From: Mycobacterium sp.
GTDB lineage: Bacteria; Actinomycetota; Actinomycetes; Mycobacteriales; Mycobacteriaceae
Reading direction: 5' to 3'
DNA: 64,000 bases
NCBI GenBank assembly: GCA_003987775.1
Contig: RXJD01000014.1
Span: 18,800 to 82,799, forward strand
The notes under the pieces are model-generated. The model saw only the letters and a program-made list of their open reading frames with translations, did no database searches and was not told the origin of the DNA. Both the position numbers and the translations under genes were made by a program. Shown here piece by piece: positions 1-64,000 of this stretch. Numbering within the stretch: position 1 is the stretch's first letter; every line of letters begins with the position of its first letter.

Positions 1-508
1 CCAGAAGGTGCCCTACCGGTACGAATCCGACCTGGTGAGCCGCATCGCCTTCCGCGAGCTCGACTACGCCGCCGAACCCGACGGACTGCCCCTCGACCCG
101 GCCGCGGCGGTGCGCGAAACACTGGTCAAGACAGCCGAATTCGAAGCCGAGCCGTACGATCTGATAACCGAACTGCCGAGATTCGACTGGCCCACCGTGG
201 TGATCGCCGGCGGGCGTGACCTGATCACGCCGCTGACGGTGGCCGAACGGGCGATGTCGCTGCTGCCCAACGCGCAGCTGCTGCAATTGCCCACGATGGC
301 GCACAGTGCGCTGGATTTCCGGGAGCCGGCCGCGCTGGCGATCGCCGGGGCGGTGTGCCGCGGCGAGGTCGACGGGCTGGCCGGACGCGCCGAGGAGCTG
401 GACACGCTGCCACCCCGGCTGCCGATGCGCGTGCTGTGGAAGGCAATTGACGTCGCGGCCACCGTGGAGGCGGCGGTGCCGCCGCTGCTGCACCGCGTCA
501 GCGCATGA
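1..508 (+). CDS. Alpha/beta hydrolase, C-terminal part (5' end outside window)
   Basis: The reading frame is open from the left window edge to a TGA at 506-508, so the true start and the nucleophile-serine half lie outside. What remains looks like the C-terminal half of an alpha/beta hydrolase: a segment VVIAGGRDLITP with the typical acid-residue turn (catalytic Asp) and, about 30 residues later, PTMAHSALDF, which would carry the catalytic His. The substrate cannot be told. The last 11 bases overlap the 3' end of the convergent oppA. A GTG at position 8 could be mistaken for a start but only because the window is cut there. Confidence 0.7.
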   Translation, partial: QKVPYRYESDLVSRIAFRELDYAAEPDGLPLDPAAAVRETLVKTAEFEAEPYDLITELPRFDWPTVVIAGGRDLITPLTVAERAMSLLPNAQLLQLPTMAHSALDFREPAALAIAGAVCRGEVDGLAGRAEELDTLPPRLPMRVLWKAIDVAATVEAAVPPLLHRVSA

Positions 509-2165
509 ACCCGATCGCGGTGTAGTCCAGGTCCGCCAACCCGCGGGCGCCGAAGTTCGCCAGCTTGCTGCGCACCGCCACCGGGCCGGGGGACTGGATC
601 AGCGGCAGGCTGAATCCTTCGGCCCAGATGAGCCGGTCGACGTCGTTGGCCAGCGCCCGGGCCTTCCCGGGGTCGAGCTCGCTCAACGTCCGCTCGATCG
701 CGTCGTCGATCTCCGGGCTGCCGATCTTGCCGAAGTTGCTGTCTCCGTTGGACGCGTAGATCTGGGTGAGCCCGGACAACGGGAACGCGTCGCCCACCCA
801 GCCGAACAACGCGATGTCGAACGCGCCGACGTTGACGTAGTCGCGGAAAAAGCCGCTGCCGGAACGTGATTGCAGATCCAGCTTGACGCCGATCTCGGCG
901 AGGCTGTGCTGGGCGATCTGGGTGACCGCTTTGGTGCTCTGGGCGTCGTAGAACAGCATCCGCACCACGAGTTGCCGACCGTCCTTCTCGCGGAACCCGG
1001 CCTCAGGATTGAGTTTCCAGCCCAGGGCATCGAGTTCGCGTGCGGCCCGCTGCGGGTCGTACGGGATGCTGTTGTCCTGATAGCCCTCCTGCCCGGCCAC
1101 GAAGATGTGGTTGTTCAGCGGCACCGGGTCGCGGGTGAGTCCGTGCAGGGCAACGTTGGCGATGGTGCGCCGGTCGATCCCTTCGCTGACCGCCAGGCGC
1201 AGCGACTGGTCGGACAGGATCGACCCCTTGGCGCCGTTCATGGTGAAGTGCGTCCACACCGGTGCCGGTGCCTGCCTGATCGAGATGCCCTTCGTGCGTT
1301 CGGCGATGATGAGCTGGTCGAGCGAGGCGACCCCGGTCGCGTCGATCGTGTTGTTCTGCAGCGCCGGCAGCCGGGCCGGGTCATCGAGCACCAGATAGGT
1401 GATGGAGTCCAGCCGCGGCTGGGTGCCCCACCATCTGGGGTTGCGGGTCAACACGATTCGCTGCTTGGCGCGATCCAGCGTGCTCATGATGAACGGTCCG
1501 GCGGTCACCCCCGGCGCATCGAGCCAGCCTTTGTTGAACGCCTCGGGTGTGGCGGTCACACTTTCGGGCAGCAGCATGCCGTTGCCGGCGAACATGCCAC
1601 GCCACTCGGCGTAAGGCTTGGCGAAAGTCATGATCGCCTGGCGGTCGTCGACGCCGCGGGTCACCGAGGCGACGCGGTCGGCGCCATTGGTGGTGGCGAT
1701 CTCGAAGGCGCTGTCGGTGCCGCTGGTGGCGTGGATCTGACTGGCGATGTCGCGCCAGGTGATGGGGCTGCCGTCGGACCAGACCGCTTTGGGATTGATG
1801 GTGTAGGTGATGACCTGCGGGTTGGTGCCGGTGAGCTCGACGCTGGTGAAGTAGTTGGTGTTGACGGTCGCCGAGCCGTCGGCCCCGATGGTGAAGGCGC
1901 TGGGCAGCGTGGCCTTCATCATCCCGGCGGTCTCCGAGGAGTTTCCGTCGATGTGCAGGATATTGAAGTTGGGTGGAAAGTCGATCAGGGCCAGCCGCAG
2001 GTTGCCGCCCTCTTGCAGGGTCTGCGGGTTCTGCGGGTTGAGGTCACTCGCGGTGCCGACGGCGCCGCGGCCGGCGGGTGTCAGTTGGCCGCCGGTCGAG
2101 CACCCGGACAACACCAACACCGCCGCCAGCATCGCCACCGCGACCCGGCCCGCCCGGCTACGCAC
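498..2165 (-). CDS. oppA: Oligopeptide ABC transporter, substrate-binding lipoprotein OppA
   Basis: This is a 555-residue family 5 extracellular solute-binding protein that captures peptides outside the membrane for the OppBCD translocator. The N-terminus is a lipoprotein signal peptide: RSR basic start, hydrophobic stretch, then lipobox LSGC with Cys about residue 22. Typical SBP_bac_5 stretches follow, such as the [13 protein letters not shown] segment. The start is GTG at 2165, which overlaps the last 8 bases of oppD, so translation is coupled. The order oppB-C-D-A and the length match the M. tuberculosis Rv1283c-Rv1280c operon, whose substrates include peptides. The gene is last in its operon and convergent with the hydrolase on its left. 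Confidence 0.93.
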
Positions 2166-3993
2166 GGCCCGGCTCGGGTTGCGGCACCGCGCCCAGTAGC
2201 CGGCGCGTGTACTCGTGTTGCGGATTGCCGAACACCTCCCGGCTTTCGCCCTGCTCCACCACCGCGCCGCGGAACATCACCACCACCTGATGCGCCAGAT
2301 GTTTCACCACCGAAAGATCGTGGGAGACGAAGAGATAGGAGAGACCGAACTGATCCTGCAGGTCGAGCAGCAGGTTGATGATCCCGGCCTGAATGGAAAC
2401 GTCGAGGGCCGACACGGGTTCGTCGAGCGCCAGGATCTTGGGCTGTAGCGCCAGGGCGCGTGCGATCCCGATGCGCTGTTTCTGTCCGCCGGAGAATTCG
2501 GCGGGATAACGGTTGGCGTCGGCGCGGCGCAGGCCCACGATGTCGAGCAGCTCGGCTACCCGGGCGTTGCTGTCGCCTTTGCTGAATCCGTTGGCGCGCA
2601 ACGGTTCGGCCAGTAGCTCGGAGACGGGCAGTCGAGGGTCCAACGATGCCACCGGGTCCTGGAACACCGCCTGGATATCGCGGCGCAACGACCGGCGGCC
2701 GGCCGGGCGCAGCGTGCTGACATCGGTACCGAGTACCTCGATCGAACCCGACTGCGGCGCAGTGAGTTCCAGGATCTGGTTCAGCGTGGTCGACTTGCCC
2801 GAACCGGACTCGCCGACGATGCCCACCGTGCGCCCCTGGTGCAGTTCGAAGCTGACGCCGTCGACCGCCCGGACTTCGCCGACGGTGCGGCGCAGCACCA
2901 GGCCCTTGGTCAGGGGATAGGTCTTGACCAGGTCCCGCACCCGCACGACGACGGTCGAGTGGTCGGGTGCGGCGACCGCTTGTTCGGTGGCGACATCGTA
3001 GATCTCGGCCGCGCTGCGCCCGGCGGCCTTGTCGGTGCGGATGCAGGCCGCCCGATGCTCCGGCCCCACCTCGGTCAATTCTGGCTCGCCCGAACGGCAT
3101 TCGTCGATGGCCAGCGGACAGCGCGGCGCGAACGGGCACCCCGGCTCCAGCCCCGCCAACGACGGCGGCGCGCCGGGGATGGGCACCAGCCGGGTGCCCT
3201 GCGGGGCGTCCAATCGCGGCACCGAGCCCAATAATCCGATGGTGTAGGGCATTTGACGGTCACGGTAGAGGTCGCCGACCCCGGCCGACTCGACCACCCG
3301 CCCGGCGTACATCACCAGAGCCCGGTCGGCGAACTCGGCGACCACACCGAGGTCGTGGGTGATGATGAGGACACCTGCGCCGGTCACGTCGCGCGCCTTC
3401 TTGAGTACCTCGAGGATCTGCGCCTGCACGGTCACGTCCAGCGCGGTGGTGGGTTCGTCGCAGATCAGCAGGTCCGGGTCATTGGCGATCGCCATCGCGA
3501 TCACCACCCGTTGCCGTTCCCCGCCGGACAGCTCGTGCGGAAAGGCGCGCGCCCGCTGCGCAGGCTGGGAGATACCGACCAGTTCGAGAAGTTCCACCGC
3601 GCGCTCGCGGGCGGCCTTCTTGCCCACGTCATGCTGGTGCACCCGGATCGCCTCGGCGATCTGATCGCCGACGGTATACACCGGGGTCAGCGCCGACATG
3701 GGGTCCTGAAACACCATTCCGATCGACTTGCCGCGAAACCGCGACATCCCGTCGTCGCCCAGCCCCAGCAGTTCGGTGCCCTGCAGCCGCACCGAGCCGC
3801 TCGCTGTCGCGTACTCCGGCAGCAGGCCCATCACCGCCATCGCCGCGGCGGACTTGCCCGATCCCGATTCGCCGACCATCGCCACCACTTCGCCTGGGTT
3901 GACGTGGTAGCTGATGCCGCGGACCGCGGTCACCGGGACGCCGTCGGTGGGGAAGGTGACGGCCAGGTCGGCCACTTCCAGCAGCGAACTCAT
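2158..3993 (-). CDS. oppD: Oligopeptide ABC transporter, fused dual ATP-binding subunit OppD
   Basis: The 611-residue protein carries two complete ABC ATPase domains fused in one chain (an OppD-OppF fusion). First domain: Walker A GESGSGKS (41-48), signature LSGGERQR (155-162), Walker B LLICDE (175-180). Second domain: Walker A GESGSGKS (394-401) and signature FSGGQKQR. Between them lies the oligopeptide-transporter C-terminal segment with four cysteines at 286, 292, 299 and 317, the spacing of the iron-sulfur site described in the M. tuberculosis OppABCD structure. The ATG at 3993 sits in an ATGA overlap with the oppC stop. The frame stays open far upstream inside oppC, but homology begins at this ATG. 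Confidence 0.93.
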
Positions 3994-4880
3994 TCGGCAC
4001 CCCGTCGCAGGGTCCGGGCGCCGGGATCCAGCGCGTCCCGCAGCCCGTCGCCGGTCAGGTTGGCGCACAACACGATCAGCACCAACACCCCGGCCGGAAC
4101 CAGGAAGACCCACGGGAAGGTGGTGGCGGCCTGGGTGCCGTCGGCGATCAGGGTGCCCAGCGACACGTCGGGGGGCTGGACGCCGAAACCCAGGAAGCTC
4201 AACCCGGTTTCGGCCAGAATGGCGAACCCGACGTTGAGGGTGGCGTCGATGATCAGGATGGACGCCACATTGGGCAGCACGTGGCCGACGATGATCTTGC
4301 GACTGGACACGCCCATATACCGTGCGGCGCGGATGAAGTCGTGCTCGCGCAGGCTCATGGTCAGGCCGCGCACCATGCGGGAACTGACCATCCAGCTGAA
4401 GGCGGCCAGCAGCAACACCAGCGACATGATGTTGGCCGAGTTCCTGGTTCGCGGTGAGACGATGGCAATCAGGATGAAACTGGGCACCACCAGCATCAGG
4501 TCGACCACGAACATCAGCAGCCCGTCGCGCCAGTCCTTGAAGTAGCCGGCGATCGATCCCACCGTGGCGGCGATACCGGTCGAGATCACCGCCACGCAGA
4601 GGCCGATCAACATCGACTTCTGCATTCCGCGCAGCGTCTGCGCCAGCATGTCCTGGCCGATTGCGTTGGTGCCCAACCAATGCCGGGCGTTGGGCGGTTG
4701 CAGCAGCGCGTTGAAATCGAGGTCGCGGTAGGAGTAGGGCAGCAGCGGTGGCAGCGCGTAGCAGCCGATGAACAGCAGCACCAGCAACGCCAGCGCCACC
4801 ACTGCCGACCGGTTGCGCAGGAACCGGCGCAGCACCAGCGTGCGGCGCGACGTGAATTCGGTGGTCTCGACCGCGGTCAT
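3990..4880 (-). CDS. oppC: Oligopeptide ABC transporter, permease OppC
   Basis: A 296-residue inner-membrane permease of the BPD_transp_1 family. An N-terminal hydrophobic helix is followed by the OppC-type N-terminal extension, then a cluster of membrane helices with the coupling-helix (EAA) region near [20 protein letters not shown], which docks onto the ATPase. The start chosen is ATG at 4880 (MTAVETTEF), overlapping the oppB stop by four bases (ATGA). The frame continues upstream to 5018 without homology. It pairs with OppB to form the peptide channel. Confidence 0.92.
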
Positions 4881-5854
4881 GACACCCGCACCCGTGGGTC
4901 CAGCGCGGCATAGAGGATGTCGGACAACAGCCCCGCCAACAACGTGACGGCGGCGGAGAACAGCGTGATCGCCGCGATGATGTTGGTGTCCTGGGTGGCG
5001 ATGCCGCGGATGGTCCATTCACCCATGCCGTGCCAGCCGAAGATCTTCTCGACGAATACCGCGCCGCCGACCAGACCGGCGACACTGTAGGCGAACAGCG
5101 TCGCCATCGGGATCAGCGCGGTGCGCAGCCCGTGTTTGACCAGTGCGCGGCGACGCGTCAGGCCTTTGGCGCGGGCGGTGCGGATGAAATCCTGGCCGAG
5201 GACATCGAGCATCGCATTGCGCTGGTAGCGGCTGTAGCCGGCCGCGGCGCTCAGCGTCAGGGTCAGCGTGGGCAGGATCAAGTGTTTCAACCGGTCAGCG
5301 ACCGCGGCCCAGCTGCCCTCGATCACACCCGGTGACGTCTCGCCGGTGTAGTCGAAGAGCTGAACGCCCAAAGCCCAGTTGGTTCGCAGCGCCCCCATGA
5401 TCAGCAGGTTGGCGATGACGAAGGTCGGCGTGCTCAGGATGAGCAGCGCGGTGACGGTGACGACACGGTCGCTGAGCCGGTACTGGCGTATCGCTCCCCA
5501 TGCTCCGAGCGTCACTCCGAGTAGCGTGCCCAGCACCGAGCCGACGAGGAGCAATCGCAGGGTCACTCCGATGCGGCGTCCCAACTCGACGCCGACGGGC
5601 TGGCCGGTGATCGTCTTGCCGAAATCGCCGTGCGCGGCGTGGGATACCCAGTTCACGTACCGGATCGGGATGGGCCGATCAAGGCCGAGGTCGTGAGCCT
5701 TGGCGTCGATCACCGCTTTCGGGGGCCGCGGACTGCGCTGCATCAGGCTCTCCAGCGGCGAGAACGCCACCGAGGTGAGGCAGAAGGTCAGAAACGACGC
5801 CAGCGCCAGCAGCACGACGTACTTCGCCAGCCGGCGCAGCAGAAAACGCGTCAC
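4877..5854 (-). CDS. oppB: Oligopeptide ABC transporter, permease OppB
   Basis: A 325-residue permease that is the first gene of the opp operon. It has an N-terminal membrane helix (about residues 9-30), the [12 protein letters not shown] segment typical of OppB/DppB periplasmic loops, several further helices and a coupling region [19 protein letters not shown]. The start is GTG at 5854; upstream lie about 190 bases before a strong hairpin, room for the operon promoter. With OppC it forms the translocation pathway energised by OppD. Confidence 0.92.
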
Positions 5855-6041
5855 GCCCTACCACCCTGCCGCATTGGGACAGGGTAACGATCCCTGCGGC
5901 GGAGAGCCTGTCGCCGCCCGCGTCCACGAACACATCGGTGTTGGCAAGACCTGCCCCCAACCTTCCCGCGGCTTTCCGCAGGGCAGTAGCGCGGCGGCGG
6001 ATGGCCGTGCTGACGTTGGCCACCGCCGAAGCTGACACGAA

Positions 6042-6073
6042 GGAGGGGAGGGGGCCGTAGCCCCCTCCCCTCC
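6042..6073 (-). terminator. Perfect 14-bp GC-rich hairpin behind the PE_PGRS gene
   Basis: The arm GGAGGGGAGGGGGC (6042-6055) is followed by a CGTA loop and the exact reverse complement (6060-6073). No U-tract follows on either strand, as is usual for mycobacterial hairpin terminators. It lies 48 bases past the PE_PGRS stop and upstream of the oppB start, so it most likely insulates the opp operon from PE_PGRS readthrough. The remainder of 5855-6120 shows no gene. Confidence 0.6.
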
Positions 6074-6120
6074 GCCCGGTTGCCCAGTGAGCGACAGGGC
6101 GGCAGTCCGGTTGCCCTGAT

Positions 6121-9100
6121 CTACCGCTGCAGCACCCCGTCGAGGCCGTTAATGCCGGACGGCCCAGGCGGCGTACCGGTCCCGCCATTTCCTCCGTTGC
6201 CGCCGGTGCCTAGGACAATGGCGTTGCCGCCAAAGCCGCCTTTGCCGCCGGGCACCGCCCCGATGCCATTGCCGCCCGCGCCTCCGTTCCCGCCATCACC
6301 GAACAGTCCGGACCGCCCGCCGCCGCCGCCGAAGCCGCTCAAGACGCCGCCGGCGCCGCCGGCGCCCCCGGTCCCGCCGTCGCCGAGGAGGCCGATGGCT
6401 GTGCCACCCGCACCGCCGACTCCGCCAACACCGCCGACTCCGCCGTTCCCGCCGGCACCGCCGTTCCCGTAGATGCCGCTGCCGCCGCCGTCGCCGCCGC
6501 TGCCAGCGACAAAGCCGTAACCGCCGCTTCCGCCGCTTCCGCCGTTGCCGGTGAGCAGGGCGCCGTTACCGCCGCGTCCGCCGTTCGCGCCGAGGCCGGT
6601 GGTGGCACCGCCACCGACCCCGCCAGCCCCGCCGGTGCCATAGAACGTCCCCGCATTGCCACCGTTGCCGCCAGCGGCACCGCCGCCTGCACCAGCGCCG
6701 ACACCGCCTGCCCCGCCGGCCCCGCCGCTGCCGAAGTATGAGTTCGCGGAGCCACCCGCCCCGCCGACCCCGCCAGTGTTAAGTCCAAGGCCGCCCGCTC
6801 CTCCAGCCCCGCCGGTACCGGACAGGGCGGCGCCATCACCGCCGATTCCTCCTGCCCCGCCGACGGTCTGGCCTGCGCCGCCGCTGCCGCCGGCACCACC
6901 GGTGCCGGAGAACGAGCCGGCGTTACCGCCGTGGCCGCCGGCACCTCCGGCGGTGCCGGCGGGTGCGCTGCCACCTGCCCCGCCGGCGCCGCCGTTACCG
7001 GACAACAGACCGGCGTTGCCGCCGGCTCCGCCGGCTCCGCCGGCTCCGGATCCGCCGAGGGCGCCGACGCCGCCGGTCCCGCCGTTGCCGGAAATAAGGC
7101 TGGCCCCGCCGTTCCCGCCGGCACCGCCGGTGCCAAGGCTCAGTCCTCCGGTGCCGCCGTGCCCGCCGTGGGCCAAGAGCGCGCTACCGCCGTTGCCGCT
7201 GGCTCCACCTGTGCCGCCACCAACTCCGCCGCTCCCGCCGGCGCCGCCGGCGCTGAATAGCCCGCCGGCCCCGCCCTGGCCGCCGGCGCCACCTAGACCG
7301 GCCCCGGTACCGCCGTCGCCGCCGAACCCAGCCGTGCCGGAGAACAGTCCGGCGGATCCGCCCCTGCCCCCAGCCCCACCGTCAACGCCGATCGCCCCGG
7401 AACCTCCGGCTCCGCCGTTGCCCATCAAGATTCCGCCGTCTCCGCCCGCGGCACCGGTTCCCGGTGCCCCGTTGGCGCCATTACCGATCAGTGGGCGTCC
7501 GAGCAGTGCCTGGGTGGGTGCGTTGATGACATCGAGCAGAGCTTTATTCGAGGTGGCGATCCCGGCGGCGCCGTTGGCGCCAGTAGCGCCGGCCGGGCTG
7601 CCCAGCCCGGCATTGCCTCCGTTGCCGCCCAACCCGATGAGTTGTGCGTCGCCGCCCCGGCCACCGTTACCTCCGGCAAAGGGGCCACCTTCGCCACCAG
7701 CGCCGGCGTTGCCGCCATTGCCGATCAACGCGGCCTTGCCGCCGGCCCCGCCGGTGCCACCCCCGCCGCTCCCGGCCAGACCGCCGTTGCCGCCGGTGCC
7801 GCCGTCACCGAACAGGCCAACGGCGTTGCCGCCGGCGCCCCCGGCGCCGCTGACTGCGCCGCCGCTATCGCCGTTTCCGCCGGCTCCGCCGGAGCCGGCA
7901 AGGCCGCCGCTGTTGCCGCCGCGGCCGCCCGCCCCACCGCTCGTATCGCCAATGCCGCCGTGTCCACCATCCCCGCCGGTGCCGAACAGGGTTGCCGCAT
8001 TGCCGCCGCTGCCGCCATTGCCGCCGGTACCGGTGCCGCCGACTCCGCCGGCACCGCCAATCCCACCGTCGCCCTGCAGCGTGCCGCCGTTGCCGCCGGC
8101 GCCGCCCGCTCCGCCGTTGACTTGGCCGAAGGCTCCTGCCCCCCCGGCTCCGCCGGTGCCGAACAGTGCGCCGGCCTTCCCGCCGAGTCCGCCCGCCCCG
8201 CCGACGCCGAAGCTGGTGCCACCGGCGCCACCGGTCCCGCCGGTGCCGGAGAGCATGGCGGCGTTGCCACCGGCGCCACCGGCGCCACCGGCGGCTCCGG
8301 CGATCCCACCGGCGCCACCGGCGCCACCGGCGCCATGGAACAAGCCGGCGTTGCCGCCCGCGCCACCGGCGCCGCCGGTAGTGCCGGGCGCATTGGCGGC
8401 GGCGCCACCGGCGCCGCCAGCGCCGCCGTCGCCATAGAACGCGCCGGCATTGCCGCCCTGCCCGCCCGCGCCAGCAGTCGCCTGCCCGCCACCGCCGAGG
8501 CCGCCCGCGCCACCGTTGCCGACGAACATGCTCGTCCCGCCGATACCGCCCTTTCCACCGATGCCGCCAGGGGTTAAGTTGCTCCCTCCTTCGCCGCCTG
8601 CTCCGCCGTCGCCAAACAGGCCGACGCCGCCGGCGCCACCGGCCCCGCCGGTGGTGCCCACGCCGCCGGCGCCGCCAGTTCCGCCGACGCTGAATAGCCC
8701 AGCGGCCCCGCCTTGACCGCCGGCACCGCCAACCCCGGTTGCTCCGTGGCCGCCCGCACCGCCGCTGCCGGGCGTGCCGAACAGCAATCCTGCGGCACCG
8801 CCGCGGCCTCCGGCCCCGCCCGTGGCGCCACTAGCACCCGACCCGCCTGCACCACCGTTGCCGATCAAGATCCCGCCGTCGCCGCCGTTCGCGCCGGTGC
8901 CCGCGGCGCCGTTGGCGCCGTTGCCGATCAGCGGTCGGCCCAGCAACGCCTGGGTAGGTGCGTTGACCACGCTGAGCAGACTCTGCGAAGCGGCCTCGGC
9001 ACTTGCATATCCGTTGGCGCTCGACTGCAAGGTCGCCACGAATTGGGCGTGAAACGCTGCGGCTTGGGCATTGACTGTCTGGAAAGACTGACCGTGTGTG

Positions 9101-9267
9101 GTGAACAGTGCCGCTATCTGGACCGACACCTCATCGGCTGCGGCGGTAAGCACTGAAATCGTCGGCTCACCCGCCGAAGCGGCGGCTTGTCCGATTGCAT
9201 TCCCGATATTCGCTAAATCCCCGACGGCCGATGTCAAAAATTCTGGCGTGGCGATTACGTAGGACAT
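6121..9267 (-). CDS. PE_PGRS family protein with a duplicated PE/PGRS hinge
   Basis: A 1048-residue PE_PGRS surface/secreted protein. The PE domain (1-100) opens [11 protein letters not shown] and carries the type VII secretion signal YASAE (87-91). The hinge motif GRPLI at 110-114 leads into Gly-Gly-Ala/Asn repeats to the end, with no distinct C-terminal domain. A second hinge ([19 protein letters not shown]-like) recurs at about 577-600, so the PGRS part reads as two tandem units of about 480 residues. The start is ATG at 9267, where the canonical PE begins. The frame runs upstream to 9372 through non-homologous sequence. M. tuberculosis has no PE_PGRS gene at this position. Function unknown; members interact with host cells. 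Confidence 0.92.
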
Positions 9268-10142
9268 TCGGCGACCCCTCATTTTTTGGTTTTGGTAAAC
9301 GCAGGCAGACAAGCTGACCCAGGGTATCCAGATGGTGCAGACAAGGGAATAACTAACGGTGGTGTTATGCAAACGTTATAATTGTTTTCGCCTAATTCGA
9401 ATGCTTTTTGTTTTGGCGCGCACAAATTTGCATCATCTGACGCGCGTTTGTGCCGCAGTGAGGCGGATCATGACGCCGTGCCTCGATCGGTGTTGCGGAT
9501 CCGGCGAAGGCGGCGGTCTGACAGCGCCCATCGCGCGTCGATCAACGAGGGTGCGTGCAGTGGCTATCAGGCCTTCGGTCATGTCGGCAGCTCGGTCAGT
9601 TGCCGCCAAGGCGGTGGCGGAAGAGGCGCAAGAAGGGGCCGCCGGGCCTCCTCCGGAATTGAACCGCGCGAATCATCGCGTGGCATATCGGCACAAGGCG
9701 ATGCAAGCACGGCTGGGGTGAAAATGTGATGCGCCATACCAATTCGATTTATTCAAATTGCCCCATCCCAGCCCGCGCTGCGTCAGATCAGGGCAGTTAT
9801 CAGCTTGCGTCCCATGCCGCGACGAAGCGACCCCCAGTCCGCGTATTTCCGCCTGAGCTTCGGCACTCGGCTAAGTAATCGGATTTAAAGCTGAGATCAA
9901 TCAGGATCTCTGGGTCTCGGGGACGGGCCCTGGGACGGTTTGGGTTGGCACCGGTGATGTTGATCGAGGAGTTGCGCCCCGCCTGCAGCGCCCGGACGGC
10001 CGTGGCGTGAATATGCCGACGCGCGACTGGATGGCATGCGCGACGGCAAAGGGGTTCGGTCATCGCTGCGGCTCTGCACGAAGTGCCCGAGGGACGGTGT
10101 CCACGGACGAATCGGTGAGTGCGCGTTACGCGCGCGGTGATT
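9268..10142. other. Long non-coding region between PE_PGRS and canA
   Basis: About 870 bases with no reading frame I can defend on either strand. Two stretches (about 9285-9420 and 9720-9900) are visibly AT-richer than their surroundings. The first holds the divergent upstream region of the PE_PGRS gene, including a TATAAC-like hexamer on the minus strand near 9377-9383 and a direct repeat GCAGACAAG (near 9305 and 9336). Short frames here have no recognisable motif. It may be the scar of an insertion that brought the PE_PGRS gene. Confidence 0.5.
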
Positions 10143-10172
10143 TTGACCAGTGAAACGCCGGGTGCCTATTGT
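10143..10172 (+). promoter_or_regulatory. Candidate sigma-A type promoter of canA
   Basis: TTGACC (10143-10148), an 18-base spacer and TATTGT (10167-10172) lie about 65 bases upstream of the canA GTG. The spacing and -35 fit housekeeping mycobacterial promoters; the -10 is a fair match. A GGGAGA ribosome site follows at 10225-10230. Confidence 0.4.
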
Positions 10173-10235
10173 TAAACTTCGTCGCGCCTCGCTCTGCCTG
10201 GCGAATTTCCGCACTGCGATATACGGGAGACTTGC

Positions 10236-10727
10236 GTGACGGTTACTGACGACTACCTGGCCAACAACGCCAACTACGCGAGTAGCTTCCAGGGCCCGTT
10301 GCCGCTGCCGCCGAGCAAACACGTCGCGGTGCTGGCGTGCATGGATGCCCGCCTCGACGTGTACCGGGCGCTCGGGATCAACGAGGGGGAGTCGCACGTC
10401 ATCCGCAACGCCGGCGGGGTGGCCACCGACGACGCCATCCGGTCGCTGGCGATCTCCCAGCGGCTGCTGGGGACCAAAGAGATCATCCTGATCCACCACA
10501 CCGACTGCGGCATGCTCACCTTCACCGATGACGAGTTCAAGCGCGGCATCCAGGAGGAGACCGGCGTGAAGCCGCCGTGGGCGGCCGAGGCCTTCCCGGA
10601 CATCGCCGAGGACGTCCGCCAGTCGCTGCGCCGGATCGAGAACAGCCCCTTTGTCACCAAGCACGAGTCGTTGCGCGGGTTCATCTTCGACGTCGCGACC
10701 GGCAAGCTCGAAGAGGTCACCCTATAG
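10236..10727 (+). CDS. canA: Beta-class carbonic anhydrase CanA
   Basis: A 163-residue beta-carbonic anhydrase (CO2 + water to bicarbonate + proton), the same length as M. tuberculosis Rv1284. Zinc ligands are visible: Cys35 (ACMDAR), His88 and Cys91 (HHTDCG), with Asp37-Arg39 forming the catalytic dyad. The start is GTG at 10236 behind a GGGAGA ribosome site. It is monocistronic, with the convergent M14-type gene ending 40 bases downstream. Cytosolic enzyme that supplies bicarbonate for carboxylases and helps in pH balance. Confidence 0.95.
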   Translation: MTVTDDYLANNANYASSFQGPLPLPPSKHVAVLACMDARLDVYRALGINEGESHVIRNAGGVATDDAIRSLAISQRLLGTKEIILIHHTDCGMLTFTDDEFKRGIQEETGVKPPWAAEAFPDIAEDVRQSLRRIENSPFVTKHESLRGFIFDVATGKLEEVTL

Positions 10728-10767
10728 CGCGTCTGCTCGCGAGGGTCCTGCGCGCCAGCGGCGTCGA

Positions 10768-11778
10768 TCAGCCGTCGTCGTGCGCGGCCTGGAAGTCCTC
10801 CACATGCTGCGCCACCTCGACGACGTGCTCGAAACGCGCGACGTGGAACAGCGCATCACCCTGGTGGACGATGGGCAGCTGGCTCCGCCCGATCACCAGC
10901 CCGGAATGGTCCGCGCTCACCGCGATCTCGGCGTCGCCGTAGGGATCGCTGATCGTGCCGATCTGCTCGCCGCGCGCGACCCGGGCACCGAGCGGCTTCG
11001 CGGCGCGGAACATGCCGCTCTCCGGCGCGCGCACCCAGGCGCTCGAGCGCGCCACGAACGGCTCGGCGCCGACGCGGTGCCGGCGTGACGACGGGAGCAT
11101 GCCGAGCGCACGCATCACGTTGACGATGCCCTGTACCCCAGGGCGGATGGCCAGCTCGGCGAAGCGCAGCGCCTCGCCTGCCTCGTAGAGCAGCGTCGGG
11201 ATCCCTAACGCTGCGGCCGCCTCGCGCAGCGAGCCGTCGCGGACCGCGGCGTTGATCAGTACCGGCACCCCGAAGCTGCGTGCCAGCGCGAGGGTCTCGG
11301 GGTCGTCGAGGTTGCCGCGTATCTGCGGAAGGTTGTCGCGATGGATGGCCGCGGTGTGCAGGTCGATCCCGTGGGTGCAATTGGCGACGATGTCGGTCAT
11401 GAACCGGTCGGCGAGCTTGGCGGTCAGCGACCCCCGCCCCGAGCCGGGGAACGAGCGGTTTAGGTCGCGCCGGTCGGGAAGATACCGCGAGTGGTGAAGC
11501 ACCCCATACACATTCACGATCGGGATCGCGATCAGCGTTCCGCGCAACTTCGCCAGCGCTGGCCGGCGCAGCAGGCGGCGGATGATCTCGACTCCATTCA
11601 GCTCGTCGCCGTGTACCGCGGCGCACACGAACAGCCGCGGGCCGTCCCGCCGGCCCCGCACCACCTGCACCCGCATGGTCAGTGGCGTGTGGGTGTAAAG
11701 CTGCGGGATCGGCAGCTCGATGGTGGCGCGCGTGCCCGGGGCGATTGACTCGCCGCCGATCACCACGTCGGTGCTCAA
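10768..11778 (-). CDS. Succinylglutamate desuccinylase/aspartoacylase-family (M14-like) zinc hydrolase
   Basis: A 336-residue AstE/AspA-family zinc amidohydrolase. Seen: [11 protein letters not shown] (first His and Glu zinc ligands), DLNRSFPG (substrate arginine), HGIDLHTA (third zinc His) and a C-terminal beta domain with [18 protein letters not shown]. Such enzymes cleave N-acylated amino acids or amide-linked tails. The apparent start is TTG at 11778 in a TTGA overlap with the rimK stop; GTG codons four and five codons later are alternatives. It is the last gene of a coupled cassette with a RimK ligase and a RimB-like protease, suggesting it removes or trims what the ligase adds. The substrate is unknown. 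Confidence 0.85.
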
Positions 11779-12680
11779 CCTTTACCCCGGGTGTTGGTCT
11801 TGCCGTGCCGGGCGTGCTTCTCGATGAATTCGATGATGAGCTTGGCGACGTCGCGCTTGGTCGCCTCTTCGATGCCTTCGAGGCCGGGCGACGAATTGAC
11901 CTCGAGAACCACCGGACCGTGGTTGGAGCGCAGGATGTCGACGCCGGAGACGTTCAGGCCCAGGCGCTGCGCGGCGCGCACCGCGGTCGAGCGCTCCTCC
12001 GGGGTGAGCCGGATCAGCGAGGCAGCGCCGCCGCGGTGCAGGTTGGAGCGGAACTCGCCGGGCTTCGCCTGGCGCTTCATCGCCGCGACCACCTTGTTGC
12101 CGATCACGAAGCAGCGGAGGTCCGCGCCGTGCGCCTCCTTGATGTACTCCTGAACCAGGAAGTTCGCCTGCAGCCCCCGGAAGGCCTCGATGATCGCCTC
12201 GGCCGCAGAGCGGGTCTCACACAGCACGGTGCCCTTGCCCTGGGTGCCCTCCAGCAGCTTGACCACCAGCGGCGCGCCACCGACGATTTCGATCAGCTCG
12301 GACGTGGCGTCGGTGGAGTGCGCGAAGGCGGTGACCGGCAGCCCGATTCCGGCGCGCGCCAGGATCTGCAGCGAGCGCAGCTTGTCGCGTGACCGGGTGA
12401 TCGCGACCGACTCGTTGAGGCAGTACGTGCCCATCATCTCGAACTGACGCACCACCGCCGAACCGTAGAACGTCACCGACGCGCCGATCCGGGGAATCAC
12501 CGCGTCGAAGGTCTCGAGCTCCTCGCCGCGGTAGTGGACGGCCGGATCGTGCGAGGCGATGTCCATGTAGCACTTGAGGTGATCGAGTACCACGACGTCG
12601 TGGCCGCGCTGCTCTGCGGCCTCGACCAGCCGCCGGGTGGAGTACAGCTTCGGATTGCGGGACAGGATCGCGATTCTCAT
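11775..12680 (-). CDS. rimK: RimK-type ATP-grasp ligase (S6-L-glutamate ligase family)
   Basis: The 301-residue length equals E. coli RimK. ATP-grasp features: the N-terminal [17 protein letters not shown] preATP-grasp fold, [12 protein letters not shown] (phosphate-binding glycine loop), the [17 protein letters not shown] region and the metal-binding [14 protein letters not shown] at the C-terminus. RimK ligases add glutamates to the C-terminus of ribosomal protein S6, or make related peptides; here the target is inferred only from the family. Start and stop overlap the neighbours by four bases on both sides (ATGA and TTGA), showing tight coupling in a three-gene operon. M. tuberculosis has no such genes between canA and cysD. 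Confidence 0.9.
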
Positions 12681-13162
12681 GATTGTTCTTTCGGCAGCCG
12701 GTCGGCGCCCAGGCGCGGTCGTCCTGACAGATAGGAGCGGGCCGGGTCGACGTGGAAGCGTCCGCGCAGCGCGGTTCGCCCGAGCAGCATCCGGAAACGC
12801 ATGGTCTCTCGGTCGGTGAGGGTGATCTCGGCGAGGAAGCGCTCGCCGAACACCTCGACCGTGGTTTCGATGACGAAGCGCCGCTCCCGGTGCCCGCCCG
12901 AATCCGCGACCATGCGCTCGTCCAAAACGTCGGCGAGGCAGATGCGTTCGACGCTCGCGTCATGCTGCAGCGGTCGCATCCCGAATCGCACCCGTCGCCG
13001 CCCGTTCTCGACCAGCGGCTCCACAAAGAACGCGTGCAGCGCGGAGGTCCGCGCACCGGTATCCACCTTGCATTTGATGTGTTCAATCCCCAGGTCGGGA
13101 AGCGACACCCACTCGCGCCATCCGAGCAGCGCGCATTCCCCGTGATCGATATTGCCCGCCAT
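12677..13162 (-). CDS. RimB-like retropepsin-type protease (PF05618 family)
   Basis: A 161-residue protein of the family named ATP-dependent zinc protease / RimB. The hallmark is [13 protein letters not shown] (retropepsin-like DTGA active-site loop) near residue 36, then the [24 protein letters not shown] strand region and [22 protein letters not shown], the second conserved block. In Pseudomonas, RimB partners RimK and removes S6 glutamates. The start is ATG at 13162; an open frame continues upstream to 13438 without homology. It is the first gene of the rimB-rimK-hydrolase cassette, and its stop is in an ATGA overlap with rimK. Confidence 0.85.
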
Positions 13163-13320
13163 GGACCTGTGAGACTCCGACCGGAAACGTGTTGGACAGG
13201 AGCGCCGAGGGTCGCGCGATCGGCGTCGGCGTAGAAGCCGGAATCTATCACCCGTACGGACGCGAAGCGGGGCGCCCCGGTCGCTTTCCTGCGGCGCGTC
13301 CTCGCCCCACCGGGCCGGCG

Positions 13321-13401
13321 TCAGCCCACCTTGTATACCGCCAGCGCCTTCGCGAGCAGCGCGCCCTGGGGGTCCACGATCTCGGCCTCGCAGTTGCCCA
13401 T
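13321..13401 (-). pseudogene. C-terminal remnant of a PaaI-type hotdog thioesterase
   Basis: On the minus strand 26 codons read as the last strand of a hotdog-fold thioesterase (a [18 protein letters not shown]-like stretch ending in YKVG) and then stop at 13321-13323. Upstream in the same frame the sequence runs straight into the palindromic element at 13417-13476 and resembles nothing. I read this as a gene truncated by rearrangement at the palindrome. The match is short and made from memory. Confidence 0.4.
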
Positions 13402-13416
13402 GGTCGCGCACCGGGC

Positions 13417-13476
13417 GCGAGCAGACGGGAACTCGCACGATCTGTCGCCAACCTGTGCGAGTTCGCGTCTGCTCGC
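13417..13476. repeat. 22-bp inverted repeat with 16-base loop (GCGAGCAGACG element)
   Basis: The left arm 13417-13438 begins GCGAGCAGACG and ends CTCGCAC; the right arm 13455-13476 is its reverse complement with one mismatch in 22. The outer 11 bases recur at the palindrome near 60558-60617, so this looks like a short interspersed element. It lies between a truncated thioesterase and the cysDN promoter. Confidence 0.75.
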
Positions 13477-13514
13477 CACGGGGAGGTGCCCCAGCTCGCC
13501 CGGGGCACTAACCG

Positions 13515-13546
13515 TTGACACCGGCAATCCGGGCTGGTTTTATATC
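13515..13546 (+). promoter_or_regulatory. Candidate cysDN promoter
   Basis: TTGACA (13515-13520) is followed 18-20 bases later by TTTATATC (13539-13546), in the only AT-rich patch of the 13163-13595 interval and about 50 bases before the cysD start. Which hexamer serves as -10 is uncertain. The rest of the interval holds the palindrome and the thioesterase remnant but no gene. Confidence 0.45.
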
Positions 13547-13595
13547 TTCTAATAACAGTAAATCTGGTCAATCCAACCAACTTAACCGGGAAACG

Positions 13596-14531
13596 ATGCT
13601 GATGACCACTGACGTCAAAGCCGCCCCCGCCGCCGGTCAGTACGAGTTGAGCCACCTGCGCTCGCTCGAGGCCGAGGCGATTCACATCATCCGAGAAGTG
13701 GCCGCCGAGTTCGAGCGGCCCGTGCTGCTGTTCTCCGGCGGCAAGGACTCCATCGTGATGCTGCACTTGGCGCTCAAGGCTTTTCGGCCAGGCCGCCTCC
13801 CATTCCCGGTCATGCACGTGGACACCGGACACAACTTCGACGAGGTCCTGCAGACCCGCGACGAGCTGGTCGCCGAAGCCGGGGTGCGCCTGGTGGTGGC
13901 GTCGGTGCAGGACGACATCGATGCCGGCCGGGTGGTGGAGACCATCCCGTCGCGCAATCCGCTGCAGACCGTCACGCTGCTGCGCGCGATCGCGGAGAAC
14001 AAGTTCGACGCGGCGTTCGGCGGCGCTCGCCGCGACGAGGAGAAGGCGCGGGCCAAGGAGCGGGTGTTCAGCTTCCGGGACGAGTTCGGCCAGTGGGACC
14101 CCAAGGCGCAACGGCCCGAACTGTGGAACCTCTACAACGGGCGCCACCACAAGGGTGAGCACATCCGGGTCTTCCCGCTGTCCAACTGGACCGAGTTCGA
14201 CATCTGGTCCTACATCGGCGCCGAGAAGGTCACGTTGCCGTCGATCTATTTCGCCCACCGCCGCAAGGTTTTTCAGCGCGACGGGATGCTGCTGGCGGTG
14301 CACCGGCACCTGCAGCCGCGCGCCGATGAAAAGGTGTTCGAGACCTCGGTGCGGTTCCGCACCGTCGGCGACGTCACCTGCACGGGATGTGTGGAATCCG
14401 AAGCCGCCACCGTGTCGGAGGTCATTGCCGAGACCGCGGTGTCACGATTGACGGAACGCGGAGCCACCAGGGCGGACGACCGGATATCGGAGGCCGGCAT
14501 GGAAGACCGGAAGCGGCAGGGGTACTTCTGA
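13596..14531 (+). CDS. cysD: Sulfate adenylyltransferase subunit 2, CysD
   Basis: A 311-residue PAPS-reductase-like ATP pyrophosphatase that forms adenosine 5'-phosphosulfate from ATP and sulfate together with the CysN GTPase. The PP-loop VLLFSGGKDSIVML lies near residue 45. FGGARRDEEKARAKER and the ending MEDRKRQGYF are near identical to Rv1285. The start is uncertain between ATG 13596 (4 bases after GGGA) and ATG 13602 (10 bases after). The stop TGA at 14529-14531 shares one base with the cysN ATG, so the two subunits are translationally coupled. Cytosolic, first step of sulfate assimilation. Confidence 0.95.
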   Translation: MLMTTDVKAAPAAGQYELSHLRSLEAEAIHIIREVAAEFERPVLLFSGGKDSIVMLHLALKAFRPGRLPFPVMHVDTGHNFDEVLQTRDELVAEAGVRLVVASVQDDIDAGRVVETIPSRNPLQTVTLLRAIAENKFDAAFGGARRDEEKARAKERVFSFRDEFGQWDPKAQRPELWNLYNGRHHKGEHIRVFPLSNWTEFDIWSYIGAEKVTLPSIYFAHRRKVFQRDGMLLAVHRHLQPRADEKVFETSVRFRTVGDVTCTGCVESEAATVSEVIAETAVSRLTERGATRADDRISEAGMEDRKRQGYF

Positions 14532-16375
14532 TGACGACATTGTTGCGCCTTGCGACCGCGGGCTCGGTCGACGACGGCAAGTCCACGTTGATCGGACGGC
14601 TGCTTTACGACTCCAAGGCGGTGATGGAGGACCAGTGGGCGGCCGTCGAAAAGACATCGAAGGACCGCGGTCACGAGTACACCGACCTCGCACTGGTCAC
14701 CGACGGCCTGCGCGCCGAGCGCGAGCAGGGCATCACAATCGACGTGGCCTACCGCTATTTCGCTACTCCCAAGCGGAAATTCATCATCGCCGACACCCCC
14801 GGCCACATCCAGTACACCCGCAACATGGTGACCGGTGCCTCGACGGCGCAACTGGTGATCGTGCTCGTCGACGCGCGGCACGGATTGCTGGAGCAGTCGC
14901 GGCGGCACGCGTTCCTGGCGTCGCTGCTGGGCATCCAGCACATCGTGCTCGCCGTCAACAAGATGGACCTGATCGGTTGGGACAAAGAGCAATTCGAGGC
15001 GATCCGGGACGACTTCCACGCCTTCGCGGCGCGGCTGGACGTGCAGGATGTCGCCACCATCCCGATCTCCGCACTGCACGGCGACAACGTGGTGACCAAG
15101 TCCGACAAGACGCCCTGGTACGAGGGGCCGGCGTTGCTGTCTCACCTGGAAGAGGTGTTCATCGCCGGTGACCGCAACCTGGTGGACGTGCGGTTCCCCG
15201 TTCAGTACGTGATCCGCCCGCACACCCTCGAGCACCAGGACCACCGCAGCTATGCCGGCACCGTGGCCAGCGGCGTGATGCGCCCCGGTGACGAGGTGGT
15301 GGTGCTTCCCGTCGGCAAGACCACCCGAATCGCCGCCATCGAAGGACCGAATGGTCCTGTCGCAGAAGCATTTCCGCCGATGGCAGTTTCGATCAGCCTG
15401 GCTGACGAAATCGACATCTCGCGCGGGGACATGATCGCCCGCACCAACAACCAGCCCAGGGTCACCCAGCAGTTCGACGCGACCGTGTGCTGGATGGCCG
15501 ACGGGTCGGCGCTGGAACCCGGCCGCGATTACGTCATCAAGCACACCACCCGGACGACCCGGGCGCGGATCACCGGACTGGACTACCGGCTCGACGTCAA
15601 CACCCTGCACCGTGACAAGACGGCGACGGCGCTCAAACTCAACGAACTCGGTCGCATTTCGCTGCGTACCCAGGTGCCCCTGCTGCTCGACGAGTACTCC
15701 CGCAACGCCAGCACCGGGTCCTTCATCCTCATCGATCCCGACACCAACGGCACGGTCGCCGCCGGCATGGTGCTGCGCGATGTCGCGGCCCAGAAGGCGA
15801 GCCCGAACACGGTGCGGCACAAGTCGCTGGTCACCGCCGGCGATCGGGCGATACAGGGCAGGACGGTATGGCTCACCGGTTTGTCCGGTGCGGGCAAGTC
15901 GTCGGTGGCCATGCTGGTCGAACAGAAGCTGCTCGAAAAGGGTATTCCCGCTTACGTTCTCGACGGTGACAACCTGCGGCACGGCCTGAACGCCGACCTG
16001 GGCTTCAGCATGGCCGACCGCGCCGAGAACCTGCGCCGGCTGGCGCATGTCGCCACCTTGCTGGCGGATTCCGGTCAGATCGTCCTGGTGCCGGCGATCA
16101 GCCCGCTGGCCGAACACCGGGAGATGGCCCGGAAGGTGCACGCCGACGCCGGTTTCGAGTTCTTCGAGGTGTTCTGCGACACCCCGCTCAAAGAGTGTGA
16201 ACGGCGCGACCCCAAGGGGCTGTACGCCAAAGCGCGCGCGGGGGAGATCACGCACTTCACCGGGATCGACAGCCCGTATCAGCGGCCCAAGAACCCCGAT
16301 CTGCGGCTCACCGCCGACCACAGCGTCGAAGAGCAGGCGCAGAGCGTGATCGACATGCTGGAAGTGCGCGCCTAA
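14531..16375 (+). CDS. cysN: Bifunctional sulfate adenylyltransferase subunit 1 / APS kinase, CysNC
   Basis: A 614-residue fusion, the same length as Rv1286. The N-terminal EF-Tu-like GTPase has G1 GSVDDGKS (11-18), G3 DTPGH (88-92) and G4 NKMD (143-146). The C-terminal APS kinase has P-loop GLSGAGKS (450-457), followed by [10 protein letters not shown] and the [14 protein letters not shown] region. The two activities activate sulfate to APS and then PAPS. It starts directly at the cysD stop (TGATG). The next gene is an Rrf2 regulator 35 bases downstream. Confidence 0.96.
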
Positions 16376-16394
16376 GGAGCCCGGCGGCCGAGGC

Positions 16395-16403
16395 TGGCAC
16401 AAT
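16395..16403 (+). promoter_or_regulatory. Extended -10 for a leaderless Rrf2 transcript
   Basis: TGG-CACAAT (16395-16403) ends seven bases before the ATG at 16411, the distance seen for mycobacterial leaderless genes, and no Shine-Dalgarno sequence is present. Confidence 0.35.
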
Positions 16404-16410
16404 CCAGGGC

Positions 16411-16890
16411 ATGCGGATGTCGGCCAAGGCGGAATACGCCGTGCGGGCGATGGTCCAGCTCGCAACGGTTCCCAGCGGCACCCTGGTCAAGACCGACGAG
16501 CTGGCCCAGGCTCAGGGCATCCCGCCGCAGTTTCTCGTGGACATCCTGACCAACCTGCGCACCGACCGCCTGGTGCGCAGCCACCGCGGACGCGAGGGCG
16601 GCTACGAGCTCGCGCGCCCCGGAACCGAGATCAGCATCGCCGACGTCCTGCGGTGCATCGACGGGCCGCTGGCCAGCGTCCGCGACATCGGACTGGGCGA
16701 CCTGCCCTATTCGGGGCCCACCGTCGCGCTCACCGACGTGTGGCGGGCGCTGCGCGCCAGTATGCGGTCGGTGCTCGAAGAGACGACCGTGGCCGACGTC
16801 GCCAACGGCGCCCTGCCCGAGCATGTCGCGCGAATGGCCGATGACTACCGGGATCAGGAGAGTCAGCGGCACGGAGCCGCACGCGGTTAG
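16411..16890 (+). CDS. Rrf2-family transcriptional regulator next to cysDN
   Basis: A 159-residue winged-helix Rrf2 protein, orthologue of Rv1287. The N-terminus [16 protein letters not shown] and the recognition wing [16 protein letters not shown] are typical. Only one cysteine (in DVLRCIDGP) is present, so the three-Cys iron-sulfur site of IscR/NsrR is missing and it resembles the cysteine-metabolism type (CymR) instead. The position behind cysDN suggests control of sulfur assimilation, which is inference. Its stop overlaps the convergent VOC gene by four bases (TTAG at 16887-16890). Confidence 0.88.
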
Positions 16891-17273
16891 CCCGAGCCGT
16901 AGGGCCGGGTCAGGATCTCCATGGCGTGCCCGGACGGGTCCCGGAAGTACACGCCGCGCCCGCCGTCACGGGTGTTGATCTCGCCGGGTCGCTGGGCGCG
17001 TGGGTCCGCCCAGTGGGCCAGGCCGCGGTCTTTGATCTTGCCGTAGATCGCGTCGAAGTCCTCTTCGGAAACCAGGAACGCGTAGTGCTGCGGCCGGATC
17101 TCCTCGCCGTCGGCGACGTCGGCGTAGTCCAGGCTGGCGCCGTGATCCAGGGCGACGACCAGGAACGGGCCGAACGACGTCGGACTGGGCAGGCCGAACA
17201 GTTCGGCCAGGAACCCGGCGGATTCTCGCTTGTCGCGCGACGCGACGATGGTGTGGTTGAAGCTGATACTCAT
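16887..17273 (-). CDS. VOC (glyoxalase/dioxygenase-fold) protein
   Basis: A 128-residue single-domain VOC protein: N-terminal [25 protein letters not shown] (first beta-alpha-beta unit with the metal His) and C-terminal [19 protein letters not shown] with the metal Glu. The middle [21 protein letters not shown] is typical of bleomycin-resistance/glyoxalase-like proteins. The start is ATG at 17273. The substrate is not predictable. It is convergent with the Rrf2 gene and absent from this position in M. tuberculosis. Confidence 0.8.
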
Positions 17274-17300
17274 GGTTCTCGCCAGTGTCCCCGCTGCGCC

Positions 17301-17360
17301 GCGAGCGTGCACAGATGCACAGCGACACGCCGCTGGCTCTGGCATTTTGCGCACGCTCGC
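17301..17360. repeat. Inverted repeat GCGAGCGTGC / GCACGCTCGC
   Basis: Two exact 10-base arms at 17301-17310 and 17351-17360 flank a 40-base centre, in the 110-base gap between two minus-strand VOC genes. It resembles the other long-armed palindromes of this window in position (gene junction) but not in sequence beyond GCGAGC. Confidence 0.55.
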
Positions 17361-17383
17361 GTCCCGAGGGATCGACCCGTGAC

Positions 17384-17797
17384 CTACTTCGGCGCCGTCA
17401 GCTCCAAAGCGATGTTGTCCGGGTCGCGGAACTCCAGGATGTACGACGGCCCGATGTCCTTGATGGGCTCGTGGGCAATGCCGAGCTCATCGAGATGTTC
17501 TGCGGCAGAGTCTAATTCGGCCTTACTGCCGACGCGGAACGCGATATGGTCCAAACCGCACCGGTTCTCGTCGAAGCGGTCATCGGCTACCGGCCGCAGA
17601 CCCAGCAGGCCGCCGCCCATGTCGTAGATGACGCCGCCGAACAGAAAGCCCAACCGGCGCCGGGTCGCTTCGTCGGCATTGTCGGGAGCCTCGATGAGCA
17701 CCGGCCAGTCGAACACACTCTCGTAGAACTGCCGCGACCGCTCGATGTCGGTGACGGTGAGCCGGACGTGGGCAATTGACGTGCTCGTTAAGGCCAT
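17384..17797 (-). CDS. VOC-family protein
   Basis: A 137-residue VOC protein. Beta-alpha-beta unit 1 is IAHVRLTVTDIERSRQFYESVFDWPV; unit 2 contains GLDHIAFRVGSKAELDSAAEHLDELGI and ends SYILEFRDPDNIALELTAPK, with His and Glu in the metal-ligand positions. The start is taken as ATG 17797; ATG 17806 adds MGW. It is divergent from the LLM oxidoreductase gene with under 30 bases between the starts, so the two promoters overlap. Confidence 0.8.
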   Translation of the reverse strand: MALTSTSIAHVRLTVTDIERSRQFYESVFDWPVLIEAPDNADEATRRRLGFLFGGVIYDMGGGLLGLRPVADDRFDENRCGLDHIAFRVGSKAELDSAAEHLDELGIAHEPIKDIGPSYILEFRDPDNIALELTAPK

Positions 17798-17824
17798 CCA
17801 TCCCATGCTGCCAGAATCACTTAC

Positions 17825-18715
17825 GTGCAGATAGGTATGACGATGCCAGTGATGGAGCCGGACCTGGACGCGGCGCTGCTGCGCCAGTGGGCGCAGACGA
17901 TCGACGAGGGCCCGTTCTCGTCGCTGTGCTGGGGCGAGCGCATCGCCTTCGACAATCCGGACAGCCTGACGCTGCTGGGCGCCATCTCGGCATGGACGCA
18001 AAGGGTGCGGCTGGTCACGACGGTGATCGTGCCCCAGTTGCACGACCCGGTGATGCTGGCCAAGGGCCTGGCCACCGGCGACATGCTCAGTGGTGGTCGG
18101 CTGACGGTGGGAATCGGCGTGGGCGGCCGGCACGAGGACTACAACGCCGTCGGCGCCGATCCCAAGACGCAGACGATCCGCGGCATGGCCGAACGGGTCG
18201 CCGTCATGAAGCGGGTGTGGGCCGGGGAGAAGACCACCGACTCGGTGCGGCCGGTCGGACCCTCGCCGGTGCAGCAAGGTGGGCCGCCGCTGCACGTCGG
18301 CACCATCGGACCCAAGACCGTGCGCAGTGCCGCCGCCTGGGCCGAGGGAATGGCCGGCACCACGTTGGACCTCGACGTGGCCAAGCAGAACGAGCTGTTC
18401 GACGTGGCCCGTGCTGCCTGGTCCGAGGCCGGCAAACCGGAACCCCACCTGGCGACGTCGTTCTGGTTCGCGTTCGGCCCGGCGGACGAGGCCCGCGGCC
18501 AGGTGCATCGGCACCTGCGGCGCTACATGAACTGGATCCCGGCCGAGTACGTCGACGCCATGGCGCCGATGACCGGCTGGGCGGGCAGCGAGGACGAATT
18601 GGTCGCGGTGCTGCGGAGGTTTGCCGACATCGGCACGCACGAAGTGCAGCTCATTCCCACCAGCTCGGACATCGAGCAGGTGCGCCGCGCGGCCGACGTG
18701 ATCGCCGCGTTGTAG
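17825..18715 (+). CDS. LLM-class (luciferase-like) oxidoreductase, probably F420-dependent
   Basis: A 296-residue (alpha/beta)8 barrel protein. MQIGMTMPVMEPDLD at the start, SLCWGERIAF, RVRLVTTVIVPQLHDPVMLAKGLATGDMLSGGRLTVGIGVGGR and the late HEVQLIPTSSD are characteristic of bacterial luciferase-like enzymes; in mycobacteria these usually use coenzyme F420. The start is GTG 17825 with no ribosome site, possibly leaderless. The stop at 18713-18715 touches the convergent channel gene with no gap. The substrate is unknown. Confidence 0.85.
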   Translation: MQIGMTMPVMEPDLDAALLRQWAQTIDEGPFSSLCWGERIAFDNPDSLTLLGAISAWTQRVRLVTTVIVPQLHDPVMLAKGLATGDMLSGGRLTVGIGVGGRHEDYNAVGADPKTQTIRGMAERVAVMKRVWAGEKTTDSVRPVGPSPVQQGGPPLHVGTIGPKTVRSAAAWAEGMAGTTLDLDVAKQNELFDVARAAWSEAGKPEPHLATSFWFAFGPADEARGQVHRHLRRYMNWIPAEYVDAMAPMTGWAGSEDELVAVLRRFADIGTHEVQLIPTSSDIEQVRRAADVIAAL

Positions 18716-20455
18716 TCAGCCCGCGGCCGCTTCGCGAACGGCGGACTGACCTGTCGGCAGTCCTTTGCGCAGGGTGGCCAGCAGTTCGCGGTACGGGCCG
18801 ACCAGGTAGACCGTGTCGCCGCCTTCCAGGCGCGCGTCGCGGCGCGGATGCAGCTTGACCTGCCCGTCGGGCCCGGTGATCGCGATGACGCGGGTTTGCG
18901 TGGAGAGCTCATGCATGGGTTTGCCGTCGAGTTCGCTGCCGGAGGCGACGCACATGCCGCCCACCATGAACGAGCGTTGCCCGACGGAGAACGTCCCCAG
19001 CACCTGCAGCCCCATCGCGGCACCGATGAACCAGGGCGCCGCCAGATCGACCGTCGAGCGGACGTGGTTGAACCCGAACCGCTGTGCCACCGCGGATCCC
19101 AGCGAGCGGTCGTACACCCGCAGCACCAGCGGGACGTGCTTGCGGTGCGGCCTGCGATGCGGGCGGGCATTCAACATCTCCCGCAAGACGATGCCTACCT
19201 CGATGTTGACCATGTCGTCCTGGGTCAGCACGGCCACCGCGCGGGCCTTCTCGACCCCGGCATATTCCAGCGTCTGGCGCAACGTCGCATCGCCGAAGAT
19301 CACCGGGACGTCGAGTTCGGCCGCCGAGGCCAGGTACCGATTGTTCTCGTCGAGCTCGATCACGGCGACGTCGCATCCGGCGGCGACCAGGTCGCTGACC
19401 ACGCGGCTGCCGAAAGAGCCCAGCCCGACGACGATGATGTGGTTGCGCATGTGGCGCACCCGGGAGCGCCCGGCCGAGCGGACGAAACGACGCGACAACA
19501 ACAGGTCGGCGACGAAGGCCACCAACAATGCGGTGGTGGTGACGCCGGCGAACATCAGCATGATGCTGAACAGCCGCAACCAGATCGGCTGGTTGGCGAA
19601 GCTGAAGTCGCCGTAGCCCACCGTCGCGATGGTCTCGGTGGTGAAATAGAGGGCGTCGATCCAATTCATGCCCGGCATCCGGTAGCAGAAGCGCAGCACC
19701 ACCGTCGACACCACCAGCAGGGCCAGCGCCGCCCCCAATGCCCGGTAGAACATCGGGTTCACTTCGTCACGCACGGTGCGCACGGCGTCCATGCCGCGGT
19801 GCATCCGGGGCCGGCCGGAGCGCGTCGGTACCGGCCGGGGAACCTGGAGGCCGCGGGCTGTGACCTCCTCGGCGGTGCCGATCATCACCGTCCAGTCCTT
19901 TGCGTGCACCTGCAGGTCCCGGCCCGGACACGCCACCACCTCCCCGGGAGCGGGGGAGTCCTTCCCGCCGATCACCGCCACTGGCGCCAGATCGCCGTAG
20001 ATCTCGCGCAAGGTCGCGTCCCGCGGCGCTTCGGAACCCGAGACCACGAAGTGGATGCCGGCCGCATCGAACGGGTGCGCGGTATAGGCCAGCACCGATT
20101 CGACCACCGAAGGCGCGGCGAGGTCGGCGACGTCCAGGATCGCGCCCGGGCCGTTGTCGGCGGCCATCGCCTCGCGCAAAACATCGTTGGCCAGCCGGGC
20201 AACCACCCGCACATGAGGGTTGGCTTTCCTTGCGAGCAAAGCGATTTCGAGGTTCTTGGCGTCGTCGTCACCGACGCACACGACGGCGTCGGCATTGCTG
20301 AGGTCCACGCCGGCCAAGTTTTCGCCGGTCAGCATCGCGACGTTGGCGCCGACCTTGTTGAGTTCCTCGATGATCGTCGCAGCCAACGCGTCGTCACCGC
20401 TGACGATGATGTGGCGCACCATGTCCCGCCCGCTCCGCCATGAGTTGTCCCGCAT
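18716..20455 (-). CDS. Two-TM potassium channel with N- and C-terminal RCK (TrkA-N) domains
   Basis: A 579-residue protein. An N-terminal Rossmann/TrkA-N domain (about 13-125) and TrkA-C-like region (about 130-200) are followed by a basic linker, TM1 (about 238-256), a pore loop with the potassium filter TVGYGD (278-283) and TM2 (about 294-318). A second TrkA-N domain begins RNHIIVVGLGSFGS (nucleotide loop GLGSFG 344-349), followed by a TrkA-C-like tail. Putative ligand-gated K+ (or cation) channel in the plasma membrane. The ATG at 20455 is preferred because GGGAG lies 9 bases upstream; GTG 20461 and ATG 20422 are alternatives. Confidence 0.88.
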   Translation of the reverse strand: MRDNSWRSGRDMVRHIIVSGDDALAATIIEELNKVGANVAMLTGENLAGVDLSNADAVVCVGDDDAKNLEIALLARKANPHVRVVARLANDVLREAMAADNGPGAILDVADLAAPSVVESVLAYTAHPFDAAGIHFVVSGSEAPRDATLREIYGDLAPVAVIGGKDSPAPGEVVACPGRDLQVHAKDWTVMIGTAEEVTARGLQVPRPVPTRSGRPRMHRGMDAVRTVRDEVNPMFYRALGAALALLVVSTVVLRFCYRMPGMNWIDALYFTTETIATVGYGDFSFANQPIWLRLFSIMLMFAGVTTTALLVAFVADLLLSRRFVRSAGRSRVRHMRNHIIVVGLGSFGSRVVSDLVAAGCDVAVIELDENNRYLASAAELDVPVIFGDATLRQTLEYAGVEKARAVAVLTQDDMVNIEVGIVLREMLNARPHRRPHRKHVPLVLRVYDRSLGSAVAQRFGFNHVRSTVDLAAPWFIGAAMGLQVLGTFSVGQRSFMVGGMCVASGSELDGKPMHELSTQTRVIAITGPDGQVKLHPRRDARLEGGDTVYLVGPYRELLATLRKGLPTGQSAVREAAAG

Positions 20456-20597
20456 TAACACCCACTCCCGGTGAAATGGGCATCGGCCGGCTTGAACTGA
20501 CTATCGATCACCGCGCCGGTTAACGCCAGCACGACGCGCCTGCGCGTCGACCGGAACTCATCTTGAACCCGAGCGCCGCAGGCCGCAATCGCAGCGT

Positions 20598-20705
20598 CTA
20601 ATCGTCGTCCCGGCCGGCCGCCAGCACACAGAACTCGTTACCTTCCGGATCGGCGAGCACCACCCAGCTCTGCCTGCCCTGACCGATGTCGACATGGCGC
20701 GCACC
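20598..20705 (-). pseudogene. C-terminal fragment of a glyoxalase-like (VOC) gene
   Basis: Reading the minus strand, 35 codons before the TAG at 20598-20600 match the conserved end of glyoxalase-6-like proteins: VDIGQGRQSWVVLADPEG followed by NEFCVL. Upstream the frame stays open to an ATG at 20774 but loses similarity within about 20 codons and runs into the start of the divergent Nudix gene. It is a truncated relic, so the 308-base gap 20456-20763 is not empty: it holds this fragment and the upstream region of the channel gene. Confidence 0.65.
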
Positions 20706-20763
20706 CTTTCCCTCCGGCGTTACCCGCGGCACGACGAATTGATGCCGCGCCAATACTGTCAAG

Positions 20764-21300
20764 GTGCCTTTCATCGAAACCGTCGCTTCGCGCGAGGCCT
20801 ACCGCAACCCGTGGATGGTGCTCCGCGAAGACGACATCCGCCGGCCCGACGGCAGCCCGGGAATCTATGCCGTTGTGGACAAGCCGACCTATGCGCTCGT
20901 CATGCCCTACGACGGAACGCGGTTCCGCTTGGTCGAGCAGTTCCGGTATCCCGTCGGCGCGCGCCGCTGGGAGTTTCCGCAGGGCACCGCCCCCGATCTG
21001 GCGGACCTGCAACCCGCCGCGCTTGCCGAGCGGGAGTTGCGGGAGGAGACGGGGCTGCGGGCAACGTCGTTCGAGGCACTCGGGCAGCTCGACGTCGCAC
21101 CTGGAATGAGCAGTCAGCGCGGCTGGGTGTTCCTGGCGACCGGCATCACCGAGGGGCACGCTGATCGCGAGCACGAGGAACAGGACATGCGCAGCGCCTG
21201 GTTCCCGCGCGGAGAGGTCGAGCAGATGATGCGCGACGGTGTCATCGCCGACGCGCAGTCGATCGCCGCCTACGGCCTGTTTCTGTTGCGGGGGCGATGA
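20764..21300 (+). CDS. Nudix hydrolase
   Basis: A 178-residue Nudix-fold protein of the ADP-ribose/nucleoside-diphosphate-sugar pyrophosphatase type: the N-terminal strand REDDIRRPDGSPGIYAVVDKP, then RRWEFPQGTAPD and the catalytic core RELREETGL. The box deviates from the consensus: the Glu expected eight residues before the Arg is Leu, and the glycine-to-Arg distance is longer by two. The start is GTG 20764 with only a weak AAGG in front. The substrate is not predictable. Confidence 0.85.
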   Translation: MPFIETVASREAYRNPWMVLREDDIRRPDGSPGIYAVVDKPTYALVMPYDGTRFRLVEQFRYPVGARRWEFPQGTAPDLADLQPAALAERELREETGLRATSFEALGQLDVAPGMSSQRGWVFLATGITEGHADREHEEQDMRSAWFPRGEVEQMMRDGVIADAQSIAAYGLFLLRGR

Positions 21301-21383
21301 ATGCACGGCGCGACCGGGCTCCAATTGGACCGAGCGGGGATCGTATCCGCGCCGATATCGGGTCGCGTCATCGAACCGGCACC

Positions 21384-21881
21384 ATGGACGCGGTGCGTCT
21401 GGGATGGCTGTTCGCAATGCTCGTCGGGTGCGCCGCGGTGGTCGCTGTGCCGGCGGCACACGCGGCGACACCGTCGTGGAACGGCAAATACTCGCTGGTG
21501 CGGTACGCGGCTAGCAAGACCGGCACCAGCGTGGCCGCAACCCAGGCCGAAGCCACCTTCAGCGCTGACTATGTCTTCTCGACGGCGTGTTCGGCCGCCA
21601 CGTGTGTCGCCACCGCCAACAACGGGCCCAAGCCCAACAACCCGACGATCTCGGTGCCGTCGCACTACACCTGGGACGGCTCCCGGTGGGTCGAGCGCTT
21701 CGACTTTCAATGGGATTGCTACATGGGCGAAGGTGTTCCGAAAGTCTGGGCTCCGGCCACATCGTGGGCGTTCTACACCCCGCAGTCCGACGGGTCGCTG
21801 CGCGGCACCTGGCACACCGACATCGCCGGCGGTCCGTGCCAGGGCAGCGTCGAGATGCCGGTGGCGGCGTTTCGCGCCTGA
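21384..21881 (+). CDS. Secreted Rv2253-like protein
   Basis: A 165-residue exported protein. A signal peptide (MDAVRLGWLF, hydrophobic core, VPAAHA|AT cleavage) is followed by WNGKYSLVRYAASKTGTS, a CSAATCVAT cysteine pair, HYTWDGSRWVERFDFQWDC and GTWHTDIAGGPCQGSVEMPV. The layout matches what I recall of M. tuberculosis Rv2253. Four cysteines suggest two disulfides. The ATG at 21384 is chosen because it opens the signal peptide; an ATG at 21297 overlapping the Nudix stop would add 29 hydrophilic residues. Function unknown. Confidence 0.8.
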   Translation: MDAVRLGWLFAMLVGCAAVVAVPAAHAATPSWNGKYSLVRYAASKTGTSVAATQAEATFSADYVFSTACSAATCVATANNGPKPNNPTISVPSHYTWDGSRWVERFDFQWDCYMGEGVPKVWAPATSWAFYTPQSDGSLRGTWHTDIAGGPCQGSVEMPVAAFRA

Positions 21882-21895
21882 CCCACGCCGCACAG

Positions 21896-21934
21896 CGAAT
21901 CGCCGCCCCACAGCATCTGTGAGGCGGCGATTCG
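21896..21934. terminator. Bidirectional hairpin between convergent genes
   Basis: CGAATCGCCGCC (21896-21907) pairs exactly with GGCGGCGATTCG (21923-21934); inside, CCACAG and TGTG extend the stem around a short loop. It lies between the stops of the convergent Rv2253-like and DUF732 genes. Confidence 0.65.
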
Positions 21935-21943
21935 GGTGAGGGG

Positions 21944-22279
21944 TCAGGTGGTGGTGACGTACTGCGGGCAGTAGGCGCTGGCGGCGTCGACGGCGAAGGT
22001 GTGGGCGCCGCTGCTGCTCAGGCCGGTCCGCTGGGCCACTCCGCTGATGACCTGCTTGCTGGACTGCCCGGCGTCGAGGGCGCTGCAGACGGCGTGCGCC
22101 TCACTGATCGCTCGCGAGCTGCTGGGCGGGGTGATCCCGTCAGCCTTGATCTGCGCGATGAAGGCGTCGTCGACCGTGCTTGCGCCAGCGGTGCCGGCCA
22201 GGCCGAGGGCGGCCAGTCCGAGCGTGGCGGCGGTCAGAGCGGTGCCGGCCAGGGAAGCGGTGAAACGACGAGTGAACAT
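21944..22279 (-). CDS. Secreted DUF732 protein (Rv1291c orthologue)
   Basis: A 111-residue DUF732 protein: signal peptide [15 protein letters not shown]... cleaved after AGAS or thereabouts, then [33 protein letters not shown] and the conserved end [14 protein letters not shown]. Two cysteines likely form the family disulfide. The start ATG at 22279 has CGGAGA seven bases upstream; an in-frame ATG at 22333 is rejected because it would destroy the signal peptide. This gene ties the mosaic region to the conserved M. tuberculosis order. Four 11-bp-phased hexamers lie 57-95 bases upstream. Confidence 0.9.
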
Positions 22280-22335
22280 TGCTATCTCCGTGCTACTGAG
22301 GGTGGTGGTGAACGCTGGTTTGCGTTGAACCAAGC

Positions 22336-22374
22336 TTCTTGCGCACGGCTTGTGAAGTTCTCAATAGATTCTTG
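22336..22374 (-). promoter_or_regulatory. Four hexamers at 11-bp period upstream of the DUF732 gene
   Basis: On the plus strand TTCTTG (22336), GGCTTG (22347), TTCTCA (22358) and TTCTTG (22369) are spaced exactly 11 bases. In the gene's direction this reads CAAGAA-N5-TGAGAA-N5-CAAGCC-N5-CAAGAA. Helical phasing of direct repeats is how OmpR/PhoB-type regulators bind. The same array precedes three other minus-strand genes in the window. Confidence 0.55.
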
Positions 22375-22382
22375 ATGCTGGC

Positions 22383-23165
22383 CTAGAGAGCGTGCGCCGT
22401 GAGCCAGCGCCGCATTCTCTCGGCCACCGCCTGCCACCCGGGCTCCAGCATCACGTCATGGGCCAGGTCCGGAAATATTTCCGCCTCGGTTCCGTACGTT
22501 GTTGCAATAGAACGGGTTTCGCGTGTTGTGACGATGGCGTCATGCTCGGCGCCGAGCACCAGCAACGGCACCCGCTTCACCCGTTCGGTGTCGACCAGGT
22601 CGAGGGCGAGCATGTCGAGGAATGCGCGGTAGGACTCGTCCTGGAGTCGCCGCTGATAGGCGACGACGTCCGCCTCGGGCATCGCGGGGGAAAAGAACAG
22701 CTCTCTGGCCAGGGCGGGTGTGGTCACCAATGGTCCCAGCCGCCTCTGGGCGTTGACCTTGGTGAAGGTAACGGGGTGGCGGCGGGCGATGTGCCCGGTC
22801 ACCCGCAGCACGCCTGTGGGCCGGATCGAGGCCAGCAGGATGGCCCCGGCGGCGGCGTGCCGGGTCAGGTAGTGCTGCACCACGAAGCCGCCCATCGAAT
22901 GCCCGATCAGCACCGGGGCCCTCGGCAGAGACTCCGCTGCCGAGGCGACGTCGGCGACGTAGTCCCGGATCCGGGCCCCCCGCAGGGCGCCGGAACTTCC
23001 GCCATGGCCGCGCAGACTCGGGGCCACCACGCGGTATCCCTGGCCGGCGAAGTAGTCGAGGAAGTGTTCGTCCCAGCACCACGCCGCATGCCAGGCGCCG
23101 TGAACGAACAGCAGCGGCACGGGATGCTCGTCGGTGGGGTCACCCTTGTCGATGACGTCGAGCAT
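22383..23165 (-). CDS. Alpha/beta hydrolase
   Basis: A 260-residue alpha/beta hydrolase: oxyanion region LLFVHGAWHAAWCWDEHF, nucleophile elbow LIGHSMGG (Ser90), acid in LGAEHDAIV and His in DLAHDVML. It lacks a signal peptide. The start is ATG 23165, seven bases after the M15B peptidase stop, so the two genes form an operon. The frame stays open upstream inside the peptidase gene but has no homology there. Substrate unknown, probably an ester or lipid. Confidence 0.85.
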   Translation of the reverse strand: MLDVIDKGDPTDEHPVPLLFVHGAWHAAWCWDEHFLDYFAGQGYRVVAPSLRGHGGSSGALRGARIRDYVADVASAAESLPRAPVLIGHSMGGFVVQHYLTRHAAAGAILLASIRPTGVLRVTGHIARRHPVTFTKVNAQRRLGPLVTTPALARELFFSPAMPEADVVAYQRRLQDESYRAFLDMLALDLVDTERVKRVPLLVLGAEHDAIVTTRETRSIATTYGTEAEIFPDLAHDVMLEPGWQAVAERMRRWLTAHAL

Positions 23166-23172
23166 GCGGTTG

Positions 23173-23703
23173 TCAGCCGGCTGCGTTGGGCCGCAACGGC
23201 GGGCAGGTGCCGCCGTAGTCGGAGGCCAACTCGAAATGCCAGATCTCGTTGGCGTAGATCTGGCACAGCCCGTATTCCGAGCCGTTGCGGATGAGCCAGG
23301 TGTCGGCGACGGTGGGCCCGACGTCCACGGCGTGGCCGATGACGTGTTTGGAGGTCTCGGGGGAGGCGACGTATTCGCTGGCGATGGCGGCGCTGCCGTA
23401 GCGGGCGACGGCGTCATTGAACAGCTGCTGCTGGAACTCCGGCGAGCGCCAACCAGACGTGAGGCCCAGCGTGATGCCGTCGGCCTTGGCGCCGCGCGCG
23501 GCCTGCTGGATCGCCTGCAGCAGCGCCGGCGTGAGCCGGTTGACCGCCGGGTCGGCCATGTCGAAGGTGCTGAGTTCCTGACCGTCGGGCACCCATCCGC
23601 CCGCGGTGTCGTCGCCGCCGGGCGTGGCCGTGGCCGGCGCCGACGGTGCGACGGCGGCGAGCATCACACCCGCAGCCGCCGACAGAAGCCATTTCCGCAT
23701 CAT
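23173..23703 (-). CDS. Secreted M15B (VanY-type) D,D-carboxypeptidase-like protein
   Basis: A 176-residue exported peptidase. A signal peptide covers residues 1-26 (MMRKWLLSAAAGVMLAAV, cleavage near ATA). TSGWRSPEFQQQLFNDAV carries the conserved Arg; zinc ligands are in SKHVIGHAVD (His120, Asp127) and EIWHFE (catalytic Glu153, His156). This is the VanY/M15B pattern; such enzymes remove the terminal D-Ala from peptidoglycan stem peptides outside the membrane. It starts ATGATG at 23703/23700. It is the first gene of an operon with the alpha/beta hydrolase. Confidence 0.85.
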   Translation of the reverse strand: MMRKWLLSAAAGVMLAAVAPSAPATATPGGDDTAGGWVPDGQELSTFDMADPAVNRLTPALLQAIQQAARGAKADGITLGLTSGWRSPEFQQQLFNDAVARYGSAAIASEYVASPETSKHVIGHAVDVGPTVADTWLIRNGSEYGLCQIYANEIWHFELASDYGGTCPPLRPNAAG

Positions 23704-23754
23704 CGCCTTGTACCTTGGCGATTCCAGCTACACGCGTCAAGCTGGGCCGCTCTC

Positions 23755-24435
23755 TCACGCGGCCAGCACCGTCGAGACCAGCGGCTTCAGCGTCTCGAAC
23801 AACGGCTGGCGGTCGCGCAGGTAGAAGTGGCCGCCACGCAGGATCTGCACCGAGAAGTCCGCGGTGGTGCGCGAGCGCCACTCGCGCAGGTCCGATTCGC
23901 TGACCAGTGGGTCTTCGCTGCCGCCGAACACGTGGATCGGGCAGGGCAGCCCCGCGGTGTCCTCCTCCCGGTCGGTCGCGCACAGCTTCAGGTCGTGCCG
24001 GGTGGTGCTGACGGCCCGCTCGTGCAGCGTGGGCCAGCGGGTCAACCCGGTGGGCCAGCCGCCCAGGTCGGAGAACAACGTCACCAGTTGCTCGTCGTCG
24101 AGTCCGTCCACCAGATGCAGCGGCGGCGGGAGGTGGGGAGGGGCGTAGGCGGACAGAAACACCGCGCGGGGCAGCGTGAGGCCCGCCGCCGCCCGCACCG
24201 ACGCCAGCCGGTAGGCGAGCAGCGCGCCGAAGCTGTGGCCGAAGAACATGTGCGGCTCGTCGAGGTAGGGGCGCAGCTGCTCGTTGACCTCGTCGACCAG
24301 ATCGCGCATCGTGGCGAACCGCTCGCGATTGGCGATCTCGACGGGAATCACCTCGACGGCCGGCGCGAGGGCCTTCTGCCAGGCTTTGAATGTCAGGCTG
24401 CCGCCGCCGGCGTGGTGGAAACAGAACATCCTCAT
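23755..24435 (-). CDS. Free-standing type II thioesterase (TesA/GrsT family)
   Basis: A 226-residue thioesterase II of the kind that edits PKS/NRPS carrier proteins: MRMFCFHHAGGGSLTFKAWQ opening, nucleophile GHSFGA (Ser68), acid in FGGSEDPLV and catalytic His in RGGHFYL. The start is ATG 24435 behind AGAAGGCGA; a longer frame from 24471 adds 12 non-conserved residues. No polyketide or peptide synthase gene is in the window, so the partner is elsewhere or the substrate is different. A three-copy 11-bp-phased repeat lies 60-87 bases upstream. Confidence 0.85.
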   Translation of the reverse strand: MRMFCFHHAGGGSLTFKAWQKALAPAVEVIPVEIANRERFATMRDLVDEVNEQLRPYLDEPHMFFGHSFGALLAYRLASVRAAAGLTLPRAVFLSAYAPPHLPPPLHLVDGLDDEQLVTLFSDLGGWPTGLTRWPTLHERAVSTTRHDLKLCATDREEDTAGLPCPIHVFGGSEDPLVSESDLREWRSRTTADFSVQILRGGHFYLRDRQPLFETLKPLVSTVLAA

Positions 24436-24494
24436 GGTCGTCGCCTTCTTCTCGTGGCTGGTGAAGCTCACGATCGGGGACGGACCTCAACGGA

Positions 24495-24522
24495 TCCTTG
24501 GCGGATTCTTGCGGGAATCTTG
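24495..24522 (-). promoter_or_regulatory. Three hexamers at 11-bp period upstream of the thioesterase gene
   Basis: TCCTTG (24495), TTCTTG (24506) and ATCTTG (24517) are separated by exactly 11 bases. In gene direction the consensus is CAAGAA/CAAGAT/CAAGGA. Distance to the ATG is 60-87 bases, nearly the same as for the DUF732 array. Confidence 0.55.
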
Positions 24523-24663
24523 CGCGTTACCGGATGACTCGATAGCGGAGCCGGGCGACGCCGGTGGCCTCGAGCACGCGCACGAGTTCGAGGCTGGGGA
24601 CGCCCGCCGGCAGGCCGCTTTCGATCGGCTTACCCCCAAGCAGACCCGCTCCGCGGGTGAAAC

Positions 24664-25017
24664 TTACCGGGACAGTGGGCTGTAGAAGACCAGACCGTTG
24701 CCCTTGTTGTCGTACACCACCGCGCGGCGCTCGTGCGCGTCGTCATAGGGCGCCCGCACGATTCCGCCGCCGCTGGCCTCGATGGCCCTGGCCGCCGCGT
24801 CAACGTCCGAGGTCTTGATGCCGACGACGACCTGCCCGGGGATGGGGTGGTCCACCGCCGTGGCGAGTGCCAGCGTGATCGATCCGCCGTCGAGGGCCGC
24901 GAAATGGTCTCCGTCGCGGAACTTGACCGCCATTCCCAGGTTTTCGGAATAGAAGCGGATCGATTCGTCCAGATCGTCCGTCGACAACACGATCATCCGT
25001 ACTTCCTGTGTGCTCAT
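24664..25017 (-). CDS. VOC-family protein
   Basis: A 117-residue VOC protein: VRMIVLSTDDLDESIRFYSENLGMAVKFRDGDHFAALDGG, then QVVVGIKTSDVDAAARAIEASGGGIVRAPYDDAHERRAVVYDNKGNGLVFYSPL. A strong ribosome site GGAGGTG is present upstream of ATG 25017, which fixes the start despite an open frame to 25623. It is divergent from the dehydrogenase gene. The 24436-24663 interval to the thioesterase gene holds the phased repeat and otherwise nothing I recognise. Confidence 0.82.
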   Translation of the reverse strand: MSTQEVRMIVLSTDDLDESIRFYSENLGMAVKFRDGDHFAALDGGSITLALATAVDHPIPGQVVVGIKTSDVDAAARAIEASGGGIVRAPYDDAHERRAVVYDNKGNGLVFYSPLSR

Positions 25018-25089
25018 CGCCACCTCCGGGAATCGTCGTGCCGCTAACGGTAAACCGCACCGCCGGGGGCCGTGGGACAAGATGGCAGG

Positions 25090-26052
25090 GTGCAGAAATC
25101 GCGTGAGGTACTCGGGATCGGCCCGTTCGAGCCGACATTCAGCAGCGAACTGTCCAAACGCTACGAATTCGCCACGCTCCCAGCCGGTCCGGAAAGGGCC
25201 GCGTTCCTCGCCGAGCGCGCCGCTGAGATCCGGGTGCTGGTGACCTCGGGTGGCCCCGGCGCGGACGCCGAGACCATCGCGGCCCTGCCCAATCTGGAAG
25301 CGATCGTCAACAACGGGGCCGGGGTGGACGCGATCGACCTGCAGGCGGCCGAGCGTCGCGGCATCGGCGTCAGCAATACCCCCGACGTGCTCTCCGACAC
25401 CGTCGCCGACACCGCGCTGGGACTGATCCTCATGACGCTGCGCCGTTTCGGCGCCGCGGACCGCTACGTGCGGGCGGGGCGGTGGGCGAGCGACGGGCCG
25501 TTCGGCTACGCGCGCGACGTGAGCGGCCTTCAAGTCGGGATCCTGGGCCTGGGGCGCATCGGGTCGGCGATCGCGACCCGGCTGCGCGGATTCGACTGTG
25601 CCATCGCCTATCACAACCGCCACCGCATCGACGGCTCGTCATACCGGTATGCGGAATCGGCCGTGGAGCTGGCCGAGTCGGTCGACGTGTTGGTCGTCGC
25701 CACCACCGGTGACGGTGGGAATCATCACCTGGTTGACCGGGCCGTCCTACAGGCGTTGGGTCCGGACGGCTATCTGATCAACATCGCCCGGGGCAGCGTC
25801 GTGGACCAGGACGTGCTGGTGGAGTTGCTGCGCAGCGGCGGTCTCGCCGGGGCAGGCCTGGACGTCTTCGCCGACGAGCCGCACGTGCCCGCCGCATTGC
25901 GCAGCCTGGACAACGTGGTGCTGTTTCCGCACATCGGCAGTGCGACGGCCCGCACCCGCCGGGCGATGGCGCTGCTGGCGATCCGCAACCTGGACAGCTA
26001 CCTGAGCACCGGTGAGCTGGTGACACCCGTGCTGCGGCCGGTCAGGCGGTGA
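25090..26052 (+). CDS. D-isomer-specific 2-hydroxyacid dehydrogenase
   Basis: A 320-residue NAD(P)-dependent dehydrogenase of the glyoxylate/hydroxypyruvate reductase group. Cofactor loop GLGRIGSAIA lies near 153-162; the catalytic triad is Arg234 (NIARGSVVD), Glu263 (DVFADEP) and His281 (FPHIGSAT). VNNGAGVDAID marks the substrate domain. The GTG at 25090 is preferred; GTG 25072 in frame is possible and neither has a clear ribosome site. Its 3' end overlaps the convergent small membrane protein gene by 11 bases. Physiological substrate unknown. Confidence 0.88.
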   Translation: MQKSREVLGIGPFEPTFSSELSKRYEFATLPAGPERAAFLAERAAEIRVLVTSGGPGADAETIAALPNLEAIVNNGAGVDAIDLQAAERRGIGVSNTPDVLSDTVADTALGLILMTLRRFGAADRYVRAGRWASDGPFGYARDVSGLQVGILGLGRIGSAIATRLRGFDCAIAYHNRHRIDGSSYRYAESAVELAESVDVLVVATTGDGGNHHLVDRAVLQALGPDGYLINIARGSVVDQDVLVELLRSGGLAGAGLDVFADEPHVPAALRSLDNVVLFPHIGSATARTRRAMALLAIRNLDSYLSTGELVTPVLRPVRR

Positions 26053-26548
26053 GCCTGCGCTGCACCTCTCGGGTGACGTCGAGATGCTGCTGGACGGTGG
26101 CGAGGTCGGCTTCCAGGGTGCCGGCGTCGGGCATGGTTGCGGCGGTGGCGTAGCGCGCCACCGCGGCCTCGATCGACTCCACCGTCGCGGTGATGGTCGC
26201 GAGTAATTCGTCGCGGTGGCTGGGTGCAAGCTGGGCGATGGCGACCAGGTGGTCGTCGAGGTCCAGTGCGGTCTGTTCCAGGTCGGCGCGCAACACGATC
26301 GTCGTCCCGGTGTCGATGGCGTTGACGGCGTACAGGGCGGTCATGGCGTCGCGCAGTCTGCGGTGCAGCCGCGCTTCGGGGTCGTGCGAGACCGCCCACG
26401 ATCGGGGAGCGCGGGTGGGCCGGCCCGGGATCAGCTGGTTGGCGTCGGTGATCGCCCGCTGCTGGCGGTGATGGACCACCGCGACAGCCGCCGCCGCAAC
26501 CCCTGCGAGGAGGAACAGAATCAGGATCACCGCTACGACGATTTCCAT
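26042..26548 (-). CDS. Hypothetical single-TM protein in the SPFH/zinc-ribbon operon
   Basis: A 168-residue protein with one N-terminal membrane helix (about residues 3-25, VVAVILILFLLAGVAAAAVAVV) followed by a soluble, mostly helical domain (heptad-like stretches around 65-165). I recognise no family. It starts three bases after the zinc-ribbon gene stop, so it is the third member of that operon and probably works with it at the membrane. The 3' end overlaps the convergent dehydrogenase by 11 bases. Confidence 0.7.
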   Translation of the reverse strand: MEIVVAVILILFLLAGVAAAAVAVVHHRQQRAITDANQLIPGRPTRAPRSWAVSHDPEARLHRRLRDAMTALYAVNAIDTGTTIVLRADLEQTALDLDDHLVAIAQLAPSHRDELLATITATVESIEAAVARYATAATMPDAGTLEADLATVQQHLDVTREVQRRLTA

Positions 26549-26551
26549 CGA

Positions 26552-27991
26552 TTACCTCCGGTGGACGCGGCTGGGCGTTCGGCTCGAATGATGGCCGTGC
26601 GAATGGAAGTACGCCCAGATCGCGATCACCAGGATCACGACCAGGACCGCACAGGTGATGGCAATCGCCAGCTTGACCTTGCTCCACGGCCGATCGCCTG
26701 CCACCTCCCCGGTCAGGCCGTTGATGGCGACCTGGAACGGGCGGTTGCTGTACATAACCGTTAGCAGCCAGATGGGCAGCAGAATGTGCTTGAAGCCCAG
26801 GTAGTTCCAGTTGGTGCGGAGCTGGTGGATCCGCTGATGGTCACCCCCGATGTCGGATCGCACCGTCCGCTCGACGGCCTGCTCCATCTCCTGTTGCGCC
26901 TCGGGCAGCGCCTGTTCGGCATCCTTGTCGTAAGTGCGGCACAGGTGGCCGGCGACGAACTCGGGCGAGTAGGACCGTGCCTGCTCCACCGGCCACGGTT
27001 CGAGCTGCTTGATTCGTTTGCGGTTGAGGTTCTCGCTGTCGTTGGCCAGCACCGGCAGGTCGGCGAACACGTTATTCACTTGTCCGGCAACGCGATACCA
27101 CGACGTGCGGGTCTCGTAGATCGGGTCGCCGTCGCTGTCGGTGCCCACCCGCACCTGATAGTCCTCGCCGCGCTCTCCCTCGTACCAGGTGTCGGTGTTG
27201 GCGTCATAAGTGAAGTAGGCGGTGTACAAGCTGGAGAAGGCGCCGATCTCGCGGTATTTCTTGAAGTCGGTGGGCGCGAACCAGCGCTTGGTGACCCACT
27301 TTTCGATGAGCTGGCGGGCCTGTTTCTCGTCGATGCGGAACGGCACCACCCCGTCCACCGGCAACCGCGCCGGAGCGTTGTGCACATCGTCGCGCTGGAT
27401 CGGTGTCGCGCAGTAGGGACATTTGGTGGACGTCAGGCTCCCGGCGAATTCCGTTGTGCCACCGCAGTTCTGGCACTTGACTTCGCGCATGCCGGAGACG
27501 CTCGGGCCCTCCTGGCCGCGCTGCGACTCGCGCAGGTGGTGCATCGCGCCACGCAATTCCCGCGATCTGACCGGGGTGTTTGGCGCGGTGATGTCGGAGT
27601 AGTTCCCGCAGCTGGGGCAGCGCATCTTCTGGCTGGCGATGTCGAAATTGAGCTGGCCGCCGCAGGACGCGCACGGGTACGTAAGGGTGCGTTCGGTCTG
27701 GTGGAACATCGCCGGGCCGGCCGGGGGACCGGCGAAGGGGCGCACGGGCGGCGGGGCCGGGGCGGGCGCCGGAGCCTGGCGTGGCGGCAGTGGCGGCGGA
27801 CTGGCCTGCGGCCGCGGCAACGGCGGGGGACCGGCCGGACGTGGCGGCAACGGCGGCGGAGCTGCGGGCCGTGGCGGCAGCGGCGGTGGTCCCGCGTTCC
27901 GGGGCGGCAGCGGGGACGGACTGCTCGGGGGGCGAGGCAACGGTGGCGGCTGCGGATGGGGAGGGCGCGGGTCGCCCGGGTCGTAACTCAT
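26552..27991 (-). CDS. Membrane protein with proline-rich N-terminus and two zinc ribbons (YdjG-like)
   Basis: A 479-residue protein. Residues 1-95 are very proline-rich with roughly 10-residue PPPLPPRPAG-type repeats. Two CxxC...CxxC zinc ribbons follow: Cys107/110/125/128 and Cys173/176/191/194 (TFIIB-like). The middle is soluble, and hydrophobic helices near the C-terminus (about 409-421 and 440-462) end in a His-rich tail. B. subtilis YdjG, which pairs with SPFH protein YdjI, has a comparable layout. The ATG at 27991 overlaps the SPFH stop (ATGA). The frame continues upstream through the SPFH gene, but this coupled ATG is the logical start. Confidence 0.8.
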   Translation of the reverse strand: MSYDPGDPRPPHPQPPPLPRPPSSPSPLPPRNAGPPPLPPRPAAPPPLPPRPAGPPPLPRPQASPPPLPPRQAPAPAPAPPPVRPFAGPPAGPAMFHQTERTLTYPCASCGGQLNFDIASQKMRCPSCGNYSDITAPNTPVRSRELRGAMHHLRESQRGQEGPSVSGMREVKCQNCGGTTEFAGSLTSTKCPYCATPIQRDDVHNAPARLPVDGVVPFRIDEKQARQLIEKWVTKRWFAPTDFKKYREIGAFSSLYTAYFTYDANTDTWYEGERGEDYQVRVGTDSDGDPIYETRTSWYRVAGQVNNVFADLPVLANDSENLNRKRIKQLEPWPVEQARSYSPEFVAGHLCRTYDKDAEQALPEAQQEMEQAVERTVRSDIGGDHQRIHQLRTNWNYLGFKHILLPIWLLTVMYSNRPFQVAINGLTGEVAGDRPWSKVKLAIAITCAVLVVILVIAIWAYFHSHGHHSSRTPSRVHRR

Positions 27992-29157
27992 TGCTGCGGA
28001 AGCGGAGGCGGCGTGCCGGGCAGCGGGGGCGGGGTGCTGAACAACGACTGCAGGGCCGGCACGCTGGACGCCGGCGCCCAGTTCGCCATGCCCTCGGTCC
28101 ACACCACGGTGTCGCGGGTCAGCTGACCGCTGGCGACGAACGGCCGCAGCGCGCTGACGGGGTAGGGGCCGGCGGGTTGACCACCCTGATCGAAGTGGAA
28201 GAGCTGCTGGGTGGGCAGCGGCGGGGGTGCCCCTTGCATCGGCTGCTGGGTGGCCGCGAACTGCTGTGGTTGGGCCTGCGGCTGAGCGGCATTGGCCATC
28301 TGCGCGCCCAGCGCGACACCGAGCCCGGCCTGGATGGCCGAGCCGGCTGCGCCGCCACCTTCGTTCTGGGCCGCGGCCAGCATCGCGTCCGCCCGGCGGG
28401 CCTGCTCGTAACGGTTGAGGTCGCCGACGTTGTTCAGGAAGCTGCTCTCTTCCAGGCCGCGTGCGACGCCGCGGGTCATCGCCTGCTGGATCTCTTCCGG
28501 CAGCGAGATCGTCATGGTGACGGCGTCGATCCCGAGTCCGAAGGCCTGCACCCGCTGCGCCACGAACTCGCGCAGCTTGTCCGACAACTCCACCTGGCGG
28601 CCCTGCAGGTCGATCGCGCCCAGGCCGCTGCCCATGACCATGTCGTTGAACGCCAGGGCGATGTTGCGGCGGATCAGCTCGGTGATCTGATCCATGTCCA
28701 CCACGCTCTGGGTGCCCAGCACCTGGCGCAGGAAGACGGTGGGGTCGGTCACCCGCACCACCGTGGTGCCGTTGGCCCGCACCTGCACCATCTTGAAGTC
28801 CGGGTCCCGCACTGTCACGGGTTGCGGTGTGCCCCAACGCAAGTCGGGATACGGGCGGGTGTTGACGTAATAGACCTCGGAGCGGAACGGGCTGTTGAAC
28901 CCGTATTTCCATCCCTGCAGCGTGCCCAGAATCGGCATGTTCTCACTGGTGAGGGTGTAGTGGCCGGGGGTGAACTGGTCGGCCAGCTGCCCGCGATAGA
29001 CGAACATCGCCCGCTGGCCCTCCCGGACGATCAGCTGGGCACCGTTCTTGATCTCGTTTTCATACCGCGGAAACCGCCATGCCAACGTGGTGTTCGTGTC
29101 ATCGAGCCATTCGATGATGTCGACGAACTCGCCCCGGATCATGTCGCGCATGCCCAT
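27988..29157 (-). CDS. SPFH-domain (YdjI / virion-core-like) protein with C-terminal GYF_2 domain
   Basis: A 389-residue protein. The N-terminal SPFH region (about 1-250) includes LIVREGQRAMFVYRGQLADQFTPG and RRNIALAFNDMV, typical of the YdjI group; an Ala/Gln-rich linker follows. A GYF_2 domain at about 322-372 (GQPAGPYPVSALRPFVASGQ, TVVWTEGMANW) precedes a tail of PPPLP motifs. The start ATG 29157 lies downstream of a purine-rich GAGGAGGGGA. First gene of a three-gene operon. In Bacillus the YdjF-I set forms a membrane-stress complex; here PspA (YdjF) and YdjH are missing. A CAAGAA phased array lies 119-146 bases upstream. Confidence 0.85.
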   Translation of the reverse strand: MGMRDMIRGEFVDIIEWLDDTNTTLAWRFPRYENEIKNGAQLIVREGQRAMFVYRGQLADQFTPGHYTLTSENMPILGTLQGWKYGFNSPFRSEVYYVNTRPYPDLRWGTPQPVTVRDPDFKMVQVRANGTTVVRVTDPTVFLRQVLGTQSVVDMDQITELIRRNIALAFNDMVMGSGLGAIDLQGRQVELSDKLREFVAQRVQAFGLGIDAVTMTISLPEEIQQAMTRGVARGLEESSFLNNVGDLNRYEQARRADAMLAAAQNEGGGAAGSAIQAGLGVALGAQMANAAQPQAQPQQFAATQQPMQGAPPPLPTQQLFHFDQGGQPAGPYPVSALRPFVASGQLTRDTVVWTEGMANWAPASSVPALQSLFSTPPPLPGTPPPLPQQ

Positions 29158-29275
29158 GGTGTCGGTCCCCTCCTCGGCCTTCGATATCTCGGCGAATCTT
29201 ACGCGGCGACGCGGTTGTTCAGCTGGCGGTTACGGCAAAGCCCTGCTCCGCCGCAGCGGGTGGCCGACGACAACA

Positions 29276-29303
29276 TTCCAGGAGAGTTCTTGGAAAATTC
29301 TTG
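29276..29303 (-). promoter_or_regulatory. Phased hexamers upstream of the SPFH operon
   Basis: TTCCAG (29276), TTCTTG (29287) and TTCTTG (29298) lie at an exact 11-base period; the last two share the spacer GAAAA with the array at 32001. In gene direction the array reads CAAGAA-N5-CAAGAA-N5-CTGGAA, 119-146 bases before the ATG. Confidence 0.55.
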
Positions 29304-29311
29304 GAGCCCGG

Positions 29312-30154
29312 CTAGTGGCTGCGTGCGAGGGTGCGAATGAGGCCGGCGACGCGATGCGGCCGTTCGATCATCACGAGGTGCCCGGCTGGGGCGACGGTGA
29401 CGTGGTCTGCTCCGAGATCTGCAGCGAGCTCGAGCTGCTGGGCGCGCCAGCGCCGGGTGCGCCAACCCGTGTGCGCGGTCGCCACCATGCGTGGCACCGG
29501 TGGCAGCGGATGACGGATCCGCAGGTGGTACAGCTCGGCCGCAAGCTCGTGGTATCCGACATATTCGGTGAACAGCGCGGGCAGAAATGCGGGATCACTT
29601 GCTGCACTGCATATTTGGGCACGCATGGGCGCGTCGAGCCCGCCCGGCCGTCGCCGCTGCGCGAGCGCGAGGCCGACGCCGGCCACCGGTTCGTCGAGGT
29701 GCAGCGTGCGCAGGAGCGCCGCACCGGCGTGGGCGGCGGTGAGTTTGGCCGGTAACGGCAGCGCGGGCCGGCGGCGCTCGGTGGCGATGCTGGAATCGAG
29801 CAACAGCACGGCGCGGGTGCGGTGCGGGTACAGACGCGCGAATGCTTCGGCGTAGAAGCCGCCGACCGAGTGTCCCGCCACGACGGCGCGTTCGGCGCCC
29901 GGTACGGCGTCCAGGACGGCCGCGATCCTGTCCGCCTCAGCCTGCACCGTCGGCAAAGGGGGCGGGGTCACCGGAGTGCCGGGCCGGTCGAAGCGCAGCA
30001 CGGTGTGGTCGCCGGCCAGGTCCGCCGCCGTGTCGCTCCAGTGCAGCGCGCGCCCGCCCAGGCCGCTGCACAACACCACCACCGGACCGCTGTCGCCGTC
30101 GACGAGGATGCGTACCCGGTAGCCGCCGACCTCGACATCGGCGCCGTGGCTCAC
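29312..30154 (-). CDS. Alpha/beta hydrolase
   Basis: A 280-residue alpha/beta hydrolase. VVVLCSGLGGRALHW forms the oxyanion turn, VVAGHSVGGFY holds the nucleophile, and VAPAGHLVMIERP holds the catalytic His. The start GTG at 30154 overlaps the stop of the upstream membrane gene (GTGA), so it is translated in coupling with it. A longer frame reaching 30817 is the shadow of that membrane gene. Substrate unknown. Confidence 0.82.
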   Translation of the reverse strand: MSHGADVEVGGYRVRILVDGDSGPVVVLCSGLGGRALHWSDTAADLAGDHTVLRFDRPGTPVTPPPLPTVQAEADRIAAVLDAVPGAERAVVAGHSVGGFYAEAFARLYPHRTRAVLLLDSSIATERRRPALPLPAKLTAAHAGAALLRTLHLDEPVAGVGLALAQRRRPGGLDAPMRAQICSAASDPAFLPALFTEYVGYHELAAELYHLRIRHPLPPVPRMVATAHTGWRTRRWRAQQLELAADLGADHVTVAPAGHLVMIERPHRVAGLIRTLARSH

Positions 30155-30882
30155 GGGCCGGTTGCGCTGGGTACCCGGGCGGTCCGCAGGGCGGCGTAGA
30201 TCAGCCAGGAGGCGAACGCCACCAGCTCGGCCCGCTGCGCGACGCCCACCATGCCCACGACGTCCGTGTGGTCGATGAGGATCGCCACGCCGGTCCAGAT
30301 CGCGGTGCCGACCAACGCCGTCAAGGTGAGCAGTCCGGTGCGGCAGATCGGGGCGGAGGCGCCTTCCCGGTAGTCGGCGATCGCAAATGCCAACAGCGAC
30401 GCGATCGCGGCGGCCAGCGCCATCCCGCTGCTGAGCCAGTGCAGCTGGTGGCTCAGCGGCACGGTCCCCGCGGCCTCGCGGGCCGCGCACGCGGCATCCG
30501 AACTCGGCGCGCACACCAGCGTCCACACCGTGCTGTCCAGGCCCGTCGCCACAGCGAAGACCCCGAGTGCGCCCCAGCCTGCCTTGCTCCACCGGCTGCC
30601 CCGGACGCCGATCAGCGCAGCGACGGTCGCCACGACCAGGACGACGGCACAGGCCCGGTCGCAGATGCGAAACCACTCGCCATACGGTTGATCGGCCGCG
30701 GAGAGTTCGCTGATGTACATGTCCGGATCCGGCAGCAGACTGCGGGTGAGGTAGTTCTCGAGGATCCAGTTCGAATACAGCACGGCGCCGGCCACCGAAC
30801 CGGCGGAGGCGATCCATCGCAGCGCGGACAACGACTCGTGACTGATCTCCGCCACCAGGGCGGAGCGTGGCCGCACTGCCAT
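30151..30882 (-). CDS. DUF998-like multi-pass membrane protein
   Basis: A 243-residue integral membrane protein with about six hydrophobic helices (near residues 22-38, 77-93, 104-120, 150-170, 183-205, 215-235) and the layout of DUF998 family proteins: ILENYLTRSLLPDPDMYISELSA in the first extracytoplasmic loop, later HQLHWLSSGMALA. The start is taken as ATG 30882 (MAVRPRS); further in-frame Met codons exist upstream to 30909. Coupled by GTGA to the alpha/beta hydrolase downstream. Function unknown. Confidence 0.7.
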   Translation of the reverse strand: MAVRPRSALVAEISHESLSALRWIASAGSVAGAVLYSNWILENYLTRSLLPDPDMYISELSAADQPYGEWFRICDRACAVVLVVATVAALIGVRGSRWSKAGWGALGVFAVATGLDSTVWTLVCAPSSDAACAAREAAGTVPLSHQLHWLSSGMALAAAIASLLAFAIADYREGASAPICRTGLLTLTALVGTAIWTGVAILIDHTDVVGMVGVAQRAELVAFASWLIYAALRTARVPSATGP

Positions 30883-30947
30883 ACCGCCATCATGCCGTGG
30901 TCGGCACATTGCGGCGGGTCTTCGGGAACCTGGCGCGCCGTGTTTCG

Positions 30948-31934
30948 CTATGCCAGGTCGGATTCCGCGTCGACGGCGGCGTACTGACGGACACCGGTCT
31001 GCAGTGCCTTGCGCATCAGCTCCGGCTGGTGCTCGTAGGGAGCGGTCGAGTCGATGAAGCGCTGGACGACCTCCACGAAACGGTCCGGGTGGTCACCGTG
31101 CGGCATGTGGCCGGACTCCTCGAAGATTTCCAGACGCGAGCCGGGGATCTGTTCGTGGGCCACCCGGGCGTGGTTGGCCGGGATGATCAGGTCGTCCTCG
31201 CCCCAGATGATCTGGACGGGAAGGTCGTGCATCAGGTAGGTGCGGTCGAGCATGGTGACGTACTGGCCGCGGGTGTCGACGACTGCGCGCAGGGTGCGGG
31301 CGAACGCTTCGACGGCGCCCGGTTTGCGCAACCCGCCCACCAGGCGCGGCAGGCTGGCGACGTCACGGGTCAGCCGGGTGGAGCCGGCGACGTGACCGAC
31401 CGCGCGGCTGACCAGGCCCAGAGCGGGGACCGCGCCGGGCAGTCGCAGCGCCGAGAGCATCTCGGCGCCCATGGGCATCGCCGCGAAGCGCAGGGCCGCG
31501 CTCACCTCCGTGGTGACGCCGCCGGCGCTCACCAGCACCACCCGCTCGACGAATTGCGGGTACTGGTAAGCGAACTGGGCCGCGAGGCCGCCGCCGAGAG
31601 AGTGCCCGACGAGGGTGACCCGGTCGATTTCGAGGGCCGTCAGCAGGTCGCGTAGGCCGTTGGCGAACGCGGCCAGCGAGTAGTCGGCGCGCGGCTTGTC
31701 CGATTCGCCGTGGCCCAGCATGTCGGGCGCGATGACGGTGAATCGCTGGGCAAGCTTGGCGTGCACCGGTTCCCACGTCGTCGAGCTGTCGCCGACGCCG
31801 TGCAGCAGCACGACGACCGGGCCGGAACCGGCGATACGGAAGGCGCGCCGGTGGCCGTGGATGGTGCGGAACTGCAGTGCCGGCGCGGTGACATCCCGTA
31901 CGGGCCGTAGGTGGCGGCGTGAACGGTTGGTCAT
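30948..31934 (-). CDS. Alpha/beta hydrolase, Rv2715-like
   Basis: A 328-residue alpha/beta hydrolase very similar to what I recall of Rv2715: NLRPVRDV-type N-terminus (here HLRPVRDVTAPALQFRT), VVLLHGVGDSSTTWEPVHAKLAQRF, nucleophile LVGHSLGGGLAAQFAYQYPQ, acid WGEDDLIIP and His in SGHMPHGDHP. The 30-residue Arg-rich N-terminal leader is shared by that group. The start is ATG 31934. The phased array at 32001-32017 is 67-83 bases upstream. Substrate unknown, probably a lipid ester. Confidence 0.85.
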   Translation of the reverse strand: MTNRSRRHLRPVRDVTAPALQFRTIHGHRRAFRIAGSGPVVVLLHGVGDSSTTWEPVHAKLAQRFTVIAPDMLGHGESDKPRADYSLAAFANGLRDLLTALEIDRVTLVGHSLGGGLAAQFAYQYPQFVERVVLVSAGGVTTEVSAALRFAAMPMGAEMLSALRLPGAVPALGLVSRAVGHVAGSTRLTRDVASLPRLVGGLRKPGAVEAFARTLRAVVDTRGQYVTMLDRTYLMHDLPVQIIWGEDDLIIPANHARVAHEQIPGSRLEIFEESGHMPHGDHPDRFVEVVQRFIDSTAPYEHQPELMRKALQTGVRQYAAVDAESDLA

Positions 31935-32000
31935 TGTCTCGTCCCCTTTGCGTCGTCTCCACCGCCGAGGCGGGGTATTGCGGAGAAGCTTGCCGGGGAG

Positions 32001-32017
32001 CTCTTGGAAAATTCTTG
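32001..32017 (-). promoter_or_regulatory. Phased hexamer pair upstream of the Rv2715-like hydrolase
   Basis: CTCTTG (32001-32006), spacer GAAAA, TTCTTG (32012-32017): the same period and spacer as near 29287. In gene direction CAAGAA-TTTTC-CAAGAG. A degenerate third copy (TTCGGG) would fall at 32023. Confidence 0.55.
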
Positions 32018-32048
32018 AAGCTTTCGGGGCGAGGGGCTGCCTGGCTTT

Positions 32049-32109
32049 GTCGAGCCTGCAGATTTGCAGAGCTCTACTCGCACTTTCGCTGCAGGTTTAC
32101 AGGCTCGAC
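32049..32109. repeat. Imperfect 21-bp inverted repeat in the 31.9-32.2 kb gap
   Basis: Arms 32049-32069 and 32089-32109 share GTCGAGCCTG at the outer end and TGCAG at the inner end, with 4 mismatches in 21 and a 19-base loop. The 31935-32232 interval holds only this palindrome and the phased hexamers. Confidence 0.6.
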
Positions 32110-32232
32110 GGCGGGCGGCGGCTTATAGGGGGCCTACGCGTATAAGAACCCAGTCACGCTGTGCTGAGCGCCTTGCGGCCCAGCCTGACCCGTGCGAAGT
32201 GACGATGCGGCTGGGCCAGCCTGCGAGGGACG

Positions 32233-32679
32233 CTATCCAACCCTGACCAGCGTGAAGGCGTTGCGCGGGTTGGGGATGCCGCAGGGTGCGGGGCTGCTCA
32301 GGAAGTCCACGCCACCCTCGAGCGTGGCCGGGTCCCACCACTGGCGGACGGTTACGGGATGCGCGCCGCCTCCCCATGAGGACCCGTTGTCGCCGAGGAA
32401 GTACGAGGGACATGTCACGCCGTCAGGGACCGTCCGCGTCACCACGTGCCGGCCGTCGACCAAGGGGGCAGAGAAACCATGACCGGGGGACGTCGTCACG
32501 TGGGCTACGCACTGCGGCGTGCACGTCGTCCTGATGGTCCAGGTGCCCGCTGGGACGGGTCCCTCCATGTAGGCGTAGACGCCTTCGGAGGCGGGGACTT
32601 CGGCCCCGGCTGCCGGAGATATGGCGATCAGGGTGCCTGATGATAATGCAATGGCTGCTAGCGGCAAGTTGACGTGCAC
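32233..32679 (-). CDS. Small secreted cysteine-containing protein
   Basis: A 148-residue exported protein. The GTG start at 32679 is chosen because GGGAGGGG lies 4-11 bases upstream and it opens the signal peptide (MHVNLPLAAIALSSGTLI..., cleavage near AGA|E). The mature part has EGVYAYMEGPVPAGTWTIRT, CTPQCVAHVT, PDGVTCPSY and SSPAPCGIPNPRNAFTLV: four cysteines. It resembles the many mycobacterial secreted proteins with a TWT...C..C core. No known function. Confidence 0.72.
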   Translation of the reverse strand: MHVNLPLAAIALSSGTLIAISPAAGAEVPASEGVYAYMEGPVPAGTWTIRTTCTPQCVAHVTTSPGHGFSAPLVDGRHVVTRTVPDGVTCPSYFLGDNGSSWGGGAHPVTVRQWWDPATLEGGVDFLSSPAPCGIPNPRNAFTLVRVG

Positions 32680-32846
32680 CGTTTCCCCTCCCGCCACGGC
32701 TTCCTTGCCGTTGGACACTATGGCTGAAGGGTATCAGCGAAAGAGCAGGTCAGAATATTTTTACAAGAGGCTCATAAAAAACTAATATCTGCCGGCGAGC
32801 GCGCCGCGGCCCGGCGGTTTCGGATTCAGATCATTATGCGTGAAAC

Positions 32847-33503
32847 TCAGTCGTCGCAGCAGTCGCAGTCGTGTGCCTGCGCACCGGGCGGGGCCGGTAC
32901 CGCACAGCACGCGTCGCCGCGCCAGGCGTTGACGCCCTCTTTGAGGGCGATTGCGGCGATGGCCAACCCCGCGACCGGATCGGCCCACGCCCAGCCGAAC
33001 GCGCCGTTGAGGAGCAGGCCGACCAGTAGGACGGCCGACAGATAGGTGCACAACAACGTCTGTTTGGAGTCGGCTACGGCCGATAGCGACCCGAGTTCGC
33101 GGCCGGCCCGGCGCTGGGCGTAGGACAACACCGGCATGACCACCAGGCTGACGGCGGCAAGGATGAGTCCCGGCGTTGACGGCCGTGCTTCGCCTGCGCC
33201 CAGCAGGGAACGGATCGATTCGGCTGTCACATAGGCGGCCAGCCCGAAGAAGGAGAACGCGATGATGCGCAACGCGATTCGTTCGCGCGCTTCGTGGTCT
33301 CGGCCGGCGAACTGCCAGGCCACCGCGGCAGCGGATGACACCTCGATCACCGAGTCGAGTCCGAACCCGATCAGAGCCGTCGAGTCGGCGACCGTGCCGG
33401 CCGCGATGGCGACGATCGCCTCAACGACGTTGTAGCTGATCGTCGTGGCTACGAGCCACCGGATGCGGCGCGAAAGCACTTGTCGGCGCTCGGCTGTCGT
33501 CAT
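32847..33503 (-). CDS. Cation diffusion facilitator with Cys-rich tail
   Basis: A 218-residue cation-efflux (CDF) transporter. Five to six membrane helices; the metal site residues are visible in DSTALIGFGLDSVIEVSS (helix 2) and LSAVADSKQTLLCT (helix 5). The usual cytosolic C-terminal domain is absent and the protein ends in a short tail with HDCDCCDD, a likely metal-binding motif. The ATG at 33503 overlaps the stop of the CmtR-like regulator (ATGA). Probably exports Cd, Pb, Co or Zn as inferred from its regulator. Confidence 0.85.
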   Translation of the reverse strand: MTTAERRQVLSRRIRWLVATTISYNVVEAIVAIAAGTVADSTALIGFGLDSVIEVSSAAAVAWQFAGRDHEARERIALRIIAFSFFGLAAYVTAESIRSLLGAGEARPSTPGLILAAVSLVVMPVLSYAQRRAGRELGSLSAVADSKQTLLCTYLSAVLLVGLLLNGAFGWAWADPVAGLAIAAIALKEGVNAWRGDACCAVPAPPGAQAHDCDCCDD

Positions 33504-33844
33504 TCGCACCCGCAACTGCAGCCGCTGCCGTTGGTGCCTGGGCAGACACAGTCAGGATCGACTGCGAGCACCAGCCCCATCAAGTCGTCGAGCGCCAGGC
33601 CGATGCGGTGATCGGCCAGCTCATATCGCATGCGACGGCCTTCAGGGACCGCGACAACGAGACCACATCCCCGTAGGCACGCCAAGTGGTTCGACAGGAT
33701 CTGGCGGGACACGCCGAGGGCATCGGCCAGCTCGGCCGGATAGCCCGCCTCGCGATTGAGCCGTAGCAGGATCCGCGTTCGGGTGTTGTCAGAGAGCGCG
33801 TGACCGAGACGGGCCAAGGCGTCGACGTGGGTTAGCGTCGCCAT
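33500..33844 (-). CDS. cmtR: ArsR/SmtB-family metal sensor, CmtR-like
   Basis: A 114-residue winged-helix repressor. Cys56 and Cys60 in the recognition helix (NHLACLRGCGLV) and Cys99 in the tail (DPDCVCPG) match the Cd/Pb-binding triad Cys57/61/102 of M. tuberculosis CmtR. A further CSCGC cluster sits at the very end. It is first in an operon with the CDF exporter, behind an inverted repeat that is the likely operator. In M. tuberculosis cmtR lies elsewhere, next to ctpG. Confidence 0.88.
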   Translation of the reverse strand: MATLTHVDALARLGHALSDNTRTRILLRLNREAGYPAELADALGVSRQILSNHLACLRGCGLVVAVPEGRRMRYELADHRIGLALDDLMGLVLAVDPDCVCPGTNGSGCSCGCE

Positions 33845-33850
33845 GCCCGA

Positions 33851-33873
33851 GATAGTACAGCAAAATCTGTATC
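33851..33873 (-). promoter_or_regulatory. Likely CmtR operator
   Basis: TACAG-CAAAAT-CTGTA (33856-33871) is a perfect 5-bp inverted repeat, extended by GATA/TATC at its edges, 7-29 bases upstream of the cmtR ATG. Short, AT-rich dyads of this kind in front of an ArsR gene are the usual autorepressor site. Confidence 0.6.
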
Positions 33874-34005
33874 AATGGATTCTGTGTCTCCGCGCGGGCT
33901 GACTACTCTCTGCCAACTACAGCAACCGCACAATGAACCGCTGAACGTTTGCCGCCTTCAGCCGACATGCGAACCTTCGGCCGGCTCTCGCCGGCCGTTA
34001 CCCAC

Positions 34006-34305
34006 TCAGGGGCAATAAGCCGATTCCGCCGCGCTTACGGCCGCGGTGGCGTCCTGGTAGGTAGCGTTGCTGAATTTCGTCTGGACGACTTGGGCCAGTT
34101 GGTCGGGGGTGTAACCCTGGCTGCGGTCAGCGCAAATAGCGTGTCCGAGCGCGATCATCGTGTCTTTGTCACCGGAGAATCCCAGCTTGCCCATCTGGGC
34201 CAGATAGGCGTCATCGTCCGCGAGGGCGATGCCGCTACTGAGGGAAAAAGCCATGGCGACAACGGCAGGGATACACAGCAGGCGCAGTCCGCGAAGCGAA
34301 ATCAC
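34006..34305 (-). CDS. Secreted DUF732 protein (second copy)
   Basis: A 99-residue DUF732 protein with signal peptide (hydrophobic LLCIPAVVAMAFSLSSGIALA, cleaved before DDD), then AYLAQMGKLGFSGDKDTMIALGHAICADRSQGYTPDQLAQVV and the end AAVSAAESAYCP. Two mature cysteines. The start is GTG 34305 behind AAGGAGGG, a clear ribosome site. It has a shorter tail than the copy at 21944. Function unknown. Confidence 0.85.
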   Translation of the reverse strand: MISLRGLRLLCIPAVVAMAFSLSSGIALADDDAYLAQMGKLGFSGDKDTMIALGHAICADRSQGYTPDQLAQVVQTKFSNATYQDATAAVSAAESAYCP

Positions 34306-34514
34306 GCTCGCCCTCCTTCTGTCGGGGGTGTTTGCTACCAGCAAAGTATGGGCCTCTCGGGGCCGGAGCGCGAGGGGAAGAAAAAAGTGCTCAGCCGGCG
34401 CAGCATCGAGTCGTCTGGGGATTAGGCCCAGCGCTGCCAACCCGCATCGATCCGACTGCGGCCTGAGTGGTGGCCGTTCGGATGATGGCTGCGAATCCTG
34501 TTGTGCGGCAGAGC

Positions 34515-35039
34515 TTATGCGGAGTTCGGGTCGGCGACCTGGACATCCGGCGAAATGTCGCCCACGCGCGTCGCGACGAACGGGATGACTATCGGGGCGC
34601 ACGGCGCCTCCGACTGCGTACTTACTCCCACGAAGGTTCCGTCCGGTTTCACCTGGAATGAGAGTGTCTCGGTGCCCTGCTTCATGGAGTTGTTGCAGGT
34701 GAACATCTTCCATCTGGTCGCTAGCCATTGGCCTCGGTTCTCGCGGAACACCAGCGCACCCTCCTCGGGCGGTTGCGGCCACGTGGGGCTGATCGAGGTG
34801 TCCCATGCCGTCGCGACGCACCCGGCGGGTGGGCACGCGGAGCGCATCGCGATCACGGTGGAATACGCGCCGGTCGGCTTCGGTACGCCGTCGATCGTCT
34901 GCTTACTGCCGTCGAAATCGAACCGGTACATGCCGTCAGCCAACGCCGAAGCCGAGGCAACGAGAGGGGTGGCCAGGGCGGCCGCCGGTCCCAGAATGGT
35001 CGCGGAAATAGCCGCTAGAAGAATGCGACAGATACTCAT
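34515..35039 (-). CDS. Secreted Rv2253-like protein (second copy)
   Basis: A 174-residue exported protein with signal peptide (MSICRILLAAISATILGPAA.., cleavage after ASALA or nearby). The mature part shares the layout of the protein at 21384: GMYRFDFDGSKQT, CPPAGCVAT cysteine pair, a Trp/Arg-rich middle (NRGQWLATRWKMFTC) and a late cysteine in SEAPCAP. ATG at 35039 behind GAAGG. The 34306-34514 gap shows nothing else. Confidence 0.75.
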   Translation of the reverse strand: MSICRILLAAISATILGPAAALATPLVASASALADGMYRFDFDGSKQTIDGVPKPTGAYSTVIAMRSACPPAGCVATAWDTSISPTWPQPPEEGALVFRENRGQWLATRWKMFTCNNSMKQGTETLSFQVKPDGTFVGVSTQSEAPCAPIVIPFVATRVGDISPDVQVADPNSA

Positions 35040-35135
35040 GGTGGCTGCCTTCGTTCAACTGCGCCCCCACCTGATCGTGTGCTCTGAGGCAAACCAATGC
35101 AAGAGGTGCGACCTTCCTTCTCGTATCGTCGGTAG

Positions 35136-35984
35136 GTGCTGATCGGACTGTTGTTCGCCCTTGCCTGCTCGGTCTGTTACGGAACGGCGTCGGTGTTGCA
35201 GGCCGCGGCAGCGCGGTCGGTGGAAGCCGGCAACGGGTCCGGCGTCGACGCGGTCCTGCTGATGCGTGCCCTGCGGCAGTGGCGCTACCTGGTAGGCGTG
35301 GGTCTCGATGGACTCGGTTTTGCGTTCCAGGTGGTGGCGCTGCGCTTGGTGCCGATCTACGTTGTCGCTGCTGCGCTGGCCGCCTCGATCGCGGTCACGG
35401 CCATCGTGGCCGCGTGGATGCTGTCGGTGCGGCTGTCACGAGCCGAATGGACGGCTGTCGGGGTGGTATGTGCCGGCCTGGCGATGCTCGGCATCGCGGC
35501 CGGACCGGAGGGCGAAGGGCACGGCCCCGAGGGACTGGCGTGGGCGCTGTTGGCCGTCGCAGCACTGGTCTTCATCGCCGGGGCCGCCGCGGGCCGGCTG
35601 CCCGACCGTCCGCGCGCACTCGCCCTCGGACTCAGCGCCGGCACCGGCTTCGGCCTTGTCGAGGTCGGCGTGAACCTGATCGACTCGATCGATCCCACCA
35701 AGGCCGCCTTCTATGCGAACCCGGCCTTATACGCCAGTGCCGTCGGCGGAATCGCCGGATTCTTGCTGCTTACCTCCGCGCTGCATCGTGGATCGGTGAC
35801 CACAGCGGTGGCGGGAATGGTGGTCGGTGAAACCGTCTTGCCGGCCATCATCGGCGTGGTTTGGCTCGGCGACCAAACTCGAGAAGGTCTCGGATGGATG
35901 GTGGCCGCGGGTTTGGGGATTGCGGTGGCGGCAACGCTGGTGTTGGCCCGGTTCGGCGAAACACCCAGTCCGGAAACGGTTTAG
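35136..35984 (+). CDS. DMT-superfamily (EamA-like) transporter
   Basis: A 282-residue integral membrane protein with about nine to ten hydrophobic helices arranged as two repeats, beginning LIGLLFALACSVCYGTASVLQAAAARSVEAG and containing FQVVALRLVPIYVVAAALAASIAVTAIVAAWM, typical of drug/metabolite transporters. GTG start 35136. The stop is seven bases before the next gene, so it is in an operon with the streptogramin-lyase-like protein. The substrate is unknown; export of a toxic compound is an inference from the neighbour. Confidence 0.82.
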   Translation: MLIGLLFALACSVCYGTASVLQAAAARSVEAGNGSGVDAVLLMRALRQWRYLVGVGLDGLGFAFQVVALRLVPIYVVAAALAASIAVTAIVAAWMLSVRLSRAEWTAVGVVCAGLAMLGIAAGPEGEGHGPEGLAWALLAVAALVFIAGAAAGRLPDRPRALALGLSAGTGFGLVEVGVNLIDSIDPTKAAFYANPALYASAVGGIAGFLLLTSALHRGSVTTAVAGMVVGETVLPAIIGVVWLGDQTREGLGWMVAAGLGIAVAATLVLARFGETPSPETV

Positions 35985-35991
35985 GTCTCGG

Positions 35992-36843
35992 ATGAGTCGC
36001 ATTCTGGATGTGGCCGTCGCGGGTGGCCCGTACGCGCTGGCCGCGGGGCCGGACGGCGCAATGTGGGTGACGCTGGTGCACAGCGGCGAGATCGCCCGAG
36101 TGACCGGCGACGGGGGCCTCGACGTGTATCCCGTTGCGCCGGAGAGCAAGCCGTCGATCATCACTGCGGGACCCGACGGCGCACTGTGGTTCACCCGTAA
36201 CGGTGACGATCGGATCGGGCGGATTACCACCGGTGGTGATCTCTCTGAATTCGAATTGCGCGGTGGCAGTGCACCATTCGGCCTCGTTGCGGGACCGGAT
36301 GGGGCGCTGTGGTTCACCGCGATGACGTCCGGAGTGGTGGGCCGGATCGGTGTCGACGGGGTGGTCACCGACGTGGCGTTCCCGGGCGGCACACCGTCGA
36401 TGATCACCGCCGGCCCGGACGGCGCGCTGTGGTTCACGCTCAACGAGGCCAATGCGATCGGCAGGCTGGAGCCGTCGGGCGGTGTGACGCTGCGCGACGT
36501 GCCGACACCGCGCGCCGGTCCCGTCGGCATCGCTGCCACCCACGACGACGCCGTGTGGTTCACCGAGATTCGGACCGGCAAGCTCGGCCGTATCCCGATC
36601 GACGACGCCATCCAGGAACTGGAGTTGCCGGGCAAACCGCATGCGGTGATCGCCAATCCGACCGGTGGGGTGTGGGTGAGCCTGTGGGGTTCCGGCCAGA
36701 TCGCGGGGGTGACCGCTGATGGTGACGTGTCGTTGATCGACCTGCCTGCCGGCAGCGAGCCGCACGGCCTGGCGATCGGACCGGACGGTGCGTTGTGGGC
36801 GGCGCTGGAGGCGGGGTATGTGATGCGGTTGCCGACGGTCTGA
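35992..36843 (+). CDS. Virginiamycin B lyase (Vgb)-like beta-propeller protein
   Basis: A 283-residue seven-bladed propeller: the blade motif GPDGALWFT recurs at about 60-68, 101-109 and 141-149, with related copies near 20 and 263. Catalytic residues of Staphylococcus Vgb (His228, His270, Glu284) have counterparts with matching spacing: His217 (KPHAVI), His258 (SEPHGL) and Glu273 (AALEAG); the metal-associated TE..TGKLGRI and SLWGSGQI loops are also present. Vgb linearises streptogramin B by C-O bond lyase action. A related lyase on another substrate is possible. ATG 35992, second gene after the DMT transporter. Confidence 0.85.
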   Translation: MSRILDVAVAGGPYALAAGPDGAMWVTLVHSGEIARVTGDGGLDVYPVAPESKPSIITAGPDGALWFTRNGDDRIGRITTGGDLSEFELRGGSAPFGLVAGPDGALWFTAMTSGVVGRIGVDGVVTDVAFPGGTPSMITAGPDGALWFTLNEANAIGRLEPSGGVTLRDVPTPRAGPVGIAATHDDAVWFTEIRTGKLGRIPIDDAIQELELPGKPHAVIANPTGGVWVSLWGSGQIAGVTADGDVSLIDLPAGSEPHGLAIGPDGALWAALEAGYVMRLPTV

Positions 36844-36869
36844 AGGCCCTCACGACTAATCTCGTAGCG

Positions 36870-37169
36870 GTGACCATGGGCCAGGGTTTTGACACCATTC
36901 CCGCCGCGGAGATCCGGCGCGACGACAACATCGAATTCCCGGTGGGCAACCCGGATGTGAAATGGCACTTCGACGAGAACAGGGCATCGAGGCCGCCGTG
37001 CGACCAGCCCGGAGTCCAGTGGTTTGTCGAGACGCTGGGGGAGCCCATGCTCGGTAGCCCGTTGGGTGATCTGTACACGTTCACCGTGAAGGAAGTCGGG
37101 GGAGCCGGCGCCGACGTCGAAGTCAAAGTCAGGGGCCATGTGCCCGTTCGGCGCTACCGGCGACAGTAG
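36870..37169 (+). CDS. Small hypothetical protein, leaderless start
   Basis: A 99-residue soluble protein I do not recognise; it contains FDTIPAAEIRRDDNIEFPVGNPDVKWHF and ends in a basic RGHVPVRRYRR tail. GTG 36870 is preferred: a -10 hexamer TAATCT (36857-36862) ends seven bases upstream, the geometry of mycobacterial leaderless transcripts, and there is no ribosome site. ATG 36876 is an alternative. Its stop is three bases from the convergent RimI-like gene. Confidence 0.6.
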   Translation: MTMGQGFDTIPAAEIRRDDNIEFPVGNPDVKWHFDENRASRPPCDQPGVQWFVETLGEPMLGSPLGDLYTFTVKEVGGAGADVEVKVRGHVPVRRYRRQ

Positions 37170-37171
37170 AG

Positions 37172-37657
37172 CTAGGTTTGCGTGCACGCCCGCGGCTCGC
37201 GCCGCATCGTCAACGCGTCGACGCCGTTGTAGTACCCCGGACGGACGCCCACCTGGTCGAATCCCACGTCGCGGTACAGCGCGATAGCCGCTTCGTTGTC
37301 CCAGCGAACTTCCAGATACACCGCGCCGCCCCCGGCGAACGTCAGCAGCTCGTCCAATAGGCGGCGGCCGACGCCGCGCCCTTGGAATGCGGGGTCCACG
37401 CCGATATTGCGCACCTCGTAGAACGACACACCGGTAAAACCCGTGGAACCCAAACACGCGATTCCGCCGTAGCCGATCAGCGTCCCGCCCGTGCGCGCGC
37501 TGACGAAAAGACTGTCCTCACTGGCCAGTTCGCGGGCGAAGACGGCCGCCGACCACGGCTGTTCACCGGCGAATAGAACTGCGTCCAACTCGGCGCATCT
37601 GTCGACGTCGGCCGGCAAGAGCGCACCGATCACCACCGGCTCCACGGGCTCGGTCAT
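37172..37657 (-). CDS. RimI-like GNAT acetyltransferase (paralogue)
   Basis: A 161-residue GNAT protein highly similar to RimI, which acetylates the N-terminal alanine of ribosomal protein S18: VEPVVIGALLPADVDRCAELDAVLF, EVRNIGVDPAFQGRGVGRRLL (acetyl-CoA loop QGRGVG), VYLEVRWDNEAAIALYRDVGF. In mycobacteria the canonical rimI sits between tsaB and tsaD, so this copy outside that cluster is probably a paralogue, perhaps with another target. The ATG at 37657 overlaps by four bases the stop of an open frame that starts near the tRNA. Confidence 0.82.
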   Translation of the reverse strand: MTEPVEPVVIGALLPADVDRCAELDAVLFAGEQPWSAAVFARELASEDSLFVSARTGGTLIGYGGIACLGSTGFTGVSFYEVRNIGVDPAFQGRGVGRRLLDELLTFAGGGAVYLEVRWDNEAAIALYRDVGFDQVGVRPGYYNGVDALTMRREPRACTQT

Positions 37658-37869
37658 CGGCTCGCGACGGCCGGACGTCGAGAGCTTGGGATAGAGATCA
37701 ACGACTTCAACACGGCCTTCTTGTCGTCGGCAGCTTGCTTCTCGAAGTAGAGCACACGGTCATGGAGGCGGTCTTGCGCCTTTGTTCTGACGTGGCTGCG
37801 CTTCGTCCAGATCGCGATGAGCGGGGTGGAGATTGCGGACGGAAACGGCGCGAACGGGTTCGCGATCAA
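37654..37869 (-). CDS. Doubtful small ORF coupled to the RimI-like gene
   Basis: An open frame of up to 71 codons between the tRNA-Arg gene and the RimI-like gene, ending in an ATGA overlap with the latter. Only weak starts exist (TTG 37869, or GTG further in). The C-terminal half (AQDRLHDRVLYFEKQAADDKK) reads like a real amphipathic helix and is Lys/Asp-rich, unlike neighbouring proteins. It could be a genuine short gene, or the 3' remnant of an element once integrated at the tRNA. Confidence 0.25.
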   Translation of the reverse strand: MIANPFAPFPSAISTPLIAIWTKRSHVRTKAQDRLHDRVLYFEKQAADDKKAVLKSLISIPSSRRPAVASR

Positions 37870-37897
37870 CGTCGTCGGTTCGTAGGTCGACGGTGGG

Positions 37898-37970
37898 TGC
37901 CCCCGGCAGGATTCGAACCTGCGGCCTTCTGCTCCGGAGGCAGACGCTCTATCCCCTGAGCTACGGGGGC
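37898..37970 (-). tRNA. argV: tRNA-Arg (anticodon CCG)
   Basis: On the minus strand the 73 bases from 37970 fold as a cloverleaf: acceptor GCCCCCG / CGGGGGC, D arm with AGCTCAGGGGATAGAGC, anticodon stem TCTGC / GCAGA around loop CTCCGGA (anticodon CCG, reads CGG), T arm with GGTTCGAATCC, discriminator A. No CCA is encoded. M. tuberculosis has the same tRNA directly upstream of argS. Confidence 0.97.
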
Positions 37971-38071
37971 GCACTAGCGGAACGCTGCGCCATTGGGCCC
38001 CGCCAGAGTAGCGCATCCCGGTGACCACCCGAGCACCGGTAATGGATTCGGGGCGCGGGCCCCCCAGCCAA

Positions 38072-38077
38072 TAGGAT
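38072..38077 (+). promoter_or_regulatory. -10 element for a leaderless argS transcript
   Basis: TAGGAT (38072-38077) ends eight bases before the GTG of argS and there is no Shine-Dalgarno match between them, the usual geometry of a leaderless mycobacterial gene. Confidence 0.4.
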
Positions 38078-38085
38078 GGACGCTC

Positions 38086-39738
38086 GTGACCCCCGCCGAC
38101 CTCGCTGAGCTGCTCAAAACCACCGCGACCGCGGTGCTTGCCGAGCACGACCTCGACGTGTCCGCACTGCCGCCGACGGTCACCGTGGAGCGTCCGCGTA
38201 ATCCTGATCACGGCGATTATGCGTCCAACTTGGCCCTGCAACTGGCCAAGAAGGTCGGCGCCAACCCCCGTGAGCTGGCCGGATGGCTCGCCGAAGCGCT
38301 GGCGCAGGCCGATGGCATCGCCTCGGCCGAGGTGGCCGGCCCTGGCTTCATCAACCTGCGCCTCGAGGCCTCGGCGCAGGCCAAGATCGTCAACGACGTC
38401 ATCGACGCAGGCGACCAATTCGGCCACTCCCACGTCCTCGACAACCAAAAAGTCAACCTGGAATTCGTCTCGGCGAACCCGACCGGACCCATCCACATCG
38501 GCGGCACCCGCTGGGCCGCCGTCGGCGACGCGCTGGGCCGGCTGCTCACCACCCAGGGCGCTGAGGTGGTCCGTGAGTACTACTTCAACGACCACGGCGC
38601 GCAGATCGACCGGTTCGCGAACTCCCTGGTTGCCGCGGCCAAGGGCGAGCCCGCACCGGCTGACGGCTACGCGGGCACCTACATCAACGACATCGCCGCT
38701 CAGGTCCTGCAGAAGGCACCCGAGGCGCTGAGCCTGCCCGACGCCGAGATGCACGAGACGTTCCGTCAGATCGGCGTCGACCTGATGTTCGCCCACATCA
38801 AGGAGTCGCTGCACGAGTTCGGCACCGACTTCGACGTCTACACCCACGAAGACTCGATGCACACCAGCGGCCGGGTGGAGCAGGCCATCGCGAAACTCCG
38901 CGATACCGGCAACATCTACGAGAAGGACGGCGCAACCTGGTTGCGCACCAGCGCTTTCGGTGACGACAAAGATCGCGTCGTGATCAAGAGCGACGGCATC
39001 CCCGCCTACATCGCCGGTGATCTCGCCTATTACCTGGACAAGCGGCAACGCGGTTTCGACCTGTGCATCTACATGCTCGGCGCCGACCACCACGGCTACA
39101 TCGCGCGCCTGAAGGCCGCCGCGGCCGCCTTCGGCGAGGACCCGGCCACCGTCGAGGTGCTGATCGGGCAGATGGTCAACCTGGTCCGCGATGGCCAACC
39201 GGTGAAAATGAGCAAGCGGGCCGGCACCGTCATCACCCTCGACGACCTCGTCGAGGCCATCGGCGTCGACGCCGCCCGATACAGCCTCATCCGCTCCTCG
39301 GTGGACACCCCGATCGACATCGATCTGGCGCTGTGGTCCTCGGCGTCCAACGAAAACCCGGTCTATTACGTGCAATACGCGCACGCCCGGCTTTCCGCGC
39401 TGGCGCGCAACGCCGCCGAACTGGGCCTCATCCCGGACACGGCGCAACTGGAACTGCTGAGCCACGACAAAGAGGGCACGCTGCTGCGCACCATCGGCGA
39501 ATTCCCGCGGGTCCTCAAGACCGCGGCCGCATTGCGCGAACCGCACCGCATCTGCCGCTACCTGGAAGATCTCGCCGGCGACTACCACCGGTTCTACGAC
39601 GCTTGCCGGATCCTGCCGCAGGGCGACGAAGAACCCACCGACCTGAACACCGCGCGGCTGGCGCTGTGCCAGGCCACCCGCCAGGTCGTCGCCAACGGAC
39701 TGGCCATCCTCGGAGTCAGCGCCCCGGAGAGAATGTGA
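38086..39738 (+). CDS. argS: Arginyl-tRNA synthetase
   Basis: A 550-residue class I synthetase, identical in length to Rv1292. The ArgRS N-terminal tRNA-binding domain is followed by the HIGH-type motif in [11 protein letters not shown] (variant HIGG), the catalytic Rossmann fold, the KMSK-type VKMSKRAG and the anticodon-binding helices ending [13 protein letters not shown]. It charges tRNA-Arg. GTG 38086 is the start; the frame continues upstream but without conservation. First gene of the argS-lysA-hom-thrC-thrB cluster. Confidence 0.96.
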
Positions 39739-41153
39739 ACGTCCACCCCGCCGGACCCCGGCACGCCGAGGAGACCCGGCCGGCCAGCAGCCCGCCGCGT
39801 CCGCAGTCGCCCGAAGAGCTGTTGCGCCTGGCACCGAATGTGTGGCCGCGCAACACCGTTCGCGGCGACGACGGGATTGTCCAGATCGCCGGAGTCAAGC
39901 TGACCGACCTTGCCCGGGAGTACGGCACTCCACTGTTCGTCATCGACGAAGCCGACTTCCGGTCCCGCTGCCGGGAGACCGCCGCGGCATTCGGCGGCGG
40001 CGCCAACGTCCACTACGCCGCAAAAGCGTTCCTGTGCACCGAGATCGCCCGGTGGATCGAGCAGGAAGGCCTGTCGCTTGACGTGTGCTCGGGCGGCGAG
40101 CTGGCCGTCGCGCTGAACGCGGATTTCCCGCCGCAGCGGATCACCCTGCACGGCAACAACAAATCCGTGGCCGAGCTGACCGCGGCGGTGAAAGCCGGCG
40201 TCGGCCATGTCGTGCTGGACTCGTTGATCGAGATCGAGCGGCTCGACGCGATCGCCGGCGAGGCCGGAATCGTCCAGGATGTGCTGGTCCGGCTCACCGT
40301 CGGTGTGGAGGCGCACACCCACGAATTCATCTCCACCGCACACGAAGACCAGAAGTTCGGGCTCTCGGTGGCCAGCGGCGCGGCCATGGCCGCGGTGCGG
40401 CAGGTGTTCGCCGCCGACAACCTGCGGCTGGTCGGGCTGCACAGCCACATCGGGTCGCAGATCTTCGATGTCGCCGGCTTCGAAATCGCCGCACACCGGG
40501 TCATCGGGTTGCTGCGCGACATCGTCGCCGAATTTGGCGTCGACAAGACCGCGCAGGTGTCGACGGTGGATCTCGGTGGCGGCCTGGGGATCTCGTACCT
40601 TGCACCGGACGACCCGCCGCCGATCGCCGAGCTGGCGGAGAAGCTGAGCGCCATCGTCCGCAACGAATCGGCGGCGGTGGGCCTGCCCACGCCGAGGCTG
40701 GTGGTCGAACCCGGACGTGCCATCGCCGGGCCGGGCACCATCACGCTCTACGAAGTCGGCACCATCAAGGACGTCGACGTGAGTGCGACCGCCAACCGGC
40801 GTTACGTCAGCGTCGACGGCGGCATGAGCGACAACATCCGCACCGCCCTGTATGACGCCCAGTACGACGTCCGCCTGGTTTCGCGGCTCAGCGATGCACC
40901 TGCCACCCAGGCCCGGCTGGTCGGAAAGCACTGCGAAACCGGCGACATCCTGGTGCGCGACGCGTGGGTGCCCGACGACGTCGGGCCCGGTGACCTGGTC
41001 GCCACGGCCGCGACCGGCGCCTACTGCTATTCCCTGTCGAGTCGTTACAACATGATCTGCCGCCCGGCGGTGGTCGCGGTGAAAGCGGGGGAGTCCCGCT
41101 TGATCCTGCGCCGCGAGACGGTCGACGATCTGCTGAGTCTGGAAGTGAGGTGA
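39735..41153 (+). CDS. lysA: Diaminopimelate decarboxylase
   Basis: A 472-residue PLP-dependent fold III decarboxylase making L-lysine from meso-diaminopimelate. The PLP lysine is Lys97 (HYAAKAFLC). Also seen: [21 protein letters not shown], the [11 protein letters not shown] phosphate loop and CETGD, the cysteine-containing motif of the other subunit's active site. The start is GTG 39735 in a GTGA overlap with argS; the N-terminus is about 25 residues longer than I recall for Rv1293, so an internal start is possible. Confidence 0.95.
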
Positions 41154-41156
41154 ACC

Positions 41157-42487
41157 GTGCCCGGTAACGACAAGGACGTAAAGGCCGTCGGCGTGGCGGT
41201 ACTCGGGTTGGGCGTGGTCGGCAGCGAAGTCGTACGCATCATCAACGAAAGTGCCGACGATCTGGCAGGCCGCATCGGCGCCCCGTTGGTATTGCGTGGC
41301 GTCGGAGTGCGCCGCCTGGGCGGCGACCGGGGCGTGCCGCTCGAACTGCTCACCGATGACATCGAGGAACTCGCCTGCCGCGACGACGTCGACATCGTCG
41401 TGGAAGTGATGGGTCCCGTCGAACCCGCCCGCAAGGCGATCCTGACCGCTCTCGCACACGGCAAGTCCGTCGTGACGGCGAACAAGGCGCTGATGTCCGT
41501 CGCCAGTGGCGAACTCGCTGCGGTCGCCGAAAGAGAGGCCGTCGACCTGTATTTCGAGGCGGCGGTCGCCGGAGCGATCCCCGTCATCCGGCCGCTGACC
41601 CAGTCGCTGGCCGGCGACACGGTGTTGCGGGTGGCCGGCATCGTCAACGGCACCACCAACTACATCCTGTCCGAGATGGGCAGCACCGGAGCCGATTACC
41701 AGCAGGCACTGGCCGACGCGAGTGCCCTCGGATACGCCGAGGCCGACCCCACCGCCGACGTCGAGGGATATGACGCCGCGGCCAAGGCGGCGATCCTGGC
41801 GTCCATTGCCTTCCACACCCGCGTCACCGCCGACGACGTCTACCGCGAGGGCATCACCAAGATCACCCCGGAAGACTTCGAGTCGGCAAAGTCGCTGGGC
41901 TGCACCATCAAGTTGCTCTCCATCTGCGAGCGAATCACCACTGACGAAGGGCAGCAGCGGGTTTCAGCCCGCGTCTATCCCGCGTTGGTGCCCCTGACGC
42001 ATCCGCTCGCGTCGGTCAACGGTGCCTTCAACGCGGTCGTCGTCGAGGCCGAGGCAGCCGGGCGGCTGATGTTTTACGGCCAGGGCGCCGGCGGTGCGCC
42101 CACCGCGTCGGCCGTCACCGGCGACCTGGTGATGGCCGCGCGCAACCGGGTGCTCGGCAGCCGGGGCCCGCGTGAGTCCCGCTACGCTCGCCTTCCCGTG
42201 GCCCCCATGGGATTCATCGAAACCCGGTACTACGTCAGCATGAACGTCGCGGACAAGCCTGGCGTGTTGTCCGCGGTGGCAGCCGAATTCGGCAAGCGCG
42301 AGGTGAGCATCGCCGAGGTGCGCCAGGAAGGCGTCGTCGACGAGGGCGGTCAACGGGTGGGTGCCCGGATCGTGGTGGTCACCCACCGGGCCACCGACGC
42401 CGCGCTGTCGGAGACCGTTGACGCACTGGCTGACCTGGACGTGGTGCAGAGCGTCGAAAGCGTGCTGCGACTGGAAGGGACCGACGA

Positions 42488-42491
<4 letters not shown>
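41157..42491 (+). CDS. hom: Homoserine dehydrogenase
   Basis: A 444-residue enzyme (thrA in M. tuberculosis nomenclature) reducing aspartate semialdehyde to homoserine. NAD(P) loop [13 protein letters not shown] near residue 13; catalytic-domain signature [14 protein letters not shown] and [25 protein letters not shown]-terminal ACT domain (about 350-435: [21 protein letters not shown]) for threonine feedback. GTG start three bases after lysA. Its stop overlaps thrC. Confidence 0.96.
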
Positions 42492-44529
<2,038 letters not shown>

Positions 44530-44728
44530 TCCACAGCGTGGCGGGCGGGTTTGCTTGCTTCCGGCCAGGAAGCGGGCTATCCTCGGACCCGTCCAGCAAT
44601 TGCAGCATCTGCTCTGCACAAACTGCCTTGACGCTGAGACAACCACCAATTCTTCTCGTGAACGCGGTTCGCTGTTCGATCACCGTTTCAGAGTCGATTA
44701 TTGGGCGCACTCAGCAATTTGCCTGAAT

Positions 44729-44772
44729 GCTTGACCTGATGCAGGAATCCCCGCTTGACCTGATCAGCGGGG
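44729..44772 (+). promoter_or_regulatory. Direct repeat and hairpin in the rho leader
   Basis: The 12-mer GCTTGACCTGAT occurs twice (44729-44740 and 44753-44764, 24-base period). The second copy lies within a hairpin CCCCGCT (44749-44755) / AGCGGGG (44766-44772), directly upstream of the rho ribosome site AAAGGAAA. A leader structure that could control rho translation or termination; the rest of 44530-44728 shows no gene. Confidence 0.45.
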
Positions 44773-44787
44773 CAAGAAAGGAAATCC

Positions 44788-46800
44788 GTGACTGATACGG
44801 ACCTCATCACGGCTGGCGAAAGCACCGACGCCGACAAGGTGTCGCACTCCGTGAACTCAGACGCTTCCGATGTCTCGGACGTCAAATCCAATGCGCCGTC
44901 CACTTCGCTGGCGACCATGGTGCTGCCCGAACTGCGCGCACTGGCCAATCGGGCCGGCGTGAAGGGGACGTCGGGCATGCGTAAGAGCGAGCTGATCGCC
45001 GCCATCCAGCAGAGCACGGGACAGGCGAACGGCAAGTCCTCCGGTGCCGGCGAGTCGGTGCAGGAATCGGCCAAAGCCGATGCGCCGGCCCAGAATGACA
45101 CCGCTGCCCAGACCCCGACCGCCCAGGTGACCGCCCCCGAGGCGCCGCCCGCGGAGGTGCCGGACGCTGCCGAGCCGCCCCGCCGGGAACGCCGCGGCGC
45201 GTCCCGCCAGGCCGGATCGGCCGGCGGCAACAAGAGTGAGAACTCCGAGGACGCCGGCAAAGAACCGGCCCGCGACGAAGGCGACGCCGACAAAGAGCCC
45301 GCCCGCGGCAAGGGCGAGCGCGGCCAGAACGAGCGTGGCCAGAACGACCGCGGCCAGAACGAGCGTGGTCAGAACGAGCGCGGCCAGGGCGAGCGGGGCC
45401 AGAACGACCGCGGCCAGGGCGAGCGGGGCCAGAACGACCGCGGCCAGGGCGAGCGGGGCCAGAAAGAGGCCAAGAACGACGAGCGCTCCGCCGACTCGGG
45501 CAACGATCAGAGCGGTGACCAGCAGCGCGGCGGAGGCGGCGCCGACGACGACGGCGATGGACGGCAGGGCCGGCGGGGACGCCGCTTCCGTGACCGCCGC
45601 CGGCGCGGCGAGCGCACCGGCGAGGCCGGGGAATCCGAACTGCGTGAGGACGACGTCGTTCAACCGGTCGCCGGAATTCTCGACGTCCTGGACAACTACG
45701 CGTTCGTTCGCACCTCCGGTTACCTGGCCGGACCGCACGACGTCTACGTGTCGATGAACATGGTGCGCAAGAACGGCCTGCGCCGCGGTGACGCGGTAAC
45801 CGGCGCGGTACGCGTGCCCAAGGACGGCGAACAGCCCAACCAGCGGCAGAAGTTCAACCCGCTGGTGCGCCTGGACAGCATCAACGGCGGATCGATCGAG
45901 GACGCCAAGAAGCGGCCCGAGTTCAGCAAGCTGACGCCGTTGTACCCGAACCAGCGGTTGCGTCTGGAGACCACGCCCGATCGCCTTACCACGCGGGTCA
46001 TCGACCTGATCATGCCGATCGGCAAGGGGCAGCGTGCGCTGATCGTGTCGCCGCCCAAGGCCGGTAAGACGACCATCCTGCAGGACATCGCCAACGCGAT
46101 CACCCGCAACAACCCCGAGTGCCACCTCATGGTCGTGCTCGTCGACGAACGGCCCGAGGAAGTCACCGACATGACCCGCTCGGTGAAGGGCGAGGTCATC
46201 GCCTCGACGTTCGACCGGCCGCCGTCAGACCACACCTCGGTCGCCGAACTGGCCATCGAGCGCGCCAAGCGCCTGGTGGAGCAGGGCAAGGACGTTGTGG
46301 TGCTGCTGGACTCGATCACCCGCCTGGGCCGCGCGTACAACAACGCGTCGCCCGCCTCGGGCCGGATCCTGTCCGGTGGTGTCGACTCCACCGCGCTGTA
46401 CCCGCCGAAGCGATTCCTGGGCGCGGCCCGCAACATCGAAGAGGGCGGCTCGCTGACCATCATCGCGACCGCGATGGTCGAGACCGGATCCACCGGTGAC
46501 ACCGTGATCTTCGAGGAGTTCAAGGGCACCGGTAACGCCGAGCTCAAGCTGGACCGCAAGATCTCCGAACGCCGGGTTTTCCCCGCGGTCGACGTCAACC
46601 CGTCGGGCACCCGCAAGGACGAACTGCTGCTCTCCCCGGACGAGTTCGGCATCGTGCACAAGCTGCGCCGGGTGCTGTCGGGTCTGGACTCCCACCAGGC
46701 CATCGACCTGCTGATGTCGCAGCTGCGCAAGACGAAGACCAACTACGAGTTCCTGGTGCAGGTGTCCAAGACGACACCTGGCAACATGGACAACGACTAG
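44788..46800 (+). CDS. rho: Transcription termination factor Rho
   Basis: A 670-residue Rho, about 70 residues longer than I recall for M. tuberculosis (602). Order: Rho_N SAP-like domain (about 40-80, LRALANRAGVKGTSGMRKSELIAAI), a long disordered acidic/basic insert (about 85-280) with pentapeptide repeats at 177-226, the RNA-binding cold-shock domain (LDVLDNYAFVRTSGYLAGPHDVYVSM) and the ATPase (P-loop SPPKAGKTT; DERPEE; Q/R-loop region RAYNNASPASGR). GTG start with a good ribosome site. The hexameric helicase ends transcripts; the insert strengthens RNA binding in actinobacteria. Confidence 0.96.
   Translation: MTDTDLITAGESTDADKVSHSVNSDASDVSDVKSNAPSTSLATMVLPELRALANRAGVKGTSGMRKSELIAAIQQSTGQANGKSSGAGESVQESAKADAPAQNDTAAQTPTAQVTAPEAPPAEVPDAAEPPRRERRGASRQAGSAGGNKSENSEDAGKEPARDEGDADKEPARGKGERGQNERGQNDRGQNERGQNERGQGERGQNDRGQGERGQNDRGQGERGQKEAKNDERSADSGNDQSGDQQRGGGGADDDGDGRQGRRGRRFRDRRRRGERTGEAGESELREDDVVQPVAGILDVLDNYAFVRTSGYLAGPHDVYVSMNMVRKNGLRRGDAVTGAVRVPKDGEQPNQRQKFNPLVRLDSINGGSIEDAKKRPEFSKLTPLYPNQRLRLETTPDRLTTRVIDLIMPIGKGQRALIVSPPKAGKTTILQDIANAITRNNPECHLMVVLVDERPEEVTDMTRSVKGEVIASTFDRPPSDHTSVAELAIERAKRLVEQGKDVVVLLDSITRLGRAYNNASPASGRILSGGVDSTALYPPKRFLGAARNIEEGGSLTIIATAMVETGSTGDTVIFEEFKGTGNAELKLDRKISERRVFPAVDVNPSGTRKDELLLSPDEFGIVHKLRRVLSGLDSHQAIDLLMSQLRKTKTNYEFLVQVSKTTPGNMDND
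45316..45465 (+). repeat. Ten 15-bp tandem repeats inside rho (ERGQN/DRGQG)
   Basis: Ten in-frame copies of a 15-base unit encode pentapeptides ERGQN, DRGQN, ERGQG or DRGQG, ending with ERGQK. The second half alternates with a 30-base higher-order period, and the DNA copies there are almost identical. Copy number probably varies between strains. Confidence 0.85.
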
Positions 46801-47363
46801 GTCGGTTCGGCAGCTATCTCGGCGAGCAGCGCCGCCACCACGCCGAAGGCGAAGTACAGCGGTACCAACCACGGCGCGACGCCGAGCAGGCCGTCGTTGC
46901 CGTGGGTGTAGCGGAACACGTCGACGGCCACCAGGGCGGCTTCGGCCGCGGGACCGACGACTGCGGTCGCTACCCCGCATACGATCGCGGCGCGATCGCC
47001 GAGCACCGACCAGGTGATCGCTGCCATCGTGCTGATCAGCACCGTTGTCACGAACACCGGCGCCGTGTGCGCCAACGCGGTGAAGGCGTAGGCGCCGACG
47101 ACAGCAGCGACCCCGCCGAATCCCTGGCGTGCGGTCACGGAGGTGCGCGCCGTCCCGAGGTGTAACCGCAGCTCGGCCGACAGGATGGTGGCCATGCCGA
47201 CGAGGACGGGAAACCAGATCGGGCTCGTCCAGACGAACGGCACACGATGCGCCGCGGGCAGGTACTCGAGAGTCGCGGTGACGACATGACCGTGGTCGCC
47301 GATGAGGCCGGCGACGGCCCCGATGGCGAACAGGCCGGCGATGGTGGGCAGCCGCAGTTTCAT
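46797..47363 (-). CDS. Multi-pass membrane protein of unknown function inserted between rho and rpmE
   Basis: A 188-residue protein with about six hydrophobic segments (start KLRLPTIAGLFAIGAVAGLIGDHGHVV; then around 48-62, 81-97, 102-120, 123-145, 163-184). It has short polar loops and a conserved-looking VFRYTHGNDGLLGVAPWLVPLYFAFG end. I cannot assign it; a distant INSIG-type resemblance crossed my mind but is not supported. Its stop overlaps the rho stop (CTAG, 46797-46800). M. tuberculosis has rho and rpmE adjacent, so this is an insertion. Confidence 0.65.
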   Translation of the reverse strand: MKLRLPTIAGLFAIGAVAGLIGDHGHVVTATLEYLPAAHRVPFVWTSPIWFPVLVGMATILSAELRLHLGTARTSVTARQGFGGVAAVVGAYAFTALAHTAPVFVTTVLISTMAAITWSVLGDRAAIVCGVATAVVGPAAEAALVAVDVFRYTHGNDGLLGVAPWLVPLYFAFGVVAALLAEIAAEPT

Positions 47364-47511
47364 CAGCTTCTCTTACGTCACGCCGGCGGCTGTTGGCAAC
47401 GGTTGACGGTGGATCGGATGGCACAGGCCCGGGCGAGTGCGGCGGGCGTCCCGTGCGGAGCAGCGGGAATATGGACACCCACCCCGGCGTTTAGGCTGGC
47501 AGCGGTTGACC

Positions 47512-47520
47512 TGGCATAAT
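47512..47520 (+). promoter_or_regulatory. Extended -10 promoter of rpmE
   Basis: TGG-CATAAT (47512-47520) has the TGN extension and a near-consensus -10; no convincing -35 is needed. Transcription would start around 47527, just before the leader stem. Confidence 0.45.
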
Positions 47521-47531
47521 CGACGGTCGAT

Positions 47532-47597
47532 CACTCGGAACCACTTCAGGTTCACGAAGCTCGTGTTGGGCCGCCGGACCGATCAGGGTTCCGAGTG
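47532..47597 (+). ncRNA. Probable ribosomal protein L31 leader in front of rpmE
   Basis: CACTCGGAACC (47532-47542) and GGTTCCGAGTG (47587-47597) pair perfectly over 11 bases, closing a 44-base inner region that can form further helices, 21 bases before the rpmE ATG. L31 leaders with a conserved stem just upstream of rpmE have been proposed in actinobacteria as autoregulatory binding sites for L31; the match to that family here is structural inference. Confidence 0.5.
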
Positions 47598-47618
47598 GCA
47601 GACGATGAAGAGGACAGC

Positions 47619-47852
47619 ATGAAAACTGACATCCATCCCGCGTACGAAGAGACCACCGTGGTCTGCGGTTGCGGGAACTCCTTCACCACCCGCAGCACCA
47701 AGCCCGGTGGCCGGATCGTGGCCGAGGTCTGCTCGCAGTGCCACCCCTTCTACACCGGCAAGCAGAAGATCCTCGACAGCGGCGGCCGGGTCGCGCGCTT
47801 CGAGAAGCGCTACGGCAAGCGCAACGCGGACAAAGCCGCGGCCGACAAATAG
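47619..47852 (+). CDS. rpmE: Ribosomal protein L31 (zinc-binding form)
   Basis: A 77-residue bL31 with all four zinc cysteines (Cys16, Cys18, Cys38, Cys41) and the conserved [27 protein letters not shown], so it is the C+ form used under zinc sufficiency. The start ATG 47619 is behind AGAGGA; an in-frame GTG at 47595 would add eight residues that are not part of L31. Confidence 0.96.
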
Positions 47853-47860
47853 CTGCCTTT

Positions 47861-47901
47861 CCGACGCCCGAACTGTGCGATCTGCACAGGCCGGGCGTCG
47901 G
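47861..47901 (+). terminator. Hairpin between rpmE and prfA
   Basis: CCGACGCCCG (47861-47870) pairs with CGGGCGTCGG (47892-47901); inside, CTGTGC and GCACAG form a second stem around GATCT. No U-tract. It may attenuate or process transcription between rpmE and prfA. Confidence 0.5.
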
Positions 47902-47939
47902 TTCGCGTTCGGGGCAGAGCAGTCAGTAGGGAGGTGACC

Positions 47940-49016
47940 ATGACGCAGCCGGTGCAGACGATTGACGTCCTGCTCGCCGAGCACGCGGCACTCGAGCAGG
48001 CGCTGGCCGATCCCGACCTGCACAGCAAGCCCGACGAAGCGCGCAAAGCGGGGCGCCGCTTCGCGCGGCTGGCACCGATCGTCGCGACCCACCGCAAACT
48101 GGTGTCGGCGCGCGATGACCTGGAGACCGCACGCGAACTGGCCGCCGACGACTCCTCGTTCGCCGACGAGGTCATTGAATTGGAGGCACGCGTCGCCGAG
48201 CTGGACACCCAGCTCACCGACATGCTGGCGCCTCGTGACCCGCATGACGCCGACGACATCGTGCTCGAGGTGAAATCCGGTGAAGGGGGCGAGGAGTCGG
48301 CCCTGTTCGCCGCCGACCTGGCCAGGATGTACATCCGCTACGCCGAGCGGCACGGCTGGACGGTGACGGTGCTGGGCGAGACCACCTCGGATCTGGGCGG
48401 CTACAAGGACGCGACACTAGCCATCGCGAGCAAGGGCGACAGCGCCGACGGGGTGTGGTCGCGGATGAAGTTCGAGGGCGGCGTGCACCGCGTGCAGCGG
48501 GTACCGGTGACCGAGTCGCAGGGACGCGTGCACACGTCGGCTGCCGGCGTGCTGGTCTACCCCGAGCCGGAAGAAGTCGGCGAGGTGCAGATCGACGAGT
48601 CTGACCTGCGGATCGACGTCTACCGATCCTCGGGTAAAGGCGGGCAGGGCGTGAACACCACCGACTCGGCGGTCCGGATCACCCACCTGCCCACCGGGAT
48701 CGTCGTCACCTGCCAGAACGAACGCTCGCAGCTGCAGAACAAGACCCGTGCGCTGCAGGTGCTCGCCGCGCGCCTGCAGGTGCTGGCCGAGGAGCAGGCA
48801 CTCGCCGACGCCTCGGCGGACCGCGCCAGCCAGATCCGCACCGTCGACCGCAGCGAACGCATCCGGACGTACAACTTCCCCGAGAACCGCATCACCGACC
48901 ACCGGATCGGTTTCAAGTCGCACAACCTCGACCAGGTTCTCGACGGCGACCTGGACGCGTTGTTCGATGCGTTGAGCGAAGCCGACAAGCAGGCTCGGCT
49001 ACAACAGGCGACGTGA
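47940..49016 (+). CDS. prfA: Peptide chain release factor 1
   Basis: A 358-residue RF1 (UAA/UAG). The GGQ peptidyl-hydrolysis motif is at residues 234-236 within [22 protein letters not shown]; the codon-recognition region precedes it. ATG 47940 lies just after GGGAGGTGA. The 3' end overlaps prmC by four bases (GTGA), linking the factor with the methyltransferase that modifies its GGQ glutamine. Confidence 0.96.
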
Positions 49017-49873
49017 GCCCCCTCCTGCAGGCGATCGACTCCGCTGCGGCGCAACTGGCCGACGCGGGAATCGACTCCGCGCGCTGGGACGCCGAAGAGT
49101 TGGCCGCCTATCTGGCCGGCACCGACCGCGGCCGGCTGCGCTTCCTGGAGACACCGGACGACGACTTCTTCGGACGCTTCCGCCACGCCGTGAGCGAGCG
49201 CTCCCGGCGAGTCCCGCTGCAGCACCTCATCGGGACGGTCGGCTTCGGGCCCGTGCTGCTGCACGTCGGCCCGGGCGTTTTCATCCCGCGTCCCGAGACC
49301 GAATCGATGTTGGAATGGGCTGCGGCGCAATCACTTCCGGCGCAGCCGGTGATCGTCGACGCGTGCACCGGCTCCGGCGCCCTGGCCGTTGCGCTGTCGC
49401 GGCGGTGGCCTGACGCCCGGGTCATCGGGATCGACGACTCCCAGACGGCCCTGGACTACGCCCGCCGTAACGCCGAGGGCACCGGTGTGGAACTGGTGTG
49501 CGCCGACATCGCGACGGACGGCCTGTTGTCCGAACTCGACGGCCGGGTGGACCTGCTGGTCTCGAACCCGCCCTACGTTCCCGACGATGCCGTGCTGGAA
49601 CCCGAAGTGTCCCAACATGATCCGTCGCACGCTGTGTTCGGCGGCCCGGATGGCATGGCGGTGATACCGGCCGTCGCCGCGCGCGCCGCGAGGTGGCTGC
49701 GCCCCGGCGGCCTGTTCGCCGTCGAGCATGACGACACCACATCGGCGCTGACCGTGGCGTGCCTCGCGGAGACTGGGCTTTTCCACCACGTCGAAGCCCG
49801 CAACGATCTGGCCGGACGCCCGAGGTTCGTGACGGCACAGAGGCTCGAAGGGGGAGTGGCGCTAGGTGGCTGA
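49013..49873 (+). CDS. prmC: Release factor glutamine methyltransferase PrmC (HemK)
   Basis: A 286-residue class I SAM methyltransferase with N-terminal helical domain, SAM loop [15 protein letters not shown] and catalytic SNPPYVP. It N5-methylates the GGQ glutamine of release factors. GTG start coupled to prfA. Its last eight bases overlap sua5. Confidence 0.95.
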
Positions 49874-50546
49874 GGTTTTCGACTGCGCTGACCCCGACCG
49901 GCGGGCACGCGGAATCACCGCCGCGGTGGGGGCGCTCAAGGCCGGCCGGCTGGTCGTGATGCCCACCGACACCGTCTACGGCCTCGGGGCCGACGCCTTC
50001 GACCGCAGCGCGGTTGATGCGCTGCTGGCTGCCAAGGGCCGCGGTCGCGACATGCCGGTGGGCGTGCTCGTCGGCTCCTGGCACACCATCGAGGGCCTGG
50101 TCTACGGCATGCCGGACGGGGCGCGCGACCTGGTCCGGGCGTTCTGGCCGGGCGCACTGAGCCTGGTTGTGTTGCAGGCGCCGTCGCTGCAATGGGATCT
50201 CGGCGACGCGCACGGCACCGTGATGCTGCGGATGCCGTTGCATCCGGTTGCCATCGAATTGCTGCGTGAGGTGGGCCCGATGGCGGTCTCCAGCGCCAAC
50301 GTCTCCGGCCAGCCCGCCGCTGTCGACGCCGCGGAGGCGCGGCGCCAACTCGGCGACCGCGTCGACGTCTATCTCGATGGCGGACCTGCCGCGCAACAAG
50401 CCGCCTCCACGATCGTGGACCTGAGCGGAAGCACCCCGCGCATCCTGCGGGAGGGGCCCGTCAGCACCGCTCGCGTGGCCGAGGTGCTGGGCGTCGACGC
50501 AGCCACCCTGCTTGAGCCGGCCCCTCCGTCGCCGAACGTGAACTGA
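49866..50546 (+). CDS. L-threonylcarbamoyladenylate synthase (Sua5/TsaC family)
   Basis: A 226-residue YrdC/Sua5-type protein, orthologue of Rv1301, making threonylcarbamoyl-AMP for the t6A37 tRNA modification. Seen: RLVVMPTDTVYGLGADAFD, KGRGRDMPVGVLV, RMPLHPVAIELL and PMAVSSANVSGQPA. The GTG at 49866 overlaps prmC. Its last five codons and stop lie inside the left arm of a 15-bp inverted repeat, so the C-terminus may have been replaced by insertion of that element. Confidence 0.93.
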   Translation: MAEVFDCADPDRRARGITAAVGALKAGRLVVMPTDTVYGLGADAFDRSAVDALLAAKGRGRDMPVGVLVGSWHTIEGLVYGMPDGARDLVRAFWPGALSLVVLQAPSLQWDLGDAHGTVMLRMPLHPVAIELLREVGPMAVSSANVSGQPAAVDAAEARRQLGDRVDVYLDGGPAAQQAASTIVDLSGSTPRILREGPVSTARVAEVLGVDAATLLEPAPPSPNVN

Positions 50547-50591
50547 CGGCGAAAATCCGGCCCGAATCTCACCCTGAGTTCACGTTCGGCG
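50530..50591. repeat. 15-bp perfect inverted repeat at the 3' end of sua5
   Basis: CGCCGAACGTGAACT (50530-50544) and AGTTCACGTTCGGCG (50577-50591) are exact reverse complements 32 bases apart. The left arm encodes the end of Sua5. Two near-identical GACGACCAAACGGG-type direct repeats follow at about 50629-50670. It can act as a terminator or is an interspersed element. Confidence 0.7.
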
Positions 50592-50694
50592 ACCGAAGAC
50601 AGCTCCAGGCGGCGCGAGGCGGCCGGTTACGACCAAACGGGGCGACCACGGGGACGACCAAACGGGACGACCGAAGGCGAGCGCTCTCAGGTTG

Positions 50695-51903
50695 GTGAAG
50701 TACGGTCTCGACGTGTCCAGCGATGTGGCCAGCCTTGCCGGTGGTTTGCTCGCTCTGTCCGACCGCAGCGCCGGAGTTCCGCTGCGTGAGCTCGCTCTGG
50801 TCGGCCTGACCGCCGCCATCATCACCTATTTCGCGACCGGTCCGGTGCGCGTGCTCGCCACCCGCCTCGGTGCCGTCGCCTACCCCCGCGAGCGCGACGT
50901 GCACGTGACGCCGACGCCCCGGATGGGCGGCCTGGCGATGTTCCTCGGCGTGGGCTCGGCCGTCTTTCTGGCCTCGCAACTGCCGGCGCTCACCCGGGGC
51001 TTCGTCTATTCCACCGGCATGCCCGCCGTGCTGGTCGCCGGCGCGGTGATCATGGGCATCGGTCTGATCGACGACCGGTGGGGTCTGGACGCGCTGACCA
51101 AGTTCGCCGGCCAGATCACCGCCGCCAGCGTGCTCGTCACCATGGGAGTGGCCTGGAGCGTGCTGTACATCCCGGTGGGCGGCGTGGGGACCATCGTGCT
51201 GGACCAGGCCTCGTCGATCCTGCTGACGCTGGCCCTGACCGTTTCGATCGTCAACGCGATGAACTTCGTCGACGGCCTGGACGGGCTGGCGGCCGGGCTC
51301 GGGCTCATCACTGCCCTGGCCATCTGCATGTTCTCGGTGGGTCTGCTGCGCGACCACGGCGGCGACGTGCTCTACTACCCGCCCGCGGTCATCTCGGTGG
51401 TCCTTGCGGGTGCCTGCCTGGGCTTCCTGCCGCACAACTTCCACCGGGCCCGCATCTTCATGGGCGACTCCGGATCCATGCTGATCGGCCTGATGCTGGC
51501 CGCGGCCTCGACCACCGCCGCCGGCCCGATCTCGCAGAACGCCTACGGCGCTCGCGACGTGTTTGCTCTGCTGTCACCGTTCCTGCTGGTGGTGGCCGTC
51601 ATGTTCGTGCCGATGCTGGACCTTTTACTGGCGATCGTGCGGCGCACGCGCGCGGGACGCAGTGCCTTCACGCCCGACAAAATGCACCTGCATCACCGGC
51701 TGCTGCAGATCGGCCACTCCCATCGCCGGGTGGTGCTGCTCATCTATTTGTGGGTCGGGATCGTCGCCTTCGGCGCCGCGAGCACGATCTTTTTCGACCC
51801 CCGCCACACCGCGGCGGTGATGCTCGGAGCAATCGCCGTCGCGGGCGTCGCGACGGTGATTCCGCTGCTGCGCCGCCGCGACGACTACTACGACGATCAG
51901 TAG
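50695..51903 (+). CDS. wecA: Decaprenyl-phosphate GlcNAc-1-phosphate transferase WecA
   Basis: A 402-residue polytopic membrane enzyme (rfe, Rv1302 orthologue) that starts the arabinogalactan linker by moving GlcNAc-1-P to decaprenyl phosphate. Family motifs: PRMGGLAMFLG, GLIDDRWGLD (first Asp pair), NAMNFVDGLDGLAAG (catalytic DGxDG), NFHRARIFMGDSGSM and the HxH-containing MHLHHRLLQIGHSHRR. The GTG at 50695 gives MKYGLDVSS, in line with Rv1302; TTG 50692 is also in frame. About ten membrane helices. Confidence 0.95.
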   Translation: MKYGLDVSSDVASLAGGLLALSDRSAGVPLRELALVGLTAAIITYFATGPVRVLATRLGAVAYPRERDVHVTPTPRMGGLAMFLGVGSAVFLASQLPALTRGFVYSTGMPAVLVAGAVIMGIGLIDDRWGLDALTKFAGQITAASVLVTMGVAWSVLYIPVGGVGTIVLDQASSILLTLALTVSIVNAMNFVDGLDGLAAGLGLITALAICMFSVGLLRDHGGDVLYYPPAVISVVLAGACLGFLPHNFHRARIFMGDSGSMLIGLMLAAASTTAAGPISQNAYGARDVFALLSPFLLVVAVMFVPMLDLLLAIVRRTRAGRSAFTPDKMHLHHRLLQIGHSHRRVVLLIYLWVGIVAFGAASTIFFDPRHTAAVMLGAIAVAGVATVIPLLRRRDDYYDDQ

Positions 51904-51920
51904 TAGATCGGGCTTCCGTG

Positions 51921-51929
51921 TGGTACGGT
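51921..51929 (+). promoter_or_regulatory. Candidate extended -10 upstream of the atp operon
   Basis: TGG-TACGGT (51921-51929) is the best promoter-like element in the 227-base gap between wecA and atpI, which would give a GC-rich untranslated leader of nearly 200 bases. No clear -35. The leader holds short self-complementary stretches but no family I recognise. Confidence 0.3.
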
Positions 51930-52130
51930 GCTGGTAGAACCCCGAAATAAACCTCGCGGGTTGCCGGTTCCCCGGCCCGTCGGATGGGTTTCCGGTGCCG
52001 CCGGCGCTAGACCGACACAGGGAGCTACCCCTTGGGTAAATCCAGCGTGACCCTTGCGATACGCTCGGCGGGCCACGGATCAGTCGATCGCGTGGTTTCC
52101 GCTCCACCAACCTTGGATTGAGGTGCTGCA

Positions 52131-52637
52131 GTGACGACACCAGCGCAGGACGCGCCGTTGGTGTTTCCCGCTGTTGCGTTCCGTCCCGTACGGCTGTTCC
52201 TCATCAGCTTGGGAGTGACGGCGGTGGCGACCCTGGTCGCCGGCTACGCCGGTCATCCGGTGGTCGGGGCGTTCTTTGGTATCGGTTTGCTGCTGGGTTT
52301 GCTCAACGCGCTCATGGTGCGGCGCTCGGTGGAGTCGATCACCGCGCGCGATCACCCGCTGAAGCGGTCGATGGCCATCAATTCGGCCTCCCGCGTCGCG
52401 ATCATCACCATCCTGGCGCTGATCATCGCCTTCATATTCCGGCCCGAAGGTTTGGGCGTGGTGTTCGGCCTGGCACTCTTCCAGGTGCTACTGGTGGCAT
52501 CGACCGCGCTGCCGGTCTGGAAGAAGCTGCGGACCGGCGAGGCCGACGGCCCGCTCGAGGGCCAAGCGGGTGCACAAGAGGGTGCAGTAGTGACTGGATC
52601 GGAAGGCACGGAAGGGAGGAGCGCCGGCGATGACTGA
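52131..52637 (+). CDS. atpI: ATP synthase protein I-like membrane protein
   Basis: A 168-residue protein with four hydrophobic helices (about 22-41, 45-60, 87-103, 107-128) at the head of the atp operon, orthologue of Rv1303. AtpI-type proteins help assemble the c-ring. GTG start behind GAGGTG. The C-terminal 40 residues are hydrophilic and variable. Its end overlaps atpB by eight bases. Confidence 0.88.
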
Positions 52638-53382
52638 GTCGATCCTGGCCGCTCAGATCGAGGTCGGCGAGCACCACACCGCCACCTGGTTTGGTCTGAC
52701 AGTCAACACCGACACCATACTGTCGACGGCGATCGCCGCGCTGATCGTGATCGCGCTGGCGTTCTACCTGAAGTCCAAGGTCACGTCGACCGACGTGCCC
52801 GGCGGTGTGCAGCTGTTCTTCGAGGCGATCACCATCCAGATGCGCAGCCAGGTCGAGTCCGCCATCGGCATGCGGATCGCGCCGTTCGTGCTGCCGCTCG
52901 CAGTGACCATCTTCGTATTCATCCTGATCTCCAACTGGCTGTCCGTGCTGCCGCTGCAGTACACCGACAAAGAAGGCAAGACCACCGAGTTGCTCTCGTC
53001 GGCTGCGGCTGACATCAACTACGTGCTGGCGCTGGCCCTGTTCGTCTTCGTCTGCTACCACGCGGCCGGCATCTGGCGCCGCGGCATCGTCGGGCACCCG
53101 ATCAAGGTGCTCAAGGGCCACGTGGCGATCCTGGCCCCGATCAACGTCGTCGAGGAACTGGCCAAGCCGATTTCGTTGTCGCTGCGACTCTTCGGCAACA
53201 TCTTCGCCGGCGGCATCCTGGTCGCGCTGATCGCGCTCTTCCCGCCGTACGTGATGTGGCTGCCGAACGCGATCTGGAAGTCGTTCGACCTTTTCGTCGG
53301 CGCCATCCAGGCCTTCATCTTCGCGCTGTTGACGATCCTGTACTTCAGCCAGGCGATGGAACTAGAAGAGGACCACCACTAA
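52630..53382 (+). CDS. atpB: ATP synthase subunit a
   Basis: A 250-residue subunit with five to six membrane helices forming the proton half-channels beside the c-ring. The essential Arg is in [14 protein letters not shown]; the second conserved stretch is [22 protein letters not shown] overlaps the end of atpI. Confidence 0.96.
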
Positions 53383-53673
<291 letters not shown>

Positions 53674-53682
53674 TTCGCTGTG

Positions 53683-54213
53683 ATGGGTGACCCGACCTCT
53701 CTTGCTTCGGCTGTGAGTTTCGCAGCAGAGGAAGGCGGCCAAAGCAACTTCCTCATCCCGAACGGCACCTTCTTCTTCGTGCTCGCCATCTTCCTGGTGG
53801 TGCTCGGAGTGATCGGCACTTTCGTGGTGCCGCCGATCCTGAAGGTGCTCAAGGAACGCGACGCCATGGTCGCCAAGACCCAGGCCGACAGCAAGAAGGC
53901 GGCCGAGCAGTTCGCCGCCGCCGAAGCCGACTACGAGAAGGCCTTGAAAGAAGCCCGTGTCGAAGCGGGCGCCTTCCGCGACAACGCGCGGACAGAGGGT
54001 CGCAAGGTCATCGACGACGCGCGAGCGGACGCCGAGCAGCAGGTCGCAGAAATGCTGGCCCAGGCCAACGAGCAATTGAAGCGGGAGCGCGACGCCGTGG
54101 AACTTGATCTGCGCGCCAACGTCGGCACCATCTCGGCGACCCTGGCCTCTCGGGTGCTCGGCGTCGAAGTCAGCCCATCGACCTCAGAAGCGACTTCGAA
54201 AGCGACGAGGTAG
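53683..54213 (+). CDS. atpF: ATP synthase subunit b
   Basis: A 176-residue peripheral-stalk subunit: short extracytoplasmic N-terminus, one membrane helix ([21 protein letters not shown], about 30-50), then a long charged coiled coil. ATG 53683 (MGDPTS) is preferred over the GTG one codon earlier. The C-terminus differs from M. tuberculosis by a few extra residues. Confidence 0.95.
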
Positions 54214-54220
54214 CCACTAC

Positions 54221-55561
54221 ATGTCGACATTTATCGGACAGCTGATCGGGTTCGCGGCCATCGTGCTGCTGGTCTGGCGGTATGTCGTTCCGCCGGTCCG
54301 ACGGCTCATGACTGCCCGCCAGGAGACTGTGCGCCAGCAGTTGGAAGACTCGGCGAAGGCAGCCAAGCGCCTCACCGAGTCGACCACGGCGCACAGCAAG
54401 GCCGTGCAAGCCGCGAAGGAAGAGGCTGCGCAGCTCGTCGAAGAGGCCAAGTCCGACTCCGAACGCATCGAGGAACAGATGCGGGCCCAGGCCGAGAGCG
54501 AGGCGGAACGCATCAAGGCCCAGGGAGCCCGTCAGACCGAACTGCTGCGGGCGCAGCTGACCCGCCAGCTCCGGCTGGAGCTCGGTCACGAATCGGTGCG
54601 CCAGGCAAGCGATTTGGTGCGCAGCTACGTGGCCGACGCCCAGCAGCAGGCATCGACGGTCGATCGTTTCCTCGATGAACTCGACGACATGGCGCCCGAA
54701 CCGGTCGAGGTCGAGTACCCGGTGCTGGCCAGGATGCGTTCGGCCAGCCGGCGCGCGGTGAGCAATCTGGTGGACCGATTCAACTCGCTCGCCGAAGATC
54801 TCGACAACAAGGGCTTGACCACTCTGTCCGACGAACTGGTGTCGGTGGCCAAGATCTTGAACCAGGAGGTCGTGGTCACCCGGTACCTCACCGTTCCGGC
54901 TGAAGACGCGTCACCCCGGGTCAAACTGATCGAGCGGCTGCTCGAGGGCAAAGTCGGTGACCCCACCCTCGACGTGCTGCGGACCGCGGTGTCCGAGCGC
55001 TGGTCGGCGAACGGAGACCTGGTCGACGCCATCGAGCACGTCTCGCGCCAGGCGCTGCTCGCGGTCGCCGAGAAGGACGGCAGCGTCGACGAAGTCGAAG
55101 ACCAGCTGTTCCGGTTCTCCCGCATCCTCGACGCACAGCCGCGCCTCGGGATTCTGCTCGGTGACTACACGACCGACGCGGACCGGCGAGTCGGGTTGCT
55201 GCGCAAGGTACTCGAGAGCTCGGGCAGCGACGTGAACCCGGTTTCGCTCGCGCTGCTGTCCCAGACGGTCGAGCTGCTGCGGGGTGTGCCGGCCGAAGAA
55301 GCCGTACTGCTGCTCGCCCAGGTGGCGGTAGCCCGCCGCGGCGAAGTGGTGGCCCAGGTCAGTGCTGCCGCAGAACTCAGCGACGCCCAGCGCACCCGGC
55401 TCAGTGAGGTGCTCAGCCGCATTTACGGCCACCCGGTGGCGGTCCAGCTCCAGGTCGATTCCGACCTGCTTGGCGGTCTGCTCATCTCGGTGGGCGACGA
55501 GGTGATCGACGGCACGCTCAAGTCCCGGTTGGCCGCTGCCGAAGCCCAGTTGCCTGACTGA
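54221..55561 (+). CDS. atpH: ATP synthase fused b'-delta subunit
   Basis: A 446-residue subunit, as in Rv1307. The N-terminal b-like part has one membrane helix ([21 protein letters not shown]) and a long coiled coil to about 165. The C-terminal delta (OSCP) domain begins around 270 ([22 protein letters not shown]) and ends [22 protein letters not shown]. This b-delta fusion is a hallmark of mycobacteria. ATG seven bases after atpF. Confidence 0.96.
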
Positions 55562-55620
55562 TTCAAAGCCCGACGGAAACCCGACCTAGTCAACACAACG
55601 AAGTAGGAAGACGAAAAGCC

Positions 55621-57285
55621 ATGGCCGAGTTGACAATCTCCGCTGATGCCATCCAGAGCGCCATCGAAGAATACGTAGAGTCCTTCACCGCCGACACCTC
55701 GCGCGAGGAAGTCGGCACCGTGGTGGATGCCGGAGACGGTATCGCGCACGTCGAAGGGTTGCCGTCCGTGATGACCCAGGAACTGTTGGAGTTCCCCGGT
55801 GGAGTCCTCGGCGTCGCCCTGAACCTCGACGAGCACAGCGTCGGCGCCGTTATCCTCGGTGACTTCGAGAAGATCGAAGAGGGCCAGCAGGTCAAGCGGA
55901 CCGGTGACGTGCTGTCGGTGCCGGTCGGCGATGCCTTCCTGGGTCGTGTGGTCAACCCCCTCGGTCAGCCGATCGACGGTGGCGGCGACATCGAGACCGA
56001 CACCCGCCGTGCGCTGGAACTGCAGGCCCCGTCGGTGGTCGAGCGGCAGAGTGTGAAAGAGCCGCTGCAGACCGGCATCAAGGCCATCGACGCCATGACC
56101 CCGATCGGGCGTGGCCAGCGGCAGCTGATCATCGGTGACCGCAAGACGGGCAAGACCGCCGTCTGTGTCGACACCATCCTGAACCAGCGGCAGAACTGGG
56201 AGACCGGCGACGAGAAGAAGCAGGTCCGCTGCGTCTACGTCGCAATCGGCCAGAAGGGCACCACCATCGCTTCCGTCCGGCGCGCGCTGGACGAAGGCGG
56301 CGCGATGGACTACACCACTATCGTCGCGGCACCCGCTTCCGATTCGGCCGGCTTCAAATGGCTTGCGCCCTACACGGGTTCGGCCATCGCCCAGCACTGG
56401 ATGTACGAGGGCAAGCACGTTCTGATCGTCTTCGACGACTTGACCAAGCAGGCCGAGGCCTACCGCGCGATCTCGCTGCTGCTGCGCCGTCCGCCGGGCC
56501 GCGAGGCCTACCCGGGCGACGTGTTCTACCTGCACTCGCGGCTCCTCGAGCGTTGCGCCAAGCTGTCCGACGAGCTCGGGGGCGGTTCGCTGACCGGTCT
56601 GCCGATCATCGAGACCAAGGCCAATGACATCTCGGCCTACATCCCCACCAACGTCATCTCGATCACCGACGGACAGTGCTTCCTGGAGAGCGACCTGTTC
56701 AACCAGGGTGTCCGGCCGGCCATCAACGTCGGTGTGTCGGTGTCCCGAGTCGGTGGTGCCGCCCAGATCAAGGCGATGAAAGAGGTGGCGGGCTCGCTGC
56801 GTCTGGACCTGTCGCAGTACCGCGAGCTGGAATCCTTCGCCGCGTTCGCGTCCGACCTGGACGAGACGTCGAAGAAGCAGCTGGCGCGTGGTGAGCGGTT
56901 GGTCGAGTTGCTCAAGCAGCCGCAGTTCGCTCCGTTGCCCGTTGAGGAGCAGGTGGTTTCCATCTTCCTGGGCACCGGCGGTCACCTGGACTCGGTGCCG
57001 GTGGAGGACGTCAAGCGCTTCGAAGCCGAGCTGCTCGACCACATGCGAGCCTCCGAGGAGAAGTTCCTGGAAGGCATCCGCAGCAGCGGCAAGCTCGGTG
57101 AGGAAGACGAGGAAAAGCTCACCGAGATCATCAACAAGTTCAAGAAGGGCTTCGCGGCCAGCTCTGGCGAGTCGGTGGTTCCTGACGAGCACGTCGAGGC
57201 GATGGACGAAGAGGAACTCGGCAAGGAGTCGGTGAAGGTCAAGAAGGAGAAGCCCAAAAAGGACTCCAAGAAGGACAAGAAGTAG
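55621..57285 (+). CDS. atpA: ATP synthase subunit alpha
   Basis: A 554-residue F1 alpha subunit with the non-catalytic P-loop GDRKTGKT (172-179) and conserved [14 protein letters not shown] and [15 protein letters not shown]. It ends in the Lys-rich mycobacterial extension ([16 protein letters not shown]) that in M. tuberculosis and M. smegmatis suppresses ATP hydrolysis. Confidence 0.97.
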
Positions 57286-57291
57286 CTAACA

Positions 57292-59677
<2,386 letters not shown>

Positions 59678-59713
59678 CGCGGGGTTTTCGGCTGACTCGA
59701 GAGGTGGTGTGGC

Positions 59714-60079
59714 ATGTCTGAATTGAACGTTCAGATCGTGGCCGTCGACCGGGAGATCTGGTCGGGCGAGGCGACGTTCCTCTTCACCCGCACCACCGCG
59801 GGAGAGATCGGCATCCTGCCCCACCACATCCCGCTGGTCGCCCAGCTGGTCGACGACGCGATGGTTCGTGTCGAACGCGAAGGCAAGGACGATCTGCGGA
59901 TCGCGGTCGACGGTGGCTTCCTCACCGTGACCGAAGAGGGCGTCAGCGTTCTCGCCGAGTCTGCGGAGTTTGAGAAGGACATCGACGAGAGCGCTGCCCG
60001 GCAGGATTCCGAATCGGACGACCCCCAGGTCGCGGCCCGAGGGCGTGCCAGGTTGCGCGCCGTCGGCGCGCTCGACTGA
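59714..60079 (+). CDS. atpC: ATP synthase subunit epsilon
   Basis: A 121-residue epsilon subunit: the N-terminal beta-barrel ([42 protein letters not shown]) and a short C-terminal helical part, as usual in mycobacteria. It couples the gamma shaft to the c-ring. Last subunit gene of the operon. Confidence 0.96.
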
Positions 60080-60087
60080 TTCCGACG

Positions 60088-60531
60088 ATGAGCGCGCCCA
60101 TGGTCGGCATGGTCGCGCTCGTCGTTCTGCTGGGAGCGGCCGTTCTCGCTCTGAGTTTCCGGCTGTGGAAGCTGCGCCGGGGCGGTACTGCTGCGATCAT
60201 GCGGGATATCCCCGCAGTCGGCGGGCACGGCTGGCGCCACGGTGTGATTCGTTACCGCGGCGGTGAAGCGGCGTATTACCGGCTGTCGAGCTTGCGATTG
60301 TGGCCGGACCGCCGGCTGAGCCGGCGCGGGGTGGAGGTCGTGGCCAGGCGTGCGCCGCGCGGCGACGAATTCGACATCATGACCGAGGAAATCGTGGTGC
60401 TGGAGCTGCGCGACACCACCCAGGAACGGCGCCTGGGATACGAGATCGCTCTGGACAGAGGCGCTTTGACGGCGTTCATGTCGTGGCTGGAGTCACGGCC
60501 CTCGCCGCGCGCTCGCCGCCGCAGCGTGTGA
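60088..60531 (+). CDS. DUF2550 membrane-anchored protein (Rv1312 orthologue)
   Basis: 147 residues, the same length as Rv1312. One N-terminal membrane helix (MVALVVLLGAAVLALSFRLW), then a basic cytosolic domain: RDIPAVGGHGWRHGVIRYRGGEAAYYRLSSLRLWPDRRL and EIVVLELRDTTQERRLGYEIALD. It follows atpC by eight bases and is probably cotranscribed, a conserved link with ATP synthase in mycobacteria. Function unknown. Confidence 0.88.
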   Translation: MSAPMVGMVALVVLLGAAVLALSFRLWKLRRGGTAAIMRDIPAVGGHGWRHGVIRYRGGEAAYYRLSSLRLWPDRRLSRRGVEVVARRAPRGDEFDIMTEEIVVLELRDTTQERRLGYEIALDRGALTAFMSWLESRPSPRARRRSV

Positions 60532-60557
60532 CGGGGATTGCGGCGCACCTCTCACTC

Positions 60558-60617
60558 GCGAGAAGACGTAAAGTCCTCCATTCCGGGCCGGAATGAAGGG
60601 ACTTTACGTCTGCTCGC
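60558..60617. repeat. 60-bp near-perfect palindrome at the 3' end of the PduO gene
   Basis: The outer arms 60558-60576 and 60599-60617 match at 18 of 19 positions (GCGAGCAGACGTAAAGTCC and complement); inner arms CATTCCGG (60579-60586) and CCGGAATG (60588-60595) are exact. The right arm supplies the last codons and the TAA of the minus-strand adenosyltransferase. The GCGAGCAGACG end also occurs at 13417-13476. Confidence 0.75.
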
Positions 60618-61191
60618 CCTCCCTGGCGCCGCCGCCCGGTCGCCACAGCACGTCGCCGTCGGGATTGGCCACCCGCGACAGGATGAACAAGAGGTCCGAG
60701 AGCCGGTTGAGGTACTTCGCGGGCAGGGCACTCACGTCGGCGTGCGTATCGACCGCGGCCCAAGCCGCCCGCTCGGCCCGGCGCACCACCGTGCGGGCCA
60801 CGTGCAGCAGCGCCGACAGCGGCGAACCACCAGGCAGCACAAAGGAATTCAGCGCCGGCAGGCCTTCGTTGTAGGTATCACACCAACCCTCGAGCCGATC
60901 GATGTAGGCCTGCGTGATGCGCAGCGGAGGATGCTCGGGGTTCTCCACCACCGGTGTCGAGAGGTCCGCACCGGCGTCGAACAGGTCGTTTTGAATCTGC
61001 CGCAACACGTCCGCGATCTGCTCCGTCGGAGCACCTAGCGCGACTGCCACCCCGATCGCCGAGTTGGCCTCGTCACAATCCGCATAGGCCACCAATCGCG
61101 GGTCGGTCTTGGCCACTCGTGAGAAATCGCTCAATCCCGTCGTGCCGTCGTCGCCGGTCCGGGTATAAATGCGGGTCAGATGGACTGCCAT
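60604..61191 (-). CDS. PduO-type cob(I)alamin adenosyltransferase
   Basis: A 195-residue four-helix ATP:corrinoid adenosyltransferase (Rv1314c orthologue) that makes adenosylcobalamin. ATP-binding N-terminus RIYTRTGDDGTTGLSDFSRV, then ADCDEANSAIGVA, FVLPGGSPLSALLHVARTVVRRAERA and KYLNRLSDLLFILSR. ATG 61191. The C-terminal GEQT and stop come from the flanking palindrome. Confidence 0.93.
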   Translation of the reverse strand: MAVHLTRIYTRTGDDGTTGLSDFSRVAKTDPRLVAYADCDEANSAIGVAVALGAPTEQIADVLRQIQNDLFDAGADLSTPVVENPEHPPLRITQAYIDRLEGWCDTYNEGLPALNSFVLPGGSPLSALLHVARTVVRRAERAAWAAVDTHADVSALPAKYLNRLSDLLFILSRVANPDGDVLWRPGGGAREGEQT

Positions 61192-61261
61192 GGGCGAAAC
61201 GGTACCTGGGTCGGGTCACTCCAATGCGGGTCGGCTGACTGACAATGCGATAGCGCTTCAC

Positions 61262-61267
61262 TAGACT
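61262..61267 (+). promoter_or_regulatory. -10 element for a leaderless murA transcript
   Basis: TAGACT (61262-61267) ends seven bases before the murA GTG with no ribosome site between, as expected for a leaderless mRNA. Confidence 0.4.
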
Positions 61268-61274
61268 GACCCGG

Positions 61275-62528
61275 GTGGCGGAGCGATTCATGGTGACTGG
61301 TGGCAACCGGTTGTCAGGCGAAGTCGCAGTTGGGGGCGCCAAAAACAGCGTGCTGAAGCTCATGGCCGCGACGTTGCTGGCCGAAGGCACCAGCACCATC
61401 ACGAACTGCCCGGACATTCTCGACGTGCCGTTGATGGCAGAAGTGCTGCGCGGCCTGGGCGCGACCGTCGAGCTGGACGGCGACGTGGCCCGCATCACCT
61501 CGCCGGATGAACCCAAGTACGACGCGGACTTCGCGGCAGTGCGACAGTTCCGGGCTTCTGTGTGTGTGCTCGGCCCGCTGGTCGGCCGGTGCAAGAAGGC
61601 CAGAGTCGCGCTTCCGGGCGGCGATGCGATCGGATCCCGCCCCCTGGACATGCACCAAGCGGGCCTGCGGCAGCTGGGTGCACAGTGCAATATCGAGCAC
61701 GGCTGCGTCGTTGCCGAGGCAGAAACCTTGCGCGGGGCCGAGATTCAGCTCGAGTTCCCGTCCGTAGGTGCCACCGAGAACATCTTGATGGCCGCGGTGG
61801 TCGCCGAAGGCGTCACGATCATTCACAACGCCGCACGCGAACCTGACGTCGTCGACCTGTGCACGATGCTCAACCAGATGGGCGCCCAGATCGAAGGCGC
61901 CGGCTCGCCGACGATGACCATTACCGGCGTGCCGCGACTGCATCCGACCGAGCACCGCGTCATCGGGGATCGAATCGTCGCCGCGACCTGGGGGATCGCC
62001 GCGGCGATGACCCGCGGGGACATCACGGTGACGGGAATAGATCCGTCCCACCTGCAGTTGGTGCTGCACAAGCTCCACGACGCGGGTGCCACCGTCACCC
62101 AGACCGACGACAGCTTCCGGGTGGTTCAGTACGAACGCCCGAAGGCGGTCAACGTCGCGACGCTGCCGTTCCCGGGTTTCCCAACGGACTTGCAGCCCAT
62201 GGCAATTGCGCTGGCTTCGATCGCCGACGGCACCTCGATGATCACCGAGAACGTGTTCGAAGCGCGTTTCCGGTTCGTCGAGGAGATGATCCGGTTGGGT
62301 GCGGACGCCCGCACCGACGGACACCACGCCGTGGTGCGCGGGCTGCCGCAGTTGTCGAGCGCTCCGGTGTGGTGTTCGGACATTCGGGCCGGAGCCGGCT
62401 TGGTGCTCGCGGGTCTGGTCGCAGACGGAGAAACCGAGGTCCACGACGTTTTTCACATCGATCGGGGCTACCCGTTGTTCGTCGAGAACCTGGCGATTTT
62501 GGGAGCGGAGATCGAGCGGGTACAGTAA
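61275..62528 (+). CDS. murA: UDP-N-acetylglucosamine 1-carboxyvinyltransferase MurA
   Basis: A 417-residue EPSP-synthase-fold enzyme catalysing the first committed step of peptidoglycan synthesis. Lys23-Asn24 ([10 protein letters not shown]) and the active-site loop [11 protein letters not shown] are visible. Residue 117 in that loop is Asp where E. coli has Cys115; this change makes mycobacterial MurA insensitive to fosfomycin. GTG start. The rrn operon follows, as in slow-growing mycobacteria. Confidence 0.97.
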
Positions 62529-62583
62529 CCCGAGTCAACGCCCCGAGGCGTGATCATCTCCCAAAGAAGATCAAAACCAGGGG

Positions 62584-62613
62584 TTGACAACCAAGCCAGA
62601 TCAGTACTAAGCT
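62584..62613 (+). promoter_or_regulatory. rrn promoter, upstream copy
   Basis: TTGACA (62584-62589), an 18-base spacer and TAAGCT (62608-62613), followed by GGCAGGGTTGCCC, the conserved start region of mycobacterial rrn promoters (PCL1 type). Confidence 0.75.
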
Positions 62614-62661
62614 GGCAGGGTTGCCCGAAAGCGAGCCTCTCCCGAGAAGTTCACGATCGAG

Positions 62662-62691
62662 TTGACACCCCGGCCGGAGAAATATTAAGCT
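62662..62691 (+). promoter_or_regulatory. rrn promoter, downstream copy
   Basis: TTGACA (62662-62667), 18 bases, TAAGCT (62686-62691), again followed by GGCAGGGTTGCCC. It is 78 bases downstream of the first copy with the same core and initiation region. Confidence 0.75.
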
Positions 62692-62730
62692 GGCAGGGTT
62701 GCCCCAAAACAGGGCCAAACAGTGCAAGAA

Positions 62731-62900
62731 GTGTTGTTTGAGAACTCAATAGTGTGTTTGGTGAATTGTTTGTTGTTGTTTTTTTGACTGCACCTAGCAC
62801 TCCCCGTGTGTGGGTGTAGTCGCAAATCATTGATGCCAGTTTTGGTGTCTTTTTGTTAGATCAGATTTTCTCTGATTGTAAATTCACCTCGTTATCGAGG
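62731..62900 (+). promoter_or_regulatory. rRNA leader with boxA-like antitermination signal and processing stems
   Basis: TGTTGTTTGAGAACTCAATAG (about 62732-62752) is the mycobacterial boxA-type antitermination region. A hairpin GACTGCACC (62786-62794) / GGTGTAGTC (62813-62821) follows, and CCTCG-TTAT-CGAGG (62887-62900) sits directly before the mature 16S end. The whole 62692-62902 leader is AT-rich and non-coding. Confidence 0.65.
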
Positions 62901-62902
62901 GG

Positions 62903-64000
<1,098 letters not shown>

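What the first reader, a model, noticed from the sequence alone, without database searches (positions are those of the whole stretch)
22336..32017. Shared 11-bp-phased CAAGAA direct-repeat operator before four minus-strand units
Arrays of CAAGAA-like hexamers with an exact 11-base period occur at 22336-22374 (4 copies), 24495-24522 (3), 29276-29303 (3) and 32001-32017 (2). They precede the DUF732 gene, the type II thioesterase, the SPFH operon and the Rv2715-like hydrolase. Each lies 57-146 bases before a start, always in the same orientation, and two share the spacer GAAAA. One repeat per helical turn is how OmpR/PhoB-type response regulators bind. I do not recognise the motif as PhoP, MtrA, RegX3, MprA or DosR. 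It suggests a local regulon joining a secreted protein, lipid-active hydrolases and an envelope-stress-like operon.
Basis: partly seen in the sequence, partly recalled or inferred. Interest (0 to 1): 0.75.

Follow-up and report, generated by a model that had tools for sequence, protein, structure and literature searches.

The report
EmbR-family operator in mycobacterial promoters
Four genes in this mycobacterial stretch share a docking code of evenly spaced DNA repeats in front of their start signals, and comparison across hundreds of genomes points to the regulator EmbR, whose binding code we did not find in the papers we could search.

Summary
The repeats lie where stated, and all four sites fit one stricter element: three or four 11-bp repeats (CAAGRATYC), then, 8 bp after the last hexamer, a -10 box (GAnnCT). 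Its two key bases were not in the search pattern, yet 34/37 and 33/37 arrays have them. This is the published SARP-promoter rule. The element tracks EmbR, a SARP with an FHA domain: mean 4.30 strict matches in 156 EmbR-positive Mycobacterium genomes, 0.26 (background) in 141 without. Of 80 EmbR-like loci, 55 hold arrays (reversed control 0); 91 of those 103 arrays precede a DUF732-like or C39-peptidase-like gene. In the window, orthologous promoters of EmbR-positive relatives keep the array for DUF732 (14/14), thioesterase (12/12) and hydrolase (11/11), but SPFH only 5/10. embCAB, EmbR's usual assigned target, has no array in five genomes. Best reading: EmbR-family activators, probably tuned by PknH-type kinases, bind these arrays over the -35 region and recruit RNA polymerase. 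Binding is inferred, not shown; which of two EmbR paralogues acts is open; the correlation is not corrected for phylogeny.

The parts
22342..22374 (-). Operator array of the DUF732 gene: CAAGAATCTAT TGAGAACTTCA CAAGCCGTGCG
   Evidence: Matrix score 23.5; array conserved at 14 of 14 orthologous promoters
22333..22338 (-).
   Evidence: A and T at the offsets conserved in 34/37 and 33/37 arrays
21944..22279 (-). DUF732 secreted protein gene (111 aa)
   Evidence: PF05305 E 1.7e-18 (on the longer ORF 21944-22333); frame and start
24479..24522 (-). Operator array of the thioesterase gene, four 11-bp units: CAAGATTCCCG CAAGAATCCGC CAAGGATCCGT TGAGGTCCGTC
   Evidence: Score 29.0; present at 12 of 12 orthologous promoters, two of them (L249, L254) off the -10 register
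24470..24475 (-). Predicted -10 box GATCGT
23755..24435 (-). Type II thioesterase gene
   Evidence: PF00975 E 2.3e-34 (on ORF 23755-24471)
29282..29314 (-). Operator array of the SPFH unit: degenerate first unit, then CAAGAATTTTC CAAGAACTCTC
   Evidence: Score 15.9, weakest of the four; kept in 5 of 10 orthologues, M. gordonae group only
29273..29278 (-). Predicted -10 box GAATGT
27988..29157 (-). SPFH/Band-7 protein gene with GYF_2 domain
   Evidence: PF13421 E 1.3e-87
31996..32028 (-). Operator array of the hydrolase gene: CCCGAAAGCTT CAAGAATTTTC CAAGAGCTCCC
   Evidence: Score 31.7; repeats and -10 present at 11 of 11 orthologous promoters, lowest score 8.9 in L241
31987..31992 (-). Predicted -10 box CAAGCT
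30948..31934 (-). Alpha/beta hydrolase gene
   Evidence: PF00561 E 3.7e-38

Best explanation
The arrays are operator-promoters of EmbR-family activators (OmpR-type DNA-binding domain, BTAD, FHA). SARP-like protomers sit side by side on 11-bp repeats CAAGRATYC that cover the -35 region of a promoter with a poor -10 (GAnnCT) at a fixed distance, and hold RNA polymerase there. The FHA domain lets a Ser/Thr kinase of the PknH type, often encoded beside embR, tune this. Targets are secreted DUF732 and C39-peptidase-like proteins encoded around embR, plus dispersed genes; in this window the DUF732 gene, the thioesterase, the hydrolase and, in the M. gordonae group, the SPFH unit. Shown by computation: repeats, phase, -10 position, conservation, linkage to embR, co-occurrence with embR. 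Inferred: binding, activation, kinase control.
For: (1) -10 bases outside the search pattern: A 34/37, T 33/37; moving the -10 pattern relative to the last CAAG near EmbR gives 18 matches at the true spacing, 4 at two bases less, 0-1 at the other 14 spacings tried. (2) 8-bp gap and 11-bp period equal the SARP rule quoted in PMC10936776 (passages). (3) 297 genus genomes: 671 matches (control 31) in 156 EmbR+ genomes, 36 (control 40) in 141 EmbR- genomes; two or more in 104/156 against 6/141, Fisher p 2e-32; mean 0.26, 2.03, 5.77, 8.92, 6.40 for 0-4 EmbR copies. (4) 55 of 80 EmbR-like loci hold 103 arrays scoring 18 or more, reversed control 0; 48 precede a DUF732-like and 43 a C39-like gene, 12 neither. 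(5) Both BTAD proteins of this genome carry FHA and match the EmbR structure 2FEZ; one lies on the window's contig. (6) Backbone-contacting residues of AfsR are kept, the two base-reading ones are changed to S (76/81) and N (80/81). (7) Footprints at orthologous promoters.
Against: No binding or expression data. Correlation not corrected for phylogeny. 24 of 156 EmbR+ genomes have no strict match (one, G128, has three arrays by matrix near its EmbR) and 6 of 141 EmbR- genomes have two or more (G008 with six is 70% complete). G012, with no BTAD hit and no EmbR-like hit, has one exact triple. Published gel shifts put EmbR on embC, embA and embB promoters (PMC9239209, passages), where I see no array. 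Response regulators were not tested as rivals. The two EmbR paralogues are not separated.
Confidence: 0.85

Rival explanations
1. A two-component response regulator of the OmpR/PhoB type binds the arrays; EmbR merely shares its phyletic range.
For: Same DNA-binding fold class and one repeat per turn; the EmbR correlation is not phylogeny-corrected.
Against: Background-level matches in all EmbR- genomes taken together (36 against 40 control), arrays beside embR in 55 of 80 loci, and the SARP-specific 8-bp distance to -10.
Confidence: 0.08
2. A different DNA-binding protein linked to embR (or an alternative sigma factor reading CAAG and the -10) is the reader of the element.
For: The -10 is unusual (GAnnCT) and strictly spaced.
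Against: Three or four repeats at 11-bp steps are not a sigma-factor element; the neighbours most often called beside embR are kinases, secreted proteins and transporters.
Confidence: 0.06
3. Chance or base composition.
For: The loose two-repeat pattern with one mismatch has 19 matches against 10 in the reversed control in the own genome, so loose matches are often chance; the SPFH site alone scores within the synthetic range.
Against: Triples 9 against 0; 42 in 12 of 61 genomes against 2 in control; footprints.
Confidence: 0.01

Closest known systems
SARP operator-promoters (AfsR afs box)
   Same: 11-bp direct repeats, 3' repeat 8 bp from a poor -10, overlapping the -35 (PMC10936776, passages and section 7)
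   Different: Repeat reads CAAGRATYC; three or four units rather than the two of the afs box; reader carries FHA rather than NOD-TPR
EmbR / PknH of Mycobacterium tuberculosis
   Same: The own EmbR-like protein matches 2FEZ over 1-384 (E 1.3e-218); PknH-like kinase beside it
   Different: Arrays point to DUF732, C39-like and lipid genes, not to embCAB
OmpR/PhoB-type response-regulator boxes
   Same: Tandem repeats about one helical turn apart (recalled)
   Different: Fixed SARP distance to -10; number follows EmbR presence

Membership tests
SARP-type operator-promoter | Direct repeats 11 or 22 bp apart | tested here: met
   Period scan near EmbR: triples 7 at period 11, 1 at 15, 0 at 8-10, 12-14 and 16
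SARP-type operator-promoter | 3' repeat 8 bp from the -10 element | tested here: met
   A 34/37 and T 33/37 at the offset; spacing test; -10 itself is inferred from sequence, no start site mapped
SARP-type operator-promoter | Bound by a SARP that activates transcription | not testable with these tools
   Needs binding and transcription assays
EmbR protein family (candidate reader) | OmpR-type DNA-binding domain + BTAD + FHA | tested here: met
   L069:704-1864: Trans_reg_C 5.9e-11, BTAD 2.7e-49, FHA 2.3e-17
EmbR protein family (candidate reader) | Arrays present where EmbR is present and at background where absent | tested here: met
   671 against 36 matches, with the exceptions listed; phylogeny not corrected
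EmbR regulon as described (embCAB) | Array upstream of embC, embA or embB | tested here: not met
   Best score 3.5 around the emb genes in 5 genomes
Two-component response-regulator box | A receiver-domain regulator co-occurs with or lies beside the sites | not tested
   No response-regulator family was searched

The most novel reading that the evidence does not exclude
The name misleads: EmbR-family proteins are the switch of a genus-wide, kinase-tuned SARP regulon of secreted DUF732 and C39-like proteins plus lipid and secondary-metabolism genes, read from CAAGRATYC arrays, and embCAB is not a direct target through this operator.
Probability: 0.6. Interest if true: 0.8.

Novelty: new member of a known kind. 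Interest (0 to 1): 0.72.

Why it matters
EmbR is a long-studied Ser/Thr-kinase substrate of mycobacteria, yet its in vivo regulon is called undefined and its assigned target embCAB did not change in a deletion mutant (PMC9239209, abstract and passages). A repeat code with a fixed -10 names concrete promoters to test, predicts EmbR targets in any mycobacterial genome, and ties DUF732 proteins of unknown function to a kinase-linked activator.

Tried and rejected
Chance or composition: rejected for the class. The plain two-repeat pattern with a mismatch is too loose for a whole genome (19 against 10 reversed), so triples, the -10-anchored pattern and a matrix were used. Response-regulator reading: downgraded, not tested directly. 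embCAB as target: no array. Profile R1 finds three of the four window sites; the DUF732 site is not among its 23 hits at E<=5, though the matrix scores it 23.5. In one search the DUF732 and the 26552 queries were in a wrong frame; DUF732 was redone and only that is used, the 26552 row was dropped. An earlier count said 43 matches; the listing holds 42. For five of the 23 R1 places (L262, L263, L264, L274, L276) my simple gene caller gave no gene in the array's direction, and for L282 no hit scored 0 or more; the four-repeat array of L010 likewise has no called gene in its direction. Several downstream proteins were never scanned against Pfam. Literature: searches showed no published EmbR motif in their listings; PMC10312376 only cites the 2022 EmbR paper; the library lacks most subscription papers.
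Full report
What is there. The four arrays exist as described. Extending them showed a longer element. In the own genome (G000, 7.29 Mb; the window is C99:18800-82799) triple arrays CAAGNA-N5-CAAGNA-N5-CAAG with at most one mismatch occur 9 times, 0 in the reversed control. In 61 genomes exact triples occur 42 times in 12 genomes, all in the same genus (37 of the 61 genomes); the control gives 2, and the 24 genomes of other genera give none. The organism is close to Mycobacterium gordonae: its EmbR-like protein is 98% identical to that of two M. gordonae strains.

The -10 element. Aligning 37 non-redundant triples (of 39) showed two conserved bases outside the search pattern: A at +37 (34/37) and T at +41 (33/37) counted from the first C, within GAcnCT. 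They match the A and T of the mycobacterial -10 consensus TAnnnT (recalled). From the last hexamer CAAGRA to this box is 8 bp. PMC10936776 (AfsR; passages, section 7) states that SARP promoters have direct repeats 11 or 22 bp apart, the 3' one 8 bp from -10, and that the afs box overlaps the -35. A matrix built from the 37 arrays, none of them in the window, picks only the four reported promoters in the window above score 12, each with A and T in register: GAAGCT, GATCGT, GAATGT, CAAGCT. The SPFH site (15.9) would not stand alone: 4 hits of 15 or more in 100 synthetic windows. In 273,512 bases of window plus chosen own-genome stretches the reversed control gave one hit above 13, at 17.6.

Conservation. 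I searched the 10.2-kb region in 22 chosen genomes, all EmbR-positive, and fetched 18 stretches from 16 of them. The array lies before the DUF732 gene in 14 of 14 orthologues including the window (70-100% identity, scores 23.5-39.0), before the thioesterase in 12 of 12 and the hydrolase in 11 of 11 (a 25%-identical paralogue in L256 was dropped; lowest hydrolase score 8.9). In two thioesterase rows (L249, L254) the -10 is out of the matrix register. For SPFH it is 5 of 10, the M. gordonae group only. Seven neighbouring genes score at most 10.9 upstream; that value, at the hydrolase-fold gene 22383 in M. asiaticum-like genomes, appears to be the DUF732 array read from the other side. Many of these neighbours may lack a promoter of their own, so they are a weak control. 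Alignments of the thioesterase and hydrolase promoters show array and -10 as conserved islands.

The regulator. A search for BTAD finds two proteins in this genome, both ending in FHA (Pfam for the first). The one on the window's contig, C99, matches EmbR of M. tuberculosis (2FEZ, E 1.3e-218) and lies beside a PknH-like kinase cut by the contig end. The other (E 9.5e-150) lies between embC and embA. Of 297 genus genomes, 156 hold an EmbR-like gene at E<=1e-70. The -10-anchored pattern gives 671 matches there (mean 4.30, control 31) and 36 in the other 141 (mean 0.26, control 40); two or more in 104/156 against 6/141, Fisher p 2e-32. Means for 0, 1, 2, 3 and 4 EmbR copies are 0.26, 2.03, 5.77, 8.92 and 6.40 (141, 73, 65, 13 and 5 genomes). 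Exceptions: 24 EmbR+ genomes with none, of which I looked at one (G128) and found three arrays by matrix near its EmbR; 6 EmbR- genomes with two or more, one of them 70% complete; and G012, without BTAD or EmbR-like hit, with one exact triple.

Linkage. Of 195 EmbR-like places found in named genomes the best 80 were kept; 55 of the 80 hold an array scoring 18 or more within the DNA held (mostly up to 10 kb each side), 103 sites in all, 0 in reversed sequence. 48 of the 103 are followed by a DUF732-like gene and 43 by a gene like L069:2205-2915, 12 by neither (C39_2 E 9.8e-7). In L160, L169 and L173 the order is EmbR, kinase, array, DUF732; in L165 EmbR, array, DUF732; in L163 another small gene follows. 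In six genomes (G034, G104, G119, G148, G169, G257) a strict match lies 1.7-1.9 kb from EmbR, in others such as G131 or G184 the listed ones do not (both lists capped). Near EmbR the strict pattern has 18 matches in 1.39 Mb, control 0, and needs the true -10 spacing.

Mechanism. AfsR residues that touch the DNA backbone (W74, P79, S91, R94, K95) are kept in 81 EmbR-like proteins or nearly so, while Q48 is K and R87 mostly H; the base-reading T88 and R92 are S (76/81) and N (80/81) (contacts from section 7). This fits a SARP fold that reads another repeat. I infer side-by-side protomers over the -35 region, activation of a poor -10, and tuning through FHA by a PknH-type kinase. Phosphorylation of EmbR by PknH, increasing DNA binding in vitro, is reviewed in PMC4601284 (passages). 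PMC9239209 (abstract, passages, section 9) reports condition-specific phosphorylation, 90 of 116 changed genes falling in the deletion, embCAB unchanged, and no binding of EmbR to the hspX promoter by surface plasmon resonance; my searched passages show no motif.

embCAB. In five genomes no array lies at embC, embA or embB (best 3.5), even in G000, G006 and G131 where an EmbR paralogue sits inside the cluster. This agrees with the 2022 deletion and not with older reports of EmbR binding and PknH effects on embCAB (cited in PMC9239209, PMC7785237 and PMC3709824; passages). EmbR could still bind there without such an array.

Own-genome regulon. Profile R1 lists 23 places at E<=5, 15 below 0.1. 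Genes in the array's direction include GTP cyclohydrolase I, a peptidase M48 and a TauD-type dioxygenase, and by four-repeat arrays MbtH-NRPS and a Ser/Thr kinase behind an MMPL gene. The GTP cyclohydrolase array is also found in G131 (score 54.6).

Limits. No binding, expression or start-site data; no phylogenetic correction; response regulators not tested; which paralogue acts is open. That no EmbR motif is in print rests on searches only.

Noticed in passing
L299:3709-12940 (G000 C112), also L300 and L301: An EmbR-like SARP-FHA gene lies between embC and embA in three of five genomes examined, yet no array was found at the emb genes.
   Followed up: partly
L001, L002, L010 (motif near 1501): Three arrays have four units with a degenerate third, before MbtH-NRPS, before a Ser/Thr kinase, and in L010 with no called gene in its direction; they may be a sub-type or belong to another reader.
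   Followed up: partly
L068 around 7731-7775 (G000 C104:55691-55784): Two arrays lie back to back on opposite strands, 11 bp or so apart, suggesting a divergent pair of such promoters.
   Followed up: no
window about 32048-32110: An imperfect inverted repeat (GTCGAGCCTGCAG...CTGCAGGTTTACAGGCTCGAC) lies just upstream of the hydrolase array; seen by eye.
   Followed up: no
window 34006-34836: A second protein with a DUF732 domain (E 9.9e-15) has no array of score 8 or more near it.
   Followed up: partly
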